A stretch of 64,000 bases of DNA, from positions 1 to 64,000 of the forward strand of contig DATCBN010000103.1 in assembly GCA_036511855.1 (NCBI GenBank). Direction: 5' to 3'. Source of the stretch: Candidatus Eremiobacteraceae bacterium (GTDB lineage Bacteria > Vulcanimicrobiota > Vulcanimicrobiia > Eremiobacterales > Eremiobacteraceae). A program made the position numbers and the translations under genes. This document shows, piece after piece, positions 1 through 64,000 of this stretch. Below the pieces are notes generated by a model, which made no database searches, was not told the DNA's origin, and saw only the letters and a list, made by a program, of their open reading frames with translations. Numbering within the stretch: the first letter of the stretch is position 1; each line of letters starts with the position of its first letter.

Positions 1-451
1 CACCGTCGAGGCCTACAACCCCGCTACTAATACCTGGACCATCAGGGCGCCCATGCCAACCGCTCGTTTCGACCTAGCTGTGGGCGTCATCGACGGCGTG
101 CTCTATGCCGTCGGTGGCTCAAGCAGTTGCTGCGCGTTCAATACCGTCGAGGCTTACAATCCTGCGACAGACACGTGGACCACGAAGGCACCGATGCCGA
201 CGATTCGCGAGGCTTTAAGTGCAAGTGTGCTCGGAGGCAAACTCTATGCCGTCGGTGGATACGTAAATGGCGGCGCCACGGGTATTGTTGAGGTGTACGA
301 TCCGAAGACGGACACGTGGATTACCGAGGCATCCATGCCGACCCCGCGCGACGGATTGGCGACGAGCGTAGTCGGCCGCCGTCTCTATGCCGTCGGCGGA
401 TTCAACGAGAGCCGCTATCTGAATACTGTAGAGGCCTTCAACCCACTCTAG
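1..451 (+). CDS. Kelch-repeat beta-propeller protein, 5' end outside the window
   Basis: The reading frame is open from base 2, so the N-terminus lies upstream of the window. About 149 codons remain and hold three kelch units with a period near 48 residues. Each unit has a YAVGG strand followed by a segment like NTVEAYNPATDTWT and then a MPT-type turn. Kelch units form four-stranded propeller blades, usually for protein or glycan binding, so the full protein probably has five to seven blades. No catalytic residue is visible. The protein ends in EAFNPL immediately before TAG, with no anchor or sorting domain. Location cannot be judged without the N-terminus, although relatives are usually exported. 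Confidence 0.85.
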   Translation, partial: TVEAYNPATNTWTIRAPMPTARFDLAVGVIDGVLYAVGGSSSCCAFNTVEAYNPATDTWTTKAPMPTIREALSASVLGGKLYAVGGYVNGGATGIVEVYDPKTDTWITEASMPTPRDGLATSVVGRRLYAVGGFNESRYLNTVEAFNPL

Positions 452-829
452 CTGCAATATTTCCGAAGTATTAAACCTAAGGGTCTAGGGGTCTTTTTGG
501 ACGTGAGCCGATAAAAACTGACCAAGTCTCAGAGTCGCTCCGCCACCATGACGTCGATGGAAAACGACTCTGTCACTTACCCGCAATGCCGGCGGCGTGA
601 AGCAGAGCGTATGCATGTGACATCGCTCGCGATCGTTGCGATGAATCCGCTTGCCGACGACTTTTTTGTCTAGACCAGGGCCCGGCGAGTTACACACTTT
701 GTTACACACTTTGACGTGGTCACGAGTAGATGATGATGGACAGCGGTGGAATAGCCAGAATCTCTGAAACCCTTTGGAATAGGCAGTCTTGAGCGCTGGT
801 GGGCAGCAGTGGAAAAAGCCCGAACCACA
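452..829. other. Non-coding stretch before att copy 1, with a 12-bp tandem repeat
   Basis: I see no convincing gene here. Bases 690-713 contain two adjacent copies of TTACACACTTTG. One frame across them reads RVTHFVTHFD and ends at TGA near 735. This could be the end of an integrase gene, by analogy with the ADQNADQ tails upstream of att copies 2, 4 and 5, but the rest of such a gene is absent. Confidence 0.4.
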
Positions 830-874
830 TTGACACTGTAGGGGTCAGAGGTTCGAGCCCTCTCGTGCCCACCA
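830..874 (+). repeat. tRNA-Val(GAC) 3'-half fragment, putative att site, copy 1
   Basis: The segment starts TTGACACTGTAGGGGTC, which reads as an anticodon loop TTGACAC with anticodon GAC, followed by a variable loop. It continues with a T-arm (AGAGG, loop TTCGAGC, CCTCT), an acceptor strand CGTGCCC and ACCA. The 5' half does not fold into a D-arm, and there is no GGGCACG acceptor strand upstream, so this is a fragment and not a working tRNA. The same 45 bp recurs four more times. The preceding bases (cgaaccaca) match copy 3 but not copies 2, 4 and 5. Confidence 0.75.
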
Positions 875-886
875 TTTGAAAGCCTT

Positions 887-912
887 ACGCTGCAAGGGTT
901 TGCGGCGTTTTG
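887..912 (+). terminator. Hairpin after att copy 1
   Basis: Stem ACGCTGCAA (887-895) pairs with TTGCGGCGT (900-908) around a GGGT loop and is followed by T residues. The same hairpin, with an ACGCCGCAA stem, follows att copies 2 and 4. It is most simply the old terminator of the tRNA gene that was carried along with its 3' end. Confidence 0.6.
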
Positions 913-1065
913 CATTGAGGTGTTAAGAGGGCTGATACCCTAAATTAGGCCGAGATCTCCGAACGGACGCCGAAGCGGTCGGATCCGCAAGCGGTGGCTA
1001 CATTATTGTGAAGACCTCTCGTGAATCCGCATCGCAGTCCCAACCGCTGCAGATACGTCAGTCGC

Positions 1066-1647
1066 TTACCCTGTGCTAACGTTGACACACTGCGCGCGAC
1101 GGCCGTCATCCGGTTCGAGAAGCACGTCGTACCGGAGTTTGCAAGCCTCGGTAACGCGAACGCCCGCGGTCGGAATGTGCGGGCGTAAGATGCCGTTGTG
1201 CATCAGGTGTTGGACGTTGACACCGTACAGAAGGAGCGAAGCATCGGATATCAGTCGACGATGACAGCGCCACCAAAGGGTTTCCGAACAGAGGATCGCA
1301 ACGCGTGTTGCGGCCGCCCGCGACAGCAATCGAGCGAGGGCGCACGAGAAAGTATCTGTTTCCATGTAGTCGGCGTAGGCGCGGAATGACGGATGACGAA
1401 GCGCAACGTTGCTGCTGTCGCGATTGACCCTACGAAAACCACCGAGCGCCGACTCCCAACGATAGGTGCTTCCGCTAAGCTCGGGCATCCAGTGCTCCAT
1501 CGCTTCGCGCCAAAAGTGTGGATGGCGACGACTCTTGGGGACCGAGCGGACGTCGACGATCGATCCGATCGCGGCCTCGCCGATGAGTTGCGCGAGTTCG
1601 CTCGCAGTCGCAGTCCCATGTCCGAGAGTAAGCAGCTCCACGCCCAT
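1066..1647 (-). CDS. DUF488 family protein
   Basis: The 193-residue product matches the DUF488 pattern throughout. It starts with LLTLGHGTATASELAQL, then VDVRSVPKSRRHPHF near residue 33, a GGFRR turn, RAYADYM, and a C-terminal LCSETLWWRCHRRLI segment. The conserved Cys, Glu and Cys-His of that last segment are intact, so the gene looks functional. The biochemical role of the family is not established. It is the first gene inside the module bounded by att copies 1 and 2 and stands alone on its strand, about 330 bp from the next gene. Confidence 0.85.
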   Translation of the reverse strand: MGVELLTLGHGTATASELAQLIGEAAIGSIVDVRSVPKSRRHPHFWREAMEHWMPELSGSTYRWESALGGFRRVNRDSSNVALRHPSFRAYADYMETDTFSCALARLLSRAAATRVAILCSETLWWRCHRRLISDASLLLYGVNVQHLMHNGILRPHIPTAGVRVTEACKLRYDVLLEPDDGRRAQCVNVSTG

Positions 1648-1978
1648 CGAGCGCTAGTTCGTGAGCAACGCATCGCACACCCTTGAATTCGCAAGCACGA
1701 ACTATCAGGGAGCGCCGCGGTGAAAGCGATCCCCGGGCCCTCCGTGCTTTAGGCCGATGTCCGAGCTCTGCGGCCTATTACGACAACCCGATTTATGTCG
1801 CAAGATAGCGCGGCGCTTACAAAGAAAAGACATGCGACGAGGTCTTTCCCGTTATTCGTCTGGGAAGCATGTGCTCTGTTGGATGACGAGTAGCCGACGC
1901 TCGCGACGCAACACTCACAACGTTCCCGAGCTGACTTTACTCCGCAAAAGCGATTCACTGTGAATGGAGGCGACCCTC
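1648..1978. other. Intergenic stretch, no gene recognised
   Basis: Short open frames on both strands give Arg/Ser-rich translations with no recognisable domain. They look like chance frames. I see no terminator, repeat or RNA gene here. Confidence 0.5.
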
Positions 1979-2233
1979 GTGTCCAAAGTGTTTAAGCGGG
2001 GCGACCGCGTTGCGTGGAACTCGGAAGCCGGAAGAGTTAATGGCAGAATCGTCAAGAAAATCATTTCTGATGCGCGGTTGAACGGCTACACACATCACGC
2101 TTCGAAAGAAACGCCTCAATATATTATTAAGAGTGAAAAGACCGATCATGTCGCGATTCACAAAGGAGGAGCGCTGACGCATTTAAAGGCAGCCACGAAA
2201 TCCAGGCCAGGAACGAAACGAAAACCGACTTGA
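1979..2233 (+). CDS. DUF2945 (HVA1-type, Tudor-like) small protein
   Basis: This protein of about 84 residues has the DUF2945 layout: FKRGDRVAWNSEAG, then a GRIVKKI strand, an ASKETPQYIIKS segment and a final HKGGALTHL. These are small SH3/Tudor-like barrels that occur widely in bacteria and are of unknown function. I chose GTG at 1979 because GGAGG at 1966-1970 gives an eight-base spacing; the in-frame ATG at 1964 has no comparable site. The C-terminal tail is Lys/Arg-rich. Confidence 0.8.
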   Translation: MSKVFKRGDRVAWNSEAGRVNGRIVKKIISDARLNGYTHHASKETPQYIIKSEKTDHVAIHKGGALTHLKAATKSRPGTKRKPT

Positions 2234-2428
2234 TATGTGTAGTCAATCGCCAAAATCGGACCGACATTCGCGTTCGACCGTCGAGATGAACCCATGGGCC
2301 GACGAACGTGCTCGATCCATAGGCGCCGGTCGCTCGGCGCACGTCGTCGAGCCAACCGAGGGATTCTTAGTCGCGTGATCCGCTTTGACGAGGCGCATCG
2401 AGCGGTTCACGAGCCCGACGATCATCGC

Positions 2429-4042
2429 ATGGCTTTCTCGCTACGGCGCCCCTACGTCATCTGGCTCGCCGTCATCATCGCCGTTCCAATTCTACTCGCC
2501 TGGATGCAAGTGCTTGTGTTCGGCATCCACGCCCAACCGGCGCCGGTCTCTATCACGAGCAGCAGCGGACCGCGTGGCTTTCCGATCTGGATTCGCTGGA
2601 CCCACTATGCCAATCTGTTTTTCCTCTTTCTGATAATGCGAAGCGGCCTATCGATCCTCATGGACCATCCGCGACTCTACTGGAACGACGATTGCACGCC
2701 TGGAACGGAGTGGGTGCGCTTCACACCGATCGATGTTCCGAAGGATCGCGTCTGGACCGCGAAGGACGACGCGCGCTATATCTCGCCGCTCATCGCGCTG
2801 CCCGGTTACAAGCACACTCCCGGGATGGGCCGTTCTTGGCATTTCATTACGGACTATGGATTCATAGTCGTCGGTATTATTTATGTCGGAATGCTCTTCA
2901 TCAGCGGGCAGTGGCCGCGCCTGGTCCCGACTTCCTGGGCAATTTTTCCGGCCGCGTGGGACGTCTTTGTACACTATGTGAGCTTTCATTTTCCGGCCGA
3001 GCCAGACGGTTATTACGCGTACAATGCTCTACAGCAACTCGGGTACTTTGTCGTTGTTTTCATTATGGCACCGTTGTCCATCATGACGGGAATCGCGATG
3101 TCGCCGGCTGTCGATAACGCGTTCCCTTGGTATCCGCGAATCTTCGGCGGCCGCCAGGGTGGCCGTTCGATTCACTTCCTAATGCTCGTCGGATATTTTG
3201 CGTTCACGATCGTTCACGTCAGCCTAGTAATCTTGACCGGAGCGCAGCGAAACTTTAACCACATCGTCTTGGGCAATGACAACACGCGGCCGCTGGGACT
3301 GATCCTCGGTTGCATCGGTCTTGCCGTGGTGATCGCGTCTTGGGTCGGCGCATACGTCGTCGCGTGGAGATGTCCGCGTGTGATTCAGCGTTTGCACAAG
3401 ACGCTGATCGGTTCGCTCGAACGGCGCATGAGAGCATCCAGGCGCTTGGATCCGGCGGAGCGCTATACGCGAAAGGACGTATCGCCTTACTTTTGGCCAA
3501 ACGGCAAGATGCCGGAGTCCGATGAATGGAAACGCCTAGCCGCGGACGGTTTCCGCGCCTACCATTTACGTGTCGTCGGCTGCGTCGGAAACCCGGTTGA
3601 GTTGACGCTCGACGACATGCGCGCGCTCGGGCACGACGAGCACGTATCGCTTCATCACTGCATTCAAGGATGGAGCGGAATCGCCCAATGGGGCGACATC
3701 TCGATGCTGCGGCTTATCGATCTTGTGAAGCCGCTGCCGAGCGCGCGCGTCGTCGAGTTCATCTCCTTTGGTGAAGGCACTTTCGGGGGAGTCTATTACG
3801 ATACACAACGTCTTGAGGATGTCGTCAAGCCCGAATGTCTGCTCGCGTATGAGATGAACGGCGTACCTCTTCCGCAAGTGCATGGGGCACCGTTACGCTT
3901 AAGGGTCGAAAATCAACTCGGTTTCAAAATGGTGAAATGGATTAGTGAGATTCGTTTTGTCGAAACGGAGAAAACGCTCGGCGAAGGCTACGGCGGGGCG
4001 AACGAAGATCAAGAATACTTCGACCTCTTGCCCTATATTTAA
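2429..4042 (+). CDS. Fusion of di-haem-type cytochrome b and sulfite-oxidase-fold molybdopterin domain
   Basis: The N-terminal half is a membrane cytochrome b with about six hydrophobic helices and candidate haem His residues (RWTHYANLF, GRSWHFITDYG, GRSIHFLMLVG, FTIVHVSLV), similar to the cytochrome b subunits of thiosulfate reductase and formate dehydrogenase. After a basic linker, the C-terminal part of about 190 residues is an oxidoreductase molybdopterin-binding domain of the sulfite oxidase/MsrP fold. Its HHCIQGWSGIAQWG segment carries the Cys that normally binds Mo. The fused protein could pass electrons between quinol and a Mo centre; the substrate is unknown. The start is uncertain: the frame is open back to 2294, but MAFSLRRP at 2429 precedes the first helix directly. 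It lies upstream of the heme-copper operon. Confidence 0.8.
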   Translation: MAFSLRRPYVIWLAVIIAVPILLAWMQVLVFGIHAQPAPVSITSSSGPRGFPIWIRWTHYANLFFLFLIMRSGLSILMDHPRLYWNDDCTPGTEWVRFTPIDVPKDRVWTAKDDARYISPLIALPGYKHTPGMGRSWHFITDYGFIVVGIIYVGMLFISGQWPRLVPTSWAIFPAAWDVFVHYVSFHFPAEPDGYYAYNALQQLGYFVVVFIMAPLSIMTGIAMSPAVDNAFPWYPRIFGGRQGGRSIHFLMLVGYFAFTIVHVSLVILTGAQRNFNHIVLGNDNTRPLGLILGCIGLAVVIASWVGAYVVAWRCPRVIQRLHKTLIGSLERRMRASRRLDPAERYTRKDVSPYFWPNGKMPESDEWKRLAADGFRAYHLRVVGCVGNPVELTLDDMRALGHDEHVSLHHCIQGWSGIAQWGDISMLRLIDLVKPLPSARVVEFISFGEGTFGGVYYDTQRLEDVVKPECLLAYEMNGVPLPQVHGAPLRLRVENQLGFKMVKWISEIRFVETEKTLGEGYGGANEDQEYFDLLPYI

Positions 4043-4286
4043 CTGGACGATCGGCCATGTAAGCCCTGCAGCTGCGATCGTACATCTTTACCGAAAAATT
4101 CCCAGCAGCTAGCGGCCAGCCGCATGGCGTTCACAGGTATCATTGGCCCGGGCAGTTCGTGGCGCAAAAATGCCAAGAAGGCGGCGGGCCGACGTGCGAG
4201 GTACCAAACGTCAAGCGTGGGAAGCGCACGTCGAGGACGACATAAACGGCGGCGAAGCGCGGTCCGTGGCGAAGGCGGGATTTACC

Positions 4287-4805
4287 ATGGAGAAGGGCCC
4301 GATCGTCCTCGTTTGGTTCCTGATCATCGCAGGAACGGCCACGCTCATCATGCTGAGCGTGGCGTTATCGACCCGCATGTCGCCGATGCAGCAATCGGAC
4401 GTGACGCGACAGGGCTACGCGCTGCGGCGAGTGTTGCTGTGGGCACTAAGCATGTCCATCATCGCATCCTTCGCGCTTTCCTTGCCCTCGTTCCCGTACC
4501 CCACGGCATCGCAGAATCGCAGCCTGCGGCATTTTTCGGTCGTCGCCCGACAGTTTTCATTCCAGTTGCCCTCGACGGTCCCGCTTAACACTGACGTGAT
4601 GTTCGACGTGTCATCAACTGACGTCAACCACGGCTTTGGGATCTATGATCCGAACGGTGCGCTTATCGCCCAAGTGCAGGCGATGCCGGATTACACGAAT
4701 CACCTGCCGGTCAGGTTCACGATTGCGGGGCGCTACACGATTCGGTGCCTCGAGTACTGCGGCATCGCCCACCACCTGATGCAAGCTAGCTTCGAGGCAC
4801 GATAG
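4287..4805 (+). CDS. CuA-containing subunit II of a heme-copper oxidoreductase
   Basis: The 172-residue protein has two N-terminal membrane helices and a C-terminal cupredoxin domain. CuA ligands are all visible: His115 in VNHGF, then Cys154, Cys158, His162 and Met165 in CLEYCGIAHHLM. It would accept electrons from a soluble carrier and pass them to the adjacent subunit I. I chose ATG 4287, which follows AAGGCGGGA and leads directly into the first helix, although the frame is open from 4143. The stop codon is immediately followed by the subunit I start, so the two are probably translationally coupled. CuA subunits occur both with oxygen reductases and with some nitric oxide reductases. Confidence 0.88.
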   Translation: MEKGPIVLVWFLIIAGTATLIMLSVALSTRMSPMQQSDVTRQGYALRRVLLWALSMSIIASFALSLPSFPYPTASQNRSLRHFSVVARQFSFQLPSTVPLNTDVMFDVSSTDVNHGFGIYDPNGALIAQVQAMPDYTNHLPVRFTIAGRYTIRCLEYCGIAHHLMQASFEAR

Positions 4806-6266
4806 ATGGACACGTTGGCGCGACCCGACCTCGTGGGACCCCGCCGCGTGATGTGGGCTTTTCTTTCAGCCGGCTTCGCCGTGTTCGCGCTGATGATGGT
4901 CGCGGGAATCGCGATGCGTGCGGCGCAGGCCAATTGGTTCTCGCTCAATCCCGCTACGTTCTACGCCCTGATGACGCTCCACGGTTCGGGCATGATCGTC
5001 GCGATGGCCATGTGCGGCATGGGCGCGCTGTGGTACTTGATGCGGCTCCAGACGAAGCTCAGCGAGGGGGTCGCTTGGACGTCCTTTGCGTTGGTAGTCG
5101 CGGGCGTCGCCGCCGTTGTAATCAGCGTGGTCGCCGGCCGCTTCGGAGCGGCGTGGACGATGCTCTATCCTCTTCCGTTCACCGGCGCCACCTGGCCGTC
5201 GTGGGCCACCGGAACGTTTCTAATCGGGTATGCGCTCTTCACCGTCGGGTGGCTCTTCTGGTGCGTGCAGATGCTCGGCTGCGCACTTCTAGTCTCAGGC
5301 GGGTTCCGCGGTGCGCTCGGGCTAGACTACGTCTTCAGAAATGAGGCGTTCACCGCAGCGGGCGGCAAGCCGCCGACTCCGCAGGGACTCGCCGCGCTCG
5401 TCGCAGGGATCGACGGTATCCTCACCGGCGCCGCCGGCATGCTGATCGGAACCGCGCTGCTCGCGCACTGGATCGATCCGAACGTGAAGCTCGACCCGCT
5501 TTGGGCCAAGAACGTGACATATTTCTTCGGCCACGCGCTCGCGAACCTGACGATTTATCTCGCGGTTGTCGCGGTGTACGTCGGTCTGCCGCGCTACTCG
5601 GGCCGAGAATATCACACGTCGGTGCCGCTAGTCGTCGCTTGGTGGGGGACGCTGCTGTTCGTCGCGATCGCCTACTTCCACCACTTGTATATGGACTTCG
5701 TCCAGATGCAGGCGCTGCAATACATCGGCGAAGCGGTGTCCTATTTGGCGGCGCTGCCGGTCGCGGTCGTGACGGTGTTCGGCGGCATGGTGCTCGTTTA
5801 TCGGGCGAGGATGCGGTGGACGATGGCCTCAATGTTCATCTTTGCCGGACTGATCGGCTGGGTCGTCGGCGGCATTGGCGCACTGCTCGATGCGACCGTG
5901 CCGTTCAACGTCGACCTCCACAACACGCTGTGGGTGCCCGCGCACTTCCACACGTACCTGCTGGAAGGCGTGCTGTTGTTCATCATCGGTTGGGCGTTCA
6001 TATTCGTGGAAGAAGGTGCGCGTGCGGTGACGCCTGCGATCGTCCGCTGGCTGACAGGCATCGGAGTGTTCGGCGGAGGCGCGGTGTTCTTGATCGGCTT
6101 TTACGTGGCGGGCGCGGCGGGCGTACCAAGGCGATATGCAGTCGAACCTGCGCCGGGCCCAGACATCGCTTCGTGGTCGACCATCGGTGCGATTCTCGTC
6201 GCCGCCGGCCTGTTGGTCGCGCTTGTCGAAGCGGTGCGGCTCGCGCGCGCGCCGCGAACGGCATGA
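4806..6266 (+). CDS. Heme-copper oxidoreductase subunit I, B-family-like, lacking the usual active-site Tyr
   Basis: The 486-residue protein has about 12 membrane helices and the metal ligands of the superfamily: His59 (TLHGSGM) for low-spin haem, His243 (FFGHALAN), His292 and His293 (YFHHLY) for CuB, and His380 and His382 (PAHFHTY) for the two haems. In oxygen reductases of types A and B, a Tyr four residues after the first CuB His is cross-linked to it (the HPxVY motif). Here that place is Asn247. This suggests nitric oxide reductase or another non-oxygen activity. It overlaps the next gene by four bases and follows subunit II directly. Confidence 0.88.
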   Translation: MDTLARPDLVGPRRVMWAFLSAGFAVFALMMVAGIAMRAAQANWFSLNPATFYALMTLHGSGMIVAMAMCGMGALWYLMRLQTKLSEGVAWTSFALVVAGVAAVVISVVAGRFGAAWTMLYPLPFTGATWPSWATGTFLIGYALFTVGWLFWCVQMLGCALLVSGGFRGALGLDYVFRNEAFTAAGGKPPTPQGLAALVAGIDGILTGAAGMLIGTALLAHWIDPNVKLDPLWAKNVTYFFGHALANLTIYLAVVAVYVGLPRYSGREYHTSVPLVVAWWGTLLFVAIAYFHHLYMDFVQMQALQYIGEAVSYLAALPVAVVTVFGGMVLVYRARMRWTMASMFIFAGLIGWVVGGIGALLDATVPFNVDLHNTLWVPAHFHTYLLEGVLLFIIGWAFIFVEEGARAVTPAIVRWLTGIGVFGGGAVFLIGFYVAGAAGVPRRYAVEPAPGPDIASWSTIGAILVAAGLLVALVEAVRLARAPRTA

Positions 6267-6733
6267 CCGGTTATTCGCAATCTGGCCGGATCGCCGGGTA
6301 TGCGCTGCTCGCAGTAGCCCTTGGGAGTGCGCTTGTGCCGCTTTTGCCATTTGCGGAAGCGCTGCCCGTCTGGAAGCACCACCTCGTCCATGCGTTGATC
6401 CTGGCGCTCGCCTCGACATCGGGCATTCTGCTTGCGCACATCGGATCACGAACCGCCGCCGAACAAAGCGAGGCCGGGCCCGGATTCTGGGTGGTGCTCT
6501 GTGTGCTCGCGCCGGCGGTGTCGATGTTCTTGATGTGGCCGACCACCTACGATTGGGTCGAACATTATCCGTTGGCGCATGGTGCGGAACATTTCTGCTT
6601 TGTCGGACTCGGATTTCTCGCCGGGTTCGGCGGCGAGCGTTACGTGCGGGGCGTCGGCTGGGTTAGCGCTGCAGCGACCGTGCTGACGGCGATCGCGGCA
6701 GCCGCAGGCTTCGGGGTCATGGCCGAAAGATGA
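6263..6733 (+). CDS. Small His-containing membrane protein of the heme-copper operon
   Basis: The start codon overlaps the subunit I stop (ATGA), so it belongs to the same transcript. The 156 residues form about four or five hydrophobic helices, with His residues in WKHHLVH, LLAHIG, VEHYPLAHGAEHF. These positions suggest haem or copper contact, and the protein may be an accessory or assembly subunit. I do not recognise a named family with certainty; it vaguely recalls DUF1404-type proteins. A much longer frame runs through this region from 5501, but its upstream part is Arg-rich and lies over subunit I in another frame. Confidence 0.65.
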   Translation: MTGYSQSGRIAGYALLAVALGSALVPLLPFAEALPVWKHHLVHALILALASTSGILLAHIGSRTAAEQSEAGPGFWVVLCVLAPAVSMFLMWPTTYDWVEHYPLAHGAEHFCFVGLGFLAGFGGERYVRGVGWVSAAATVLTAIAAAAGFGVMAER

Positions 6734-6763
6734 TGCTCAGCTTTCGCAAGACTGGTTGACGAT

Positions 6764-7219
6764 ATGCCCTTCGAATCTCGCCTATTCGTGAAAACTGGAA
6801 TCGTCTATCTTGTGCTCGCGTTTGCCGCCGGCGCAGCGCTCATGATCGCGTCGGCGGCCGGAAAGCCGGCGCCGTTTGTATTTGAAGTCGAGCACGGGCA
6901 TCTCGGGTTTGTCGGTTGGTTGGTCAACATCGTCATCGGCGTGGCTCTCTGGATGTTTCCGCTCGATCGAGAGCGCTATCCGGCGACGGAGGGCCGGTAT
7001 CCGGTTGCTGCACCGCTATGGTCCTACTACCTCTTAAACGTCGGTTTGGCCGTGCGCATCGTCGTCGAGCCCTGGTTCCAGCTCAGCGGCGCGAGTGTTT
7101 TGGGATCGACGCTGCTCGTCGCATCCGCTTTGATGCAGCTCGCTGCGATTCTCGTTTTTGTTGGCATCATTTGGAGCCGCACGAGAGGGCCACGCCGGCC
7201 AGCGCCTGGGGTGCGTTGA
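6764..7219 (+). CDS. Four-helix membrane protein of the heme-copper operon
   Basis: The 151-residue protein has four predicted helices. The key segment is FEVEHGHLGFVGWLVN, in which two His residues precede a Gly-Trp helix; this resembles the first helices of NorB/CcoN-like and NnrS-like proteins. It lies 30 bp downstream of the previous gene and 17 bp upstream of the next on the same strand. A part in haem binding or in sensing of NO or oxygen is inference only. Confidence 0.6.
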   Translation: MPFESRLFVKTGIVYLVLAFAAGAALMIASAAGKPAPFVFEVEHGHLGFVGWLVNIVIGVALWMFPLDRERYPATEGRYPVAAPLWSYYLLNVGLAVRIVVEPWFQLSGASVLGSTLLVASALMQLAAILVFVGIIWSRTRGPRRPAPGVR

Positions 7220-7236
7220 CGGCGGCTTCCCATCGA

Positions 7237-8463
7237 ATGAAGCGCGAGCCTCCGTGGATCCCTCCTTCGGGTCTTATCGCCGCGCATCTCGCGCACGGAG
7301 CTTCGTGGATTCTATTGGGGTTGCTCGCACGCCAAGGCATCGTCGGCCCGTCGATGCGCGCGTTCGCGTGGGTTCACCTCGTAGCGCTCGGGTGGCTGAC
7401 GCTGACCGCGCTGGCCGTGCTGCTGTTCGTCGTGCCGCAGTTCACCGATGCCGAGTGGCGAGGCGAATTATCGGCGCGCTTGGGGATCGTCGTATTCGCG
7501 TTTGGCGCGTTCGCGATGGTCGTCGCGTTCTGGACGGGTGGCGATTCGTGGCTATGGGGCGCGGCATCTGGCGTCGTCAGTGGGCTGACGCTTTATGGGG
7601 TGCCGGCGGTAATGACGTTGCGCAGTGCGATGCGTACCCGTGGAACCGAAGCCGCGATTGCTCGAGCATTCCTCATCGTGTTCGCGTTCCTCGGCGCTGC
7701 AGCGCTGATCGGCCTGGGCATGGCTGGCGAATTCGCGTCCGGCAAATTCTCTATGCTCGCGTGGGCGCCGTCGGTTCACGCGAATCTTGCGATGATCGGG
7801 TGGCTGACGCTGCTGGTCATGGGAGTTTCGGCGAGGACGATTGGGCCAATCTCGGGTAGACGATCTCCGCAACGATGGGTGCACATCGTCTCCTCAAGTC
7901 TTGTGACCGCGGGAACGCTCGCACTCGTGCTTGTGCCGTGGACGGCAGCGGCGCTGTGGCCAGGCTGCATCCTTTGTGCGACGGGGACCACCGTTTACGC
8001 AGTCGATATGCTGGCGCTCTTGGCCCGTTCGAACGTGCAGCATCGTCCGCCGCAGGCGTTCATGGCGGCTTCGATGCTCTGGCTCGTCGTTACGGTCGCG
8101 CTCGGCATCCTCAGCGTCGCCGGCCACACGATGCTCGCACCGGCGTACGTCTTTGTCGGACTCGTGGGTTGGGTGGCCCAGATTGTCCTCGCGCATTTGC
8201 ATCATATTGGCGTTCGCCTCATCGCGACGATGGCGCGTGGCGATGATGATGAGACGCCGCCCCAGGCTCTCCTCACTCCCAACTTGAGCTGGATGGCGTT
8301 CGTGCTGTTCCAGATGGCGGTGGCAACGGGTATTGCGGCATTGATCTCTCACGGTTCGACGCTCCTCACGGGAGCGTCCGTAGCGGGCTTCGCCGGCTGG
8401 GTCGCAATGACGGCGAACGTCGCTCGCGCCTTAAGTAAAGCTCGGGCAAATCTGGATGCGTGA
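7237..8463 (+). CDS. Polytopic membrane protein, NnrS-like or cbb3-I-like
   Basis: The 408-residue protein has about ten to twelve helices. His residues recur at helix starts: AAHLAHGASW, FAWVHLVALGWLTL, SVHANLAMIGWLTLL, SVAGHTML, LAHLHHIGVRL. The pattern of His followed by LGWLTL resembles NnrS and other haem-containing membrane proteins linked to NO metabolism, but I cannot assign the family firmly. I chose ATG 7237 because the frame upstream of it overlaps the preceding gene. It is the last gene of the operon; a perfect hairpin lies 72 bp downstream. Confidence 0.65.
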   Translation: MKREPPWIPPSGLIAAHLAHGASWILLGLLARQGIVGPSMRAFAWVHLVALGWLTLTALAVLLFVVPQFTDAEWRGELSARLGIVVFAFGAFAMVVAFWTGGDSWLWGAASGVVSGLTLYGVPAVMTLRSAMRTRGTEAAIARAFLIVFAFLGAAALIGLGMAGEFASGKFSMLAWAPSVHANLAMIGWLTLLVMGVSARTIGPISGRRSPQRWVHIVSSSLVTAGTLALVLVPWTAAALWPGCILCATGTTVYAVDMLALLARSNVQHRPPQAFMAASMLWLVVTVALGILSVAGHTMLAPAYVFVGLVGWVAQIVLAHLHHIGVRLIATMARGDDDETPPQALLTPNLSWMAFVLFQMAVATGIAALISHGSTLLTGASVAGFAGWVAMTANVARALSKARANLDA

Positions 8464-8535
8464 CTAACGGCATGGCGATACATCGACTCAATAGCTTTGT
8501 CGGATGGTCGGTCTGACGTCAGGCGTTGAAGTCGG

Positions 8536-8563
8536 ACAGGCGGAGACTTGAGCCTCCGCCTGT
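8536..8563 (+). terminator. Hairpin after the heme-copper operon
   Basis: A perfect 10-bp stem, ACAGGCGGAG (8536-8545) with CTCCGCCTGT (8554-8563), closes an 8-base loop. No strong T-tract follows, so termination strength is uncertain, but its position after the last operon gene fits. Confidence 0.55.
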
Positions 8564-8584
8564 TGAACCACCTTGGATTACTCG

Positions 8585-8644
8585 ATGAATGCTGACCAAA
8601 ATGCTGACCAACTGCAGCGAACTGTACGCTCTGGAAGTTACTAG
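8585..8644 (+). pseudogene. Integrase 3'-end remnant, copy A
   Basis: In frame, these bases read MNADQNADQLQRTVRSGSY and then TAG; the frame is closed upstream by TGA at 8564. The 44-bp core starting GCTGACCAAAATGCTGACC recurs at 21758 and 25823 and, shortened, at 33916. In three copies the core ends exactly 60 bp before the tRNA-Val fragment. A short duplicated motif at the C-terminus of a tyrosine recombinase next to its attachment site is the simplest explanation, but no recombinase domain survives here. Confidence 0.5.
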
Positions 8645-8693
8645 GCATCCCTAAACAACACAGGCTAACACAAGAATCTACGCTTTTCTTTCC

Positions 8694-8738
8694 TTGACAC
8701 TGTAGGGGTCAGAGGTTCGAGACCTCTCGTGCCCACCA
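8694..8738 (+). repeat. tRNA-Val(GAC) 3'-half fragment, putative att site, copy 2
   Basis: Anticodon loop to ACCA matches copy 1 except for one base in the T-loop (TTCGAGA). It is preceded by tacgcttttctttcc, shared with copies 4 and 5, so these three share an element-derived left arm. A hairpin with stem CGCCGCAA (8752-8759) and TTGCGGCG (8764-8771) follows. Confidence 0.75.
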
Positions 8739-9144
8739 TCGCAAAGTCTTACGCCGCAAGGGTTTGCGGCGCTTTCGTTGCTGCGCTTGAATCTGACCGA
8801 CCAACTAGATTACACACTTTGTTCGGTCCAATCGGCTCATATTGACCTCGCCTCCCGCTCTTTCGCCGATCGGACTTTGTGGCGATCTACAATCTAAAGC
8901 AATCGATTGGGGCGTTTTCCCTCGTGATCTCTTGCATTTCAACATCGAAGTCCGACCTCACGCCGCGTCGCAACCAAAGCGAAATTTCACTGACCCCAAC
9001 ACGTTCACTGTAGTGGACCATCTAACGGCTCCTGAGTCGAATTAAAAAGGCAATCCCACCAAAAGTTATCGAAATAGCGGATCTGATCATCACTGATGCC
9101 ATTCACCGCTTAACCTTCGCCTTGCGATGCGAATATGTCGCTCG
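8739..9144. other. Intergenic stretch after att copy 2
   Basis: Apart from the tRNA-type hairpin at 8752-8771, I see no supported gene. A single TTACACACTTTG, the unit duplicated at 690-713, occurs at 8811-8822. A 67-codon open frame at 8842 has no recognisable features and no clear ribosome site. Confidence 0.4.
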
Positions 9145-9774
9145 TCAGAATGCTTGTATAAGCGCCGCGGCCGTTTTTTGAAGCAACTTTACTACTTTGT
9201 TGGATCCTTTTTGATGAGTGATGAGAGTATCAAAGACTTCGAGGCTTGTAAGGGCGTGCAGGATATCGATTAGCTCACCCGATCCGCTGCGATTAGGTAA
9301 GCGCTGGACAATCTTGGTAAGAGAGTCGCGGCGCCAGCTCGCTCGCTCAGTCAGCGCGTCACTAACTTCGGTGTCGAGCGCTGCTAACGCATTTAGGCGA
9401 CGTAAGAGCGGGCCTTGAGTCTCCCAGAGATGGCAGAAAACGACAATCAGAATGTTCATGGCTTTTGCCGGATCGGTTTCTTGGAACACTTTACGCATGT
9501 CACGCATGTTCGCTCGTGCTGCAACGTCGTCAAAAAGCGCTTCAAGCAATTTGCCTTTTGAATTGAACTGGTAATAGACCGTCATGCGAGCTACGTTTGC
9601 GCGCCGAGCAATGGCATCGATACTAAACGCCGACGCGTCATGATCCGAGAGAAGCTCGCGCGCGGCGTCGATGATCTTGGAGCGCGTGGCCTCCGTGGCT
9701 GCTAGACGACGCACTCCTGCTTGATAGGGCCTGGGACTCATAGCCTTTCCTTCGCCATCCGTATCCCTTGACAT
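9145..9774 (-). CDS. TetR/AcrR-family regulator
   Basis: The 209-residue protein has a standard N-terminal TetR domain: TRSKIIDAARELLSD, then the helix-turn-helix FSIDAIARRANVARMTVYYQF and a KGKLLEALFDD helix. The C-terminal part is the variable ligand domain. It is transcribed divergently from the SDR gene with only 30 bp between start codons, so it very probably controls that gene and itself. An alternative start at MSPRPYQ (9741) would shorten the N-terminus by 11 residues without touching the domain. Confidence 0.9.
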   Translation of the reverse strand: MSRDTDGEGKAMSPRPYQAGVRRLAATEATRSKIIDAARELLSDHDASAFSIDAIARRANVARMTVYYQFNSKGKLLEALFDDVAARANMRDMRKVFQETDPAKAMNILIVVFCHLWETQGPLLRRLNALAALDTEVSDALTERASWRRDSLTKIVQRLPNRSGSGELIDILHALTSLEVFDTLITHQKGSNKVVKLLQKTAAALIQAF

Positions 9775-9782
9775 TTTTAATC

Positions 9783-9795
9783 ATATAGGCTATAT
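9783..9795. promoter_or_regulatory. Palindromic operator candidate between tetR-type gene and SDR gene
   Basis: ATATAG-G-CTATAT is a perfect inverted repeat of two 6-bp arms around one base. It lies in the 30-bp divergent gap, ten bases from the SDR start codon, where a bound TetR dimer would block both promoters. AT-rich bases around it could also serve as -10 elements, so part of the symmetry may be incidental. Confidence 0.45.
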
Positions 9796-9804
9796 AATTA
9801 TGTC

Positions 9805-10557
9805 ATGGATCGAGTCGCCCTCATTACCGGTGCAACGAGCGCCATCGGCGCTGCCACGGCGCATCTGTTCTCAAAGACGGGATATGCCGTAGCCCTAGTC
9901 GCGCGCCGGCTCCCGCTACTTGAGGCTCTCGCGCACGAGATTGAAGCAGAGGGCGGGCTCGCGCTCGCCATCGAGGCAGACGTGACCCAATCGGTCGCCA
10001 TGGAAGAGATGGTTAAAAAAACCGTGCAGACATTTGGCGGTCTCGATATCGCCTTTAACAACGCTGGCGGCGGAGCGCGTCCTACTCCTCTCGCCGATCT
10101 CAGTCCTGAAGTGTTCTCCGAGGCAGTTAGCGTCAACCTTACCGGAACGTTCTTGAGCATGCGTTCGCAGTTAAAAGCGATGCTCGCGCGCGGGGGTGGC
10201 TCCATCGTCAACATGTCATCTACGGCGGGTCTTCAAGGTGTTGCTGGCCTTGCTCCGTACTGCGCAGGAAAGCATGCCATCATCGGCTTGAGCAAGGCAG
10301 CGGCATTGGATTACGCCGACAAGAATATTCGCATCAACGTCGTCGCTCCCGGACCAATCGCGACCGAACGCACTGATTCCGAGCAACGCAATCGCATCGG
10401 CCGGTATATCCCGGTCCAGCGCGTGGGCGAGCCATCCGAAGTCGCGGAGTTGGTTCGGTGGCTCTGTTCATCCGATGCCCGATTTATTACAGGCGTCGTC
10501 GTACCAATCGACGGCGGGCGCCTCGCCGGTACGCCGTCCTTTGTAGTTGGTTCATGA
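9805..10557 (+). CDS. Short-chain dehydrogenase/reductase
   Basis: The 250-residue protein is a classical SDR. It has the cofactor motif TGATSAIG (residues 8-15), NNAG in the fourth strand region, and an active-site Tyr152-x3-Lys156 (YCAGK) preceded by SSTAG, which carries the catalytic Ser. The C-terminal segment RFITGVVVPIDGG is typical. Arg residues follow the cofactor motif (VARRLP), which favours NADP(H). The substrate cannot be read from sequence. The start is only nine bases from the operator palindrome, with no clear ribosome site, so the message may have a very short leader. Confidence 0.92.
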   Translation: MDRVALITGATSAIGAATAHLFSKTGYAVALVARRLPLLEALAHEIEAEGGLALAIEADVTQSVAMEEMVKKTVQTFGGLDIAFNNAGGGARPTPLADLSPEVFSEAVSVNLTGTFLSMRSQLKAMLARGGGSIVNMSSTAGLQGVAGLAPYCAGKHAIIGLSKAAALDYADKNIRINVVAPGPIATERTDSEQRNRIGRYIPVQRVGEPSEVAELVRWLCSSDARFITGVVVPIDGGRLAGTPSFVVGS

Positions 10558-10991
10558 AGGTCAATGAGGTGCTGCTTTTGGGGCACGTTCTTTTCACGAC
10601 GGCGGGCTACGTGGGTCTGATCGCCGCGAACGCGTACGTTCTCTTCTTGTCGCGGAGTCGAGATCCACACGCAATCCGCCTGGGACTAACGGCTTGGCGC
10701 CATTGCTCTCAGGTTTTCGGGCCGTTCTTACTCATCGGAGTTTTCTTCGGATTTGGGCTCGCCTCTGCGATGCACGTTTCCCTTGGCGGTTTATGGTTGG
10801 TGACGACGTATATTCTTATCGTCGCGGCCATTGCCGTGCAAGCATCAGTGATGGTGCCGTGGCAATTGCGCAGCAACCCCATGCTTGAAGCCGGCATCGT
10901 CCCCCGAATGACACCTGTTGTCCTCGTGCTGATCCTCTCATGCGTCTTCTATACTTCTATTCTTTGGTTAATGCTGGCACGTCCGGAATAG
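10554..10991 (+). CDS. Four-helix membrane protein, DUF2269-like
   Basis: The start codon overlaps the SDR stop (ATGA), so the two are co-translated. The 145 residues form four membrane helices with a basic loop between helices one and two. The arrangement resembles DUF2269-type integral membrane proteins of unknown function. It is presumably under the same TetR control as the SDR gene. Confidence 0.65.
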   Translation: MKVNEVLLLGHVLFTTAGYVGLIAANAYVLFLSRSRDPHAIRLGLTAWRHCSQVFGPFLLIGVFFGFGLASAMHVSLGGLWLVTTYILIVAAIAVQASVMVPWQLRSNPMLEAGIVPRMTPVVLVLILSCVFYTSILWLMLARPE

Positions 10992-11318
10992 AGGCCCTGG
11001 GCGCTTGGCGCAACAGAAAGGGAGTCGCAACCCGCGGCTGTCTTTTGTTCTTCGGCAGCCGGTTGAGTCGGATTGTTGAGCGGGTTGTTGTACACCGCTA
11101 CCGGGGGTCCAAGTGGATACATGGAGCTGACCCGGTTTAGCGGACACTACCGCATTTGCGGAACCGACCGGTCGGGTCAAAACATTTACTCGGTGCACAC
11201 TCAAGTGCACACTATATGGTAGACACTAGTGGACGCTGGTAGGCATTCGTGCACTCCCGAAAGCGACTGAAAGCCTGTCAAATGTGCGCTAGCTCAGGTG
11301 GAAAATGTCCGAACCACA
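10992..11318. other. Intergenic stretch with a tandem repeat before att copy 3
   Basis: No gene is supported. GTGCACAC occurs at 11193-11200 and again at 11205-11212. One frame across it, GAHSSAHYMVDTSGRW, ends at TAG, which is like the short duplicated tails before other att copies. The bases gctagctcaggtgg near 11288-11301 resemble a tRNA D-arm, but the stem partner is missing, so copy 3 is also not an intact tRNA. Confidence 0.35.
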
Positions 11319-11363
11319 TTGACACTGTAGGGGTCAGAGGCTCGAGACCTCTCGTGCCCACCA
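11319..11363 (+). repeat. tRNA-Val(GAC) 3'-half fragment, putative att site, copy 3
   Basis: Anticodon loop to ACCA is conserved, with one change in the T-loop (CTCGAGA). The left flank (ccgaaccaca) matches copy 1. The hairpin after it is truncated: the 5' stem ACGCCGCAA is present at 11376-11384, but the sequence then departs (gggtttaagac). Confidence 0.72.
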
Positions 11364-11451
11364 TCACAAAGCCTTACGCCGCAAGGGTTTAAGACTTTCC
11401 TGATTTCCTGAATTCTCGATTTCGCCGTAGACGGTCTCTAGGTACTGCTAA

Positions 11452-12756
11452 TCAGACTGCGGACGCATGGCGCCCGTGCAACGAAGATAAATATGCATCG
11501 AAACAGGACGCCACGTTTCGCGCGAACAGTCTTCCAACCGGCGTCAAGATTATCTCATCATCTTGAAACCTCACGATGCCATCAGTCTCGAATGGCGTGA
11601 GCGCCGCACTTTCCACGAGCAATGGAATGGCTTCCGACACCGACACGCGACCGCGCGTCATTATGCTTTCGATGATTGCCCGCCTCGCGATATCGTCGGG
11701 CGCAAGGACGCAGCCGCGTGAGGCCACCGAGTCGTCCGCAACGTTTTCAATGTAGCGCCTCACGTCCGGCTGGTTCTGTGCAAATGCATCTTGCGACGCC
11801 GAAATGGCGCTGGAGCCGACGCCGACAAGCGCCTCGGTTCGGCCCGGTGTGTATCCCATAAACGTGCGGTTGACGTCGTTTCGCAGGTCGGCCTCCGCAA
11901 GCGCATCACCGGCAGCCGCGAAGTGGTCGATGCCGATATGTCGATACCCGGCGGCAACAAACGTTTTCACGCTGTCCATTATCATGCCGAACTTTTCTAG
12001 TCGATTCGGTAGCGCGTTCTCGTAAGCGCGTTGCGCGCGATTGACCCAAGGCACGTGCGCGTACGCGTACGCCGCTAGCCGATTCGGCTTCATGGTCAGC
12101 ACCTGCGCGATCGTTAGCGCGAACGACGCTCGCGTTTGCATTGGCAAACCGTAGATGAGGTCGATGTTGACGCCAGCTATTTCGAATTCGCGCGCCCATT
12201 GCACGGCCATCTGCGTCTGCTCTAGCGTTTGAAGCCGATTGATAGCGCGCTGCGTTGCTTCTTGGATATCTTGCACGCCGAAGCTTATGCGGTTGAAGCC
12301 CATGGCAGCGATCAGCGCTATTTGACCGCGAGAGGCCAATCGTGGGTCTACTTCGATCGATATCTCGGCGTCATCGGCCAATGAAAAACGTGTCGCAACC
12401 ATGCGGAAAAGCCGAGCGATCTGAGCAGCCGAAAGACTGTTCGGTGTTCCACCGCCCCAATGCAGCCAGCGTATCGCAACTTTGCCGATACGCATGGCTA
12501 TACTGTTAAGTTCGCATTCAACCGCGTCGAGGTAGCGGTCGACTAGGGCTGTATCCTTGGTGATCAAACGATTGCATGCGCAATACCGACATAGCGATGG
12601 ACAGAAAGGCACATGAACGTAAAGCGCTATTGCACGTGTGGATGAGCTTGGCACGATCGCCGCGACGATTCGATCGCGCGCTTGCGTCGGATCGTGATGC
12701 CATGCTGGAACCGTCGGATAGCTTGTGTAGCGCGGAAGCGGGCGGTCGTAGCGCAC
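11452..12756 (-). CDS. hemN: Oxygen-independent coproporphyrinogen III oxidase (radical SAM)
   Basis: The 434-residue protein has the HemN hallmarks: PRYTSYPT near the N-terminus, the radical-SAM cluster Cys52-x3-Cys56-x2-Cys59-x-Cys61 (CPSLCRYCAC), HWGGGTPN, SFGVQD and a C-terminal FMGYT region. It decarboxylates coproporphyrinogen III to protoporphyrinogen IX without oxygen in the cytosol. Its place in the same module as an anaerobic aromatic pathway fits an anoxic programme. No other haem genes are adjacent. The alternative HemW, the haem chaperone, is less likely because the HemN-specific N-terminal motif is present. Confidence 0.88.
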   Translation of the reverse strand: MRYDRPLPRYTSYPTVPAWHHDPTQARDRIVAAIVPSSSTRAIALYVHVPFCPSLCRYCACNRLITKDTALVDRYLDAVECELNSIAMRIGKVAIRWLHWGGGTPNSLSAAQIARLFRMVATRFSLADDAEISIEVDPRLASRGQIALIAAMGFNRISFGVQDIQEATQRAINRLQTLEQTQMAVQWAREFEIAGVNIDLIYGLPMQTRASFALTIAQVLTMKPNRLAAYAYAHVPWVNRAQRAYENALPNRLEKFGMIMDSVKTFVAAGYRHIGIDHFAAAGDALAEADLRNDVNRTFMGYTPGRTEALVGVGSSAISASQDAFAQNQPDVRRYIENVADDSVASRGCVLAPDDIARRAIIESIMTRGRVSVSEAIPLLVESAALTPFETDGIVRFQDDEIILTPVGRLFARNVASCFDAYLSSLHGRHASAV

Positions 12757-12836
12757 GACCAGATTCTCCCATTCCGTTTCCGGCGGGAAGGCTACCTCAA
12801 TAGAATCGACAGGATCTGTGCTAATGAGCTGACGCC

Positions 12837-13193
12837 TCAGGTGTGGGCCATTTCCATCATAACGGCGATCTCATCCGGATTCCACGTCGTGAATAAATCT
12901 GCCACGGTGATCCAGCGCTGGCGCAAACGGGACACCCGCGGATCGCCGATCACGGACGTGGCTGGCCTCTCAGTGGCTTTCTGGGCTACTGTACCATCTT
13001 TGTTTGGCGATACGCGTGAACTCCGCGCGAAGAAGTCATGTAGGTCGGCTGGGATACGGTGCCGCAGCGCCTGGAGTTTCGCAGAAACAACGTTTGCGAT
13101 GTTAATGTAGCGAATCGCAGATCGCTGCCATGGCGTACACCAGCCCGCGGGAAGGGTGCCTGACGCCAGACCCGGGAACGTGCAAGCATCCAT
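12837..13193 (-). CDS. Possible short gene or gene remnant, not recognised
   Basis: The frame reads about 118 codons upstream of hemN on the same strand. The part after YINIANVV has a soluble, helical look (LQALRHRIPADLHDFF, ADLFTTWNPDEIAVMMEMAH) that vaguely recalls the C-terminal helices of a small regulator. The possible ATG at 13191-13193 sits inside a CATG shared with the opposite start of the MaoC gene, which is awkward for two real genes. It could be a truncated regulator or a chance frame. Confidence 0.25.
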   Translation of the reverse strand: MDACTFPGLASGTLPAGWCTPWQRSAIRYINIANVVSAKLQALRHRIPADLHDFFARSSRVSPNKDGTVAQKATERPATSVIGDPRVSRLRQRWITVADLFTTWNPDEIAVMMEMAHT

Positions 13194-13647
13194 GAGGACC
13201 AGCGTGCGCGGCGTCGAAGGCCTCAAAGCACTCGCCGGCGCGGAAATTCCTCCGAGCCCGTGGCTCAAGATCACTCAAGAGCGTGTGGATGCATTCGCAT
13301 TGGCCACCGACGACGCGCAGTGGATACACGTAGATCGCGACCGCGCGAGAGACGGACCGTACGGCGCAACGGTGGCGCACGGTTACCTGACACTGTCGCT
13401 GATTCCGCACCTATGGCGTCAGGCCGTGCAGATAAATGAAGTTCGAATGTCCGTGAATTATGGGCTTAACAAGGTACGCTTCCCTGCACCACTCATCGTG
13501 CCGTCGCGCGTGCGGGCCCACTTCAGGGTTCGAGATGTAAAAGTTATTCGCAACTCGGTGAGGTCGAGCGTTCTGGTGACGATTGAGCGCGAGGGTTCCG
13601 ACAAACCCGTGTGCGTTGCTGAGTTGCTCTTGCTCCACTACCCGTAG
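13192..13647 (+). CDS. MaoC-like hydratase (R-specific enoyl-CoA hydratase type)
   Basis: The 151-residue hotdog-fold protein has the hydratase segment ATDDAQWIHVDRDRA, with Asp and His in the places of the usual GDxNPxH motif, followed by GPYGATVAHGYLTLS. Such enzymes add water to trans-2-enoyl-CoA, giving (R)-3-hydroxyacyl-CoA. It lies upstream of the benzoyl-CoA genes and could serve later ring-opened acyl-CoA intermediates, but this is inference. The start at 13192 is preferred because the preceding codons have no domain content. Confidence 0.85.
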   Translation: MRTSVRGVEGLKALAGAEIPPSPWLKITQERVDAFALATDDAQWIHVDRDRARDGPYGATVAHGYLTLSLIPHLWRQAVQINEVRMSVNYGLNKVRFPAPLIVPSRVRAHFRVRDVKVIRNSVRSSVLVTIEREGSDKPVCVAELLLLHYP

Positions 13648-13657
13648 GGGCGCACCG

Positions 13658-14299
13658 TTGAAACTTGGAGCAAGTCCGGAAGCCACCGTTGCGGTCGACA
13701 ATCGCGGCATAATCGTCGCTTGGAACGACGCGGCGGAACAACTCCTCGGCTGGACTGCTCGGCATGCCCTGGGTAAGCCGTGTCACGAGGTCATGCATGG
13801 AAGCACGCCGGCGGGCGCACCCGTGTGCTCTCGCGATTGCGCGATCGTCCAACTCTGCCGCGAAGGCAAAGCTGCTCGCCGGTTTGAGATGGTAGCGAAT
13901 CGTCCCGACGGCGCGGACGTATGGCTCGACGTCACCACCGTTACCGTGGACGACGAGGGGCAGTCCGTCGCCGTTCACGTCTTATGCGAGAGCGTGGCGA
14001 GCCGGCGCATGGCCGCGGTCGCAGAAGACGTCGCGCATCGCCTGGCAAACGCCCGCCCCGACGCAGCGACCGAGGAGAATGCGCAACCGGACCTCCGGCG
14101 CGTCCTCACGCCGCGGGAGCTGGACGTATTGCAATTGCTTGCCGCCGGTTTGAGCACTGACAATATCGGCCGGCAGTTGGGCCTGTCGCGAGCGACAGTG
14201 CGAAGCCACGTCCAAAACTTGCTGCCCAAGCTCGGCGTACACTCGCGGATCGAAGCCGCGGTCGTGGCACTGAAAGCCGGCTTAGTGCATCTGCACTAG
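13658..14299 (+). CDS. PAS-domain LuxR-type transcriptional regulator with Cys-rich PAS
   Basis: A PAS domain covers roughly residues 5-115 (VAVDNRGIIVAWNDAAEQLLGW). It is followed by a C-terminal LuxR helix-turn-helix with LTPRELDVLQLLAAGLS and IGRQLGLSRATVRSHVQNLLPKLG split over its helices. In the PAS domain, PCHEVMHG and CSRDCAIVQLC give four or five Cys, as seen in PAS proteins suspected of redox or metal sensing. The start is taken as TTG 13658, after TAGGGG; the frame is open further upstream but overlaps the MaoC gene. It lacks a receiver domain, so it probably senses a signal directly. It is a candidate controller of the downstream aromatic pathway. Confidence 0.8.
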   Translation: MKLGASPEATVAVDNRGIIVAWNDAAEQLLGWTARHALGKPCHEVMHGSTPAGAPVCSRDCAIVQLCREGKAARRFEMVANRPDGADVWLDVTTVTVDDEGQSVAVHVLCESVASRRMAAVAEDVAHRLANARPDAATEENAQPDLRRVLTPRELDVLQLLAAGLSTDNIGRQLGLSRATVRSHVQNLLPKLGVHSRIEAAVVALKAGLVHLH

Positions 14300-14353
14300 C
14301 AAACTCCGGCATATTGCGCTTGTGAGCGTGAGACAACCTCAGCTATGATGAAT

Positions 14354-14374
14354 TCGAACGAACGCTCGAACGAA
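14354..14374. promoter_or_regulatory. Direct-repeat operator candidate upstream of the TetR gene
   Basis: Two identical 9-bp copies of TCGAACGAA lie three bases apart, so their starts are 12 bp apart, just over one helical turn. They end 22 bases before the TTG start of the TetR gene that heads the aromatic operon. The position suits autoregulation by that protein or binding of the PAS-LuxR protein. Confidence 0.45.
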
Positions 14375-14396
14375 GAGCTGCGTTCGGAGAAGCACA

Positions 14397-14990
14397 TTGA
14401 CGACATACGATTTGCGCTTGCGAGTAGCGCTCGACGCCGCAGAGCGCGTCTTCGCCGAAAAGGATTATGGTTTGGCCACGATGCGCGACGTGGCCGCCGC
14501 CGCGGGTCTTAGCATCGCGGGACTCTACTACTACCTACCAAGCAAACAACGTGCTCTGTTCCTCGTCTGCGAGCGCACGCTAGCCGCCCTCATGGAAAGC
14601 CTCGACCGGGCCCTGACCGCTTTGCCCGATCCCGAAGATCAACTCCATGCCCTCGTCCGCGAGCACGTCGGCTTCATCACCCGCAAGCCGGCAGCATACC
14701 GCGCGCTCCTGCTCGTCGACGCGTTGGATGGGGCGGGTAGGGCCACGATCTTGGAGCTGCGTCGGCGCTATTTCGCGCGTGTAGCCGATCTTGTCATCGC
14801 CGTCCAACAGGAACGACCCTCATCGATTTCCACGCGTGTTGCCACTGCCGCTCTGTTCGGGATGATGAATTGGGCGCCGACGTGGCATCATGTCGGCGAT
14901 GCGACCGACACGGCGCGGATCGCGGACGAAATGACAATGCTGTTTCTGCGCGGTGTGATCGCACGCAAGCCCTCGGAGCTCATCGCGTGA
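14397..14990 (+). CDS. TetR-family regulator heading the benzoyl-CoA operon
   Basis: The 197-residue protein has an N-terminal TetR domain (ALDAAERVFAEKDYG, then TMRDVAAAAGLSIAGLYYYL and KQRALFLVCERTL) and a C-terminal ligand domain with a Trp-rich segment (MMNWAPTWHHV). The start is TTG at 14397 with GGAG ten bases upstream. Its stop overlaps the GTG start of the next gene, so regulator and enzymes form one transcript. TetR proteins in acyl-CoA operons often respond to CoA thioesters; benzoyl-CoA or a pathway product would be a natural ligand here. Confidence 0.88.
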   Translation: MTTYDLRLRVALDAAERVFAEKDYGLATMRDVAAAAGLSIAGLYYYLPSKQRALFLVCERTLAALMESLDRALTALPDPEDQLHALVREHVGFITRKPAAYRALLLVDALDGAGRATILELRRRYFARVADLVIAVQQERPSSISTRVATAALFGMMNWAPTWHHVGDATDTARIADEMTMLFLRGVIARKPSELIA

Positions 14991-15748
14991 GCGGCCGAAT
15001 TCAAGTCCGCAGCGACGGCAGGCTCGGCCGGATCACACTAGCCGCCGGGTCCCTCAACATTCTCGATACCGATGACGTGCGCGCGATTGAACGGGCAGTG
15101 CATGAACTTGGGGGACGTCCGGTCATACTACTTGACGCTGCAGGCGATCGCGCGTTTTCCGCCGGCATGGACGTGTCAGACCACTCCCCGGATCGTGCTT
15201 CCGCTATGCTCGCAGCGCTTGCCGAAATGGCGGATGCGTTCCGCACGACCTCGTCGGTCACGGTAGCAAAGGTCGACGCACCGGCGCTCGGCGGTGGCTT
15301 CGAACTCGTGCTGCTCTGTGATCTTGCGGTCTGCTCTGAACGTGCATCGTTCGCGCTCCCGGAGATCAAATTGGCTGCGCTCCCGCCGATCGCGTGCTCA
15401 CTTTTGCCGGCCGCCGTGGGCGAGCGACGGGCTTTGGAGCTCATCCTCACAGGCCGCAAGCTGGACGCGGCGGCGGCCGAGCAGTGGGGCATCATCTCGC
15501 GCGCAGTTCCGCACGATGCGCTCGACGAGCACATCTCGGAGCTTTGCGGCGCATTGCTCTCGCTCTCCGAAGACGCGTTACGATGCTGCAAACGGGCAGC
15601 GCGCTCGCGCGACGCAGGCGACGCTATGCGGATCTACACCGACGTTTTGCTTCACACCCGCGATGCCGCGGAAGGCATTCAGTCGTTCATCGAGCGACGA
15701 GCGCCGACATGGAACTGGCAGCACGAACTTGAGGAGGTCGCCCCATGA
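14987..15748 (+). CDS. dch: Crotonase-family hydratase, probable cyclohexa-1,5-dienecarbonyl-CoA hydratase
   Basis: The 253-residue crotonase-fold protein has the oxyanion-hole segments SAGMDVSD and ALGGGFELVLLCDLAV. It is the size of the dienoyl-CoA hydratase that follows benzoyl-CoA reductase. Identification rests on position: it is encoded with an Oah-like hydrolase, a Had-like dehydrogenase and the reductase itself, and the pathway needs such a hydratase. The GTG start overlaps the stop of the TetR gene, and the stop overlaps the next start (ATGA). It could instead be a general enoyl-CoA hydratase. Confidence 0.68.
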   Translation: MSGRIQVRSDGRLGRITLAAGSLNILDTDDVRAIERAVHELGGRPVILLDAAGDRAFSAGMDVSDHSPDRASAMLAALAEMADAFRTTSSVTVAKVDAPALGGGFELVLLCDLAVCSERASFALPEIKLAALPPIACSLLPAAVGERRALELILTGRKLDAAAAEQWGIISRAVPHDALDEHISELCGALLSLSEDALRCCKRAARSRDAGDAMRIYTDVLLHTRDAAEGIQSFIERRAPTWNWQHELEEVAP

Positions 15749-16587
15749 AGCCAATGGTGCTAGACGAGCTACGGCCTGGCGTAGCGGATGACGTCCTATA
15801 CGATGCCCGAGATAACGTTGCGACGATCACGCTCAACCGGCCGGGCTCTTACAACGCCTATACCACCGATACGTTGCGGCGATTGCATGAAGCGCTTCGG
15901 CGGGCGATGTGGGATGACGAATCCGGCGTCGTCGTCATCACCGGCGTGGGCCGGGCAGCGTTTTGCACCGGCGGCGACGTCAAGGAATATGAGGAACGTT
16001 ATGTTCAAAGTCCGGATGAATTTTGGAAGTACATGGTGCTCTTTCAGGACTGCATCGACGCGATTCGTGGGATGGGCAAACCAACCATAGCACGGCTGAA
16101 CGGCATGGCGGTCGGCGGCGGCAACGAGATCAACATGGCCTGCGACTTGGCGATCGCAGCGGATCACGTGACGCTTCGTCACGTCGGCGTGAAGGTCGGC
16201 AGCGTCGCCGCAGGCGGCGCGACCCAATGGTTGCCGATCATGGTCGGCGACCGGCGTGCGCGCGAGATGCTATTCTTGTGCGAACCGATCAGCGCGCAGC
16301 AGGCGTTCGATTGGGGACTCGTCAATCGCGTCGTTCCATTTGAACAACTTGACGCGACCGTGCGCGAGATGTGCGACAAGCTGCTCGACACGTTCCCAGG
16401 CTGTATGCGCTATACGCAGTGCCAGGTCAACTATTGGAAAGATCAGGCGTGGCATGCCACGATTGGTCACGCGCGCGAGTGGTTGGCGCTCCACTTCGCG
16501 AATCCGGAAACGGCCGAAGGCATGCGCGCCTTCGTCGAGAAGCGCGCGCCCGACTACGCAGGAATACGCCGCCGGCGAGCGCGATGA
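15745..16587 (+). CDS. oah: 6-oxocyclohex-1-ene-carbonyl-CoA hydrolase-like crotonase
   Basis: The 280-residue protein shares a run of motifs that I know from Oah/BamA ring-opening hydrolases: FCTGGDVKEYEE, KPTIARLNGMAVGGGNEI, GGATQWLPIMVG, LCEPISAQQAFDWG, TFPGCMRYT and SRAWLAL-like REWLALHF. These enzymes hydrolyse the oxo-enoyl-CoA ring to 3-hydroxypimelyl-CoA. It is shorter than the Oah proteins I recall, which are about 370-380 residues; the region between the LCEP motif and the TFP motif lacks an insertion of several tens of residues. It overlaps its neighbours by four bases on both sides. Confidence 0.75.
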   Translation: MKPMVLDELRPGVADDVLYDARDNVATITLNRPGSYNAYTTDTLRRLHEALRRAMWDDESGVVVITGVGRAAFCTGGDVKEYEERYVQSPDEFWKYMVLFQDCIDAIRGMGKPTIARLNGMAVGGGNEINMACDLAIAADHVTLRHVGVKVGSVAAGGATQWLPIMVGDRRAREMLFLCEPISAQQAFDWGLVNRVVPFEQLDATVREMCDKLLDTFPGCMRYTQCQVNYWKDQAWHATIGHAREWLALHFANPETAEGMRAFVEKRAPDYAGIRRRRAR

Positions 16588-17612
16588 AGGCCGCCGTTTT
16601 TCACGCGCCGCACCGACCGCTCGATATCGAAGATCGGTCGATGCCGATCGCCGGCGCGGGCGAGATCGTGATCAAGGTTGCAGCCTGCGGCTTGTGCCAC
16701 ACCGACCTCCACTACATCGACCACGACGTGCCGACGTTCAAGCGGCCGCCGCTCGTATTAGGCCACGAAGCCTCGGGAACGGTTGCGCAAGTGGGTCCCG
16801 GTATCGATCGCTGGCATGAAGGTGATCGAGTGCTCGTGCCGGCGCTACTCACGTGCGGCGCATGCGATGCGTGCAGGCGCGGCCGTGAGAATATCTGCGA
16901 ACGCGGCATCATGCCCGGCAATCATATAGACGGCGCGTATGCCGAATACATGCGGGTACCGGAAAAGGACGCGCTGCCGTTGCCCGACGACCTGCCGCTG
17001 CAAGATGCATGCCTGATCGCGGATGCAGTGTCGACGCCGTATCACGCCGTGGTCAATCGCGGCGAAGTGCGACCGGGCCAGCGAGTCGTGGTCTTCGGGT
17101 GCGGAGGAGTCGGCGTCAACGTCGTGCAGATCGCTGCGGCCGCGGGCGCGGAAGTGTGGGCGGTCGACGTGCAGGCGGGCAGGTTGGAACATGCGCTGCG
17201 CTTCGGTGCGCGGCACGCCGTCGATGCATCGAAGACGGCGGACGTACATAAGGCGATTCGACGCGCGACGAACGGCGGCGCCGACGTCGCGTTCGAGGCC
17301 ATCGGCAACCCGCTCACCATGCGTCAGGCGTTCGACAGCCTGCATCGTGGCGCGCGGCTGGTCATCGTCGGGTATTCCGATCTCGACCTCGGCCTTTCCG
17401 CCGCCAAGATAATGTTCAACGAGATGGAAGTACGCGGATCGCTCGGCTGTCGTCCGGTGGACTATCCGCGCATCATCGAAATGGCGCGCAGCGGGCGCAT
17501 CGCGTTGACGCCACTCGTCACCGGACGTTTCCCGCTCAACGAAATCAACGCTGGCCTCGATGCTCTGCGCGCCGGTCACGGCCTGCGCAACATCGTCGTC
17601 CCCGCCGGATAG
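16584..17612 (+). CDS. had: Zn-dependent alcohol dehydrogenase, probable 6-hydroxycyclohex-1-ene-carbonyl-CoA dehydrogenase
   Basis: The 342-residue protein is a medium-chain dehydrogenase. Catalytic zinc ligands are Cys and His in CGLCHTD and GHEASG; the structural zinc site is a four-Cys group in CGACDACRRGRENIC. The nucleotide-binding motif is FGCGGVGVN. In the benzoyl-CoA pathway, Had oxidises the hydroxy-ring thioester with NAD before hydrolytic opening, and the gene lies exactly between the hydrolase and the reductase genes. The ATG at 16584 overlaps the previous stop, which sets the start. Confidence 0.78.
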   Translation: MKAAVFHAPHRPLDIEDRSMPIAGAGEIVIKVAACGLCHTDLHYIDHDVPTFKRPPLVLGHEASGTVAQVGPGIDRWHEGDRVLVPALLTCGACDACRRGRENICERGIMPGNHIDGAYAEYMRVPEKDALPLPDDLPLQDACLIADAVSTPYHAVVNRGEVRPGQRVVVFGCGGVGVNVVQIAAAAGAEVWAVDVQAGRLEHALRFGARHAVDASKTADVHKAIRRATNGGADVAFEAIGNPLTMRQAFDSLHRGARLVIVGYSDLDLGLSAAKIMFNEMEVRGSLGCRPVDYPRIIEMARSGRIALTPLVTGRFPLNEINAGLDALRAGHGLRNIVVPAG

Positions 17613-17624
17613 GAGTTCGCACGA

Positions 17625-18797
17625 ATGGCCATCGAGCTCACTGCACCGTTCGACGAGATCATCGAACACTGCACCGAAGCAATCGAGTCGCTCGATTTTC
17701 CCGAGGCGTCTTTATGGAAGCGCGAGGCTGAGGGTCGCGCGATCGTCGGCTGCTTCCCAGTGTACACGCCGGTGGAGATATTCCATGCCGCACACGTGTT
17801 GCCGGTAGGTCTCGTCGGCGCCGGTAACCGCATCGAAATCAGCAACGCCGACGCACGCTTTCAATCCTTCGTGTGCTCGATCGTCAAGAGCACGCTTGAG
17901 CTCGCGATGGTCGGCAAGCTCGACGATTTCGACGGTTTCGTGTTCCACTCTATTTGCGACCCAGCGCGCAATCTGGCAAGCGTTTTTGAACGAAATTTCG
18001 AGAACAAGCAGGTCGAGTACATTCACTTTCCGCAGCGGCTCGATTCGCCGGAGGCCGTCACCTATCTTGAAGCCGAGTACCGGCGCGTTCTGGCGTGGGC
18101 CGCTTCGTTAACCGGTCATAGCGTGACTGACGTAGAGCTTCGGCATAGCATCGCGCTCTACAACGCCGTGCGGGCGGGATTGCGCTGGCTTTACGACTTC
18201 CGCCTGCAGGCACCACACAACCTCGCGACTCGCGAGTTGTACGCGCTCATGCGTTACGGCCACATCGCGCCGCCCGAGACCCACCTGCGTCTGCTCAAGC
18301 GAGCCTCGGCGCTGCTGAGCCAGCGTGAAGCTAAGCCGAAGGATCGTGCGCGACTGATCGTCGTCGGCTCCTTCTGCGAACAGCCGCCGCTGGACCTCAT
18401 CGCGTCGATAGAAAGCGCAGGCTGCTATGTCGTGGACGACGACTTTTTGCTTGGCCGGCGCTTTTTTACTACCGAGGTGCCAGACTCGGCGAGGCCGTTG
18501 CACGACCTCGCGGATGCATACGTCAACCACAGCGTCGACTCAAGCGTCAAACACGACCTCAGGCATTCCAAAGCGCAGGCGCTGGTGGAACGGGCGCGCG
18601 CATGCGGCGCGGATGCGGTGGTCGTGTTGACGGCAAAGTTCTGCGAACCCGCGCTCTTCGACTATGTGCTCTATCGTAAAGCGCTCCAAGAAGCGCACAT
18701 GCCGCACGTGTTCCTCGAGTTTGAAGAAAAAATGTGGCTTTTCGACAAGATCAAGACCGAGATCGAAACCTTCGTCGAGTCGCTGCTTTTCAGTTAG
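17625..18797 (+). CDS. bcrC: Benzoyl-CoA reductase subunit C (2-hydroxyacyl-CoA dehydratase family)
   Basis: The 390-residue protein belongs to the 2-hydroxyacyl-CoA dehydratase D/BcrC family: GRAIVGCFPVYTPVEIFHAA near the N-terminus, a central HSICDPARN, and the C-terminal KFCEPALFDYVLYR and LEFEEKM segments. With BcrB it forms the module where the ring is reduced, and Cys residues in these motifs bind an iron-sulfur cluster and the substrate site. Its length agrees with BcrC. GGAG lies seven bases before ATG 17625, and the gene is 12 bp after had. Confidence 0.88.
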   Translation: MAIELTAPFDEIIEHCTEAIESLDFPEASLWKREAEGRAIVGCFPVYTPVEIFHAAHVLPVGLVGAGNRIEISNADARFQSFVCSIVKSTLELAMVGKLDDFDGFVFHSICDPARNLASVFERNFENKQVEYIHFPQRLDSPEAVTYLEAEYRRVLAWAASLTGHSVTDVELRHSIALYNAVRAGLRWLYDFRLQAPHNLATRELYALMRYGHIAPPETHLRLLKRASALLSQREAKPKDRARLIVVGSFCEQPPLDLIASIESAGCYVVDDDFLLGRRFFTTEVPDSARPLHDLADAYVNHSVDSSVKHDLRHSKAQALVERARACGADAVVVLTAKFCEPALFDYVLYRKALQEAHMPHVFLEFEEKMWLFDKIKTEIETFVESLLFS

Positions 18798-18808
18798 GAG
18801 TCAATGTC

Positions 18809-20074
18809 GTGCCAGAAATCGCATACCAAGGCCGATTGCACCATCTCCAAAAAGAGCTGATGAGCCAGTATTATTCCGAATTGACGGCGTCGGCGGAAGG
18901 CAGGGGCGCGCCAGCGGCCTACTTGCTCATCGGCGGCAATCCGGTCGAACTGCTGCGCGCCTTCGAAATTTTACCGGTCTACCCGGAGGTTAACGCGCTT
19001 CAACTGGCAGTCAAAAAGCAGTCGCTTGGATTCATTCAAGCAGCGGAAGAGATGGGGTATTCGACCGATAATTGCGCCTACGTCAAGGCCGACATCGGAC
19101 TCTACTTCGCGGGCCGCAAGACGCCGTTTGCCACGATTCCCGAACCATCACTGCTGCTCTGCAACTACGTAGGCTGCAACGTGTACTTGCACTGGTTCGA
19201 CCATCTCGCCGAATACACAAAGCGACCCGCATTTCATCTTGACATCCCCTTCATCCGCACGCGATCGGGCAGCCCTACAACGGACGACGTGACGTATGTG
19301 ATGCGTCAGCTCCGGTCCCTCATCGCGACATGTGAGGAGCTCACGGGCAAGAAGCTCGATGAGGACAAACTGCATCGCGCGGTGGAGCTGTCGTCGAAGA
19401 CGGGCGACCTGTGGTCAAAGATCAAGCACCTCACCAAGCGCACGCCAGCGCCGTATGACGCATATTTCGATTCGGTGACGATGATGGCTCCGCTCTACTG
19501 CTTGCGCGGTACCGAGCAGGGTCTTGAATTCTTCGAGACGGCTTACGAAGAATATAGACAAATGGCTGACGATAAGCGCGGGCCGCTCGATCGCGAGGAC
19601 TTCCGAATTGTCGTCGAAGGCCCGCCTCCGTGGCCGTACCTTCGTGTCTTCCGCGATATGTTTACGCGCTGGAACGCGGTCGCGGTAGCATCCACTTATT
19701 CGACCGTGGGCGGTCTGTGGGAGTTTGGTTTCTCGCACGACCCCGACCGGCCGCTGGAGAGCATCGCAGAACACCTGTTGCGTTGGAATCTGACGAATCG
19801 CAACTTCCTGCAGCGCTACGATCAGATCGCGCGCTATCTGGATGAGTGGCATGCCGATGCGCTGGTCATTCACTCGGTGAAGAGTTGCCGATTGTTCTCG
19901 GCTGGCCAAGGCGATATGCGCGACTACTTCACGAAGCGCGGTGTGCCGACGCTCCTGGTCGAGTCGGACCTCGAAGATCCGCGCTACTTCTCAGAAGCGC
20001 AGATGCGAAACCGGATCGACGCCTTTTTCGAGTCGATGGCACACCGCAAACTGACAAGTGCGGCCGGCGCGTGA
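18809..20074 (+). CDS. bcrB: Benzoyl-CoA reductase subunit B (2-hydroxyacyl-CoA dehydratase family)
   Basis: The 421-residue protein is the second member of the dehydratase family in the operon and is the expected length for BcrB. Recognisable segments are [49 protein letters not shown], and the C-terminal [21 protein letters not shown] and [17 protein letters not shown] 18809 is chosen as start because AGGAG lies eight bases before it. It pairs with BcrC and receives low-potential electrons from the BcrA/BcrD module. Confidence 0.88.
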
Positions 20075-20085
20075 GGAGGACGACT

Positions 20086-20886
20086 ATGATCTTCGCTGGC
20101 GGAGTAGACGTCGGATCCACGCAGACAAAGTGCGTGATCATCGACGAAGCGCGGCGTATCGTCGCCCGCTCGCTCATCGAGACGGGTTCGAATGTCACGC
20201 GGGCCGCAGAGCGCGCGTTCGACAAAGCGCTCGCAGCCGCCGGCATAGCTCGTGCCGACGTGGCCTGCGTGGTCGGGACCGGCTACGGCCGATTCAAAGT
20301 TGAGTTCGGCGATTTACAGGTCACCGAGATAAGTTGTCATGCGAAGGGCGCCTGCTCCGTGTTTCCGGGTACACGCACCGTCATCGACATGGGTGGTCAA
20401 GACGCCAAGGGCATCAAGGTGCTCGGAGGTGAGGTGCTCGATTTCGTCATGAACGACAAATGTGCGGCAGGCACCGGCCGTTTCTTGGCCACTGCCGCCG
20501 AGGTGCTTGCGCAGCCTCTCGACGCCATCGGTCAATTGTCGCTGCAGGCACGCAACCCCGTGCGGCTGTCAACTGTCTGCACGGTGTTCGTCGAGTCGGA
20601 CATCATGGCATACCTGGCACAGGGCAAGAAGGTTTCCGACATCCTCGGCGGTATCCACAGCGCAATCGCCGCACGAACGATCGCGCTCGTTCGCCGCGTG
20701 GGTCTCGAGCCCGAAATCACGTTTACTGGCGGCGTCTCGCTCAACGTCGGCATGGTGCGCGCGCTTGAAGACCGGCTTGGACTCAAGGTCAACGTGTGCG
20801 ACGATTCGCACTACATGGGCGCCATTGGCGCGGCTGCCTTCGCGCTGGAGCGCGGTCTCGTGCTCGTCGCCGAAAACATCGCGTAA
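20086..20886 (+). CDS. bcrA: Benzoyl-CoA reductase ATPase subunit A (BadF/BcrA family)
   Basis: The 266-residue protein is an ASKHA-fold ATPase. It has [11 protein letters not shown] (phosphate loop), [10 protein letters not shown], and two Cys, 126 ([11 protein letters not shown]) and 165 ([12 protein letters not shown]), that bind a [4Fe-4S] cluster between the two ATPase subunits. ATP hydrolysis drives electrons to the ring. As I recall, the Thauera BcrA is near 440 residues; this one is nearer in size to Azoarcus Bzd subunits and to dehydratase activators. GAGGAGG precedes ATG 20086; upstream codons in the same frame overlap bcrB. Confidence 0.85.
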
Positions 20887-20895
20887 GGAGTTGTC

Positions 20896-21687
20896 ATGAG
20901 TCTCATTGCCGGCATCGACATCGGTTCGCGTGCAACGAAGATCGCTCTCGTCGACCGGGGCGGCATGCTGCGGGGTTGGCATCTCGCGCGCACCAAACCG
21001 CCGTTCGCCGACCTCGTCGATTCCGCACTCACTGCAGCGCTCGATGAAATCGGGGCGTCGCGTTCCGACGTCGACTACATCATCACGACCGGTTTCGGCC
21101 GCTCAAGTTACCCGGACCGCGACACGCAGGTCACCGACATCACCTCCGGCGCATTCGGCGCGATGGCTGTGTTCCCAAACACGCGATGCGTCATCGACAT
21201 CGGTTCGCAAAGCTCACGCGCCGTTAGGGTGAACGAGATAGGGCGCGTGAAGGAGTTCAAGTCGAACGACAAGTGCGCGGCGGGCGCCGGCGGATTCGTC
21301 GAGCGCGCCGCGCGCTACCTGGAGATCGAACTCGAAGCAGTAAGCGATCTCTCGCTGGCGGGCAGCGACCCGGTGACGATATCGAGCATCTGCGCGGTAC
21401 TTGCCGAGTCGGAAATCATCAATCACGTGAGCCAGGGCCGAACGGTCGAAGACATCCTGCGCGGTGTTCACAACTCGCTCGCCGAACGAGCGGTGGCGCT
21501 GCTCAAGCGGGTGGGTATCGAGCCCGAAATCACGCTCGTGGGTGGCATGGCTCGCCAAGGTGGTATGGTTCGCGCGCTTTCGGAGATGCTTGCGATGCCG
21601 GTGAACGTGCCGGAAACGCCCGAGATCGTCAACGCGCTGGGCGCGGCATTGCTGGCAAAGCGCCGGCTTGAAAAGGTCGCCGCGTAA
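20896..21687 (+). CDS. bcrD: Benzoyl-CoA reductase ATPase subunit D (BadF/BcrD family)
   Basis: The 263-residue protein is a second ASKHA ATPase, paralogous to the preceding one: AGIDIGSRATK, DIGSQSS, and cluster ligands Cys127 (NDKCAAGAGGF) and Cys166 (SSICAVLAESE). With BcrA it forms the electron-activating heterodimer. It is nine bases after bcrA with AAGGAG before the ATG, and it is the last gene of the operon. A 123-bp part of this gene, residues about 177-217, is present a second time at 33775-33897. No dedicated ferredoxin gene follows, so the electron donor must be encoded elsewhere. Confidence 0.87.
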   Translation: MSLIAGIDIGSRATKIALVDRGGMLRGWHLARTKPPFADLVDSALTAALDEIGASRSDVDYIITTGFGRSSYPDRDTQVTDITSGAFGAMAVFPNTRCVIDIGSQSSRAVRVNEIGRVKEFKSNDKCAAGAGGFVERAARYLEIELEAVSDLSLAGSDPVTISSICAVLAESEIINHVSQGRTVEDILRGVHNSLAERAVALLKRVGIEPEITLVGGMARQGGMVRALSEMLAMPVNVPETPEIVNALGAALLAKRRLEKVAA

Positions 21688-21757
21688 TAGACGCGCTTGA
21701 CGAACGCGAAATATCACGAAGGCGGACATGTAGAATCCCGGGCAGCGCTGAAACGTT

Positions 21758-21801
21758 GCTGACCAAAATGCTGACCAACTGCAGCGAACTGCACGCTCTG
21801 G
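21758..21801 (+). pseudogene. Integrase 3'-end remnant, copy B
   Basis: This 44-bp stretch, starting GCTGACCAAAATGCTGACC, matches copies at 8591 and 25823 almost base for base. In one frame it gives ADQNADQLQRT. It ends 60 bp before att copy 4, exactly as in the other two. It lies about 70 bp after the bcrD stop. Confidence 0.5.
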
Positions 21802-21860
21802 TCGTCATGCAGTGAGCCTAAACTCTACAGGATGATACCAAAACCTACGCTTTTCTTTCC

Positions 21861-21905
21861 TTGACACTGTAGGGGTCGGAGGTTCGAGACCTCTCGTGCC
21901 CACCA
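21861..21905 (+). repeat. tRNA-Val(GAC) 3'-half fragment, putative att site, copy 4
   Basis: The sequence matches copy 2 with one change in the variable loop/T-stem (GGGGTCGGAGG). The left flank acgcttttctttcc is shared with copies 2 and 5. A full hairpin follows, stem ACGCCGCAA (21918-21926) with TTGCGGCGT (21931-21939) and a TTT tail. Confidence 0.75.
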
Positions 21906-22055
21906 TTTCGGAGCCTTACGCCGCAAGGGATTGCGGCGTTTTGCATTGATCTTTCGCTCAAGTCGAAACCTCGAAATACACACTTTCCACCAGCCAAAGC
22001 CAATTGGAACAAAGCCTCACAGATTTTTCTCTGCCCATGCCACGGTTCGACGTAA

Positions 22056-22244
22056 ACGAAGTTCGGCAAGCACGTGTCCGGTCCGGCTAATTGCGGCCCG
22101 GATCCGCTGCCGTTCCAAGATATGTCGGGGACGGCCGACGTCACTTGGATCAACTTCGCGCAGACCACAGCCGACCGCATCATCGTCTCCTACAAGTGGG
22201 GACACATGCTCAACTGGCTTGAGGAACGGACCGGCCCTCCCTAG
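22056..22244 (+). pseudogene. C-terminal remnant of an unrecognised protein
   Basis: About 62 codons, open from TAA at 22053, read as a normal-looking protein end: GKHVSGPANCGPDPLPFQD, then SGTADVTWINFAQTTADRI and KWGHMLNWLEERTGPP before TAG. Codon positions look protein-like and there is no start near it, so it appears to be a truncated gene just inside the module boundary. I do not recognise the family. Confidence 0.35.
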
Positions 22245-22858
22245 AACAGCATTTGGCGACGCGGCTTATCCCCATAACTTTTGTTATACTTAGTCTTCAA
22301 TTGTTGAGTCTGAGCTCTTGTCGGTCCGCGAGTCATATGGGTATCCCTTCGCAGTTGTCGAACCACGCGCCATGAGTGATCATGGCCGCGATGCGACGGC
22401 GCCCCAAGTTCCATGAACGACCCTGTTCCTCTCTGTTGACATTTTCCCAGCCTTGTCAAAGAAGTCATTTGCCTCGTACTTTAACTCAGGCGTTAGCTTC
22501 AGCTTGGCTGCCGAACCAAAAGGCCGCTGGCGTGGCTACAGGTCGAAGGTATCGTAGACGACTCAAATGCTGCGGGCTCCCTCCCGAGCAACATTTGCGT
22601 GTACGATATCCCAAACCATATTTCAACGTCGTTCCAAACGCTTGCGATTTGAGCGATACAGATTGCCAGCGCGGGTCGCTTGAGAACCGCTATGTCCTTA
22701 ACGTCGATCAGTTCGCCATTTCGCTTGAAATGTTGCGGCAGTCGACGCCTCCATTATTGCGGACGCCGGGCGTCCGCGACGAGCGAACTGCCTCACTGTC
22801 TCAAGATAGAATCAGAGGAACGTAGGGGGATTCACCCCTAACCCGGGAACGATTGCAC
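22245..22858. other. Intergenic stretch before the cyclase regulator
   Basis: No gene is supported in these roughly 610 bases. The open frame at 22376-22825 has no domain features. Upstream sequence of the following regulator must include its promoter, but I cannot point to a clear -35/-10 pair. Confidence 0.4.
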
Positions 22859-25675
22859 ATGTCGAGTTCCGTCGACGACAAAAAACATACGGCCGACTTG
22901 CGGACGTTGCCCACCGGCACGGTGACCTTCTTAGTCTCGGACATTGAGGGAAGTACCGAACGGTGGGAATCTCACCCTGATGCGATGGCCGACGCGGTCA
23001 AGCGCCACGATGTGCTTATGCGTAACGCCATCGAGTCGCACGGCGGCTATGTCTTCAAGACAGTTGGCGACGCGTTCTGCGCGACATTTCCGCGCGTATC
23101 TGACGCCATCGCGGCGGCTCTGAATGCCCAGCGCGAACTCATCACGGAAGACTTTTCGCAAGTCGGCGGCTTGTGCGTCCGGCTTGCGTTACACACAGGT
23201 GAGACGACCGAACGCGACGGCGATTACTTCGGTCCAACGGTCAACCGCACAGCGCGACTGCTCGCGGTTGGGAGTGGTGGTCAGACGCTGCTGTCCGGGG
23301 TAACAGCGGAGCTCGCCCATGGCAAGTTGGGGCCAAAGGCGACGCTGATCGACCTCGGTATCCACCGACTCAAAGATCTTTCCCAACCCGAACACATCTA
23401 CCAGCTGTGCGACCCTGATCTCCTAAGCGATTTCCCGCCGCTTCGCTCACTGGAAGCGCACCACCACAATCTCCCCGTCCAGGTGACGAGCTTTCGCGGT
23501 CGAGGACGCGATATCGAAGACGTGAGATCGCTTCTCGATGGCGCATCGCTCTTGACGCTCGTAGGCGCCGGCGGCATAGGCAAGACTCGGCTCGCGCTTC
23601 AATTGGGTGCCGAATTGATCGAACGCTACCGAGACGGCGTTTGGTTTGTCGAGCTAGCATCGCTGAGTGATCCCGAGTTGGTGGCCAACATCACGGCGCA
23701 AGTTCTCAACATAACCGTGCCCCAAGATCGATCCCCGACAGACGCAATTGTCACCGGCTTACGGCGCAAACGAATGCTCGTGATCCTTGACAATTGTGAA
23801 CATCTTGTCGCCGCCGCCGCGAAACTCGCTAACGCTATAGTGACAAACTGCCCCGACGTACGGATCCTCGCGACTTCGCGGCAGGGCCTGGGCATTGCCG
23901 GCGAAATCGTGCACCAAGTGCCGCCGCTCGCCGTTCCGGAAAAGATCCAAGCGCTCAGGCTAGACGAAGCGTTACGGTTCGGTGCAGTGAGGCTCTTTGC
24001 GGACCGTGCCGCAGCCGCCGATTCGAGATTCGCGCTGTCGGACGACACCGCCCCGATCGTCGCTGAGATCTGCAAGCATCTCGATGGTATAGCGCTGGCA
24101 ATCGAGCTGGCCGCGGCCCGAGTTAAAGTCATGAGCATTCCGCACTTGGCCGAGCGGCTTGCAGAGCGCTTCCGGATCCTCACCGGGGGAAGCCGTGCGG
24201 TGCTTCCTCGCCAACAAACGTTGCGAGCGCTCATTGACTGGAGCTACGATCTGCTTGCGGAGAGCGAGAAGCTGCTCTTTCGCCGGGCGTCTATTTTCGC
24301 CGGTGGTTGGACACTTGAGACCGCGAGCGACGTTATCGCAAGCGAGACCATCGAAAAGGGTGACGTTCTCGAATTGCTGGCGTCACTGGCGGAAAAATCG
24401 CTGATCGTGGTTGACACGACGGGCCCCATGGAGCGTTACCGCCTTCTCGAATCCACCCGCGAGTACGGGCTCGAGTTACTCACGGAGGAGGGCGAGCGCA
24501 TCGGGCTGGCACGGAAACATGCTGAGTGTTTCGCGGCTATGGCACGCGAGGCGGACGAGGTCTCGAAGAATAAGCCAGCACAATCATGGTTAAGAAAGTA
24601 CGAACCAGAAATCGACAACTTTCGTGCGGCATTGGACTGGGCGCTCAGTGGTGACAACGATCCGATCTCAGGCGGGACGATCGCCGGGAACCTAGGATTA
24701 CTTTGGTGGTATGGTGGGCGGACCGGCGAAGGGCGGCGTTGGACTATGAGCGCCCTGGGCCGCATCGACGAGGCTCAGGCGCCTGCCGTGGCCGCGCGTC
24801 TGTGGCTAACGTCGGCGGTGTTGAATGATGGCCTGCGCAAACTCGAAGACGGTGAACGCGCCCGCGCGCTTTACGAATCGCTCGGGGACCGACGCGGTAC
24901 TGCCCGCGCGCTACGTTGCGTTGGTTCCGGCTTGCATCAACTAGGCCGAATCGACGAAGCTGAGCAGGCGTTGCGCCGCGCCATGCCAGATCTGCGCGAA
25001 GCAGGCGATGCGACCGAGGTCGTTCGTTGCCTCTTTTCACTCAGCAGCACGGTGTGGGCTCGTGGTGATGCTGAGGTCGCGCGGCAGCTCCTCGGTGAAA
25101 CATTGTCGGCGGCGAAGGCGCTGGGAGACGATGCGGCGAGCGCAGGATATCTATTCAACCTCGCCGAGCTTGAGTTTTCTCAGGGAGGGACCGAAGCGGC
25201 GGTGCGGCACGCCAGTGATGCGATTGCAATTTACCTAGGGGCGAAGAATTTTAGGCTGGTGGCTATCGTTTACGCCAACTTGGCCGTTTATCGAATCGCG
25301 TTGGGGCAGTTAGGCGAGGCGCGCTCCGAGGCGTGCGAAGCGATTCGGTGGTCCCGGGAAACTCAATACACCTACTGCACGGCCATCGCCATTCAGCACC
25401 TCGCGCTGATTCTGTCCCTTCACGGCGAGCGGCACCGCGCCGCCCGGCTAGCGGGTTATGTCGATGCTGCATACCAGAAGCTTGGCAGCCGGCGCGAGCC
25501 GACAGAGGCGTGGGCCTACAACAAGCTGCTGATTTCTCTACGCGAGGAAATCGCATCCGATGAGCTTGAGGTTTTAATGGCTGAAGGCGCAGGATGGACG
25601 GAGGATCAGACTGCAGACGAAGCACTGACGCTCTCGCAAGCGCAACCGCCTTCAACTGAAGCTAATTCGAGATGA
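22859..25675 (+). CDS. Class III nucleotide cyclase fused to STAND-type ATPase and TPR region
   Basis: The 938-residue protein has three parts. Residues 20-190 are a class III cyclase domain with metal Asp28 (VSDIEGST) and Asp71 (TVGDAF), base-contact Lys67, and NRTARL for the transition state, so it looks active and ATP-specific. Next is an NB-ARC/STAND ATPase with Walker A GAGGIGKT (236-243) and Walker B MLVILDNCEHL. The C-terminal 450 residues are TPR-like helical repeats for ligand or protein binding. No DNA-binding domain is seen. It is the only full gene in the module between att copies 4 and 5. The start is taken as ATG 22859, after a weak upstream TTG. Confidence 0.88.
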   Translation: MSSSVDDKKHTADLRTLPTGTVTFLVSDIEGSTERWESHPDAMADAVKRHDVLMRNAIESHGGYVFKTVGDAFCATFPRVSDAIAAALNAQRELITEDFSQVGGLCVRLALHTGETTERDGDYFGPTVNRTARLLAVGSGGQTLLSGVTAELAHGKLGPKATLIDLGIHRLKDLSQPEHIYQLCDPDLLSDFPPLRSLEAHHHNLPVQVTSFRGRGRDIEDVRSLLDGASLLTLVGAGGIGKTRLALQLGAELIERYRDGVWFVELASLSDPELVANITAQVLNITVPQDRSPTDAIVTGLRRKRMLVILDNCEHLVAAAAKLANAIVTNCPDVRILATSRQGLGIAGEIVHQVPPLAVPEKIQALRLDEALRFGAVRLFADRAAAADSRFALSDDTAPIVAEICKHLDGIALAIELAAARVKVMSIPHLAERLAERFRILTGGSRAVLPRQQTLRALIDWSYDLLAESEKLLFRRASIFAGGWTLETASDVIASETIEKGDVLELLASLAEKSLIVVDTTGPMERYRLLESTREYGLELLTEEGERIGLARKHAECFAAMAREADEVSKNKPAQSWLRKYEPEIDNFRAALDWALSGDNDPISGGTIAGNLGLLWWYGGRTGEGRRWTMSALGRIDEAQAPAVAARLWLTSAVLNDGLRKLEDGERARALYESLGDRRGTARALRCVGSGLHQLGRIDEAEQALRRAMPDLREAGDATEVVRCLFSLSSTVWARGDAEVARQLLGETLSAAKALGDDAASAGYLFNLAELEFSQGGTEAAVRHASDAIAIYLGAKNFRLVAIVYANLAVYRIALGQLGEARSEACEAIRWSRETQYTYCTAIAIQHLALILSLHGERHRAARLAGYVDAAYQKLGSRREPTEAWAYNKLLISLREEIASDELEVLMAEGAGWTEDQTADEALTLSQAQPPSTEANSR

Positions 25676-25822
25676 TGGAGATTCACTTGCCGCTCGATAT
25701 CCTCGAGAATACCTTGAAGAAGTACACTTCGTTACCTAGGGTTTGTTCGGGCCGAAAGGGGCGGTCCGAGCTAAGAGTCGGTCGACGTCAAAAGTGACGA
25801 ACGGCGGGGCCTCACGCCGAGT

Positions 25823-25866
25823 GCTGACCAAAATGCTGACCAACTGCAGCGAACTACACGCTCTGG
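25823..25866 (+). pseudogene. Integrase 3'-end remnant, copy C
   Basis: This is the third full copy of the 44-bp GCTGACCAAAATGCTGACC segment. It gives ADQNADQLQRTTRSG in one frame, running on to TAA near 25898. It again ends 60 bp before a tRNA-Val fragment. Confidence 0.5.
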
Positions 25867-25925
25867 ACGCCACCAGAACGCACCAAACGCCACGGGATAA
25901 CTCCAGAAACTACGCTTTTCTTTCC

Positions 25926-25970
25926 TTGACACCGTAGGGGTCAGAGGTTTGAGACCTCTCGTGCCCACCA
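25926..25970 (+). repeat. tRNA-Val(GAC) 3'-half fragment, putative att site, copy 5
   Basis: The match to the other copies has two changes (CACCGTAGG in the anticodon arm, TTTGAGA in the T-loop). The left flank is that of copies 2 and 4. No tRNA-type hairpin follows; the sequence goes directly into different DNA at 25971, which suggests this is the right-hand end of the chain. Confidence 0.72.
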
Positions 25971-26156
25971 TCGCAAGCGGATTCCGGCCAGTCGGAGGTG
26001 CTCGCGCACTTCCGCGATCCGGCTGGCAACGTGCTCGGCATCAAGCAGCAGCAGGGTTTCGAAATGGCGGAAGCCGCGCGCCGACATCCGTCACCCCATC
26101 GCGAAGAACGCTCGCCCCTTGCGGAGCGAGCGTCTTTGCGTGTCCCCGACTGCCGT

Positions 26157-27233
26157 CTAGTGACCGTCTTGTTCGATGATCTTCCCGAAGAGACCGTCGG
26201 AATAATCGTTCGGTCCGGCCGTGAAGAACAACTCGTCCGACTTGCCGTTCGCGGGATTGTCGGCACCGAATTGCAGCGACCAAAGACCTGGGATTTTGAT
26301 GGTGTGCCCTTGCGGATCGACGAGCTGCCCGAGAAATGCACCGGTCATGAAGTTGAATGCGCTGATGTGGCCGTCGTCCACGTTCCCGATCAACAACGCA
26401 TTACTGAACCGTCCGAAGTCATGCGGCGCCAGCGCGATGCCCCATGGAGAGACCAGGTGGCCGCCCCGGCCGTTCGACGCGAACGTACGCATGAGGTGAC
26501 CGCCGGTATCGAAGATGTCGACGATTCCCCCGCCAAGGCCCGCGAACGTGACGAACAAGCGGCCTTGGATTGCGTGGATCGCGTACGTGCTGTAGCCCTT
26601 CGGCACGTTCGGATCGGTGAATGAGAACAGGGGTTGAAAGTTGCCGCCGAAGACGTCGATCGTGTTATTCGCATTGTTCGCTGCGTACAGGCGCGGGCCG
26701 TTGCGATCGGTCACGATCTCGAGACCCGTGTAGGACGCATGTGCCTTGAAGTTGTCCACGGCGATGATCGCATGGTGTGGGGCGACTCCCGGGCTCCAGC
26801 CGCTGATGGTGCCGTCTAGCGTGTCGAAGATGAACGCCGCAGGGCCTGACTTTCCATTTTTGGAGACCACCCATCGTATCGATGGATTCGGTACGATTCC
26901 CGTTGGACTACCGAGCGTGCCGCTCGCTTGCTCGGGCGCCGGCGGCACGGTCACGACCAGTCCCTGGGGAACCCCGCCTCCGTCGTAGATCGTGGAAAGC
27001 CCCGTACCGTTGTCGGACACCCAGAACGGACTGTTGATGAAAAACGCGAGTCCCCATCCATTCACGAGGTTGGCGTCGGTGTGCTGGGCCATGCCGTGGA
27101 CGTTAGAGGTGAGGTTGACTTGCAAGTATCTTCCTTGTCCGGCAGCGCTCGCCTCGTGCGTCGTGCCGATGCTGAACGCCGCTGTGAGCGCCATGCAGCA
27201 CGCGCTCGTCGAGATGCGATCCCATCGAATCAT
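26157..27233 (-). CDS. TIGR03118-family secreted beta-propeller-like protein
   Basis: The 358-residue product starts with a signal peptide (MIRWDRISTSACCMALTAAFS, with a likely cut before AAGQG). It then shows the family pattern: VNGWGLAF, PFWVSDNGTGLSTIYDG, a long central region with YAANNANNTIDVF, and the C-terminal LWSLQFGAD with ELFFTAGPNDYSDGLFG. The family is probably a six-bladed propeller of unknown function. ATG at 27231-27233 is preferred to the upstream ATG because GAGGAG lies eight bases before it and the signal peptide begins there. Confidence 0.85.
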   Translation of the reverse strand: MIRWDRISTSACCMALTAAFSIGTTHEASAAGQGRYLQVNLTSNVHGMAQHTDANLVNGWGLAFFINSPFWVSDNGTGLSTIYDGGGVPQGLVVTVPPAPEQASGTLGSPTGIVPNPSIRWVVSKNGKSGPAAFIFDTLDGTISGWSPGVAPHHAIIAVDNFKAHASYTGLEIVTDRNGPRLYAANNANNTIDVFGGNFQPLFSFTDPNVPKGYSTYAIHAIQGRLFVTFAGLGGGIVDIFDTGGHLMRTFASNGRGGHLVSPWGIALAPHDFGRFSNALLIGNVDDGHISAFNFMTGAFLGQLVDPQGHTIKIPGLWSLQFGADNPANGKSDELFFTAGPNDYSDGLFGKIIEQDGH

Positions 27234-27329
27234 AGAGTCGGTCTCCTCAAAAAGCGAAAATGCTTCAGTTTCGGATGCTTGGTTCAACGCACATCATTGC
27301 AGACTGAGTTGAAAAGCCGCTGAAATCGG

Positions 27330-27540
27330 CTCAGTCAGAATATTTATGAAAATCCGCTCCTACGTTGACACAACGGAGGATCGCGCAGCTGTATTTGTTC
27401 GTCGCGTCCGATGAGATGACGTTCATCAACGGCACGACTCGGAAGGGCATGAGCTTGAAAACTACGCCGAATGCGTTGTGCCCGTTGTTCGTGTAACCGA
27501 AGAGCGGCCCATACCTTGGGTCAATCGTCGGCGCGGACGT
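27330..27540 (-). pseudogene. Degenerate GloVer-repeat remnant
   Basis: On the minus strand, this otherwise empty stretch reads YGPLFGYTNNGHNAFGVVFKL and continues to a stop near 27330. The spacing of the YG-T-G-FGVVFKL residues matches one GloVer unit (YGTT..GG..G.VFKL) of the intact neighbour at 27641, but with most consensus Gly lost. There is no start codon or export signal. It is probably the tail of a decayed paralogue. Confidence 0.4.
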
Positions 27541-27640
27541 TCATGCCATTATCGCGGGTACGCATCCGACGAAGAACGCAGAGGCGCGCACCAAGACGTG
27601 AGACTCGCGTACAGTTAAGTGAACCGCCGTGGTGACGTGA

Positions 27641-28849
27641 CTAATGGCTGAGCTCGAACACGACCCCGCAGCCGATGGGATCGCAATTTGACGAACCGCC
27701 CGAGTGCGTTGTACCGTAGAGGTTTCCTGCTGAATCTCGAATCAATCCCGCCGTAGGATGGTCGCCGTCACTGCGGTTGAAATTGTATAGGACGGTCTCG
27801 TTGCCATTTGGATCCAAGCGGAATATGACTCCGCGAAAATAGGTGCCACCATCGCGCGTGGTCCCATAAAGGTTGCCGGCCGAATCTCGAACTAAATCCC
27901 CTTGGGGAGCTACTCCGTCAGGATTGCTGAAGTCATGAAGTATAGTCTCGCCGCCGTCTCGATCTAACTTGTACACAATTCCGCCGCCCACAGAGCCGCC
28001 CGTACGAGTGCTCCCGTACAGATTTCCCGCCGCATCTCGGATCAATCCCGCGCCTGGTTCGAACCCGTCCCCGTACCCTCTAAAGGAATGGAGAACAGCA
28101 TACTTCCCGCGCGGGCCCAACTTGAAAGCAAGCCCTGTGAATCCAAAGTCGCCGTCTGGCGTGGTGCCGAAGACGTCGCCGGCTAAATCCGTCACCACAG
28201 TCTGATTGGGAAATTCGTCGCCGGCAAAGCTATGCAGCAGCGTTTCGTTGCCGCTCGCGTCCAACTTGAAAACCACTCCTGACCCGTGCGCGCCGCCGCG
28301 CTGAGTGGTACCATAGAAGTTGCCGCTCGCGTCCTGCGTCAACCCCGCAAGAGGAATATCACCGTCCGAACCATCGAAGCTATGGATCACCGTTTCATTA
28401 CCGCTTGGATCGAGCCTGAAGACCACCCCGTCGCCTGACGTACCGCCGCGCGCGGCCGTGCCGTATAGCTTGCCCGCCGCGTCAAGCAACAAACCCCCGT
28501 TTGGGTGTGCGCCATCCCCGATCTCTTTGAAAAAGGCAAATCTGATCAAAGTGCCGCCGGCATCGATTTTGAAAACCGTCCCCTTGCCTAACGGGCCACC
28601 GTCTCGAGTGGTGCCGTAGACATTTCCCGCCGTGTCTCGAACCAAGGTTCCCCTTGGGTCGTCGCCGTCCGCGCCGCCCAGAAACCTATGCAAGACATGG
28701 TAGTGCATGGGCGGATTTTCAGTCGACTCATGAGCGTGCGTCTGATTGGGCATGAAGTCACGGGCAGGCTGCGGCAGCGTGGAGTTTGCGTGGTTGCAGC
28801 CTGTCAAGAACATCGCTCCAGCAGTCAACGCGATGAGATATCGGCGCAT
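27641..28849 (-). CDS. GloVer-repeat lipoprotein
   Basis: The 402-residue protein begins with a lipoprotein signal (ALTAGAMFLTGC, lipid on Cys18). It is then made of about eight repeats of roughly 45 residues with the consensus NLYGTTRDGG, GVVFKLD, GNETVLHSF, and a spacing segment with GDGxxPxAGL. This is the tandem GloVer repeat (TIGR03803), found in lipoproteins and autotransporter-like proteins and presumed to form a propeller. The last repeat ends in GCGVVFELSH. GAGGTGG lies close upstream of the ATG. The protein is likely exposed on the cell envelope. Confidence 0.9.
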   Translation of the reverse strand: MRRYLIALTAGAMFLTGCNHANSTLPQPARDFMPNQTHAHESTENPPMHYHVLHRFLGGADGDDPRGTLVRDTAGNVYGTTRDGGPLGKGTVFKIDAGGTLIRFAFFKEIGDGAHPNGGLLLDAAGKLYGTAARGGTSGDGVVFRLDPSGNETVIHSFDGSDGDIPLAGLTQDASGNFYGTTQRGGAHGSGVVFKLDASGNETLLHSFAGDEFPNQTVVTDLAGDVFGTTPDGDFGFTGLAFKLGPRGKYAVLHSFRGYGDGFEPGAGLIRDAAGNLYGSTRTGGSVGGGIVYKLDRDGGETILHDFSNPDGVAPQGDLVRDSAGNLYGTTRDGGTYFRGVIFRLDPNGNETVLYNFNRSDGDHPTAGLIRDSAGNLYGTTHSGGSSNCDPIGCGVVFELSH

Positions 28850-29115
28850 GATCCACCTCGAGTACGCTTGAGACAGTGCGTCAGTTTGCGAAGTGCCGGG
28901 TAATTCTATAGCAGCATGGGAACTACTTCATCTGCCGCCCTAAGTCGGTGGACCGAGTGTGACGCTGTTTGGATTCACGCGTATAGACTCCAGGGTTCTC
29001 GCTAGCGTTAACCCCAAAATAGGCTAGCAAAGGCTGTGGGCGTGTAGAGCCACAGGCAGCGATCGCCTTTTACTCGTATACTTCTCGAGGCTCAACGCCG
29101 AAAGAGGTGGCGACA
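28850..29115. promoter_or_regulatory. Divergent promoter region
   Basis: These 266 bases separate the minus-strand GloVer lipoprotein from the plus-strand quinohaemoprotein gene and must hold both promoters. I see no strong palindrome. Confidence 0.4.
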
Positions 29116-31209
29116 ATGAGAACCGCATTGCGTATCCTAACGATCGCGCCGATTTTGTCAATGCTGGTAGCGTGTTCGCAAAGTTCCCAAAGCGGCAGCA
29201 GTCAACCGGCGTGGCCCGATTCTGCGGCTCTCCTTCAAGCTCGTTCCGATGACGCCGACTGGATCATTCCCGGCAAGACTTACGCTGGAAACCGCGTCAC
29301 CGGACTCGACGAGATCTCTCCGGCTAACGTCACCCAGCTCAAGAAGGCGTGGATAACTACGTTAAAGGACGACGGTGAGGAAGAGGCGTCTCCGATCGTT
29401 TGGAACGGCATGGTTTACGTCTCGACTTCGCACGATAACGTCCTTGCCTTAGATGGCAAGTCCGGCGTGTTGCACTGGGCTTTCGGCTACAGCCCAGCAT
29501 ATGAGCTGCAATATCCGGTAAATCGTGGCGTCGGTTTGGCAAACGGCCGTCTCTACATCGTCACGCAGGATTGCCGCCTGGTCGCCATCGACGCAGGGAC
29601 GGGTCAACAAGTTTTCGACGTCCCCGCTTGCCACGACACCAGCAACACATGGTACTCAACTGCTGCATACATTTATAAGAACAAAGTGATCGTTGGGACG
29701 TCGGGCGGAGATCTCGGCGGAAGCGGATTAATAAGCGCTTTTGGCGCGCAGGATGGGTCGCGCTTGTGGGATTGGCACACGGTCGCGCAACCGGGTGAGC
29801 CGGGGCACGAAACTTGGCCCGGGAATTCCTATATACACGGCGGGGCTGCTGTTTGGGCTGGTCTATCTATCGATCAGGCAACGGACACGCTCTACGCCGC
29901 GCCCGGAAACCCCGGTCCGAACCTTACGGAATACGGGCGCAAAGGCGAAAATCTATACGCTGATTCTGTCGTCGCACTTAATATTGCCGGCGATACGCCG
30001 AAGCTTGAGTGGTATTACAAGGTTTCTCCCAACGACGTCCACGACAACGATCCATCGATGCCACCAGTGCTCTTTAGCGCTAAAGTTGGTAACGCGCAGC
30101 GACAGTTATTGGCGGTCGGAGACAAAGCTGGAGACTTCGTCATTCTCGATCGGACGAACGGAAAACTCGTAAGCCGGCTAGTCGTGAGCAATCAACAGGG
30201 CATCTTTACAACAGTACCAACCAAGACCGGAACGTTCGGCTGCCCGAATCACGGCGGTGGTATCGAATGGAACGGCGGTTCGTACGATGCCGCAACCGAT
30301 TTCTTCTTCATTCCGAGCACGCAAGAATGCGCGATTTGGAAGATCGTTTATACGGGCGCGGTTCCATACATTCCAGGGCAGCCATACACCGCTGGACCTC
30401 TACCTAAACGCCAGGACGCGACCGGCGTGCTGACCGCAGTGAACGTGGCGACGGGAAGGCCCTCATGGAGAAACCCTTTGCCTTATGCTGCCGCAGGCGG
30501 AGTGCTAGTAACGCGAAACGGCTTGATTTTTACAACCGATGTGCGCGGACGCGTGTATGCTTTCGACCCAACGACAGGCAGAGAACTGTGGCATGACGAC
30601 GTTGGCTCGGCAATCGTTGCGCCGATCTCGGCCTATCGTGCAAGCGACGGTCATGAGTACCTCGTCGTAGAAGCTGGCGAAGCCGGTAATCAACAAACTC
30701 CTAATCTGCCCAAATCGCAAGGCGCTCGCGTCGTCGCCTATAGTCTCAGCCCATCGCAAACGATGACAAACGATGCGACCGGTCAGCCTGTCGCAGCGGT
30801 CTCGGGAATCGCCAACACAGAGTCTGCGCCGTCGACGCAGGCAACCGCTGCCGCTATCGTTACCGTTCCGTATACAGCAGCGCAGGTCACCACAGGATCG
30901 GGAGTCTACGCGAAAAACTGCCTTTCTTGCCATGGCGCACGCCTGCAAGGGGTGTCGGGCCCGGCTCTCAACGGTCCGAGCTTCTCGCATTCGAATCTTA
31001 GCGTTTCTCAAATCTACGGAATTGTTGCGCAACAAATGCCGCTCACCGCGCCAGGATCGCTCTCGAAGAGAGACTACGCTGCGTTATTGGCGTACATTCT
31101 GGCGTACGATTGCGTGAAGTCCGCAGGCGGCGGCAAGTCGTTCCCGTCATTTCCTGCTTCACAATTTTCAACCATCAAGCCCGGAGCAGGGACTTGCCCG
31201 CCGAAATGA
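29116..31209 (+). CDS. PQQ-type quinohaemoprotein dehydrogenase with C-terminal cytochrome c
   Basis: The 697-residue protein starts with a lipoprotein signal (LSMLVACS). It continues with an eight-bladed PQQ propeller: repeats such as GVLHWAFGY, GSRLWDWHT, GRELWHDDVG, and the active-site type segment SPNDVHDNDPS. Residues 602-606 (CLSCH) are a class I cytochrome c haem site with a distal Met in QQMPLT. Such enzymes oxidise alcohols, aldehydes or sugars in the periplasm and pass electrons to the respiratory chain. The substrate is unknown and no PQQ synthesis genes are nearby. ATG 29116 has GAAAGAGG upstream; a GTG at 29107 is an alternative. Confidence 0.88.
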   Translation: MRTALRILTIAPILSMLVACSQSSQSGSSQPAWPDSAALLQARSDDADWIIPGKTYAGNRVTGLDEISPANVTQLKKAWITTLKDDGEEEASPIVWNGMVYVSTSHDNVLALDGKSGVLHWAFGYSPAYELQYPVNRGVGLANGRLYIVTQDCRLVAIDAGTGQQVFDVPACHDTSNTWYSTAAYIYKNKVIVGTSGGDLGGSGLISAFGAQDGSRLWDWHTVAQPGEPGHETWPGNSYIHGGAAVWAGLSIDQATDTLYAAPGNPGPNLTEYGRKGENLYADSVVALNIAGDTPKLEWYYKVSPNDVHDNDPSMPPVLFSAKVGNAQRQLLAVGDKAGDFVILDRTNGKLVSRLVVSNQQGIFTTVPTKTGTFGCPNHGGGIEWNGGSYDAATDFFFIPSTQECAIWKIVYTGAVPYIPGQPYTAGPLPKRQDATGVLTAVNVATGRPSWRNPLPYAAAGGVLVTRNGLIFTTDVRGRVYAFDPTTGRELWHDDVGSAIVAPISAYRASDGHEYLVVEAGEAGNQQTPNLPKSQGARVVAYSLSPSQTMTNDATGQPVAAVSGIANTESAPSTQATAAAIVTVPYTAAQVTTGSGVYAKNCLSCHGARLQGVSGPALNGPSFSHSNLSVSQIYGIVAQQMPLTAPGSLSKRDYAALLAYILAYDCVKSAGGGKSFPSFPASQFSTIKPGAGTCPPK

Positions 31210-31241
31210 ACGAGTACTATCGGTCTTTCCAATCCCTGCGG

Positions 31242-32189
31242 CTATCTGCTCGTCAGAAAGATAAAGAAACTCGTCGTAACAAGCGATGCGATGATGCTGA
31301 TGAATAGGGCGGATGCAGCCTCCTTTTGACCAACACGGTAGTGAACGCTCAGCATGACGATGAGCACGACCATGGGGAGAGCCGCGGTGACTGCCGCTTC
31401 GCCGAGAAGCGGATTCGTGTAACCCAGCGCCAACAAGCCGCCCCACACCAGCGCGGGCTGCAGAACGTTCTTGATGAACACGAGGAAGAGGACCTGACCG
31501 CTAATCGTGACCGCAAAACCGGCCAGAATGATTCCCGCCGAGAACAGCGCGACGCCTGAGGCGGCGTTGCCCAGCATCTGCAGCGAGTCGGCGATCAGCT
31601 TCGGCACGGCTACACCGAACAGGACCGCCGCAAATCCGAGCAGTGGAAGCCACACCACTGGCTGCTTGATCGCTTCGACGACGTTCCTCAGGATGTCTAT
31701 GCGGCGTGAGCCTGAGTGTGCCGTTGTTGGGCCCGCATCGATTGAAAGGAAAATCATCGTCAAGGGTACCACCGTGAGTTGCTGGAGGATCGCGCTGACC
31801 GCGACAACGATACCGCTGGTTGTGCCGTACAAAGAGCCGAGTACCACCGTACCAACAAAGGTGCTGTTGGGCACCGAAGCACCCAATGCGAACAGCGCGC
31901 TCATCCCACGGGAGAGCCGGAAGCCAAAACGACAAATCAAAAAAACTGCACAATACAAGCCGACGATTGCAACGAACAGTGCGGTCAACAAAACACCGTC
32001 GTTGAAAAATTCGGAGCGCGTCGTGCTCACCGTTGCGAGAAAGAGGGCGATCGGCAAAGCATAAGTCATCACCATCCGATTCAGGATCGACGCGTCCGCT
32101 TGCTGAAAGTCGTGATGGCGAGCCGCGAGATAGCCGAGCATAATGGTGATGATGGCCGGGAGCAGCGCGGCTCCAATGTCCTCAAGCAT
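31242..32189 (-). CDS. AEC-family (auxin-efflux-carrier type) transporter
   Basis: The 315-residue protein has ten membrane helices in the five-plus-five arrangement of AEC permeases: IITIMLGYLAARH at the start, SILNRMVMTYALPIALF in the second helix pair, GASVPNSTFVG, and a final half beginning with LAGFAVTISG and ALPMVVL. Bacterial members carry malate, malonate or other small organic acids. It converges on the quinohaemoprotein gene with a 32-bp gap and lies 54 bp from the phosphoesterase gene on the same strand. Confidence 0.88.
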   Translation of the reverse strand: MLEDIGAALLPAIITIMLGYLAARHHDFQQADASILNRMVMTYALPIALFLATVSTTRSEFFNDGVLLTALFVAIVGLYCAVFLICRFGFRLSRGMSALFALGASVPNSTFVGTVVLGSLYGTTSGIVVAVSAILQQLTVVPLTMIFLSIDAGPTTAHSGSRRIDILRNVVEAIKQPVVWLPLLGFAAVLFGVAVPKLIADSLQMLGNAASGVALFSAGIILAGFAVTISGQVLFLVFIKNVLQPALVWGGLLALGYTNPLLGEAAVTAALPMVVLIVMLSVHYRVGQKEAASALFISIIASLVTTSFFIFLTSR

Positions 32190-32243
32190 TACTTCTGCTC
32201 ATCTTTTGCGGTGGATCGACGTCGCTTGCGGATGGATTTGCAA

Positions 32244-33557
32244 TCAGTATGAATCAGGCGGCACGTTCGACGGTGGCATCGCCATAAGTTCTGATTCAGT
32301 CACTTCGGTCAAGACCGTGACGTACGGTTGCGTCGTTTGTGAGAAATCGAAGCAATCCGATAGATCATCCGCGCGACGATCGGTGGTGCTGATCTCCTGT
32401 AGTCCGAAGACCTCTTCAGTGAACTTGAGAATACTTCCAAATTCATGACGATGGTGCGATACATACCCGCGTCTGGCATACGGCGAGATGACGATCATGG
32501 GCACGCGGAATCCCAATCCCATAGCATCCAGTTGGGGCGGTGCTACGTGGTCGTACCATCCTCCCCAGTCATCCCAGACCACGATAAGCACTGTCGACTT
32601 CCAGAGGTCGCTGTGCCCGAGCGCGTTTGCGATTGAGGCGACCCATTGCGGACCAAGGTCGGTACGCGCGACCAGCTCGCGGCCCCCGATTCCGTACTGC
32701 GAGTGATCGGAACTACGAAAATCAGGCGTCACCCACGAGATCGCGGGGAGCGTTCCAGCCGCGATGTCTTTGAGCACCCGCGTCTGCGGTGTGACCACGT
32801 TCGCTCCCCAATCGCTGCCGTACCGAATGTGCTTAATGGCATCGAAAGCCGACCAAATGGAGCCTAAATCATCTGATGTCGGGGAATATGAACGCCACGA
32901 GATACCGTGCTGGTCGAGCACATCGGCGAGTGTGGGGTAGTCGAAGCACGGAAAGACTTTGCGACCATCCCGTCCATGCGGACCGAGCAGCGCAACCGTG
33001 ACGCCCGCCGGCGAATCGCATCCCCACCAAAAGACACCGCTAGCAGTTCGGTTGGGATTATCAACCGCTGTGCCGGATTCGCCGGAGATCAAGTATTGAT
33101 GTGCGGGGAAACTCGGACCACCTACCGACTCGAATGTCTCGTCAGCGAAGGTAAACTCGCGCGCTAGCGCCCAGTAGGGTTGCGTTTCGCTGCGTGGCAC
33201 GAACGCATAGGGGTAGTTGCCATTTCGTTTTGGCAGGGTACCGATAGTGTCGAAACCATCCATTTTTCCGCCGTCGTATTCATTTAGGAACGTCTGACGC
33301 GCGTGATCGACGTCAACTGGATCATTGAGGCTCACTGAGTGAAGCCGTACGATAGACCCATCATGGCGCTTGCCGGATCGAACGGTGTCCGCGCCGGGGA
33401 ATCCATTGAAGAGATTGTCGACGCTCCGGTTTTCTTGAATAACGATGACCACATGCTGGATCGTGTGAACCGGAATGGCGGCTATCTGAATGGCGATCGC
33501 TACGGCGGGAATCATGACTAGGTACCTCGTCGGATAGTTGCTCTTTAATTGAGCCAT
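32244..33557 (-). CDS. Phosphoesterase (bacterial phospholipase C / acid phosphatase family)
   Basis: The 437-residue protein has an N-terminal hydrophobic export or anchor segment ([17 protein letters not shown]) followed by the family motif [18 protein letters not shown], whose Glu-Asn-Arg binds metal and substrate. Other family parts are [57 protein letters not shown] and [14 protein letters not shown]. It hydrolyses phosphate esters outside the cytoplasm; lipid or small-molecule preference cannot be told. It is probably co-transcribed with the AEC transporter. Confidence 0.9.
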
Positions 33558-33774
33558 TCGGGATGTAACTCAGTGCTATCGAAATGTTGGCTCACTTTAT
33601 AGCGCTCGGATTCGCCATTCTCTGCATCCCTCGCATTTCTTGCCAGAAGAGCTGCCCGTTCCGGCGGCGTCGGCGGGCAACGTCACCATGATGCGCACGC
33701 CGCGATTTGACGGCGTCGGACCAAATCCCAGCTCGCTCGCTCTCTTCAGGAGCCGATCGCCCCTGAAAAAGGCG

Positions 33775-33897
33775 CGTGAGCCAGGGCCGAACGGTCGAGG
33801 ACATCCTGCGCGGTGTTCACAACTCGCTCGCCGTACGAGCGGTAGCGCTGCTCAAGCGCGTGGGTATCGAGCCCGAAATCGCGCTCGTGGGTGGCAT
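33775..33897 (+). pseudogene. bcrD relic, 123 bp nearly identical to 21426-21548
   Basis: Base by base, I count five differences over 123 ungapped positions from the intact bcrD, about 96 percent identity. It reads VSQGRTVEDILRGVHNSLA and continues to EIALVGGI. Both ends break off abruptly. Nineteen bases downstream is a shortened copy of the integrase tail, the same order as behind the intact operon but without the remainder of bcrD. Confidence 0.88.
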
Positions 33898-33915
33898 AAC
33901 CCTGGATGGTCGGAA

Positions 33916-33945
33916 GCTGACCAAAATACTGACCAACTGTAGCTG
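33916..33945 (+). pseudogene. Integrase 3'-end remnant, copy D (shortened)
   Basis: GCTGACCAAAATACTGACC and a few further bases match the other tails with substitutions, and the frame ADQNTDQL ends at TAG. Unlike the others, it has no tRNA-Val fragment 60 bp downstream. Confidence 0.5.
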
Positions 33946-34193
33946 TTTTTCATCCGGCGCATCTTCATTGACCACTACACACTCAATGTAGGGTTTGGGT
34001 TTGCGGTGAGATCGAAGCCAAATCTCCGGAGGGAAGCGGCATACGTTTAATTTCGTAGAATGGGCGCGCCAGAAGTCAGATCACATCAAACGTAAGACGC
34101 CCGGCGAAAGTCCTAGCTCTCGGGTTCAAGTAGCGCTGCCGCGTGAATCGCTATCGTCTGGCATGATGGTCTCGGCCATGCTGGGGAAACGAG

Positions 34194-35204
34194 TTGAAGA
34201 GAATCGGGATGACTTCAGCGACAAACCTTCTGCGACATCGAAGTGTCCAGGTAACGATCGTCATCTGGGCGGCTTGCGTCGCGTTTGTCGCGCTGAGTAG
34301 ACGGACTCTTCCATTTGATTGGCCGAACGTGAGCGATATGTCGCCTGGTTCGCAACTACTCAGCGCAAACGTTCAGATTCTGTGGGTGCTTTTACTAATC
34401 GGCGTAGCCTTCTATGTCACCCGGCGGCGGACGGTTATCGACCTAGCTACGCGAGCGCCCGAATCGGCGGTCAATCGAGTGGAACTCTCGTTTCTCGTGG
34501 GTTACGCCGTCGTGGCCCAGGTCATTGGGCTTGGACTTGGTCGCCTTATCGGGACCTATCCCATTAGTCTCCACCTGCCGGGCTCGGTCTTCGGGATCAC
34601 GTCAAACGTCTCACCGGCAGACGTGTATGCATGGGTTGCCTACAACTTTGTGGTCTACGCGGTCATCCCGTACGTCGTTTTCCGGGCGAGAGGCTACTCA
34701 AATGAAGCGCTCAGTCTGACGTCGACGGATCGTCGACAGGACCTGCTGCTTATCGTGGTCATCCTAATCTTGGAGTCGGCATTTGAGCTGATCTTCGAGC
34801 ATGGGATCTTCAAACTCAGCGGCCACCAGCTGCTTGTGGGAGTGCCGGCGACGTTCGTTGTGTATTTCTTTGGGACTTCGCTTCCAATCATGGTCTTCAT
34901 CTACGCGATCCTGCTCCCGCGGTTCTTGAAGCTGACGGGTTCGATTGTCACAACCGTCATTCTCGGAGGAGTAACATACGCGGTCCTGCATTTGTTCGAA
35001 GCCTGGACACTGTGGAACTCGCCAAAGAACATAATACTTTCACTGAGCTTCCTCATGTTCCAGTACTTCGGTCCGGGCATGGTCAAGGCAGTGCTCACGA
35101 TCCGCAGTGGGAATGCTTGGGTCCACGTGTGGTCGTACCACTCTGTTGCGCCACACGTGCTGTTGGATACGCCGCTGATAGTGAAGAGCTTTAAGCTCAT
35201 GTGA
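34194..35204 (+). CDS. Polytopic membrane protein, possibly CPBP-protease-like
   Basis: The 336-residue protein has about eight helices. A segment with YAVLHLFEAWTLW and a later MFQYFGPGMVKAVLTIRSG, then HVWSYHSVAPHV, resembles the second half of CPBP (CAAX protease-like) proteins. The usual paired Glu-Glu with Arg is not clear; the nearest is FELIFEHGI. It may be an inactive or distant member. The start is TTG at 34194 or ATG at 34209; neither has a strong ribosome site. It ends 13 bp before the next gene. Confidence 0.6.
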   Translation: MKRIGMTSATNLLRHRSVQVTIVIWAACVAFVALSRRTLPFDWPNVSDMSPGSQLLSANVQILWVLLLIGVAFYVTRRRTVIDLATRAPESAVNRVELSFLVGYAVVAQVIGLGLGRLIGTYPISLHLPGSVFGITSNVSPADVYAWVAYNFVVYAVIPYVVFRARGYSNEALSLTSTDRRQDLLLIVVILILESAFELIFEHGIFKLSGHQLLVGVPATFVVYFFGTSLPIMVFIYAILLPRFLKLTGSIVTTVILGGVTYAVLHLFEAWTLWNSPKNIILSLSFLMFQYFGPGMVKAVLTIRSGNAWVHVWSYHSVAPHVLLDTPLIVKSFKLM

Positions 35205-35217
35205 CACGTACCGGGAG

Positions 35218-36231
35218 ATGCATGTTGAAATGACAGCAACGTATCGTGCGGTGATGTTGACGAAGCCGGGTGGCCCCGAAGTTCTGCAGTGCGTTGAGCT
35301 GCCCGTCGAGCAACCCGGTTTGGGGCAATTGCGAGTCCGCGTACTGGCTGCCGGCGTAGGTTCAACCGACCTGCTCATGCTCGCGGGCGGCTACCGGTAC
35401 GCGCCGAAAATGCCGTTCGTCCCCGGCTACGAGATCGCCGGGGTGGTTGATGCCATCGGCGACGGCGTCACTGATTTCAAAGTCGGTCAGCGAGTTGCGG
35501 CGCTTACTGTGCACGGTGGGTACGGCGAGTTGCTCGTGCGCGACGCAGAGCACTTTCTATCGATCCCGGATGAGGTCTCCGATGTGGAAGCGGCGGCGGT
35601 GATCCTGAATTATATCACCGCCTGGCAAATGATCCACCGAGTGGTGAACGTGCTGCCCGGCCAGACCGCGCTTGTAACAGGTGCGGCGGGTGGTGTTGGC
35701 ACGGCGGCTCTTCAATTACTGCGGCTCGCCGGAGCAAAGACCTATGGAGCAGCGTCGCTGAAAAAGCACGATACGGTGCGGAACCTTGGAGCGACACCGA
35801 TCGACTACCGCAAAGGGTCGCTTGATGTTCTCACTCGCGCCCTTGAGCCGCAGGGCGTTGACTATGTATTCGACGCCGTCGGCGGTGCCAACATCGGCCT
35901 GTGCATCGGCGCCGCACGCCGTGGCGGGACCGTCGTAAGCTATGGATTCCTATCCGTCGCCGGTACGCTTGCCACACTCGCCATGTTCGTCAATCTCTTC
36001 GTCGGCGCACGTCTGCGTGGACGGCGTGGCGAGTTCTACGGAATCACGCTGCTCTATCGAAAGGACCCAAAGCCCCTGCGTGAAGATCTGCCGAAGATCT
36101 TCGCCCTTGTCGCCGAAAAGAAAATCGACCCCATGATTAGCGCTACGTTCCCACTCCTCGACGCGAGAAAAGCCATCGAGCTATTAGCGACGGGTACCGT
36201 AGAAGGCAAAATCGTCCTCACGAACAATTGA
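35218..36231 (+). CDS. Zinc-less medium-chain reductase (quinone oxidoreductase-like)
   Basis: The 337-residue protein has the MDR layout: a GroES-like N-terminal domain with PGYEIAGVVDAIGDGV, and a Rossmann part with TGAAGGVGTAALQLLRLAGA. The catalytic and structural zinc ligands of alcohol dehydrogenases are absent, so it is of the NADPH:quinone/enone reductase type. A C-terminal segment, FVNLFVGARLRGRRGEFYGI, is longer and more hydrophobic than usual. The start may be ATG 35218 or ATG 35230, both after GGGAG. Confidence 0.87.
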   Translation: MHVEMTATYRAVMLTKPGGPEVLQCVELPVEQPGLGQLRVRVLAAGVGSTDLLMLAGGYRYAPKMPFVPGYEIAGVVDAIGDGVTDFKVGQRVAALTVHGGYGELLVRDAEHFLSIPDEVSDVEAAAVILNYITAWQMIHRVVNVLPGQTALVTGAAGGVGTAALQLLRLAGAKTYGAASLKKHDTVRNLGATPIDYRKGSLDVLTRALEPQGVDYVFDAVGGANIGLCIGAARRGGTVVSYGFLSVAGTLATLAMFVNLFVGARLRGRRGEFYGITLLYRKDPKPLREDLPKIFALVAEKKIDPMISATFPLLDARKAIELLATGTVEGKIVLTNN

Positions 36232-36330
36232 CTTGCGATATCGTCCGCGGAACAGCTTGACGGCGGTTCAGAACGTACCCGCTCAAGCGCAGGCTAGGCA
36301 ACCTATCCGAGAACGATCTACGGGCGACGA

Positions 36331-36903
36331 ATGCGGGGGAAGATGGCAAACGTATTCGACTATTTGACTGTCCTCATTTCCATTGTCTTGGGACTAGGAA
36401 TAGCGCATTTGCTGGGAGGAATCGCGCGATCCGTCTCCCGGCGTTCGACTACCTTATTTTATTGGCCAACCCTCGTTTGGGCCTTTGTGCTGCTTATCAT
36501 TATCGTTCAAGTTTGGTGGGTCGACTTTTCTCTGAGCAGGCAAACGCAGTGGACACTGCCGGGTTTCGCATCGACGCTGCTGATTCCGGCCACGCTCTAC
36601 TTCATGGCGTTTCTCATTCTTCCTGAATCCAGCGACATGCGAGAGGCATATTTTGAAAATCGCGTTTGGTTTTTCAGCCTGCTCATAGCGGTTCCGCTTT
36701 TTGGCTCGCTACAACAGATCTTGGTTGAGGGTCACGTTCACAAAGATATCGATACATTGGCGAAAGTAGTAGGTCTGGCCCTAACGGTGAGCGCGATATG
36801 TTTCCGGTCGGAAAGAGCGCAAAAGGTCTTCGCGGTAGTCGGCATCGTATTTGTTGTCCTCTACGTATGGGGGCTTTTCTTTCACTTGCCTCCCCCTGCG
36901 TAG
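36331..36903 (+). CDS. Six-helix membrane protein, function unknown
   Basis: The 190-residue protein begins MANVFDYLTVLISIVLGLG after four possible leader residues and has six hydrophobic helices. Conserved-looking features are GIAHLLGG in the first helix and VWWVDFSL between helices two and three. I know similar small membrane proteins as hypothetical families only. ATG 36331 and ATG 36343 are both possible starts. Confidence 0.6.
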   Translation: MRGKMANVFDYLTVLISIVLGLGIAHLLGGIARSVSRRSTTLFYWPTLVWAFVLLIIIVQVWWVDFSLSRQTQWTLPGFASTLLIPATLYFMAFLILPESSDMREAYFENRVWFFSLLIAVPLFGSLQQILVEGHVHKDIDTLAKVVGLALTVSAICFRSERAQKVFAVVGIVFVVLYVWGLFFHLPPPA

Positions 36904-37204
36904 CTAAACTCTGTGCTTACATTGAGACTATAAGATCAAACACGGAACGACAAAATAGTCGCATGAGAGGCTCGATGCCGCGGCGCATTGACTCATCAAG
37001 TCGATGCAAGTCAATGCGATTACCAACCAACGCGACAAAAACGTCAATCGCTCTCCGCCACAGATAAGGTGGTTCGGCGGCCCGCGCGGCGTGCCGGATC
37101 GCCGAGCTGCTTTAATCGCGCAACGTACGCGAGCTGGCGGGAATGGAAGCGAACTTGAGTCAATGCTCCGGTCGACATAGCGAATCCGTCAGGGAGATTC
37201 TCGA
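36904..37204. other. Intergenic stretch, no gene recognised
   Basis: I see no supported gene, RNA or clear terminator. GGGAGATTCTCGA just before 37205 includes the ribosome site of the next gene. Confidence 0.4.
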
Positions 37205-37978
37205 GTGAAGGTCATCAAGAAATATAAGCCGGGTGAGATATGCTGGACCGATCTAGGTACGCCGGACTTCGCCGGGGCGAAAAAATTTTATCGGGCCATC
37301 TTTGCCTGGACAGCGAAAGACCTTCCGATGGGCCCCGACTTCGAATATTCGATGATGCGCGTCAAAGGCAAAAACGTGTGCTTGCTCTACGCTATGTCCG
37401 AAGATCAGCGCAAGGCCAAGGTCCCCCCAGCGTGGCTTCCATACGTTTCGGTTGCGAGCGTCGCCGCGACCGTGAAAAAGGCGCGCGCCGCCGGCGGCAA
37501 GATCATCATGAAACCAATGAAAGTCAAGGAAGGAAGCATGGCGATCATCCAAGATCCAACGGGTGCCGCTATTGGGCTTTGGCAAGCTGGATCGCATTTG
37601 GGCGCGACGATAGGCGATACGCCTGGCGCCGTTTGTTGGCAGGACTTGAATACGCCGAAACCCGGCGTTGCCGCCAAATTCTATGAAAAGGTCTTCGGCT
37701 GGAAGTGGGCGACGAAAGATTATGGTGGGAACGAGTACACTACGTTCATGCTCGGCAAGCAGGCTGAATGCGGCATGTGGCCCGCTCCGAATAAGAAATT
37801 GCCACCGAGTTGGGTCACGCATTGGCAGGTGGCCGATTGCGCGAAAACCGTCGCGAAAGTCAAGCGGCTTGGCGGGCGAGTAGTGATGGGTACTACCGCG
37901 GTGCCGGGTATTTGCCGCTTCGCTGTACTGAAAGACCCGAAGGGCGCGGTATTTGGAATCTTAGAACCCGAACCATAA
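37205..37978 (+). CDS. VOC-family protein with two glyoxalase-type modules
   Basis: The 257-residue protein holds two vicinal-oxygen-chelate domains in tandem. The first has PGEICWTDLGTPDFAGAKKFY and ends IQDPTGAAIGLWQ; the second has PGAVCWQDLNTPKPGVAAKFY and ends LKDPKGAVFGILEPEP. This is the pattern of the large hydroxylase-like VOC group. Few acidic or His metal ligands are obvious, so enzymatic activity is uncertain. The start is GTG 37205 with GGGAG ten bases upstream. Confidence 0.88.
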   Translation: MKVIKKYKPGEICWTDLGTPDFAGAKKFYRAIFAWTAKDLPMGPDFEYSMMRVKGKNVCLLYAMSEDQRKAKVPPAWLPYVSVASVAATVKKARAAGGKIIMKPMKVKEGSMAIIQDPTGAAIGLWQAGSHLGATIGDTPGAVCWQDLNTPKPGVAAKFYEKVFGWKWATKDYGGNEYTTFMLGKQAECGMWPAPNKKLPPSWVTHWQVADCAKTVAKVKRLGGRVVMGTTAVPGICRFAVLKDPKGAVFGILEPEP

Positions 37979-38073
37979 CATGGCGGGCTCATGCGATGTC
38001 CGAATCCACTTATTTTTTTGGCGGAATGTAAAATTTTCCGACGCCTCGGCGGCGGCAGCCGACGCCGGCAGCA

Positions 38074-38646
38074 TCACGCGCTGGTCGACCGGGGCGCATA
38101 GCGCAACTGCACCACGCCGCTTGCGAACGTGTGGACGCCCAGGTGCTTCAAGTCGAGCTGCCGTGGAAGGTCGAGCAAGAACGGCTTGCCGGCCCCGACC
38201 GCCACTGGGTGGATGTACGCGTGAATCTCGTCGACGAGCCCGGCCGCGATAAGCGTTGAGGCAAGCCCCGGACCCCCGACGATCATATCGCTACCCTTTC
38301 CAGACTTCAACAGTCTCACGCTCTCCACGCCATTGTCGCGCACAAGACGGGCGCCATGATCGACCGACTGCAAGGAGCGGGAGAAGACGATGTGCTCGCC
38401 GGTGTTCCAGTAGCGCGCGAATTCTTTCATCTCGGGAGTGCACGCCGGATCGGCTTCGGCGGTCGGCCAATAGCCGGACATCGTCTCCCACAGGCGGCGC
38501 CCGTACAAGTGCGTGGTCATGACCGCATACAGGTCTGTGAAATGCTTGAACAGCTCGCCGTCGGGCGTCGTCCACTCGAAGCTGCCGTCTGGGCTTTCGA
38601 CATAGCAATCGAGCGAAGTGTTCATCGGATAGATCAGTTTGCGCAT
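38074..38646 (-). CDS. Dihydrofolate-reductase-like (RibD C-terminal domain) protein
   Basis: The 190-residue protein has the RibD-C/DHFR-like fold: MRKLIYPMNTSLDCYVESPDG at the start, TTHLYGRRLWETM, IVFSRSLQSVDHGA, KGSDMIVGGPGLASTLIAAGLVDE and AVGAGKPFLLD. Members are NADPH-dependent reductases of mostly unknown substrate; true DHFR activity is unlikely. GGGAGAG lies before the ATG. The frame is open upstream to 39297, but that part is Arg/Gly-rich and lies over the next gene in another frame. Confidence 0.88.
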   Translation of the reverse strand: MRKLIYPMNTSLDCYVESPDGSFEWTTPDGELFKHFTDLYAVMTTHLYGRRLWETMSGYWPTAEADPACTPEMKEFARYWNTGEHIVFSRSLQSVDHGARLVRDNGVESVRLLKSGKGSDMIVGGPGLASTLIAAGLVDEIHAYIHPVAVGAGKPFLLDLPRQLDLKHLGVHTFASGVVQLRYAPRSTSA

Positions 38647-38711
38647 CTGGCTCTCCCGGTGCCGGTCGGATGGTCCGATTGCGTCGTCGGCTTTATCGGC
38701 GACGCCGCGGC

Positions 38712-39287
38712 TTACTCCAGAGCCGCGGGCGCCGTGACTATCGCCGCCGCCATTGCGATTTTGTGATCCTGGTTCCAGGGCGGCCCGATGGCCCTCCGCA
38801 CCTGGAGGAAGTGAGCGTCGAGGTTTTCTACATGCAGCGCCTGGTGCGCCGCACCCAATACGCTCTTCGCGTCGAACCAGTGGACGGGCCAACCACGTGC
38901 CTCGGCCGCGGAGGCCAAGGCCTTGCGGTACATCACCCAGTCGGCATTGTTCTGCGCATAATAATCCGTGATTCGCTCGGCGATCGTGGGTGGAAGCGGT
39001 GGGCACTTGCGAAGGGCGACACCAAGCACACGCGGCACCGCAATAGTGACAGCGTCGAAGGCGAGCGCCGCTTGCCTTTCCGCCGACAGACGCACGCGCT
39101 CTACCAACTCCACCGCCTCGTCGAGCGGGAGCTTTCGGCCCTCGCTGTGGTGCGGAAGCGCCGGCAGGCCGTCGTCCACAAGTTCCACCCGGCGGCGGTC
39201 GAGGAGCGTACCATCGCGTGCCACCGTCACCATCACGGCCCAACCGCCATGATCTGATACTCCGATGATGCCGCCGTTCTTCGACAT
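38712..39287 (-). CDS. Conserved hypothetical protein
   Basis: The 191-residue soluble protein has no domain I can name, but its composition and motif density suggest a conserved family: GGIIGVSDHGGWAVMVTV at the start, VELVDDGLPALPHHSEG, CPPLPPTIAERITDYYAQN, and ADWVMYRKALASAAEARGW with HWFDAKSV. An actin-like or RNase H-like N-terminal strand pair (GVSDHGG, TLLDRRRVEL) is possible. It lies 65 bp upstream of the DHFR-like gene on the same strand and may form an operon with it. Confidence 0.7.
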   Translation of the reverse strand: MSKNGGIIGVSDHGGWAVMVTVARDGTLLDRRRVELVDDGLPALPHHSEGRKLPLDEAVELVERVRLSAERQAALAFDAVTIAVPRVLGVALRKCPPLPPTIAERITDYYAQNNADWVMYRKALASAAEARGWPVHWFDAKSVLGAAHQALHVENLDAHFLQVRRAIGPPWNQDHKIAMAAAIVTAPAALE

Positions 39288-39818
39288 GATGTCCCAAGGG
39301 TCGATTCCATGTGGTTCATTCTCCTTCTTCCTCCCACGCTTTAACGCTTCGGAGCGTTAGGCGGCCAACCGGGGGGCGTACGAATTTTTTCCGAACTGTT
39401 GCCCTAGATTTTTAATGCGGCTGAAGGATCGCATCCGTCGGCTAGAATTTTGAGAGTGTATTGGCGGCTTCCATATTGACAGCACAACTGGCGTCGAAAA
39501 TCAGCGACGCGAGATCATCGAATCTGGAGTGACCTCGGTCGCGAAGGAGTTATTGCCGCTTCATAGCGAGACTGATGTCAAGGAATTCATCCAAAGACAT
39601 CTTTACGGGGGTATAGTCTTTCCGGGCGGCCGAAATCTCTAACATATATCCCAGTGACATTGTGAAATCGCTATTCGTAGTTAGTTGAACTCGGAGCGAA
39701 TCACAAATAGGTCAGAGTCACGTCGAGCACTACACGCTCACTTAAGGGCTGACGTGCACGTCGACTGAATCCATATGAGTTAGTATTAGCGTGGCTTTCC
39801 CGTGACAGAGGTAGCGCC
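39288..39818. other. Intergenic stretch before the TPR-LuxR regulator
   Basis: About 530 bases without a supported gene. A small imperfect palindrome, AACGCTTCGGAGCGTTAGG at 39342-39360, could be a weak terminator for DNA on its left. I see no tRNA or repeat. Confidence 0.4.
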
Positions 39819-41588
39819 GTGTCTCTGTCCAAACAAGCAGGCGTGTCGAAGTTGGGTGCCGAGTACAAGTTGGAGCAGCGCCGACACGCTGCGGCAGATG
39901 GCCTGTGCCATACGTGCTGCGCCGTCAAGGTTGCCCCGGGCCGATCCACATGTCCGAAATGTTCGGCAGACGCTTCCGCGCGCACCGTACGACGACGACG
40001 TGCAATTCGAACAAATATCGAGATGCAACGTGGCGCCTTGGCGCAGGAAACGCTTGGTGATGCTTATTCTTCAGACGGCGACTACCGCGCAGCTCTGAAG
40101 AGCTATCAACGGGCCTTCGATCTCTCCGCAGGCGACCTCTCGGCTCACGCGCGGCTCGCGGTCAAGGTCGGCGACACCGCGTTCCATCGCGGAATCGCGA
40201 CCGACGCCGACGCTCTGTTCAATTCTCTTCTCGAAAAGACTGTGCCGGTGCCGGGCACGGGGGCAAGCGTCGCCCACCTGCACATGCAGCAGATTCGGAC
40301 CCTCTGGTCAAGCGCGCGAACTGCCGACATCGTGCCAATTTCCAAACGTCTGCTCGATTTCGCAACCGCGTCCAACAACGTCGAGCTGATCCTAGCGACC
40401 CGGCTGTCGTTGGCGATGATTCTTCACTTGTTGTCTCGGTACGATGAAGCGGAGCGCTACCTGCACGCCATCGACGTACACGCCTTGCCCCCAGATCCCA
40501 AAGTGATCTCCAAGTACCACCGGGTGTGCGCATTGGTGTACGCAGCCTCGGGCAACGCCGAGATGGCGTCCGACAGTTTCGCAAAAGCGCTCCGTTACGC
40601 CGAGCAAGATCAAGATCCGTACGCGTATCCAAGCACGCTCCACTCGCACGCTGTGTCCGCAAGTATGCTCGGCCACACCGAACTCGCCGCCAGCTTGTCT
40701 CTGCAGGCGGTGAGCGCCGCGCGCGATCGGAATCTCGGGTGGCTCGTTGCCTGTTTTTCGCTCGAATACGCACGAGTGCTCAGCCGCCAGGGTAACCGGC
40801 ATCTGGCCCATGCCTACGTTAACCAAGCGGCAACGTTTGACAACCCTCCGCCGGTCTTACTCGAATCTTTGGCTGAAATCGGAATACCGATCGCCATTGA
40901 GTGCAACGACCCTTATCTTCTCAGCCAGTGCGCGAACGAGGACGCCCTGACGTTCGCGTTTAGGTCGAGCGAACCGCAGCGCCTCGGTCCCGTAGCCTCC
41001 TCATTCGCCCGCTACTTCCATCGAACGAGGCAGCCGCAAAAGGCGCAAGACGTACTTGCAAAAGCTCTCGAGTATGTGAAGAACGCTGATGAAGCTTGCG
41101 ACCTGCCGCTTGCGGTCGCGCAATTCGGCGACAGTCGCTACTTTGAGCCGGCACGCGAGGTCCTGCGGACCCGAACGCTACTGCCGAACTCCGACGTGGC
41201 CAGCGCGCACTTGCACTATTTTGACGCCTTTGTCTATGACCGCGAAGGCGACGCTGAAGGGTGCATTCGCGAGGCAACGATGGCTGGCACGTTGTTTCGA
41301 AAGCTCCGATGGACGAGTTACGAGCTGGCCGCGACCCTGCTCGGCGCCTCCGCCCATCGCACCCGTAGCGCGGCCGATGGATTGGCGGGTCCGGCAGCGT
41401 CGATCCCCTCGGAGCTGACCCTTCGAGAGCAAAGCGTCGCCCAGCTGGCGATCGTCGGACTGTCGAATCGCGAGATCGGCGAAAGACTTTCGATCTCGGT
41501 GCGGACGGTCGAGTGTCATATGACTTCGATCTTACGCCGCATGGGAATACGGTCTCGTCACCAACTCCTTGAATCGGTACACAGGTAG
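39819..41588 (+). CDS. TPR-containing LuxR-type regulator with N-terminal zinc-ribbon-like motif
   Basis: The 589-residue protein has three parts. Near the N-terminus CHTCCAV and CPKC form a possible four-Cys zinc ribbon. A long central region of TPR-like helices follows (ALKSYQRAFDLSAGD, ASDSFAKALRYAEQD). The C-terminal LuxR helix-turn-helix reads LTLREQSVAQLAIVGLSN, IGERLSISVRTVECHMTSILRRMG. There is no ATPase domain, unlike MalT/LAL regulators. The start is GTG 39819 with AGAGG nine bases before. It lies upstream of three same-strand lipoprotein genes and may regulate them. Confidence 0.85.
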   Translation: MSLSKQAGVSKLGAEYKLEQRRHAAADGLCHTCCAVKVAPGRSTCPKCSADASARTVRRRRAIRTNIEMQRGALAQETLGDAYSSDGDYRAALKSYQRAFDLSAGDLSAHARLAVKVGDTAFHRGIATDADALFNSLLEKTVPVPGTGASVAHLHMQQIRTLWSSARTADIVPISKRLLDFATASNNVELILATRLSLAMILHLLSRYDEAERYLHAIDVHALPPDPKVISKYHRVCALVYAASGNAEMASDSFAKALRYAEQDQDPYAYPSTLHSHAVSASMLGHTELAASLSLQAVSAARDRNLGWLVACFSLEYARVLSRQGNRHLAHAYVNQAATFDNPPPVLLESLAEIGIPIAIECNDPYLLSQCANEDALTFAFRSSEPQRLGPVASSFARYFHRTRQPQKAQDVLAKALEYVKNADEACDLPLAVAQFGDSRYFEPAREVLRTRTLLPNSDVASAHLHYFDAFVYDREGDAEGCIREATMAGTLFRKLRWTSYELAATLLGASAHRTRSAADGLAGPAASIPSELTLREQSVAQLAIVGLSNREIGERLSISVRTVECHMTSILRRMGIRSRHQLLESVHR

Positions 41589-41779
41589 AGGCGCCAGGGG
41601 TTTCCACGATTGTGATATGTCCCTGGGATTGTTAAAATTCTGGGGCTAGATTCTCTTGGAGGCGACCCACAAAACCTTTGTTCCTACTGCTGATGTCTCG
41701 TTTTCGACTATTCACCAGTTGGAAGATCGATATTTTCCTGGGAGCAGACCAAAGGGAGCAGAAATGGTAGTCTGACTTT

Positions 41780-42886
41780 ATGGCTATGTTTCGCATGATC
41801 CGCGCCGCGCTCGGCGCATCGGCCACGCTAGCGCTGCTAGCGGGCTGCTCCGGCGGCAATTCGTCGGCAGTGTTCTCTCCGGGTGGACCAAGCGTCGGCG
41901 GCCAATCCGCGCAGCGGCAAATCGCGTCCGCCGGTCGCACCGACAACAGTCTGCTCCCCCCGACCATCGCGCGAATCTCGAACGAACCGGTCGCGACGGC
42001 CAGCTTCATCGATCCACGTGCCCTAGGCACGTCGCTGATCTTCGTATCCGACGCGGCCAATGGGGTTATCGACATCTATCCTCTGGCCGGTAAGAACCAG
42101 CAGATGGCCGGCCAAATCACGGGGCTGACGCAGCCTCAGGGCATCACGACCGACAAGAACGGCAACCTTTACGTCGCGAACACCAACAGCTCGAACGTGC
42201 TCGTGTACGCCCCACCCTACACTGGGGCGCCAAAGAGGACGATTAGCGACCCCAACGAGTTTCCGGCTGACGTCGCGGTCTCCAGTACCGGAGTCGTCGC
42301 GATCACGAACATCTGCAATGCTCCGCATTGCCGCCTCAACACCGGCAACGTGAAGATCTACGCGAAAGGTAGCACGAAGAGCTGCGCCACCGTTTCAGAT
42401 TCGTCGTTCAACTTCACGCGCGTCATGTTCGCCGAATTCGACAAGAACGGTGCTCTTTATATCGATGGCATGAACGGCGGCTACCAGTCATCGTTCGGGC
42501 TCGTCACCGGCGGTTGTCAAGCTACGAGCATCACGAACATCGTTCCCATCTATACAGTGGCTTTCCCGGGCGGCATTCAAATCGACAAGGCAGGCAACAT
42601 CGCCTTCTGCGACCAGGGCCGACAACAGGTCGCTACTTTTAGCCCACCGGTGGGCGGTCAATTTGGAAACCCTGTGTCGACAACGCCGCTGACGGGATCG
42701 ACCGCAGCGATTGGCATCGCCATCCTTGCCTCCGGTTTGAATCTTTATGCTGCGGATGCCGGCGGATCCGGACTTGCGGAGAAGTACAACTACCCAGCCG
42801 GTGGTGCGATCAAAAACACCATCGCTGTCGGCGGCCAGCCGATAGGCATCGCGGTGACCCCAGCGCTCTCGAAGGAGAATAACTAA
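41780..42886 (+). CDS. Lipoprotein with NHL/SMP-30-like propeller, paralogue 1
   Basis: The 368-residue protein has a lipoprotein signal (ATLALLAGCSGG, lipid on Cys23) and then NHL-type repeats: LIFVSDAANGVIDIYPLAG, QPQGITTDKNGNLYVANT, FAEFDKNGALYIDG, GGIQIDKAGNIAFCDQG, AIGIAILASGLNLYAADAGG. Such repeats form open propellers that bind ligands or other surface molecules. It is the first of three consecutive paralogues; its stop is immediately followed by the start of the next gene. Confidence 0.85.
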   Translation: MAMFRMIRAALGASATLALLAGCSGGNSSAVFSPGGPSVGGQSAQRQIASAGRTDNSLLPPTIARISNEPVATASFIDPRALGTSLIFVSDAANGVIDIYPLAGKNQQMAGQITGLTQPQGITTDKNGNLYVANTNSSNVLVYAPPYTGAPKRTISDPNEFPADVAVSSTGVVAITNICNAPHCRLNTGNVKIYAKGSTKSCATVSDSSFNFTRVMFAEFDKNGALYIDGMNGGYQSSFGLVTGGCQATSITNIVPIYTVAFPGGIQIDKAGNIAFCDQGRQQVATFSPPVGGQFGNPVSTTPLTGSTAAIGIAILASGLNLYAADAGGSGLAEKYNYPAGGAIKNTIAVGGQPIGIAVTPALSKENN

Positions 42887-43924
42887 ATGCGCCATTCACT
42901 GTTAGCCCCCAACGCCTTGGGCGTTGCGGCGCTCGTAACGTTTCTCGCGGGCTGCTCGGGCATCTCGCAAACCCCGGCATTGAACGGCTCCTCGAGTTCG
43001 CTCGGATACGCGGCTGGACCTCAGGTCATGAGTATGCGAGCAGTTGCGCCAAACACAAGCCACGGCTTCATGCAGTCGATCGACGCGCAAACACACCTGG
43101 TGTACATGTCGAGTTGGGGCACGGCTTCGGTCGTCGATGTCTTGACAATGGACGGCAAGCAGGTCGGCCAGATCACGAACGGCTTAGTAGAACCTGCGGG
43201 CATGTTTGTCGATCAGAATGGCAGCCTCTGGGTCGCAAATGTGTCTGGGGGCGTCGTGGTGTATCCACGCGGCGGTTTGTCTCCGAGCAACACGCTCACG
43301 GATCCGGTCGGTTATCCGGTCGACGTAACGGTGTGCCCAAACGGCACGGCCTATGTGGCAGACTTATACGATCTCAATAACACCAACCACTCGAGCGTCC
43401 AAGTCTACCCACCCGGCAGCACAAAGCCAACGCGCAGCCTCAACTACGCGAGCGACTTTCGAAACCCGTTCTTGACGTGCGATGCCGCGGGCAACGTCTT
43501 TGTGGCGACCCTGGTCGGTCAGTCGGTCGGTGATGGCCGCGTCATCGAATTCCCTCTCGGCAAGCAGGCCGGCGCGAAAGACCTCGGTATCGTGGTGCAG
43601 TCTTCCGCCGGCATCAAGCCGGATAACGCCGGCAACTTGCTGGTCACCGACATCATCGCCGATACGATCACAGAGTACACCGAAGACGGCTCGCCGACCG
43701 GTAAGTCGTTCGCGACCGGTTCAGCGGTGCAAGGCATCGCCGTGACCAGGGGCGGCGGCGGCGTCCTCGGTGCGACGGCCACCATTGATCAGGGGCCCAT
43801 TGGAGTATCCTGGTCCTTCCCCTCGGGCGAGCAGCTGCGAGTGTACAGCTGCTGCTCGCGCATCGGTCCGCCCCTCCAGAACAACTACGACGTCGCGTTC
43901 TACCCCGGCCAACTGGGCATCTGA
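42887..43924 (+). CDS. Lipoprotein with NHL/SMP-30-like propeller, paralogue 2
   Basis: The 345-residue protein has a signal ending VTFLAGCSG. It has the same layout as paralogue 1: LVYMSSWGTASVVDVLTMDG, EPAGMFVDQNGSLWVANV, YPVDVTVCPNGTAYVADL, AGIKPDNAGNLLVTD. The ATG follows the previous stop with no gap, and GAAGGAG lies within the end of paralogue 1, so the two are coupled. Sequence divergence between them is high, which points to old duplication. Confidence 0.85.
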   Translation: MRHSLLAPNALGVAALVTFLAGCSGISQTPALNGSSSSLGYAAGPQVMSMRAVAPNTSHGFMQSIDAQTHLVYMSSWGTASVVDVLTMDGKQVGQITNGLVEPAGMFVDQNGSLWVANVSGGVVVYPRGGLSPSNTLTDPVGYPVDVTVCPNGTAYVADLYDLNNTNHSSVQVYPPGSTKPTRSLNYASDFRNPFLTCDAAGNVFVATLVGQSVGDGRVIEFPLGKQAGAKDLGIVVQSSAGIKPDNAGNLLVTDIIADTITEYTEDGSPTGKSFATGSAVQGIAVTRGGGGVLGATATIDQGPIGVSWSFPSGEQLRVYSCCSRIGPPLQNNYDVAFYPGQLGI

Positions 43925-43953
43925 GATCAGCGGGGCTGGTTTCGAAGAGTCCT

Positions 43954-43987
43954 CGCCGGCGAGCGTTTATCGAGACGCTCGCCGGCG
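43954..43987 (+). terminator. Strong hairpin after lipoprotein paralogue 2
   Basis: CGCCGGCGAGCGT (43954-43966) and ACGCTCGCCGGCG (43975-43987) form a perfect 13-bp stem with an 8-base loop. It follows the stop by 30 bp. The T-tract is poor, so it may work as an attenuator or message-stabilising hairpin between paralogues 2 and 3. Confidence 0.7.
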
Positions 43988-44195
43988 CCGAAGGCACCCG
44001 AGCGTTCACACGGGCCGGAAGTACTACTCACGGCTCCATATCAGGCAGTACTTTAGGCTCAAAGAGTTTTTCAGTATTGGTATGAATCCTGTGGTACATT
44101 TCGGGCCTTTCTAATTCTCGAGAAGAACGCTCGGAACGTTGCATCTAGATCACGACTCGTTACTCATAAACATAAAAGTCGAGGAGAGTATCCAC

Positions 44196-45206
44196 ATGCG
44201 CATACCGATTACCATCAAAGCCCTCAGTGCGGTGGCGGCGTTAGCGTTGCTCGCCGGCTGCTCCGGAAATGGTTCAGCATTGCCAGGAAACGGCGCGACC
44301 ACTCAATCGCACGCGCGCGTCGCAAACGTCCATCCGCAAACAGGCGTTGCGCCTCAGTTCCTGCAGAGCATCCAGTTCGGCCGCAAGGCCAGCGTACTAC
44401 CGGACACGCCCGGACCGAAGGATCTCGCCGTGTCCGACTTTGGCACCGGTGGAGTGGAAGTTCTGGACCACAACTACGCTCAAGAGGGAACGATCACCGA
44501 CCCAACAGGCTGCCCGGATGGCAATTTCTACGACAAATCGGGTCACGAATACGACGCTGACTACTGCGCCGGCGAAATCACCGAGTACAAGGGCAACGGC
44601 TCATTGCTCTTCACCTACACCGCCAGCGGAATGAGTGATCCGGCCGGCGTCACTACCGATAGCGCCAAGAACGTCTACGCGGCCGACTACGGCAGCGGCA
44701 GCCCAAGCATCGTCGTCGAGTTCCCGCAGGGCAACACCACGCCGATCGCATCGTGTTCGACGGGTCTCTCGAACGAAGGTATCGCGGTCAGTTCCAGCGG
44801 CGCCGTGTTCGTGTCCGGCAACAGCCCGAATACCGGCTTGGGCGTTATTCTCGAATACCCGAGCGGTCTGGCCGGTTGCCCGACTCCGACGACGCTTGGC
44901 GTTTCGCTCACCTTCGCCGGTGGGCTGCAAATCGACAACTCCAACAACCTCGTGGCCTGCGACCAGCTCGCCTCCGGCGTCGACATCATCCCGCCACCCT
45001 ATTCGTCCATCTCGTCGACCATCACGGGCTTCGCTGATCCTTTCCATGTTGCGATCAACCATCACAACGGGAAAATCTTCGTCGCCGATCCGGGTCTCGC
45101 CGACGTGCAAGTCGACTTGTACCCCAGCGGAACGCCGTTTGCGACTCTCGGTAGCGCCAACGGACTCGTCGATCCGGCGAGTGCCGCGACGAACCCCTAC
45201 CCGTAA
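44196..45206 (+). CDS. Lipoprotein with NHL/SMP-30-like propeller, paralogue 3
   Basis: The 336-residue protein starts at ATG 44196, preceded by GAGGAGAG, and has a lipoprotein signal ending ALALLAGCSG. Repeats follow the same pattern: KDLAVSDFGTGGVEVLDH, DPAGVTTDSAKNVYAADYG, EGIAVSSSGAVFVSGN, GGLQIDNSNNLVACDQ, FHVAINHHNGKIFVADPG. It is separated from paralogue 2 by 271 bp and the hairpin, so it probably has its own promoter. Confidence 0.85.
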   Translation: MRIPITIKALSAVAALALLAGCSGNGSALPGNGATTQSHARVANVHPQTGVAPQFLQSIQFGRKASVLPDTPGPKDLAVSDFGTGGVEVLDHNYAQEGTITDPTGCPDGNFYDKSGHEYDADYCAGEITEYKGNGSLLFTYTASGMSDPAGVTTDSAKNVYAADYGSGSPSIVVEFPQGNTTPIASCSTGLSNEGIAVSSSGAVFVSGNSPNTGLGVILEYPSGLAGCPTPTTLGVSLTFAGGLQIDNSNNLVACDQLASGVDIIPPPYSSISSTITGFADPFHVAINHHNGKIFVADPGLADVQVDLYPSGTPFATLGSANGLVDPASAATNPYP

Positions 45207-45231
45207 TCACAACAACCGACCCTACTCCGCG

Positions 45232-45262
45232 GAGGGACGCGTCGCGCGGCGGCGCGTCCCTC
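45232..45262. terminator. Hairpin between lipoprotein paralogue 3 and the RHS gene
   Basis: GAGGGACGCG (45232-45241) and CGCGTCCCTC (45253-45262) form a perfect 10-bp stem. It lies between two convergent genes and may serve both strands. Confidence 0.65.
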
Positions 45263-45284
45263 TCATTGTTCATACAGGCGCGCG

Positions 45285-46988
45285 CTACGGGCTCGGGGCG
45301 GGTAGGGTGATAACGTCGATGCCGGCGGCCCGTACGAGGTCGTCCACGGTTTGGAGCGTCGTCCTCACCTTGTCGACGACCGCGTCGCCGCCGCTGCTCT
45401 GCGCGCTCGCCACGGTTCCGTCAGCGAGATAAGAGACGAGCACCGATCCGACGCCTCCGAGCGCGACGCTTACCGGATGTGAGACTCGACTGTTCGCGTA
45501 GCCGAAATGCAGCTGCATCGTGCTCCCGGTGACCGCCTCGATGCGACTAAACGAATCGTACCCGAACGTTATGTCGCGCCCGTCGCTGTCGAAGGCGCGA
45601 GCGAGATTTCCCTTCGGATCATATTGGAAGTGTTCCGTGAAGACGGAATCCTTCGTCGTGGTCGTGGCCGTCGAGACCCTTCCGGTGGCCGGGTCGTATT
45701 CCCAGCTATACACCGTCCCCGTCGGCAACTGTTTGCGATTCATCCGGCTCAAGGAGTCGTATGCATACGTCGTGATCCCTTTTGGCGTCGTGACGGTGAG
45801 GGGTTCGAAATTGCGGTCGTATGTCGTATCAGTGGCAACGACGCCGTCGTCGGTTTCAATTTCCCGATTCTCGTAGAAGTCGGGAGCGTCGTAGAAATAC
45901 TGATACGTCTTGCGATGAGTCTCCCCATTCGGCTTGCGGCTCTCGGTCGCGAACGTGTTCACCGTCGACGTCTGATTCTTGCTGGTCGAGTAGCTGTACG
46001 TGTTGACGGTGCCATCGGTGTCCGTGACGCGATTCGCCAAACCCGACTGATCGTACCGGATCTGCAGCGATGTTCGGTCCGGATAATGAATGGCGGTGAG
46101 CCGGTGGTCCGAATCGTAGTCGAACCGGGTGGCCATGCCGTTCGCGTTCACCAACTGCAGGTCTGCGTTCTTGTATTGATAGAGGACAACATGCCCTTGC
46201 GAGTCGGCGATCCGTTTGATGAAGCCGTCCGCGGTGAACGCGAATTCGAACCGGTTGCCTTCGTTATCCGACGATTCCCGGAGGTGCCCGTCCGGCCCGT
46301 ACGTCAATTCGATGTAATCGTGATTCGCATCCCAGAACCGAGTGAGCCGCCCCGACAGATCAAATGCCTCGAAAATGGTCTGACCGTTGTAGGCCGTGGA
46401 CCGCTGGTAGCCTTCTGTCTCGCGAGTCAAGAATTCCGTCGCGAACTCCGCGCTAAAAAACGTTTCGCCGACAGGAGGTTCTTGCGACTTCAGCAGTCCA
46501 AGGTCGACGAAGTTCTCCCATGCCTCTTCCTCGTTGTCAGCGCTGCTTTCGAGCCATTGCCGATAGGCTTGCTGGTCCGCTTCGCTGCCGAAGCGTCCGG
46601 TCTGCTCCGCCGCCTGCTCGATCTCATCGATAAGCTCGGCATGCGGCCGCAGCGTCGACGTCGTCGGTTCGAACTTATTATTGGCGCCACCGCCGTACTC
46701 GTGGATGACGATCGAACCATCGTCTTGGACCTTGAGATAGTCCTCCGCTCTCGAGCCCCAACACGTTCCGAAGATGCCTTTCCTCGAGGTGTCGAACGAA
46801 TTGTAGACGCGCGAAACCTCCATGAGCAATCCGCCCGGCTCGCGGAGATCGGTGAATTCGAGATTGAAATCGCCGTAGCGCGTGACCTGAAATGGCGCGC
46901 CTGCGAACGCCGGTGCGGACGTGAAAAGGCAGACGAGGACAGCCAGGCCGCAACGAACGACTGCACGCACCAGTCGTCTATTTTCCAT
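45285..46988 (-). CDS. Secreted RHS/YD-repeat protein without a toxin tail
   Basis: The 567-residue protein has a signal peptide (VLVCLFTSAPAFAG), then a DUF6531-like start (RYGDFNLEFTDLREPGGLLMEVSRVYNS) and a series of RHS/YD repeats: YNGQTIFEAFDLSGRLTRF, FDYDSDHRLTAIHYPD, YAYDSLSRMNRKQ, QYDPKGNLARAFDSDGRD. Full Rhs toxins run over 1,000 residues and end in a variable toxin; here the C-terminus stops after a non-repeat helix (VDKVRTTLQTVDDLVRAAG). Its start codon lies inside the end of the WD40 gene (11-bp overlap), so it is the last gene of that operon. Confidence 0.85.
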   Translation of the reverse strand: MENRRLVRAVVRCGLAVLVCLFTSAPAFAGAPFQVTRYGDFNLEFTDLREPGGLLMEVSRVYNSFDTSRKGIFGTCWGSRAEDYLKVQDDGSIVIHEYGGGANNKFEPTTSTLRPHAELIDEIEQAAEQTGRFGSEADQQAYRQWLESSADNEEEAWENFVDLGLLKSQEPPVGETFFSAEFATEFLTRETEGYQRSTAYNGQTIFEAFDLSGRLTRFWDANHDYIELTYGPDGHLRESSDNEGNRFEFAFTADGFIKRIADSQGHVVLYQYKNADLQLVNANGMATRFDYDSDHRLTAIHYPDRTSLQIRYDQSGLANRVTDTDGTVNTYSYSTSKNQTSTVNTFATESRKPNGETHRKTYQYFYDAPDFYENREIETDDGVVATDTTYDRNFEPLTVTTPKGITTYAYDSLSRMNRKQLPTGTVYSWEYDPATGRVSTATTTTKDSVFTEHFQYDPKGNLARAFDSDGRDITFGYDSFSRIEAVTGSTMQLHFGYANSRVSHPVSVALGGVGSVLVSYLADGTVASAQSSGGDAVVDKVRTTLQTVDDLVRAAGIDVITLPAPSP

Positions 46989-49900
46989 TGCCCGGCACCT
47001 TTCGCAGGATGTCGATGGCTTGCGCTACCAAGGGATCGGAGACGCTGGAGGGATCGCTTTCGCGGAGTGCGAGTGCGGCGGCGTTGCGCGGACTCGGAAT
47101 GCCGCCGCGAATCGGCCAGAGAAAGATGCCTCCGTTCTGTGCGCCGATCACAACGGCGGACCCGTCCGGCGTGAACGCGGCGAATGTCGCTCGCGACGCC
47201 GGCACCGATACGGACGCGACGAGGTCGCCGGATGCTCGATCCCAGAGCTTCAGGGTACCGTCCGACGACGTCGCAAGAAGAAACGTAGAATCAACCGGCG
47301 AGAACAACGCGGATTCGATCTCTGCATCTCCGCCTTCCAGTTGCACGTGCGAGCGTCCGGGTTGCGAGAGGTCCCAAATCGCGCCCGGCGTTCCGCCATT
47401 TCCCGCGGAGGCGAGCCATTTGCCGTCGCTGGACAGCGCAAGCGCCAAGACTCGATCGTCGTTGCTCGGCCAGCGCTGCACTTCTGCGCCCTTTGGATTG
47501 ACGAGGTGAATCGTACCTGTTACGCCTCCGAGCGCAAAGCCGCTCGGGTCAGGAATGCCTTCGGATACGTCGCGCCACGAACCGTAAGTGTGTTGGGCAT
47601 CGCTGGAATCGATCGAACCGTATCCCGAAGCGCTGATCGCGAGCACGACCTTGCCATCGTCCGTCAATGCGAGCGATCGAATGCCGGTTTGCCAGCCGGG
47701 CTCATTGGCTAGCCTTTTCGAGCCGTCGCTCGACCACACCGACCACCCATTCGTCTTGTAAACCGGATTCGCAAGGCTCGTATCGGTCTGCGCGACGATG
47801 ACGTCATGGCTCCCGCCGACAAATGCAGCTTGCGTGAAGCGTTTTTGTGGCGCACTGACGTGGATCTTGAGCAGCGGGCTCGCGCCTGTCGCGTGCGAAT
47901 TCCAGACCTTCGCCGTGTCGCCGCCCGCCGTCACGATGCGTTGTCCGTCGGCGCTGAAATGGGCGGCGACGACCCAACCCTGCCCCGGCGACTGCGACAA
48001 CACGCGCTGTATGCGCGGCTCGGCCGCCATCGTCCACACGGCGGCCGTACCGTCTTGGCTTGCGGTCAACATCCGCCCGCCGCTGCGGTCGAACTCGATC
48101 GATTCGACGGCGCCATGATGCGAGAAGTCGGCGCGCGCGAGCGGAGACGACGCATGCCACAAATAAACTTTTCCGTCGTCGCCGCCGGTCGCAAGCAGAT
48201 TCCCATCCGGAGAGAAACCTGCGACGGGCGCGGCGCCCGTATGCGCGCGCAGGACGGCGACGGGATCGCCTTCGAGCGTCCAGAGGTTGACGGATCCGTC
48301 GGCATACGTCGTCTCGATGCCGTTGCCCGACGGATTGAACGACGCGGTCAGCGCCGCCGGCGCACCGGCCTTTGCGGCCAACGTCTTTTGGACCGCGCCG
48401 CTCGCCGCGTCGAGAATCACCGCACTGCCGTCTTCGCTCGCGCTCAGAACGCGTCCGCCACTCGAATCGAAGCCGATCGCATCGATGGCGCCATGCTGAT
48501 CATGACTTTCGATTTTCGACTTTGCACCGATGTCGAACACGATGATCGTTCCGTCGATCGCGCCTGCCGCAACGCGTTTCCCATCCGGAGAGATCGCGAG
48601 GCGCACGAGCGGGCTCTTCGACGTCACTGAGCTCGAGCCGATCTGATCGCCGGTCTTCGAATCCCAAACTCCGAGCGAGCCGTCGGCGGCGCACGCGGCG
48701 ACGATGCGATCGTCCGGGCCGAACAACGCATCGTTGGCGGACACGCCCGGCGTCGATCCGTTCCACGCCAACATCATCGCGCCGCCCTGGACGTTCCAGA
48801 TCTTCACTTTGCCGTCGCTGCCCGACGTCAGAATGCGCTTCCCGTCGTGACTGAAGACGACGGAGTTCACTCGTCCGGCATGCCCTTCGAGTTGGTCCCG
48901 CTGATCGCGCATCGCGATCGGTGGCGGATCGGAGCTCGGCGTGATTCCCGCGAGGTCGTGCAGCTTTGCCGATCCGTCGCGGCCGACGGTCGCGAGGTAC
49001 CGCCCGCTCGGGTCGAACGCGAGCGCGGTGATCAGGTCGCCTTGATCGCGGAATTCGTGGATCAGCTGGCCGGACGTTCGCCACAGTTTGGCAGACCCGT
49101 CGCTGCTGGCCGTCGCGAACTGCCCCTTGGCTTGATTGGGATTGAACGCCAGCGCGGTGATGAGGTCGTCGTGCGCTTGGATCGATCGTGCACGAAGCGC
49201 AAGTTTCTCGAACGCTTGGCGGAGCAACAGCTGCAGGACGGAGTTGTGCGAGTCGCTGCTGTATGCCGCCGCGAGCAGGAGCGCCGCTTCGTCGTCGTTG
49301 CCGTCGAGTAATTTCTGGCGACCCACTTGGAGAAACACCTGCGAGCGTTCGTTGAGCGCCTGGCCGCGCTGCTGATTGGCCGAGGCGGTCTGCGCGATCG
49401 CCACGCCGCGCTGCTGCTTGGCGATCGTGGCTTGGGTGTCGGCGCGTCGTGCCTCTGAGCTCGCCCGCTGCGCAGCCGCACGTTCTCTTCGTGCGGCGAT
49501 CGCCTCGTTCTGGTTGGCGGTATTTGCCTGCCCTTCCATCGTCTGAGCTGTCTTCGTCGCCGAGTCGGCCGCGGTCTTGGCCTTGACCGCTTCATCGAGC
49601 GCGGCAACCGCCCGGGTCTGCGCGAACCAAGCGACGCCGGCCATAGAGAGCGCGAGCAATGCGATCACGCACATCGCGATCGCGGCGAGCCGCGTTCGAT
49701 GGGTGAGCCGTTGCGCGGCATCGGCGCGCATCCGGTCGACTTCCGCTTGATGCTCGAGCCGCTCGCGCTTCGCGCTTTCGTCGGCTTCGATCTTGCGACG
49801 CTCTTGCTCGCGTTCGCGGCGCTCTGCTTCCTCTTCGCGCGCGCGTTCGAGCGCAAGAGCCGCGAGGCTGTTCTGGAACAGGCTCTCGACGCTCGCGGCG

Positions 49901-51312
49901 CGTCCCCCGTAGCGCTCCGCCCACGCCTCGGTGCGCGGACGCGATTTCCACCAACGCCAACGCGCTTCGACCTGATCGAGCGGGAGCGTGACCGAATTCG
50001 ATCCCGATTCGGCTTCAAGCAGCGCGAGCAGTGCTCGATAAAAACGACCGTCGGCGTCTTCGGCTGCGAGCCATCCGGTTTGGATCCGGCCGTCAAACGT
50101 GTGCGTCTGTTCGGCGCTGATGCGGGTCCAGCGGCGCAAGAGCGCTTCATGGACCACGTCGATGCGCGATTCGTCGCGAAGCACCGGTAGGGCGGATGCC
50201 GGTGGAACGATGAACGAACAGTCGTCGGCGCGGAATCGATTGAGAACGCGCAACAGCTCGTCCTTCGGAACGCCGGTCTCCGCAAGCAAGCGAGATAGGA
50301 GCAGCGCTCGACGCGTGGCACGGCCTTCCTTGTCGACTTCGCTGAGCGCCCGAAAGACCTGCTCGACGGCAAGTTCGAGACCTGGCAGCGATGCCATGAC
50401 TTCGTCGGCGTGTTTCGAGAGTGCACCAGAAATGGTGCCGATCGACTGGTACTGCGTGAGACCGAGGTGCGGCATCGTGCCAGGTGCGCCTTCGGATTCG
50501 GTGCGGTCCCACAGCCGCGCGAGGCAGTGCTGCAAAACGGGCAGCTGATCGATCTCACTGCCTGCGTCGTTCAGCAGGAGCTCGACGAGCGTCGCATCGA
50601 TGGAAGCGCCGGCCTTTTCGATGGGTTTGCGTATGACGTCTTCACGTTGATCGCGGGTAAGCGAGGGCACAAGGAACTGGGCCGCACTCACGGCCTCCGG
50701 CAATCCGTGGAATTGCGCGCAATCGCCGATGAAGTCGGAGCGCATGGTGATCAGAACGTTCACCGAACTGGACCGGCTGCGGGTCGCTTCAAGCAGCAGC
50801 TGCACGAAGTTGGTGGCCTCGTCACGCCAGAGCGCATCGCCGGCGCGCCCGCGGCCTGTGGTCGCGGCATATCGGAACAATTCCTCGAACTGATCCACGA
50901 CGAGCAGCACCGACTTCCCCTCGAGGACCGGAATCTCGTCGAGGGTCTTCGTCAGACCGAAGCTCGAGCGTTTCAGCGCGAAGGCAGTACGGTCGCGCCT
51001 GATCTCGAAGTCTTCGTCGCCTTCCTGCGCGAGTTGCGCGACCGCGCGGGCAAGGGCGTCGAGCGGCGCATCGCCGGGATGCAACGTCGCGAAGCGCCAT
51101 GTTCGCCCGCCCGAGCCCTGGCTTTCTTCCTGGATGACCGGCAAGAGGCCGGCGCGCACGAGCGAGGATTTACCGCTTCCCGAACTTCCCACGACGGCGA
51201 TGAAGCGGCTGTGCTCGAGGAGCCGGAACAAGGAATAGATCTGATCTTCGCGGCCGAAGAATATGTCGCGATCTTCGAAATCGAACGGCCGGAGGCCGGG
51301 GAACGGTCGCAT
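46978..51312 (-). CDS. nSTAND1 ATPase with transmembrane/coiled-coil linker and WD40 propellers
   Basis: The 1444-residue protein opens directly with the nSTAND1 signature PFPGLRPFDFEDRDIFFGRE. Walker A is GSSGSGKSS (42-50) and Walker B is LLVVDQFEEL (about 136-145). After a helical region come a charged coiled coil (REREQERRKIEADESAKRE), one hydrophobic segment (LAAIAMCVIALLALSMAGVAWF) and a second Ala/Gln-rich coil. From about residue 700 there are some 14 WD40 repeats, enough for two propellers. STAND proteins are oligomerising sensor switches; WD40 is the sensing part. No effector domain is fused, but a TIR gene ends three bases upstream, so the effector is probably supplied in trans. Confidence 0.9.
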   Translation of the reverse strand: MRPFPGLRPFDFEDRDIFFGREDQIYSLFRLLEHSRFIAVVGSSGSGKSSLVRAGLLPVIQEESQGSGGRTWRFATLHPGDAPLDALARAVAQLAQEGDEDFEIRRDRTAFALKRSSFGLTKTLDEIPVLEGKSVLLVVDQFEELFRYAATTGRGRAGDALWRDEATNFVQLLLEATRSRSSSVNVLITMRSDFIGDCAQFHGLPEAVSAAQFLVPSLTRDQREDVIRKPIEKAGASIDATLVELLLNDAGSEIDQLPVLQHCLARLWDRTESEGAPGTMPHLGLTQYQSIGTISGALSKHADEVMASLPGLELAVEQVFRALSEVDKEGRATRRALLLSRLLAETGVPKDELLRVLNRFRADDCSFIVPPASALPVLRDESRIDVVHEALLRRWTRISAEQTHTFDGRIQTGWLAAEDADGRFYRALLALLEAESGSNSVTLPLDQVEARWRWWKSRPRTEAWAERYGGRAASVESLFQNSLAALALERAREEEAERREREQERRKIEADESAKRERLEHQAEVDRMRADAAQRLTHRTRLAAIAMCVIALLALSMAGVAWFAQTRAVAALDEAVKAKTAADSATKTAQTMEGQANTANQNEAIAARRERAAAQRASSEARRADTQATIAKQQRGVAIAQTASANQQRGQALNERSQVFLQVGRQKLLDGNDDEAALLLAAAYSSDSHNSVLQLLLRQAFEKLALRARSIQAHDDLITALAFNPNQAKGQFATASSDGSAKLWRTSGQLIHEFRDQGDLITALAFDPSGRYLATVGRDGSAKLHDLAGITPSSDPPPIAMRDQRDQLEGHAGRVNSVVFSHDGKRILTSGSDGKVKIWNVQGGAMMLAWNGSTPGVSANDALFGPDDRIVAACAADGSLGVWDSKTGDQIGSSSVTSKSPLVRLAISPDGKRVAAGAIDGTIIVFDIGAKSKIESHDQHGAIDAIGFDSSGGRVLSASEDGSAVILDAASGAVQKTLAAKAGAPAALTASFNPSGNGIETTYADGSVNLWTLEGDPVAVLRAHTGAAPVAGFSPDGNLLATGGDDGKVYLWHASSPLARADFSHHGAVESIEFDRSGGRMLTASQDGTAAVWTMAAEPRIQRVLSQSPGQGWVVAAHFSADGQRIVTAGGDTAKVWNSHATGASPLLKIHVSAPQKRFTQAAFVGGSHDVIVAQTDTSLANPVYKTNGWSVWSSDGSKRLANEPGWQTGIRSLALTDDGKVVLAISASGYGSIDSSDAQHTYGSWRDVSEGIPDPSGFALGGVTGTIHLVNPKGAEVQRWPSNDDRVLALALSSDGKWLASAGNGGTPGAIWDLSQPGRSHVQLEGGDAEIESALFSPVDSTFLLATSSDGTLKLWDRASGDLVASVSVPASRATFAAFTPDGSAVVIGAQNGGIFLWPIRGGIPSPRNAAALALRESDPSSVSDPLVAQAIDILRKVPGNGK

Positions 51313-51315
51313 CGG

Positions 51316-52836
51316 TTACGCCGCGCCCTTGGGTGGCTGCGTCGCGAAGATCAGCGGATCGAGCGCTTCCGGAAGCAGTTTCTCAGAGGCGGTGAGATCG
51401 AGGACCACGTCGATTTCATTGCGCGGCGGCAGCTGGACGAGAAGCTCCTTTCGCTCACCCGGCGGCGGTCCAGCGACGAGCCCCCGGCATGCGAATCGTT
51501 TGTCTCGCCCGAGATCGCGCCAGTTCTTCAACTCGCGCGACTGGCTCTTCACCCAAACTTCGGCGGCCTTCGCCCAACATAAGACGACGGCATCGCAGTC
51601 GGCCAACTCGCGACGGTGCAGTGCGGCCAACTCCGCAGGATCGCCCTCGAATGCTGGAAAGACCGGCTGAATGCCTCGCAGCTCGAGCGCTTTTGCGATC
51701 TCGATGGCGTATTGCGTGTCTTCGGGCCGGTGATAGAGGTAGACGCGCGCGTTCGGCTCGATGACTTCGATGGCCGGCACCGGAGGCGTGTTCTTGTCGA
51801 GATGCTGGATCACGAACTGCGCGAATGCGCTGATCTCGCTGCCTTCGACGGTATCACCGTCGAGTTTCTGATCGAATTTCGCGAGGACCGCGAACGGGTC
51901 GCGAGCCTCTGCGTCGTGCTCTTGTGACCGTTCGTCGACGAGGATTCGCGGCGCCCAGATGACGCGGTGCGCTTTCTTCTCGGCAGCGAGCTTCAACTGC
52001 AGCGGCACGACGGGTTCGCACTCTTCAGGAGCCCAACCGGCCTTGGCGCCCAGCAGATGTATCGACAGCTCCGCGCCGTCGAGCGCATCGCGGATGTAGT
52101 CGTTGGCGCTTGCGTCGGCCGGCAACTCAACGTCCGGGTTCGGTGCGACGACGAATCCGCGTTGCCGCAATTCGTCCACCAGGCGGGCGTACGGCGCCCG
52201 CATATCGGCTGCGGGTCTTGCGAGAAAGACCTTTCGGCCGCTCGACGATACGGGCGTCCACGACGGCGCGATGAGCGCGGAAGCCGGTTGCGGCACGTGC
52301 TCGTGCTCGCAGGCGCGACGCCAGATGTCTTCTGCGAGCTCCTGCGTCCGCTCGTGGAATTCTTCGCGCGCCTTTCCGCGGACGAAAAATTCCTGGAAGC
52401 GGGTCGGGTTGTCTTCGTCCGGCGCATAGAAAAGATAGCCCTCTTGCCCTTGCAAGAGCGGTGGACGGGCTGCCGGTTCGATATGGTTCTTGCCGGCGAC
52501 GATGATGCGCCGTTTGACCGCATCGTCGCCTTCGCTCTTCCAGCGCTGCTGGAAGAGGTCGAGTTCGCGCCGGCAAAATTCGCGGTGAACCCAGTTATTG
52601 GAAAGCACCACGAGCAGCAGGGCCGATTCTTTGATCCCCGTGTCGATGATCGGATCGAATTGTTCGCTGCGCGCGATGGCACGCTTGTCTCGCCAGATGA
52701 CGGGCGTGGGCTCGCCGAAGCACGTGAAATGAAACTCCAAGTGCTTTAGAAGCGTGGTGACAAAGCCTTTTCCGTCACCGTCTAATGGCGGTAAGTCGTC
52801 GTTGCGCGCGTACGAAACGAAGATCTGGAATGGCAT
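51316..52836 (-). CDS. TIR-domain protein with two further TIR-like modules
   Basis: The 506-residue protein starts with a TIR domain: IFVSYARNDD, then LLVVLSNNWVHREFCRREL, in which Glu91 occupies the place of the NAD-cleaving Glu. A second Rossmann-like module follows at about 218 (KVFLARPAADMRAPYARL, DALDGAELSIHLLG) and a third at about 363 (VYLYHRPEDTQYAIEIAKAL, LADCDAVVLCWAKA). The latter two lack an evident catalytic Glu in the same context and may be structural or binding modules. It is the second gene of a four-gene minus-strand operon, three bases before the nSTAND1 start. The likely role is an NADase or cyclic-ADP-ribose-making effector. Confidence 0.85.
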   Translation of the reverse strand: MPFQIFVSYARNDDLPPLDGDGKGFVTTLLKHLEFHFTCFGEPTPVIWRDKRAIARSEQFDPIIDTGIKESALLLVVLSNNWVHREFCRRELDLFQQRWKSEGDDAVKRRIIVAGKNHIEPAARPPLLQGQEGYLFYAPDEDNPTRFQEFFVRGKAREEFHERTQELAEDIWRRACEHEHVPQPASALIAPSWTPVSSSGRKVFLARPAADMRAPYARLVDELRQRGFVVAPNPDVELPADASANDYIRDALDGAELSIHLLGAKAGWAPEECEPVVPLQLKLAAEKKAHRVIWAPRILVDERSQEHDAEARDPFAVLAKFDQKLDGDTVEGSEISAFAQFVIQHLDKNTPPVPAIEVIEPNARVYLYHRPEDTQYAIEIAKALELRGIQPVFPAFEGDPAELAALHRRELADCDAVVLCWAKAAEVWVKSQSRELKNWRDLGRDKRFACRGLVAGPPPGERKELLVQLPPRNEIDVVLDLTASEKLLPEALDPLIFATQPPKGAA

Positions 52837-52932
52837 AGTGTACCTAAGAATTTCCCGGCTGTCAGCCGAGGGATTCTCTTGCTCTTGTCAGAGTCCTGGA
52901 CCAGAACATGCTCGCCGGCCGCCCGTCATGCG

Positions 52933-54588
52933 CTAGGTATGGACGAAGGAAAGCGGGCGATCTCGGTGCAGGATGAGCCAATCGGCGTGCTCCGAGAGGG
53001 CTTCGTGTCCGAGTTGCTCCAGCACTTTGAGCGGGTCGCCGGTGTGATCGCGCAAGCGCCGCCTCGCGGCATCGAAGACCGTGAACATATGCTGGTAGCG
53101 CCGCGCGTTTTCTGTGAAGCCGCGTTGCTGCTCGTAGAAACGGATCAAGAGCGCGAGCATGCCGCCGAGCGCGAACGGCATCGTGGCCAAATAGGTGAGC
53201 ATGTGGTTCACCTGGGGCTCATGTGCGGCCAGCGCCGCGAGCCAGCCGTGCGAGATCGACCATATCAAGCTCGCGGCGACTGCGGAGATCGCGCCGCCTG
53301 CAGCGACCACGAGAACTGTGGCTCGGTGCGCGCGGGCGAGATGCGCTTCTTCTCGCTTGCCGGCTTTCTCGTAATACTGAAGTTGGTTGTCGATCCACCG
53401 CACGCATTCATCATGCGCCGGTGATTCGTCGGCTCGCGCTGTGCCAACGTCGGTGATCAAGTACGCCGTACGAAGCGCCAGCCGGATCCACGCAAGTTCG
53501 CCTTGTTGCATCTGCAAGTACGACGCTTCCACCAGACGATTCCGCAGGCCGGCGCAATTCCATGTGTACTGCACGCGCAGAGCTTCGGCGATCGCGCGGT
53601 AGTCTTGGTAGCGATTTTCGTAGTCGCTCCGCTTTGCGATCGCGAAGACGACGAGCGCGACGGCGAGAAATCCGACTCTCGCAACGATGCCGGCCCAACT
53701 CGGGATATGAAACGAGCCGTCCGTAGGCAGCACCAACTGCGCGGCGCCGGCGAGTGCGGTCGCGATGTACAGGAGTCTGAGCGACCGCAGCGTTTGCCAT
53801 TGCTGCTCGTTCGCGGCCGCATCGGTACGGTCGCCGAACGCGACGAGCCGGTCCGTTGCCATCGACGCCGGCTCGCGCGCGAGATCTTGATTGAAGCGTT
53901 CGAGGTGGGCGAGCGCGTTCTCGAAGTCTTGCTCGCCGCTCGACCTCCCGGGCGGATTGGCTTTCGCACCGGCGCTTGGGCGCTCCGGGTAGATGTCGAG
54001 CAGCGAATAGCACTGCGCAGGCTGCGGCTGACCGGTGCGAGGCGTGACGATGTGGAAGACCGGCCCGACGTCCGGCATGTACGCGACGAGCGCGTCGCCG
54101 ACCACACTCGGTATGCCGCCTTTGCGAAGCTCGACCACCTGCGCCGTTCCGCCGGGACCGCGCGCGGGTAAACCGTCCCAAAACGCAACGAGCACGTGAC
54201 TGTAGTATGCGATGAAGTCTGCGACGTCGACGTAGTTCTGCGCACGCGACGCGGATTTCCCGACGACGACGATGTCTCGGCATCGTGGGAGCACGCGTCG
54301 AAACCGCTCAAGTTCAGCCGGCGTGAAGTCTTTCTCGTACTCGGGCTGCGGCATCGGCAGACAGCCGAGGACGGGATGTCCGCGCTCGATCGCTTCTTCC
54401 GCCGCGATGAGATCGGCGCCGGCTGCAAGCCCAGAGAGCACGAGCAACTCCATCGATGGATGGCGCTGCTTCAATCGGGTCAGAACTTCGCCGAATCGTT
54501 TGCGCAGCGGTGCTTCCGCGTCCGCCGGAAGATCGCGATGACCGGTGACGCCGACGACGAGCGGCAGCACATCGAACGACGCACTCAT
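52933..54588 (-). CDS. SLOG-domain protein with four membrane helices
   Basis: The 551-residue protein begins with a SLOG (LOG/DprA-like Rossmann) domain: VVGVTGHRDL at 11-20, LSGLAAGADLIAAEEA at 51-66, GCLPMPQPEYEKDF, and a conserved segment ending in VVELRKGGIPSV. Two hydrophobic segments lie around residues 260-310 and two more around 415-480, separated by a helical region rich in Arg and Tyr, like SLATT-type membrane effectors. SLOG domains bind nucleotide-derived ligands in several defence systems. It heads the minus-strand operon, diverging from the patatin gene. ATG at 54588 is preferred; an upstream ATG at 54645 is possible. Confidence 0.8.
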   Translation of the reverse strand: MSASFDVLPLVVGVTGHRDLPADAEAPLRKRFGEVLTRLKQRHPSMELLVLSGLAAGADLIAAEEAIERGHPVLGCLPMPQPEYEKDFTPAELERFRRVLPRCRDIVVVGKSASRAQNYVDVADFIAYYSHVLVAFWDGLPARGPGGTAQVVELRKGGIPSVVGDALVAYMPDVGPVFHIVTPRTGQPQPAQCYSLLDIYPERPSAGAKANPPGRSSGEQDFENALAHLERFNQDLAREPASMATDRLVAFGDRTDAAANEQQWQTLRSLRLLYIATALAGAAQLVLPTDGSFHIPSWAGIVARVGFLAVALVVFAIAKRSDYENRYQDYRAIAEALRVQYTWNCAGLRNRLVEASYLQMQQGELAWIRLALRTAYLITDVGTARADESPAHDECVRWIDNQLQYYEKAGKREEAHLARAHRATVLVVAAGGAISAVAASLIWSISHGWLAALAAHEPQVNHMLTYLATMPFALGGMLALLIRFYEQQRGFTENARRYQHMFTVFDAARRRLRDHTGDPLKVLEQLGHEALSEHADWLILHRDRPLSFVHT

Positions 54589-54694
54589 AGTTTGATAAAT
54601 TGTTAGAAGAGGCCCGCACGCCCTTCCCGAACACGGCTCGAGCATGAAATCGTTTGTGTTCGTGATTATGTTCTTTGGCGGGGAGCGCTCCTAA
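54589..54694. promoter_or_regulatory. Divergent promoter region between SLOG and patatin genes
   Basis: These 106 bases must hold the promoters of both arms. AT-rich stretches TTTGATAAATTGTTA near 54591-54605 and GATTATGTTCTTT near 54664-54676 are candidate -10 areas for the minus and plus sides. GGGGAG before 54695 is the patatin ribosome site. Confidence 0.45.
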
Positions 54695-55897
54695 ATGCCG
54701 GACGCGAACACTCTTCTCGAACGCCGCATCGCGGCACCCGGACCGAAGAAGCTCCTCTCAATCGACGGGGGCGGAATCCGCGGGCTGATCGCGCTCGAGT
54801 TCCTCGCCCGGATCGAGACATTGTTGCGCGAAAAGCTGGGCCGCAGCGATCTGGTGCTGGCGGATTACTTCGACTACGTCGGCGGAACCAGCACGGGCGC
54901 GATCATCGCCACATTCATCTCGCTGGGATTCCCGACGCAGACGATCCTCGAGTTCTACCGCACCGGCGCGCACACCATGTTCGAGCCGTCCAACGTGTTT
55001 TTGCGGCTTGAACGCAAGTTCGGATCCAACACATTCTTGGCCAAACTCTTGAACACCGTCGGCGTGCTGTCATCCTCATCGATGTTCACGCAAGAGGCGC
55101 TCGCAGCGAAGATCAAATCGGTGATCGGACCCGATGGCGACCGCGATGCCACGCTCGGGACGGACAAACTCCGCACGCTTCTGCTCATCGTCATGCGCAA
55201 TGCGTCGACCGATTCACCGTGGCCCGTATCCAATAATCCTCGAGCCAAGTATAACCGGCTCGACCTACCGGACTGCAACTTGAGCCTGCCGCTGTGGCAA
55301 CTCGTCCGCGCGAGCACTGCCGCGCCCGTATTCTTTCCCCCGGAAGTGATGCACGTCGGCGATCAGCAGTTCGTCTTCGTCGACGGCGGCGTGACCGTGT
55401 ACCATAACCCGGCGTTTCTGCTCTTCCTCATGGCGACGCTTCCACCGTATGCAGTGGAGTGGCCGGCGGGCGAAGAGAACTTGCTGTTGGTCTCGGTCGG
55501 TACCGGCACGAGCGAGAACGTGAACCTTCGGCTTCGCGCGCGGGAGATGAACTTGATGTACAACTTGCAGTCGCTGCCCTCCGCGCTCATCCAAGCCGCG
55601 ACCACGGAGCAGGATCTCCTGTGCCGCGTCTTCGGAAAAGCGCGCACGGGTGAAGCGATAGATTCGGAGATCGGCGATCTCGTGGGCAATCGGGCGCCAC
55701 TGGCCGAGAAACTCTTCACGTATTCGCGCTATAACGTCGACCTGTCTCGGCAAGGACTCGACAAACTTGGGTTGAACCGAATCGACGAAAAAGCGGTTCA
55801 GCCGTTTGACATCGCGCATCTCGACGAATTGCAGACCGTCGGTAAGACGGCGGCGAATCGGTGCATTTCTCTTGCCGACTTCGATGGCTTTTCCTGA
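54695..55897 (+). CDS. Patatin-like phospholipase
   Basis: The 400-residue protein has the complete patatin catalytic set: oxyanion loop GGGIRG (25-30), nucleophile Ser66 in GTSTG, and the dyad Asp230 in DGG. Such enzymes hydrolyse membrane phospholipids; the CapV/CD-NTase-associated group is triggered by a cyclic nucleotide and kills the cell. No CD-NTase is encoded here. The TIR and SLOG genes on the other arm could supply and sense a signal, but this is inference. The remainder of the protein is soluble, with no signal peptide or membrane helix. Confidence 0.92.
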   Translation: MPDANTLLERRIAAPGPKKLLSIDGGGIRGLIALEFLARIETLLREKLGRSDLVLADYFDYVGGTSTGAIIATFISLGFPTQTILEFYRTGAHTMFEPSNVFLRLERKFGSNTFLAKLLNTVGVLSSSSMFTQEALAAKIKSVIGPDGDRDATLGTDKLRTLLLIVMRNASTDSPWPVSNNPRAKYNRLDLPDCNLSLPLWQLVRASTAAPVFFPPEVMHVGDQQFVFVDGGVTVYHNPAFLLFLMATLPPYAVEWPAGEENLLLVSVGTGTSENVNLRLRAREMNLMYNLQSLPSALIQAATTEQDLLCRVFGKARTGEAIDSEIGDLVGNRAPLAEKLFTYSRYNVDLSRQGLDKLGLNRIDEKAVQPFDIAHLDELQTVGKTAANRCISLADFDGFS

Positions 55898-55929
55898 TCG
55901 GCGAGGCGAACCGTAGGAGGGCGAGCCCT

Positions 55930-57213
55930 ATGACCCGCAAGGCCTTTTCCATTTTCCTAGCGTGCAGCCTCATCGCAACGGTCGTGACCGGCGCGTCTGG
56001 TGCGTCGAGCCCTTCGCAGCCGCTATCCACCTCCGTCTGCGGCACCGGCGACCTCACCGATATCGTGGCCGTGTACGACTTCGATTCACCGACCTACAAG
56101 AGCGCTCCCCAAACAGTACCCCCGGGCGTGAAGAGCTATTTGGCGCAACTCCTCACCGGCCGGCTCCAGACGTGCGCGGCGCTCGCAGGTCCGGTAGCGT
56201 CCCAAGCGTGTTCGCCCGGCTCCCGCGATTCCGATCCGCACACCCTTTGGATGCAATTGAAGTTCTGCGAAAGTGTTCTGGGGCTGCAACCGCACGCGCG
56301 CCAGCAAGCCCCGCTCGTCGTTGCCCAAGAGCCGACATTCTACGTGGTTCTCGGCGTCGGAGCCGGAAGCGGCGGCGCCCCGGGTGGCCAATCCAGCGGA
56401 GGCGGAGGCAAAAGCGGCGGTGGCGGGGGCGCCACCGGGAGCACGGCGACCGGATCGTCCGTCGACAATCCGGCATATTTTCTGCTCTTCTTGGTCGCCC
56501 AAAAACTCGAGCGCGACGTCTGCCTCCGCAGCGGCATCACGATAAAGGATTGCGACGCGCGACATCCCGTTGCGGTCTTGCCGGAATCCACGTGGAATCT
56601 CGAAGACCTTCGAACGCAATGCGCGGACGACCCGTACGTTGCGAACGACCCCAACGATCCTTACGGTTCGCTGGACGGCCGGAAGCCGGCCGGTCACGGG
56701 ACCCTCGGGGCGGTCGTCCTCAATGGCTCGACGGTCACCGCCGACGGCACATTCGCCGTGGTCACAGTGTACGGCAGCAGCGAAGCGAACTATTCCACGC
56801 AAGTCGTCGAGTGCACGCCACGCAGCGCACCGTTTCTGTCAACGGTGTGGTCGGACAACATCTCAAACGGCAATAAGACCACCGCACTTTCGTTCTTCCC
56901 GATCGCGCTCGCCGGAACGCTTATCGCTGCCCGTTCCGCCGCAAGAGTCGCGACGCTCCCTGCGCCGAATTCGTCAGCGTCGCCGGGCGTGGTGAACAAC
57001 TTCCTCTCGTATCAGACCTCGGTCGCCTTGGGCACCTTCGCGGCCAACACGAGCTCGCTGACACTCGGCAATCCGTCCTCTGGACTTACGTTTCGCCACA
57101 CGTTCGAAGCGTGGGCGGTTTCGTTCGCCGACAACCTCAACGTTTTCTGCGGCCTGCAGCCGTCTCAGGGCGTATGCAAAGCGCTGAAACTTCCGGGCGC
57201 GACGTCGCCGTGA
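55930..57213 (+). CDS. Secreted Gly-rich protein of unknown function
   Basis: The 427-residue protein has a signal peptide (FLACSLIATVVTGASGA), Cys-rich N-terminal part, a Gly/Ser-rich linker (GGQSSGGGGKSGGGGGA and neighbours), and a C-terminal domain without recognisable motifs. Cys pairs such as DVCLRSG with KDCDAR suggest disulfides after export. GGAGG lies nine bases before ATG 55930. It lies 33 bp after the patatin gene on the same strand, so it may be co-transcribed, though its export makes a shared intracellular role doubtful. Confidence 0.65.
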   Translation: MTRKAFSIFLACSLIATVVTGASGASSPSQPLSTSVCGTGDLTDIVAVYDFDSPTYKSAPQTVPPGVKSYLAQLLTGRLQTCAALAGPVASQACSPGSRDSDPHTLWMQLKFCESVLGLQPHARQQAPLVVAQEPTFYVVLGVGAGSGGAPGGQSSGGGGKSGGGGGATGSTATGSSVDNPAYFLLFLVAQKLERDVCLRSGITIKDCDARHPVAVLPESTWNLEDLRTQCADDPYVANDPNDPYGSLDGRKPAGHGTLGAVVLNGSTVTADGTFAVVTVYGSSEANYSTQVVECTPRSAPFLSTVWSDNISNGNKTTALSFFPIALAGTLIAARSAARVATLPAPNSSASPGVVNNFLSYQTSVALGTFAANTSSLTLGNPSSGLTFRHTFEAWAVSFADNLNVFCGLQPSQGVCKALKLPGATSP

Positions 57214-57442
57214 CCGAGCAAAGCCGTTCGAGCCCCGCGGCTAGAATCACAGCCCTCTGTTAGTCGCTCGATAGTTTTGCCGGCCGCCGAACTCAGAGAT
57301 ATCGTGTATTTTGGCGCCGCGCAAGCCTCTCCGACGAATCGCGCTGCTCCGAGATTGCGATGATCGGGCTGCCCACGCAGTGCGGATCCGCAGATAAAGA
57401 ATAGTTTTTCGTGCATGTGCGCTTCGCAAATGCGTCGCTGGA

Positions 57443-58093
57443 CTACATGCCTCCGATAATCCCCATCTTTATGTAGACAGCGCGGCCGTCACGAAAGACT
57501 ACAACTGCGAAATAATTGCTGAACTCCGTGCAGCGCTTCGGCAATGGGCATTTCTTGAGCACAGACAGTGCCGAGTAGTGAGCGTCCAACGATCGTACTG
57601 CAGAGACGGAAATGTCGAGGTCGGTCGCCGCTTGCCGTGGTGTCACTCCAAGTCTCAATCCACGCGCTGACACAACACCGGAAAGGTTCCGTGCTGGAAT
57701 CTTCGATGGAGGCGAAGCCGAGTACGAGATCTGGTCATCCCATCCGCCGTCGTCGTTATAGCCAGTGCCTGCAGCGATGTGGTGAATCGGATCGTACACC
57801 CAACTCGACCCTACGCCGGCAGTCGGAAGCGCGAGCCCAGGATACCCGAGACCATTTTGACCCCGCTTCTTCCATGCTTCGTATGGATTTCGTCCAAAAT
57901 GATCCTCGACCGGTGTCTGTACGGTGAAGAGCAATCCCCCCTGCCATGCTTGTGGTGCGGTGTGCTCGGCCCAGGACGAGAGCGTTTCAAGATTATCCGC
58001 GTTAGCGACGCAGGCGGAAGCAACACCAAGAGCAAGAATGGTCAAGATAACGCGAGCACGCACGTGAGTTGAATTCAGAGTCGCACGAAGCAT
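57443..58093 (-). CDS. Secreted protein of unknown function
   Basis: The product of about 216 residues has a signal peptide (VILTILALGVASACVANA). The mature part has GLLFTVQTPVEDHFGRNP, GYNDDGGWDDQISYSASP and a C-terminal segment with KKCPLPKRCTEFSNYF and VVFRDGRAVYIKMG. The first third resembles a calcium- or ligand-binding loop rich in Asp and Gly, but no family is recognised. AAGGAGG seven bases before the ATG at 58091-58093 sets the start. Confidence 0.65.
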   Translation of the reverse strand: MLRATLNSTHVRARVILTILALGVASACVANADNLETLSSWAEHTAPQAWQGGLLFTVQTPVEDHFGRNPYEAWKKRGQNGLGYPGLALPTAGVGSSWVYDPIHHIAAGTGYNDDGGWDDQISYSASPPSKIPARNLSGVVSARGLRLGVTPRQAATDLDISVSAVRSLDAHYSALSVLKKCPLPKRCTEFSNYFAVVVFRDGRAVYIKMGIIGGM

Positions 58094-58337
58094 ATATAGA
58101 CCTCCTTCAAAACACATCTTTCGGGTACGGGGTCGGCTGGTCTTGCAAGAACTCGAGCGTGAGTACTACTAGGCACTCATACATCTCCCAGACGGTTTCG
58201 TTTCCGTTCAAGTCGTCTTTCAAGACGACATGTGACGAATCTGCGTCACCGGAAAGAATCGAATCATCCCTTCGTTAAGCCCCAGGCTTGACATTTTTTC
58301 CATCGAGCAGCTCACCTACGGACGAAGGAGCACGATC

Positions 58338-58715
58338 GTGCAAGAAGCGCTACCCGCAAACTTTCGAAACAACGAAGACGTCAAGTACGGCTTGTTGCGC
58401 GTTGTCGACATTCCAGCCGAAGTGTCCGCTAACGCGCCCTGGTTCAATCAAACCCTCACGACCGTCGACGATGCCGTCGTTCGTCTGGGACTTTTCCAGG
58501 GGGAGTTCCCATGGCACAAGCATGTCGATCAAGACGAGTTCTTTCTCGTCCTAGACGGCGAAATATCGCTCGACGTTGAGGGTCTCGACAGTGTCGTACT
58601 CACACGACACCAAGGCTTCACCGTACCAAAAGGGACGATGCACCGCCCGCGTTCGCCGCAGCGTTCCGTCGTCCTAATGGTTGAGTCCTTGGGGATCGTT
58701 CCCACTGGCGATTAG
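58338..58715 (+). CDS. Cupin-domain protein
   Basis: The 125-residue single-cupin protein has motif one FPWHKHVDQDEFFLVLDGEI, with His, His and Glu metal ligands, and motif two in FTVPKGTMHRPRS, with the fourth ligand His. It probably binds a divalent metal; small cupins of this kind include isomerases and sugar or oxalate enzymes. GTG 58338 has AAGGAG seven bases before. It stands alone. Confidence 0.9.
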   Translation: MQEALPANFRNNEDVKYGLLRVVDIPAEVSANAPWFNQTLTTVDDAVVRLGLFQGEFPWHKHVDQDEFFLVLDGEISLDVEGLDSVVLTRHQGFTVPKGTMHRPRSPQRSVVLMVESLGIVPTGD

Positions 58716-58930
58716 AAATCAGCTCTAAGGAGTTCGCCAACGTATGGATCCTACCGAGGTTGATGACACCCTCCGGCACCGGACGTTGACCATACGACGA
58801 CCGCGCACGCTGAAATCTTCATGAAACTTTTTTTACCATCAATATCGCGCGGGCAGAGGAGGACGCATACGGTCTACGACTCGAAACGACCGTGACATCT
58901 CGCATTGTCGGCTTTGATCCGGAGGTCATT

Positions 58931-59416
58931 GTGTTTCGAGGAGTAGTGACGGCATCGCTCGTCTCGCTCGCGCTCGTCGGTTGCAGTGCGCAAAGTCTGT
59001 CGCCGCTGCAGCGCGCCGACCCATCGGTCCCGACCTCGCATGCCATCCACGCCGATAGCGGATTCAACGTGCAGCCGCAGCTAGCGGTTCTGAAGTGGAA
59101 TCCCACGTCTATCAAGCTGACCGACGCCGGGCCTTATGTTGCAACAACATTGAAGTCGACAAAGGGCGATACAGTCGTCGTGGATTACGATGACGAATGC
59201 AACTACCGCATCGATTTGGACTTTCATCCAGGTCCGAGCATACACCACGTCGAGACCGACGGATATAATTTCTACGCGTATTCCGGCAAGTCGGGTTCGC
59301 CGGCGTTCCACTGCCTTGTGAATGCGTTGCTCAAAGACGCCGGCGGCAAGGTGATAGCTCACGCCACCTTAGCCGTGACGATCACATATCCCAGAAAGCA
59401 TCAGCACGGCGGCTAA
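58931..59416 (+). CDS. Small lipoprotein of unknown function
   Basis: The 161-residue protein has a lipoprotein signal (VTASLVSLALVGCSAQ). The mature part is beta-rich with KSTKGDTVVVDYDDECNY, FYAYSGKSGSPAFHCL and a His-rich end (KHQHGG); two Cys could form a disulfide. GTG 58931 is the start because GGAGG lies five bases before it; the ATG-like codon further upstream would bury the signal peptide. A strong terminator follows. Confidence 0.75.
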   Translation: MFRGVVTASLVSLALVGCSAQSLSPLQRADPSVPTSHAIHADSGFNVQPQLAVLKWNPTSIKLTDAGPYVATTLKSTKGDTVVVDYDDECNYRIDLDFHPGPSIHHVETDGYNFYAYSGKSGSPAFHCLVNALLKDAGGKVIAHATLAVTITYPRKHQHGG

Positions 59417-59433
59417 GTGCGCCGGTCATGCAA

Positions 59434-59471
59434 AAACGAGTGGGCCGCGTAAGCGGCCCACTCGTTTCTTC
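59434..59471 (+). terminator. Rho-independent terminator after the small lipoprotein
   Basis: AAACGAGTGGGCCGC (59434-59448) pairs perfectly with GCGGCCCACTCGTTT (59453-59467) around GTAA, a 15-bp stem with T residues on the 3' side. It lies 17 bp after the stop codon. Confidence 0.92.
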
Positions 59472-59926
59472 TTGACTATCTACGTCTTGATGACCAAACG
59501 TCGAACCACTTTCAAAAGCTCAGACAACCGCATAGTAAAAAGCGCGATTTCGGCAAGCTCATTTGGAAGACCGTCTCTCCGAAATGGGACTTCGACGATG
59601 CCACGTTCGAGCGCACTGCAGCGTCCTTCAACAACCCGGATCACGTGGACATCGTCATCCATAATTATCGCTGGCGGTTGAGTCTCGCTGAAGGCGAGGC
59701 ACACTACGACGACTTAGAAAAACGACTTGCCGAAACTCCGGTCATCACCGTGCCGACGATCACCATCGCCAGCGATTTCGACGGTGCCAGCGCGGCCGGC
59801 ACAACGTATGCCAAGCTTTTCACGGGCAAATATTCGCACCGGATCTTCAAAGGGGTAGGCCACAATGTGCCTCAAGAAGCTCCGCAAGCGTTTGCCAAGG
59901 CCGTCGTAGACGTCGACAGTTTTTGA
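59472..59926 (+). pseudogene. Alpha/beta-hydrolase, 5'-truncated
   Basis: A continuous frame reads QTSNHFQKL, then FGKLIWKTVSPKWDFDDATF, NNPDHVDIVIHNYRW, ETPVITVPTITIASDFDG and GVGHNVPQEAPQAFAKAV. This is the C-terminal half of an alpha/beta hydrolase: the Asp loop and the final catalytic His (GVGHN) are present, but the nucleophile elbow and roughly the first 130-150 residues are missing. No start codon with a ribosome site is present; the frame begins directly at the terminator of the preceding gene, which suggests a deletion joined the two. Confidence 0.7.
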
Positions 59927-59956
59927 TCGACGTCGGCCGCAGCAGGCGACTCGAGC

Positions 59957-61627
59957 CTACTCGGCCAGCGCCCGGTGCACGAACGAAATGACGATCGATC
60001 CCTCGCCCACCGCCGACGCGACGCGCTTGATGCTGCCGCCTCTAGCATCGCCGACCGCGAACACCCCAGGGAGACTCGCCTCAAGCAGATGCGGAGATCG
60101 TGCGAGCGGCCATCGGGCTGCCGCAAGATCCTCCTGTGACAGCTCCGGACCGGTCTTGATGAACCCGTCCGCATCGAGCGCCACGCAACCGCCGAGCCAG
60201 GCGGTGTTCGGCACCGCTCCCGTCATGAGGAATACGTGTCTGATGGCGTGACTGGTGATCTCACCTGTCAGGTTGTCGCGCCAGCGGACGCGCTCCAGGT
60301 GCGAGTCGCCTTCAAGCGCAACAATTTCGGTGTTCGTCCTCAGATCGATCGTTGGTATCTCTTCGATACGTCGGACCAGATAGCGTGACATGCTTTCCGC
60401 AAGACCGCTCGATCGAACGAGCATGTGAACGCGTCTGGTCGTTTGCGACAAAAATACGGCTGCCTGACCAGCTGAGTTGCCGCCACCGACAACGATTATC
60501 TCATCCCCGCCGCACAACTGCGACTCCATGAATGTAGCGCTGTAGTAAATGCCCGCGCCCTCGAACTTTGCGAGATTCTCGAGAGGCGGCCGGCGGTATT
60601 GCGCGCCGGTGGCGATGATCACTGTGCGTGCTGGAACTGGTGATCCTTCATCGATCCTTATTTCGTACGGCTTCCGTCCACATGCCAGTTCAACCGCTCC
60701 CCTTGCGATGAGGATTTCGGCGCCGAATTTCTGCGCCTGCGAATACGCGCGGCTCGCCAACTCTTGGCCCGAGATGCCCGTTGGAAATCCGAGGTAGTTC
60801 TCGATTCTGGAGCTTGAACCGGCCTGCCCTCCAGGAGAATTGGACTCGATCACCAGCGCATCGAGTCCTTCGGAGGCGGCATACACCGCGGCCGCAAGAC
60901 CTGCAGGTCCGGCTCCGACGATCACCGCGTCCCGCACGTGCGCCTGATCGATGCCTTCGTTGAAACCGAGGCAGTCGGCGATTTGTTGATTGGTGGGATT
61001 GCGCAGCACCGTTGTACTGCGGCAGATGAGCACGGGTATATCGGCGGCTGCGACGTGAAATCGATCGAGCAGATCCTGTACCGCGGTGTCACGCTCGAGA
61101 TCGACGTAGGCGAATGGATGTCCGTTGCGCGTGAGAAATTCTTTTATCCGCAGCGTTCCCGCAGAATATACCGAGCCCACCAATGCAACATCGCTAATGC
61201 CTTGCGCCGCCAACTCCACGCGGCGATAGATGAAGGCGCGCATCAGGATCTCGCTGATGTCGGCATCGGTTTGCACGACACCCAGCAGCTGATCGCGCGT
61301 CAGCTGAATCGCCTCGCCGGACTCGGACACCCGCGCACGCGTCAGCGAGCGGCGACCCGCGATCGTATTGGCCTCGCCCGTGAACTGCCCCGGTCCGTGG
61401 ACGACGACCAGCGTGTCACCGCGGTCCGACGGCCGGATTATCTCAACCTTGCCCGCCCTCACGACGAAGAACGGAATTCCGGAATCGCCGGCCTCGACGA
61501 GAACGTCTCCGCGCTCGATCGGGCGCACCACGCCATGCGTGGCTATATGCGCTATCTGCGCCGGCGTGAGGGTCGGGAACGTGAGCGCCTCTCTCGATGC
61601 GGTCACGCTCGGAGGAATCACTTTCAT
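59957..61627 (-). CDS. FAD-dependent oxidoreductase with N-terminal cyclic-nucleotide-binding domain
   Basis: The 556-residue protein has a cNMP-binding domain (about 15-140: GVVRPIERGDVLVEAGD, FTGEANTIAGRRSLTRARV), a thioredoxin-like stretch, and a thioredoxin-reductase-like FAD/NAD(P) module with VGAGPAGLAAAVYA, IENYLGFP, VVGGGNSAGQAA, and the final GVFAVGDARGG. The CxxC redox pair of thioredoxin reductases is absent; the region has MESQLCGGDEI with one Cys. It is probably a regulated NAD(P)H oxidoreductase with another electron acceptor. The cyclase genes at 22.9 kb could in principle supply its ligand. Confidence 0.88.
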   Translation of the reverse strand: MKVIPPSVTASREALTFPTLTPAQIAHIATHGVVRPIERGDVLVEAGDSGIPFFVVRAGKVEIIRPSDRGDTLVVVHGPGQFTGEANTIAGRRSLTRARVSESGEAIQLTRDQLLGVVQTDADISEILMRAFIYRRVELAAQGISDVALVGSVYSAGTLRIKEFLTRNGHPFAYVDLERDTAVQDLLDRFHVAAADIPVLICRSTTVLRNPTNQQIADCLGFNEGIDQAHVRDAVIVGAGPAGLAAAVYAASEGLDALVIESNSPGGQAGSSSRIENYLGFPTGISGQELASRAYSQAQKFGAEILIARGAVELACGRKPYEIRIDEGSPVPARTVIIATGAQYRRPPLENLAKFEGAGIYYSATFMESQLCGGDEIIVVGGGNSAGQAAVFLSQTTRRVHMLVRSSGLAESMSRYLVRRIEEIPTIDLRTNTEIVALEGDSHLERVRWRDNLTGEITSHAIRHVFLMTGAVPNTAWLGGCVALDADGFIKTGPELSQEDLAAARWPLARSPHLLEASLPGVFAVGDARGGSIKRVASAVGEGSIVISFVHRALAE

Positions 61628-61655
61628 TTCGTAATCATCGATTCATAGCATCGAG

Positions 61656-64000
61656 TTATAGAATCGCGCGGGCCTGGTGAATCGCCTCATCTTCGGTCAT
61701 CGTCGCGCCTGCACCCATCAATTGCGTGAGAGCGTCGGAGCCGATCGCACCGCGAAGCACCAACAGCGCGCGATCGTGTTCGCGCTGCAAGTCGTACTTC
61801 TCCGGCTCGACCATGCTGAGACGAGCGCCGAGAAAACCGAAGAGCCGAGCTGCTCCTGCATACTCTGCGGAAGTCGGTCGGCCTTCAACGTGAGGTTTTA
61901 GCATGGCCACTAAAGCAAGGACCCGTAGCGATAAGGAAGCCAACGCGCTGAGCTTGAGCCCACGCGCGACTTCGAGCGCCTCATCTGCACGCACCTGCGC
62001 CTCGTCGTATCGACCCGAAGCGACCAGATACGTGGCCATGTTAGTGAGCGTTGCGGCCATGCCGGGCGCCGCTGTCAAGGAATTCGTGGCGCGCAGAAGT
62101 TCGAGCACATCGATCGCGAGCTGGATTGCGGTTTCTGGATCGTCCGCACCAAACTCATTCTCGGCGAGACTTGCCGTTACGGACGCCGCAAACACGTCAT
62201 CGCCGAGCACCTTCGCAAGCCCAAGGGCCTCGGTGAGGCGAACGCGGGCGCCGGCGAAGTCACCGACTGCGCAACGGCTCCAACCCATTGTCATCAGGAC
62301 GTTGGCCGTTAGCCGCCGAGCGCCGATCATGCGAGCCGCCTCCAGGGCCGACCGCAACAACGGCTCTGCCTCCGATGTTCTTCCCAAGAGAACGAGCGAC
62401 GCACACATCAAGCACTCGGTTTGAGCGATTCCCAATATGTCACCGAGTTCGCGGTATCGCGCGAGAGCTCGCTCCGCCGCCGCCAACGACACCTTTCGTT
62501 CGCCGAATTGTTGAGCACCCTCCGCCTCGGCGTGCTCCAGTCGCGCTACAAGATCGGGCGGCGTGAGTTCGTCGACCAAGTCGAGCGCCGCGCGCACCCA
62601 ACGCCTTCCCTCCACGAGTGGGAAAGTTCGCCAAATCACCCTATGAGCAGCGGCTAGGCGTTGCCCCACGGCGACATCGTGTCGTTTGCCGAGCGACCAG
62701 TCGAGCGCCGCGCGCCAATTCTCCAGTTCCACGTTCGCCTGCGCGGACCACACCCGATGGGGCATTGTATCCGGTGCGCGTTCGAGCTGCTGCGCCAATT
62801 CCAAGTACACGAGTGCATGATGCCGCGCCAGTTGCTCGTGCTCACCTCGGGCCGTCAGCTTTTCCCGCGCGTACTGCCGCGACGATTCTAGCAGGCGATA
62901 ACGCTGCTCGGTCCCGACCAACTCGGCGAGCAGGAGGGATTTCGTGACGAGCGACGCGACGAGGTCGATCACCTCGATGTCGCCTTCGCCGCTGGTTGCA
63001 CAGAGTGAGGTTGCCGCCTCGAGCGTGAAGCTGCCGGCGAAGACCGAAAGCGACTCGAAGAACAATCGTTCGCGCGGGGTCAGTAGGTCGTAACTCCAGT
63101 CGATCAGAGCGGTCATCGTCTGGTGCCGCGGTAACGCCCGGCGATCGCCGCCGGTGAGCAGGCGGAAGCGCTGATCGAGCAGCAGGACGATCTGATGAGG
63201 TGCGAGCGTCTTCACGCGAGCGGCGGCGAGTTCGATCGCGAGTGGGATGCCGTCCAGCCGCCGGCAGATCTCGGCGACATCTCGCACGTTTTCGTCGGTC
63301 AACACAAAGCTTGCGTCTACGGCGAGCGCGCGATCGACAAACAGCGCAATACCGCCGTAGGGCAGCGCTTCTTTCGCACTCCGAAGTGACTCGGGCGGCA
63401 CCTCAAGCGACGGCAAGTAGTACGTCCGTTCACCCGCCACGTCCAAAGCCTCTCGACTGGTCGACAGGATATGCACGTGAGGGCACGACTCAAGGATACC
63501 GGCCGCGAGCTCGCGCGTCTTTGCGATCACGTGCTCACAGTTATCAAGGATGAGTAAAGCGCGGCGCGTCTTGAGGTATGCGACGACGGTGTCTACGGCG
63601 GAGCCGGTGGCGGAAGGAAGCTGCAGGGTTGTCAATACCGCGCTCGCGACAAGCGATTGGTCCGGGAGCGGCGCCAGGTCGACCAACCACACTCCGTCTG
63701 GACAACCGCCGAGAGAGTCGCTCCCAACCTGCACCGCGACGCGCGTCTTGCCGACTCCGCCTGAGCCGACAAGCGTCACGAGCCTGTGTTCACGCACGAG
63801 CGCGCCGATCTCGTTGACCTCTCGTTGCCGGCCGACAAAGGATGTTAGTTGATGCGGGAGATTGTGCCCCGGGGCCGCTTGCGCGTCGGGACGTACTATC
63901 GTCAACAGTGATGCGTGCAGCGCCTCGCTGCGCTCGCGTTGCCGAGTTGGATGTGCGATGCCTATCGCGCTTCCCAGGAGCGCCTGACGCTCCGGCGGCA
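61656..64000 (-). CDS. STAND-type ATPase/TPR regulator, 5' end outside the window
   Basis: The visible part has LTSFVGRQREVNEI, Walker A GSGGVGKTR, Walker B RALLILDNCEHV, GIPLAIELAAARV and RLLTGGDRRALPRHQTM, then a C-terminal TPR-like region. It is a close architectural relative of the protein at 22859, in which a cyclase domain precedes the same ATPase. A TTG at 63905 could be a start, but the frame is open to the last base of the window and its codons read like a protein (LLGSAIGIAHPTRQRERS), so the gene probably continues. No helix-turn-helix is in view. Confidence 0.85.
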   Translation of the reverse strand, partial: PPERQALLGSAIGIAHPTRQRERSEALHASLLTIVRPDAQAAPGHNLPHQLTSFVGRQREVNEIGALVREHRLVTLVGSGGVGKTRVAVQVGSDSLGGCPDGVWLVDLAPLPDQSLVASAVLTTLQLPSATGSAVDTVVAYLKTRRALLILDNCEHVIAKTRELAAGILESCPHVHILSTSREALDVAGERTYYLPSLEVPPESLRSAKEALPYGGIALFVDRALAVDASFVLTDENVRDVAEICRRLDGIPLAIELAAARVKTLAPHQIVLLLDQRFRLLTGGDRRALPRHQTMTALIDWSYDLLTPRERLFFESLSVFAGSFTLEAATSLCATSGEGDIEVIDLVASLVTKSLLLAELVGTEQRYRLLESSRQYAREKLTARGEHEQLARHHALVYLELAQQLERAPDTMPHRVWSAQANVELENWRAALDWSLGKRHDVAVGQRLAAAHRVIWRTFPLVEGRRWVRAALDLVDELTPPDLVARLEHAEAEGAQQFGERKVSLAAAERALARYRELGDILGIAQTECLMCASLVLLGRTSEAEPLLRSALEAARMIGARRLTANVLMTMGWSRCAVGDFAGARVRLTEALGLAKVLGDDVFAASVTASLAENEFGADDPETAIQLAIDVLELLRATNSLTAAPGMAATLTNMATYLVASGRYDEAQVRADEALEVARGLKLSALASLSLRVLALVAMLKPHVEGRPTSAEYAGAARLFGFLGARLSMVEPEKYDLQREHDRALLVLRGAIGSDALTQLMGAGATMTEDEAIHQARAIL

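Follow-up and report, generated by a model that had tools for sequence, protein, structure and literature searches.

The operon at positions 4287–8463 on the plus strand of the 64,000-nucleotide window (the whole stretch of DNA analysed) from the soil bacterium Candidatus Eremiobacteraceae bacterium encodes a heme-copper enzyme with asparagine in place of the cross-linked tyrosine of A- and B-family oxygen reductases. Judged from its sequence, the catalytic subunit is sNOR-like and belongs to a branch of its own within Eremiobacterota. A CuA-type nitric oxide reductase is the best-supported reading of the sequence, and we consider it likely that the enzyme is a CuA-containing NO reductase of the sNOR group. 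The sequence-only reading had presented this as a candidate; the finding is less open than it was written, because the named family sNOR already exists for such a protein.

Catalytic subunit and CuA subunit

Subunit I (4806–6266, plus strand) is a heme-copper catalytic subunit of 486 residues with 12 helices, characterized by its Pfam COX1 match (E=4.9e-45), trees, residue tables, and a predicted fold. Its six histidine ligands are complete, with His59 and His382 for the low-spin heme, His380 as the proximal ligand, and His243, His292, and His293 for CuB, and none of them varies across 27 relatives in the alignment. The ligands, open reading frames, and coordinates are as the sequence-only reading described them, and it was also correct that an asparagine is located four residues after His243. 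The codons from the CuB ligand His243 to Asn247 span 5532–5546 on the plus strand, with Asn247 itself at 5544–5546. The cross-linked tyrosine is thought to be necessary for O2 splitting. In the alignment, slot 247 contains asparagine in all 28 same-class Eremiobacterota genomes bearing the gene and in the sNORs of Ruegeria, Thermomicrobium, G008, and G140, tyrosine in the A and B families, glutamine in eNOR, and glutamate in cNOR and qNOR.

The cross-linked tyrosine of the C family is positioned in helix VII, six residues before the His-His pair, and the corresponding residue of subunit I is Val286 (Val286 to His292-His293, 5661–5684, plus strand). Tyr290 had been put forward as a possible C-family-like cross-linked tyrosine. 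It lies two residues before the pair instead of six and is replaced by threonine in the G140 sNOR, so this candidate was rejected. Every oxygen-reductase class compared has a tyrosine at slot 247 or 286, and the Eremiobacterota clade has one at neither.

Glu309 (codon 5730–5732, plus strand) is invariant in the Eremiobacterota clade, its counterpart in other sNORs is glutamine, and the remaining heme-copper classes have neither residue. Tyr251, Tyr290, and Tyr313 are conserved across this clade and almost as well in the sNORs, whereas the A- and B-family oxidases do not conserve them. At the sequence level, the residue table shows that the B-family K-channel tyrosine at slot 254 and the serine at slot 319 are gone, and that Tyr258 and Thr323 are retained. 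Slot 254 is mostly valine, isoleucine, or leucine, in agreement with the "no proton channel" entry for sNOR in PMC8756737 Table A4. The metal ligands, CuA, and the conserved polar residues of the clade are strictly retained over 58–65% identity, and this strict conservation in 28 genomes rules out a pseudogene or a chance resemblance.

The gene of subunit II (4287–4805, plus strand; Pfam COX2, E=4e-6) is located directly upstream of that of subunit I. The protein is composed of two N-terminal membrane helices, evident as two hydrophobic segments, and a cupredoxin domain. Its CuA site is complete, as had been claimed, and the six ligands His115, Cys154, Glu156, Cys158, His162, and Met165 are unchanged across 13 aligned subunits II.

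Placement among heme-copper enzymes

In two trees built with different reference sets, subunit I falls into one clade (100/100) with the Ruegeria pomeroyi and Thermomicrobium sNORs, and the A-, B-, and C-family oxidases, eNOR, cNOR, and qNOR are all outside it. Within the sNORs, the Eremiobacterota proteins constitute a separate branch. The clade is anchored by two named references, Ruegeria assigned by its genus in the literature and Thermomicrobium by residue and clade; for more named references, genome contigs yielded two loci on scanning and viral contigs none. The sequence-only reading had suggested placing subunit I in a heme-copper tree containing the NOR subfamilies, and there the protein groups with sNORs and not with oxygen reductases, with no tyrosine at the A/B or C position. 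The proposed CuA-type NO reductase is thus supported by the clade together with Asn247, since asparagine at this position is published as a feature of sNOR (PMC8756737 Table A4) and, in exchange for tyrosine, as a mark of CuANOR/bNOR (PMC3475470). The phmmer match list puts the A family first for subunit I; on its own, this list is misleading for class, which was settled by the tree.

The sNORs (NorSY) are known from Ruegeria (Silicibacter) pomeroyi, from Nitrosomonas, and from their relatives, and the sNOR references are 37–40% identical to subunit I. The sNORs share with it the asparagine slot, mostly the tyrosine two residues before His-His, the signature of Ser312, Tyr313, and Tyr384, and a CuA subunit II encoded directly upstream, but differ in the residue at slot 309. 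An SCO gene adjoins the sNORs of Ruegeria, G008, and G140, whereas the Eremiobacterota loci have instead a histidine-rich four-helix protein, o3, with or without a cytochrome c. No SCO gene was found in the window operon or in nearly all same-class loci. The Thermomicrobium sNOR also lacks one, and SCO is therefore a usual rather than a defining feature of the group. The enzymes of the sNOR group are little studied and thought to convert toxic nitric oxide to nitrous oxide; to our knowledge, none of them has so far been assayed as a purified enzyme.

Other classes resemble the enzyme in part. The eNORs (Defluviimonas and Thermus plasmids; also G140) likewise combine a CuA subunit II with an amide residue in place of the tyrosine, but this residue is glutamine, slot 323 is histidine, and they form a separate clade with the B family. 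The cNORs and qNORs presumably catalyze the same reaction, but have a glutamate at the slot, an FeB-type helix with Gly-His-His, and a distant position in the trees; the combination of that glutamate with a heme c or fused quinol-type partner is not present in the window enzyme. The B-family ba3 oxygen reductase provides the nearest solved fold (1ehk, TM 0.70) and shares Tyr258 and Thr323, but all B-family rows have tyrosine at both 247 and 254. The AlphaFold model of subunit I resembles ba3 and aa3 oxidases with TM values of 0.70–0.75; an input of two sequences gave pLDDT 45 and one of three gave pTM 0.60, so that the model is recognizable at the fold level only. Its active site is too poor for distances, and no geometry is claimed.

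Operon partners and genomic context

Three open reading frames (6263–6733, 6764–7219, and 7237–8463, all on the plus strand) follow subunit I, as had been noted, but not all of them encode small membrane proteins. The first, o3, overlaps the stop codon of subunit I and encodes a putative third subunit or assembly factor with four helices and invariant HHxxH and HxxxH motifs. It is immediately downstream of subunit I in 18 of 18 same-class loci examined, is fused to a C-terminal Cytochrom_C domain in several relatives, and has a weak similarity to CtaG in hhalign. The second, o4, encodes a small membrane protein without a match in Pfam or NCBIfam, and its gene adjoins that of o5 in L056, L057, and L060. 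The third, o5, is a 408-residue membrane protein with conserved histidines and about 11 helices. It is present in 27 of the 28 reductase-bearing genomes of the class versus 22 of the 89 without the reductase. The description of one downstream protein as NnrS-like was not borne out, as o5 does not match Pfam NnrS (PF05940) and its hhalign probability to true NnrS is 0.3%. Upstream, at 2294–4042 (plus strand), a possible partner identified by Pfam joins a cytochrome b561 to a molybdopterin domain of the sulfite-oxidase type. Its gene also directly adjoins the reductase operon in G058, and in genomes lacking the reductase it lies close to o5. No tRNA remnant was found near 8.7 kb, where one had been suspected.

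The reductase gene is present in 28 of about 117 genomes searched in the Eremiobacterota class. Genes for Rrf2 regulators lie next to the operon in two genomes, G088 and G107, and seven other loci have complete or fragmentary DUF2249-Crp/Fnr genes. An Rrf2 gene also adjoins the Ruegeria sNOR. The Rrf2 proteins next to the operon scored below the NsrR cut-off, and no Rrf2 or Crp gene adjoins the operon in the window genome. Among the same-class genomes, only four encode NosZ, and each of them carries the reductase (hypergeometric p=0.003; three of the four belong to one genus). In one NosZ-bearing genome, G054, the reductase is the only NOR-type heme-copper enzyme. Most carriers have no NirK, NirS, or NosZ. 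A search of the window genome for NirS and NosZ found none, and for NirK the matches were all partial and fell on multicopper proteins of other kinds. The window genome also encodes ordinary tyrosine-bearing A- and B-family oxidases, including its own B-family ba3 enzyme (L002).

Proposed mechanism, alternatives, and significance

We infer a mechanism together with the substrate, electron donor, heme type, and physiological role. A c-type cytochrome, which in several relatives may be the one carried on o3 itself, would give electrons to CuA in subunit II, from where they would pass through the low-spin heme on His59 and His382 to the binuclear center. At this center, formed by the heme on His380 and CuB on His243, His292, and His293, two NO molecules would combine and be reduced, giving N2O and water. 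With asparagine instead of the cross-linked tyrosine at slot 247, the center would have no built-in source of the extra electron and proton for O–O cleavage, but would be capable of the two-electron NO reaction. The enzyme may serve in NO detoxification or in the respiration of NO, which presumably comes from outside because NirK, NirS, and NosZ are missing from the window genome. NO as the substrate is supported by the Rrf2 and DUF2249-Crp genes beside the operons of relatives, the link to NosZ, and G054, and by the A- and B-family oxidases already available for oxygen.

The same neighborhoods, NosZ link, and oxidases, together with the tyrosines missing from slots 247 and 286, argue against an oxygen reductase of high affinity that dispenses with the His-Tyr cross-link and obtains the extra electron from Tyr251, Tyr290, Tyr313, or the medium. 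The selective conservation of these three tyrosines and the scarcity of other denitrification genes in the carriers are in its favor. The sNOR of N. europaea is induced under oxygen limitation, and it was argued from transcription that it may be a high-affinity oxygen reductase, the evidence for NO reduction being indirect (PMC6967387). We regard oxygen reduction as unlikely for the Eremiobacterota enzyme. Membership in bNOR, the CuANOR of Bacillus azotoformans, would place the protein close to the B family, and appears very improbable. Asparagine for tyrosine and CuA in subunit II are common to both enzymes, and the top fold match of the model is a ba3 oxidase. However, bNOR, which was compared by description as the trees contained no bNOR sequence, is described as closer to ba3 oxidase, with an SCO gene and 13 helices (PMC3475470). 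The 12 helices and two-helix subunit II of the window enzyme correspond to type II of Heylen and Keltjens and not to the purified type I (PMC3475470). Furthermore, the clade fixed by the Ruegeria and Thermomicrobium sNORs is separate from the B-family and eNOR rows, and the K-channel tyrosine of slot 254 is lost.

The partners o3, o4, and o5 have no assigned role and the search of the genome revealed no NO source, which would suit an NO-linked protein that is non-catalytic or acts differently, for example in NO sensing or on another small substrate. The strict retention of ligands, CuA, and polar residues speaks for catalysis, and there is little chance that this explanation applies. We give scarcely more credence to an NO reductase of new architecture, in which o3, histidine-rich and with its own cytochrome c, replaces the copper assembly that SCO serves in other sNORs, Glu309 takes part in a separate proton route, and the b561-molybdopterin protein makes NO from nitrite, resulting in a NirK-free nitrite-to-N2O module.

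An NO reductase of the sNOR group would matter in the habitats of Eremiobacterota, acidic, desert, and permafrost soils, where N2O release is of importance. Because the standard annotation is "cytochrome c oxidase subunit I", as in the KEGG labels for bNOR and sNOR (PMC11388526), a step that may lead from NO to N2O in roughly one in four of the genomes searched in the class would be read as oxygen respiration. A natural CuA enzyme without the tyrosine, encoded beside A- and B-family oxidases, is a good system for studying the role of the cross-linked residue. The disputed function of sNOR is directly testable in G054, which has NosZ and no other NOR of the heme-copper type.

Active site and phylogenetic placement of subunit I

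Among 149 searched genomes of the phylum, 28 of the same class, including that of the window, carry the reductase gene (58–65% identity), and genomes G008 and G140 encode more distant homologs (37–38% identity). The nearest named relative is the Candidatus Eremiobacterota MAG palsa_1485 (subunit I identity 60–62%). In the alignment, in which rows L107 and L108 repeat rows already counted, His59, His243, Asn247, Val286, Tyr290, His292, His293, Glu309, Ser312, His372, His380, and His382 are invariant in the window protein and 27 relatives. The Asn247 noticed in the sequence-only reading is borne out. At this position, all A- and B-family rows have Tyr, eNOR has Gln, cNOR and qNOR have Glu, and C-family rows have Gly. 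That reading also allowed for Tyr290 as a C-family-like cross-linked Tyr. The sequence answers this caveat, since in C-family rows the Tyr occupies slot 286, at position −6 relative to the His-His pair, where the window protein has Val, and Tyr290, two residues before the pair, is common to Ruegeria, Thermomicrobium, and G008 but is replaced by Thr in G140. Of the B-family K-channel positions, Tyr258 and Thr323 are kept, and Tyr254 and Ser319 are gone. An AlphaFold model of subunit I calculated from three sequences (pTM 0.60) recovered the heme-copper fold, with ba3 oxidase 1ehk as the best match; the pLDDT of about 50 around the active site is too low for geometry.

In both of two maximum-likelihood trees, built on different sets of references, the window protein and its relatives cluster with proteins of Ruegeria pomeroyi, formerly Silicibacter, and Thermomicrobium roseum (100/100). 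The stem of this sNOR clade is long (1.4–1.5 changes per site), and both trees place it apart from the A, B, C, eNOR, cNOR, and qNOR rows. Proteins of the Eremiobacterota class form their own branch inside the clade, sister to the rest (99/99 and 100/99). The sNOR residue is Asn, and Silicibacter is among the carriers (PMC8756737 Table A4); the Thermomicrobium protein was assigned here by residue and clade. Asn247, Tyr251, Ser312, Tyr313, and Tyr384 are common to the Eremiobacterota branch and other sNORs, whereas Glu309 is Gln in the others. Glu309 shares a helix with the conserved Ser312 and precedes it by three residues. We speculate that Glu309 has a role in proton delivery. The earlier proposal of a CuA-type nitric oxide reductase is supported and is sharpened to sNOR-type; the window enzyme is not a new class but a distinct variant of a kind that is known, though its biochemistry is unproven.

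Operon and partner proteins

The five previously listed open reading frames are real and lie on the + strand in a single run that resembles an operon: subunit II (4287–4805), subunit I (4806–6266), and the membrane proteins o3 (6263–6733), the start of which overlaps the stop of subunit I, o4 (6764–7219), and o5 (7237–8463). The complete CuA site described for subunit II was confirmed, with every ligand kept. In each of the 18 same-class loci examined, o3 is the gene directly after subunit I. Its product has four helices with invariant HHxxH and HxxxH motifs, resembles the copper assembly factor CtaG weakly (hhalign probability 15%), and carries a C-terminal cytochrome c domain in several relatives. 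The sNOR genes of Ruegeria, G008, and G140 have a SCO gene next to them, whereas the window operon contains none, and a single same-class locus has one nearby. It is reasonable to infer that o3 replaces SCO in copper delivery and that the fused form also delivers electrons.

The o5 gene is present in 27 of the 28 reductase-bearing genomes of the class versus 22 of the 89 others (Fisher p=4e-12, uncorrected for kinship). Since o5 is often not adjacent to the reductase, the link exceeds a shared operon. The NnrS-like identity suggested from sequence did not hold for o5, which failed Pfam and profile comparison. Copper proteins that resemble NirK but score below its cut-off are encoded beside or near o5 homologs (G088:C22:250319–251110, G017:C19:47286–48086), a second hint linking o5 to the chemistry of nitrogen oxides.

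The gene directly upstream of the operon (2294–4042) encodes a fusion of cytochrome b561 with a molybdopterin domain of the sulfite-oxidase type; in G058, such a gene directly follows o3. Between distant families of the class, the fusion protein retains 76–82% identity, compared to about 62% for the reductase, which suggests that its gene was recently transferred. It is also located near o5 in G017, G027, and G036, of which G017 and G027 lack the reductase. A DUF488 gene (1066–1647) has homologs a few kilobases from the reductase in G107 (L060:2490–3065) and G056 (L061:10163–10717). HemN, an oxygen-independent coproporphyrinogen III oxidase, is encoded three kilobases downstream of the operon (11452–12756) and could plausibly supply heme at low oxygen.

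Regulation and function

The NO sensor NsrR is an Rrf2 member, and Crp/Fnr proteins include NO regulators. Rrf2 genes are located near the reductase in G088 and G107, and DUF2249-Crp/Fnr genes or fragments in seven loci. Because both Rrf2 proteins fail the NsrR cut-off, these neighborhoods support an NO function but do not prove it. DUF2249-Crp/Fnr-type fusions beside the reductase in several genomes (for example L061:6477–7406 and L064:2354–3271) are possibly a family of NO-responsive regulators; a haloarchaeal qNOR-type gene (L049) also has DUF2249 genes next to it.

The main rival explanation, that the window enzyme is a high-affinity oxygen reductase, as proposed for sNOR (PMC6967387), is less likely than NO reduction. 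The 3.07-Mb, 96% complete genome to which window contig C103 belongs also encodes ordinary heme-copper oxidases that keep the Tyr, namely the A-family aa3 enzyme L001 and the B-family ba3-type enzyme L002. Only four genomes of the class have NosZ, and all of them carry the reductase gene (p=0.003, three of the four belonging to one genus). One of these, G054, combines NosZ with A and B oxidases, and the window-type enzyme is its only NOR-type heme-copper oxidase, the search having covered NO reductases of the heme-copper kind. Since the window genome has no NirK over the cut-off, NirS, or NosZ, detoxification or respiration of external NO by the sNOR-type enzyme is more likely than full denitrification.

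A molybdopterin oxidoreductase gene of the window genome with one in-frame TGA (G000:C4:32131–33402) is possibly a selenocysteine formate dehydrogenase. In records L104, L111, L097, L098, and L102, genomes G028 and G029 also encode a cNOR-type subunit, and a match in G030 may be another; besides two complete reductases of the window type, G028–G030 contain an odd C-family-like subunit, with Tyr six residues before His-His and an FMHNAVG motif.
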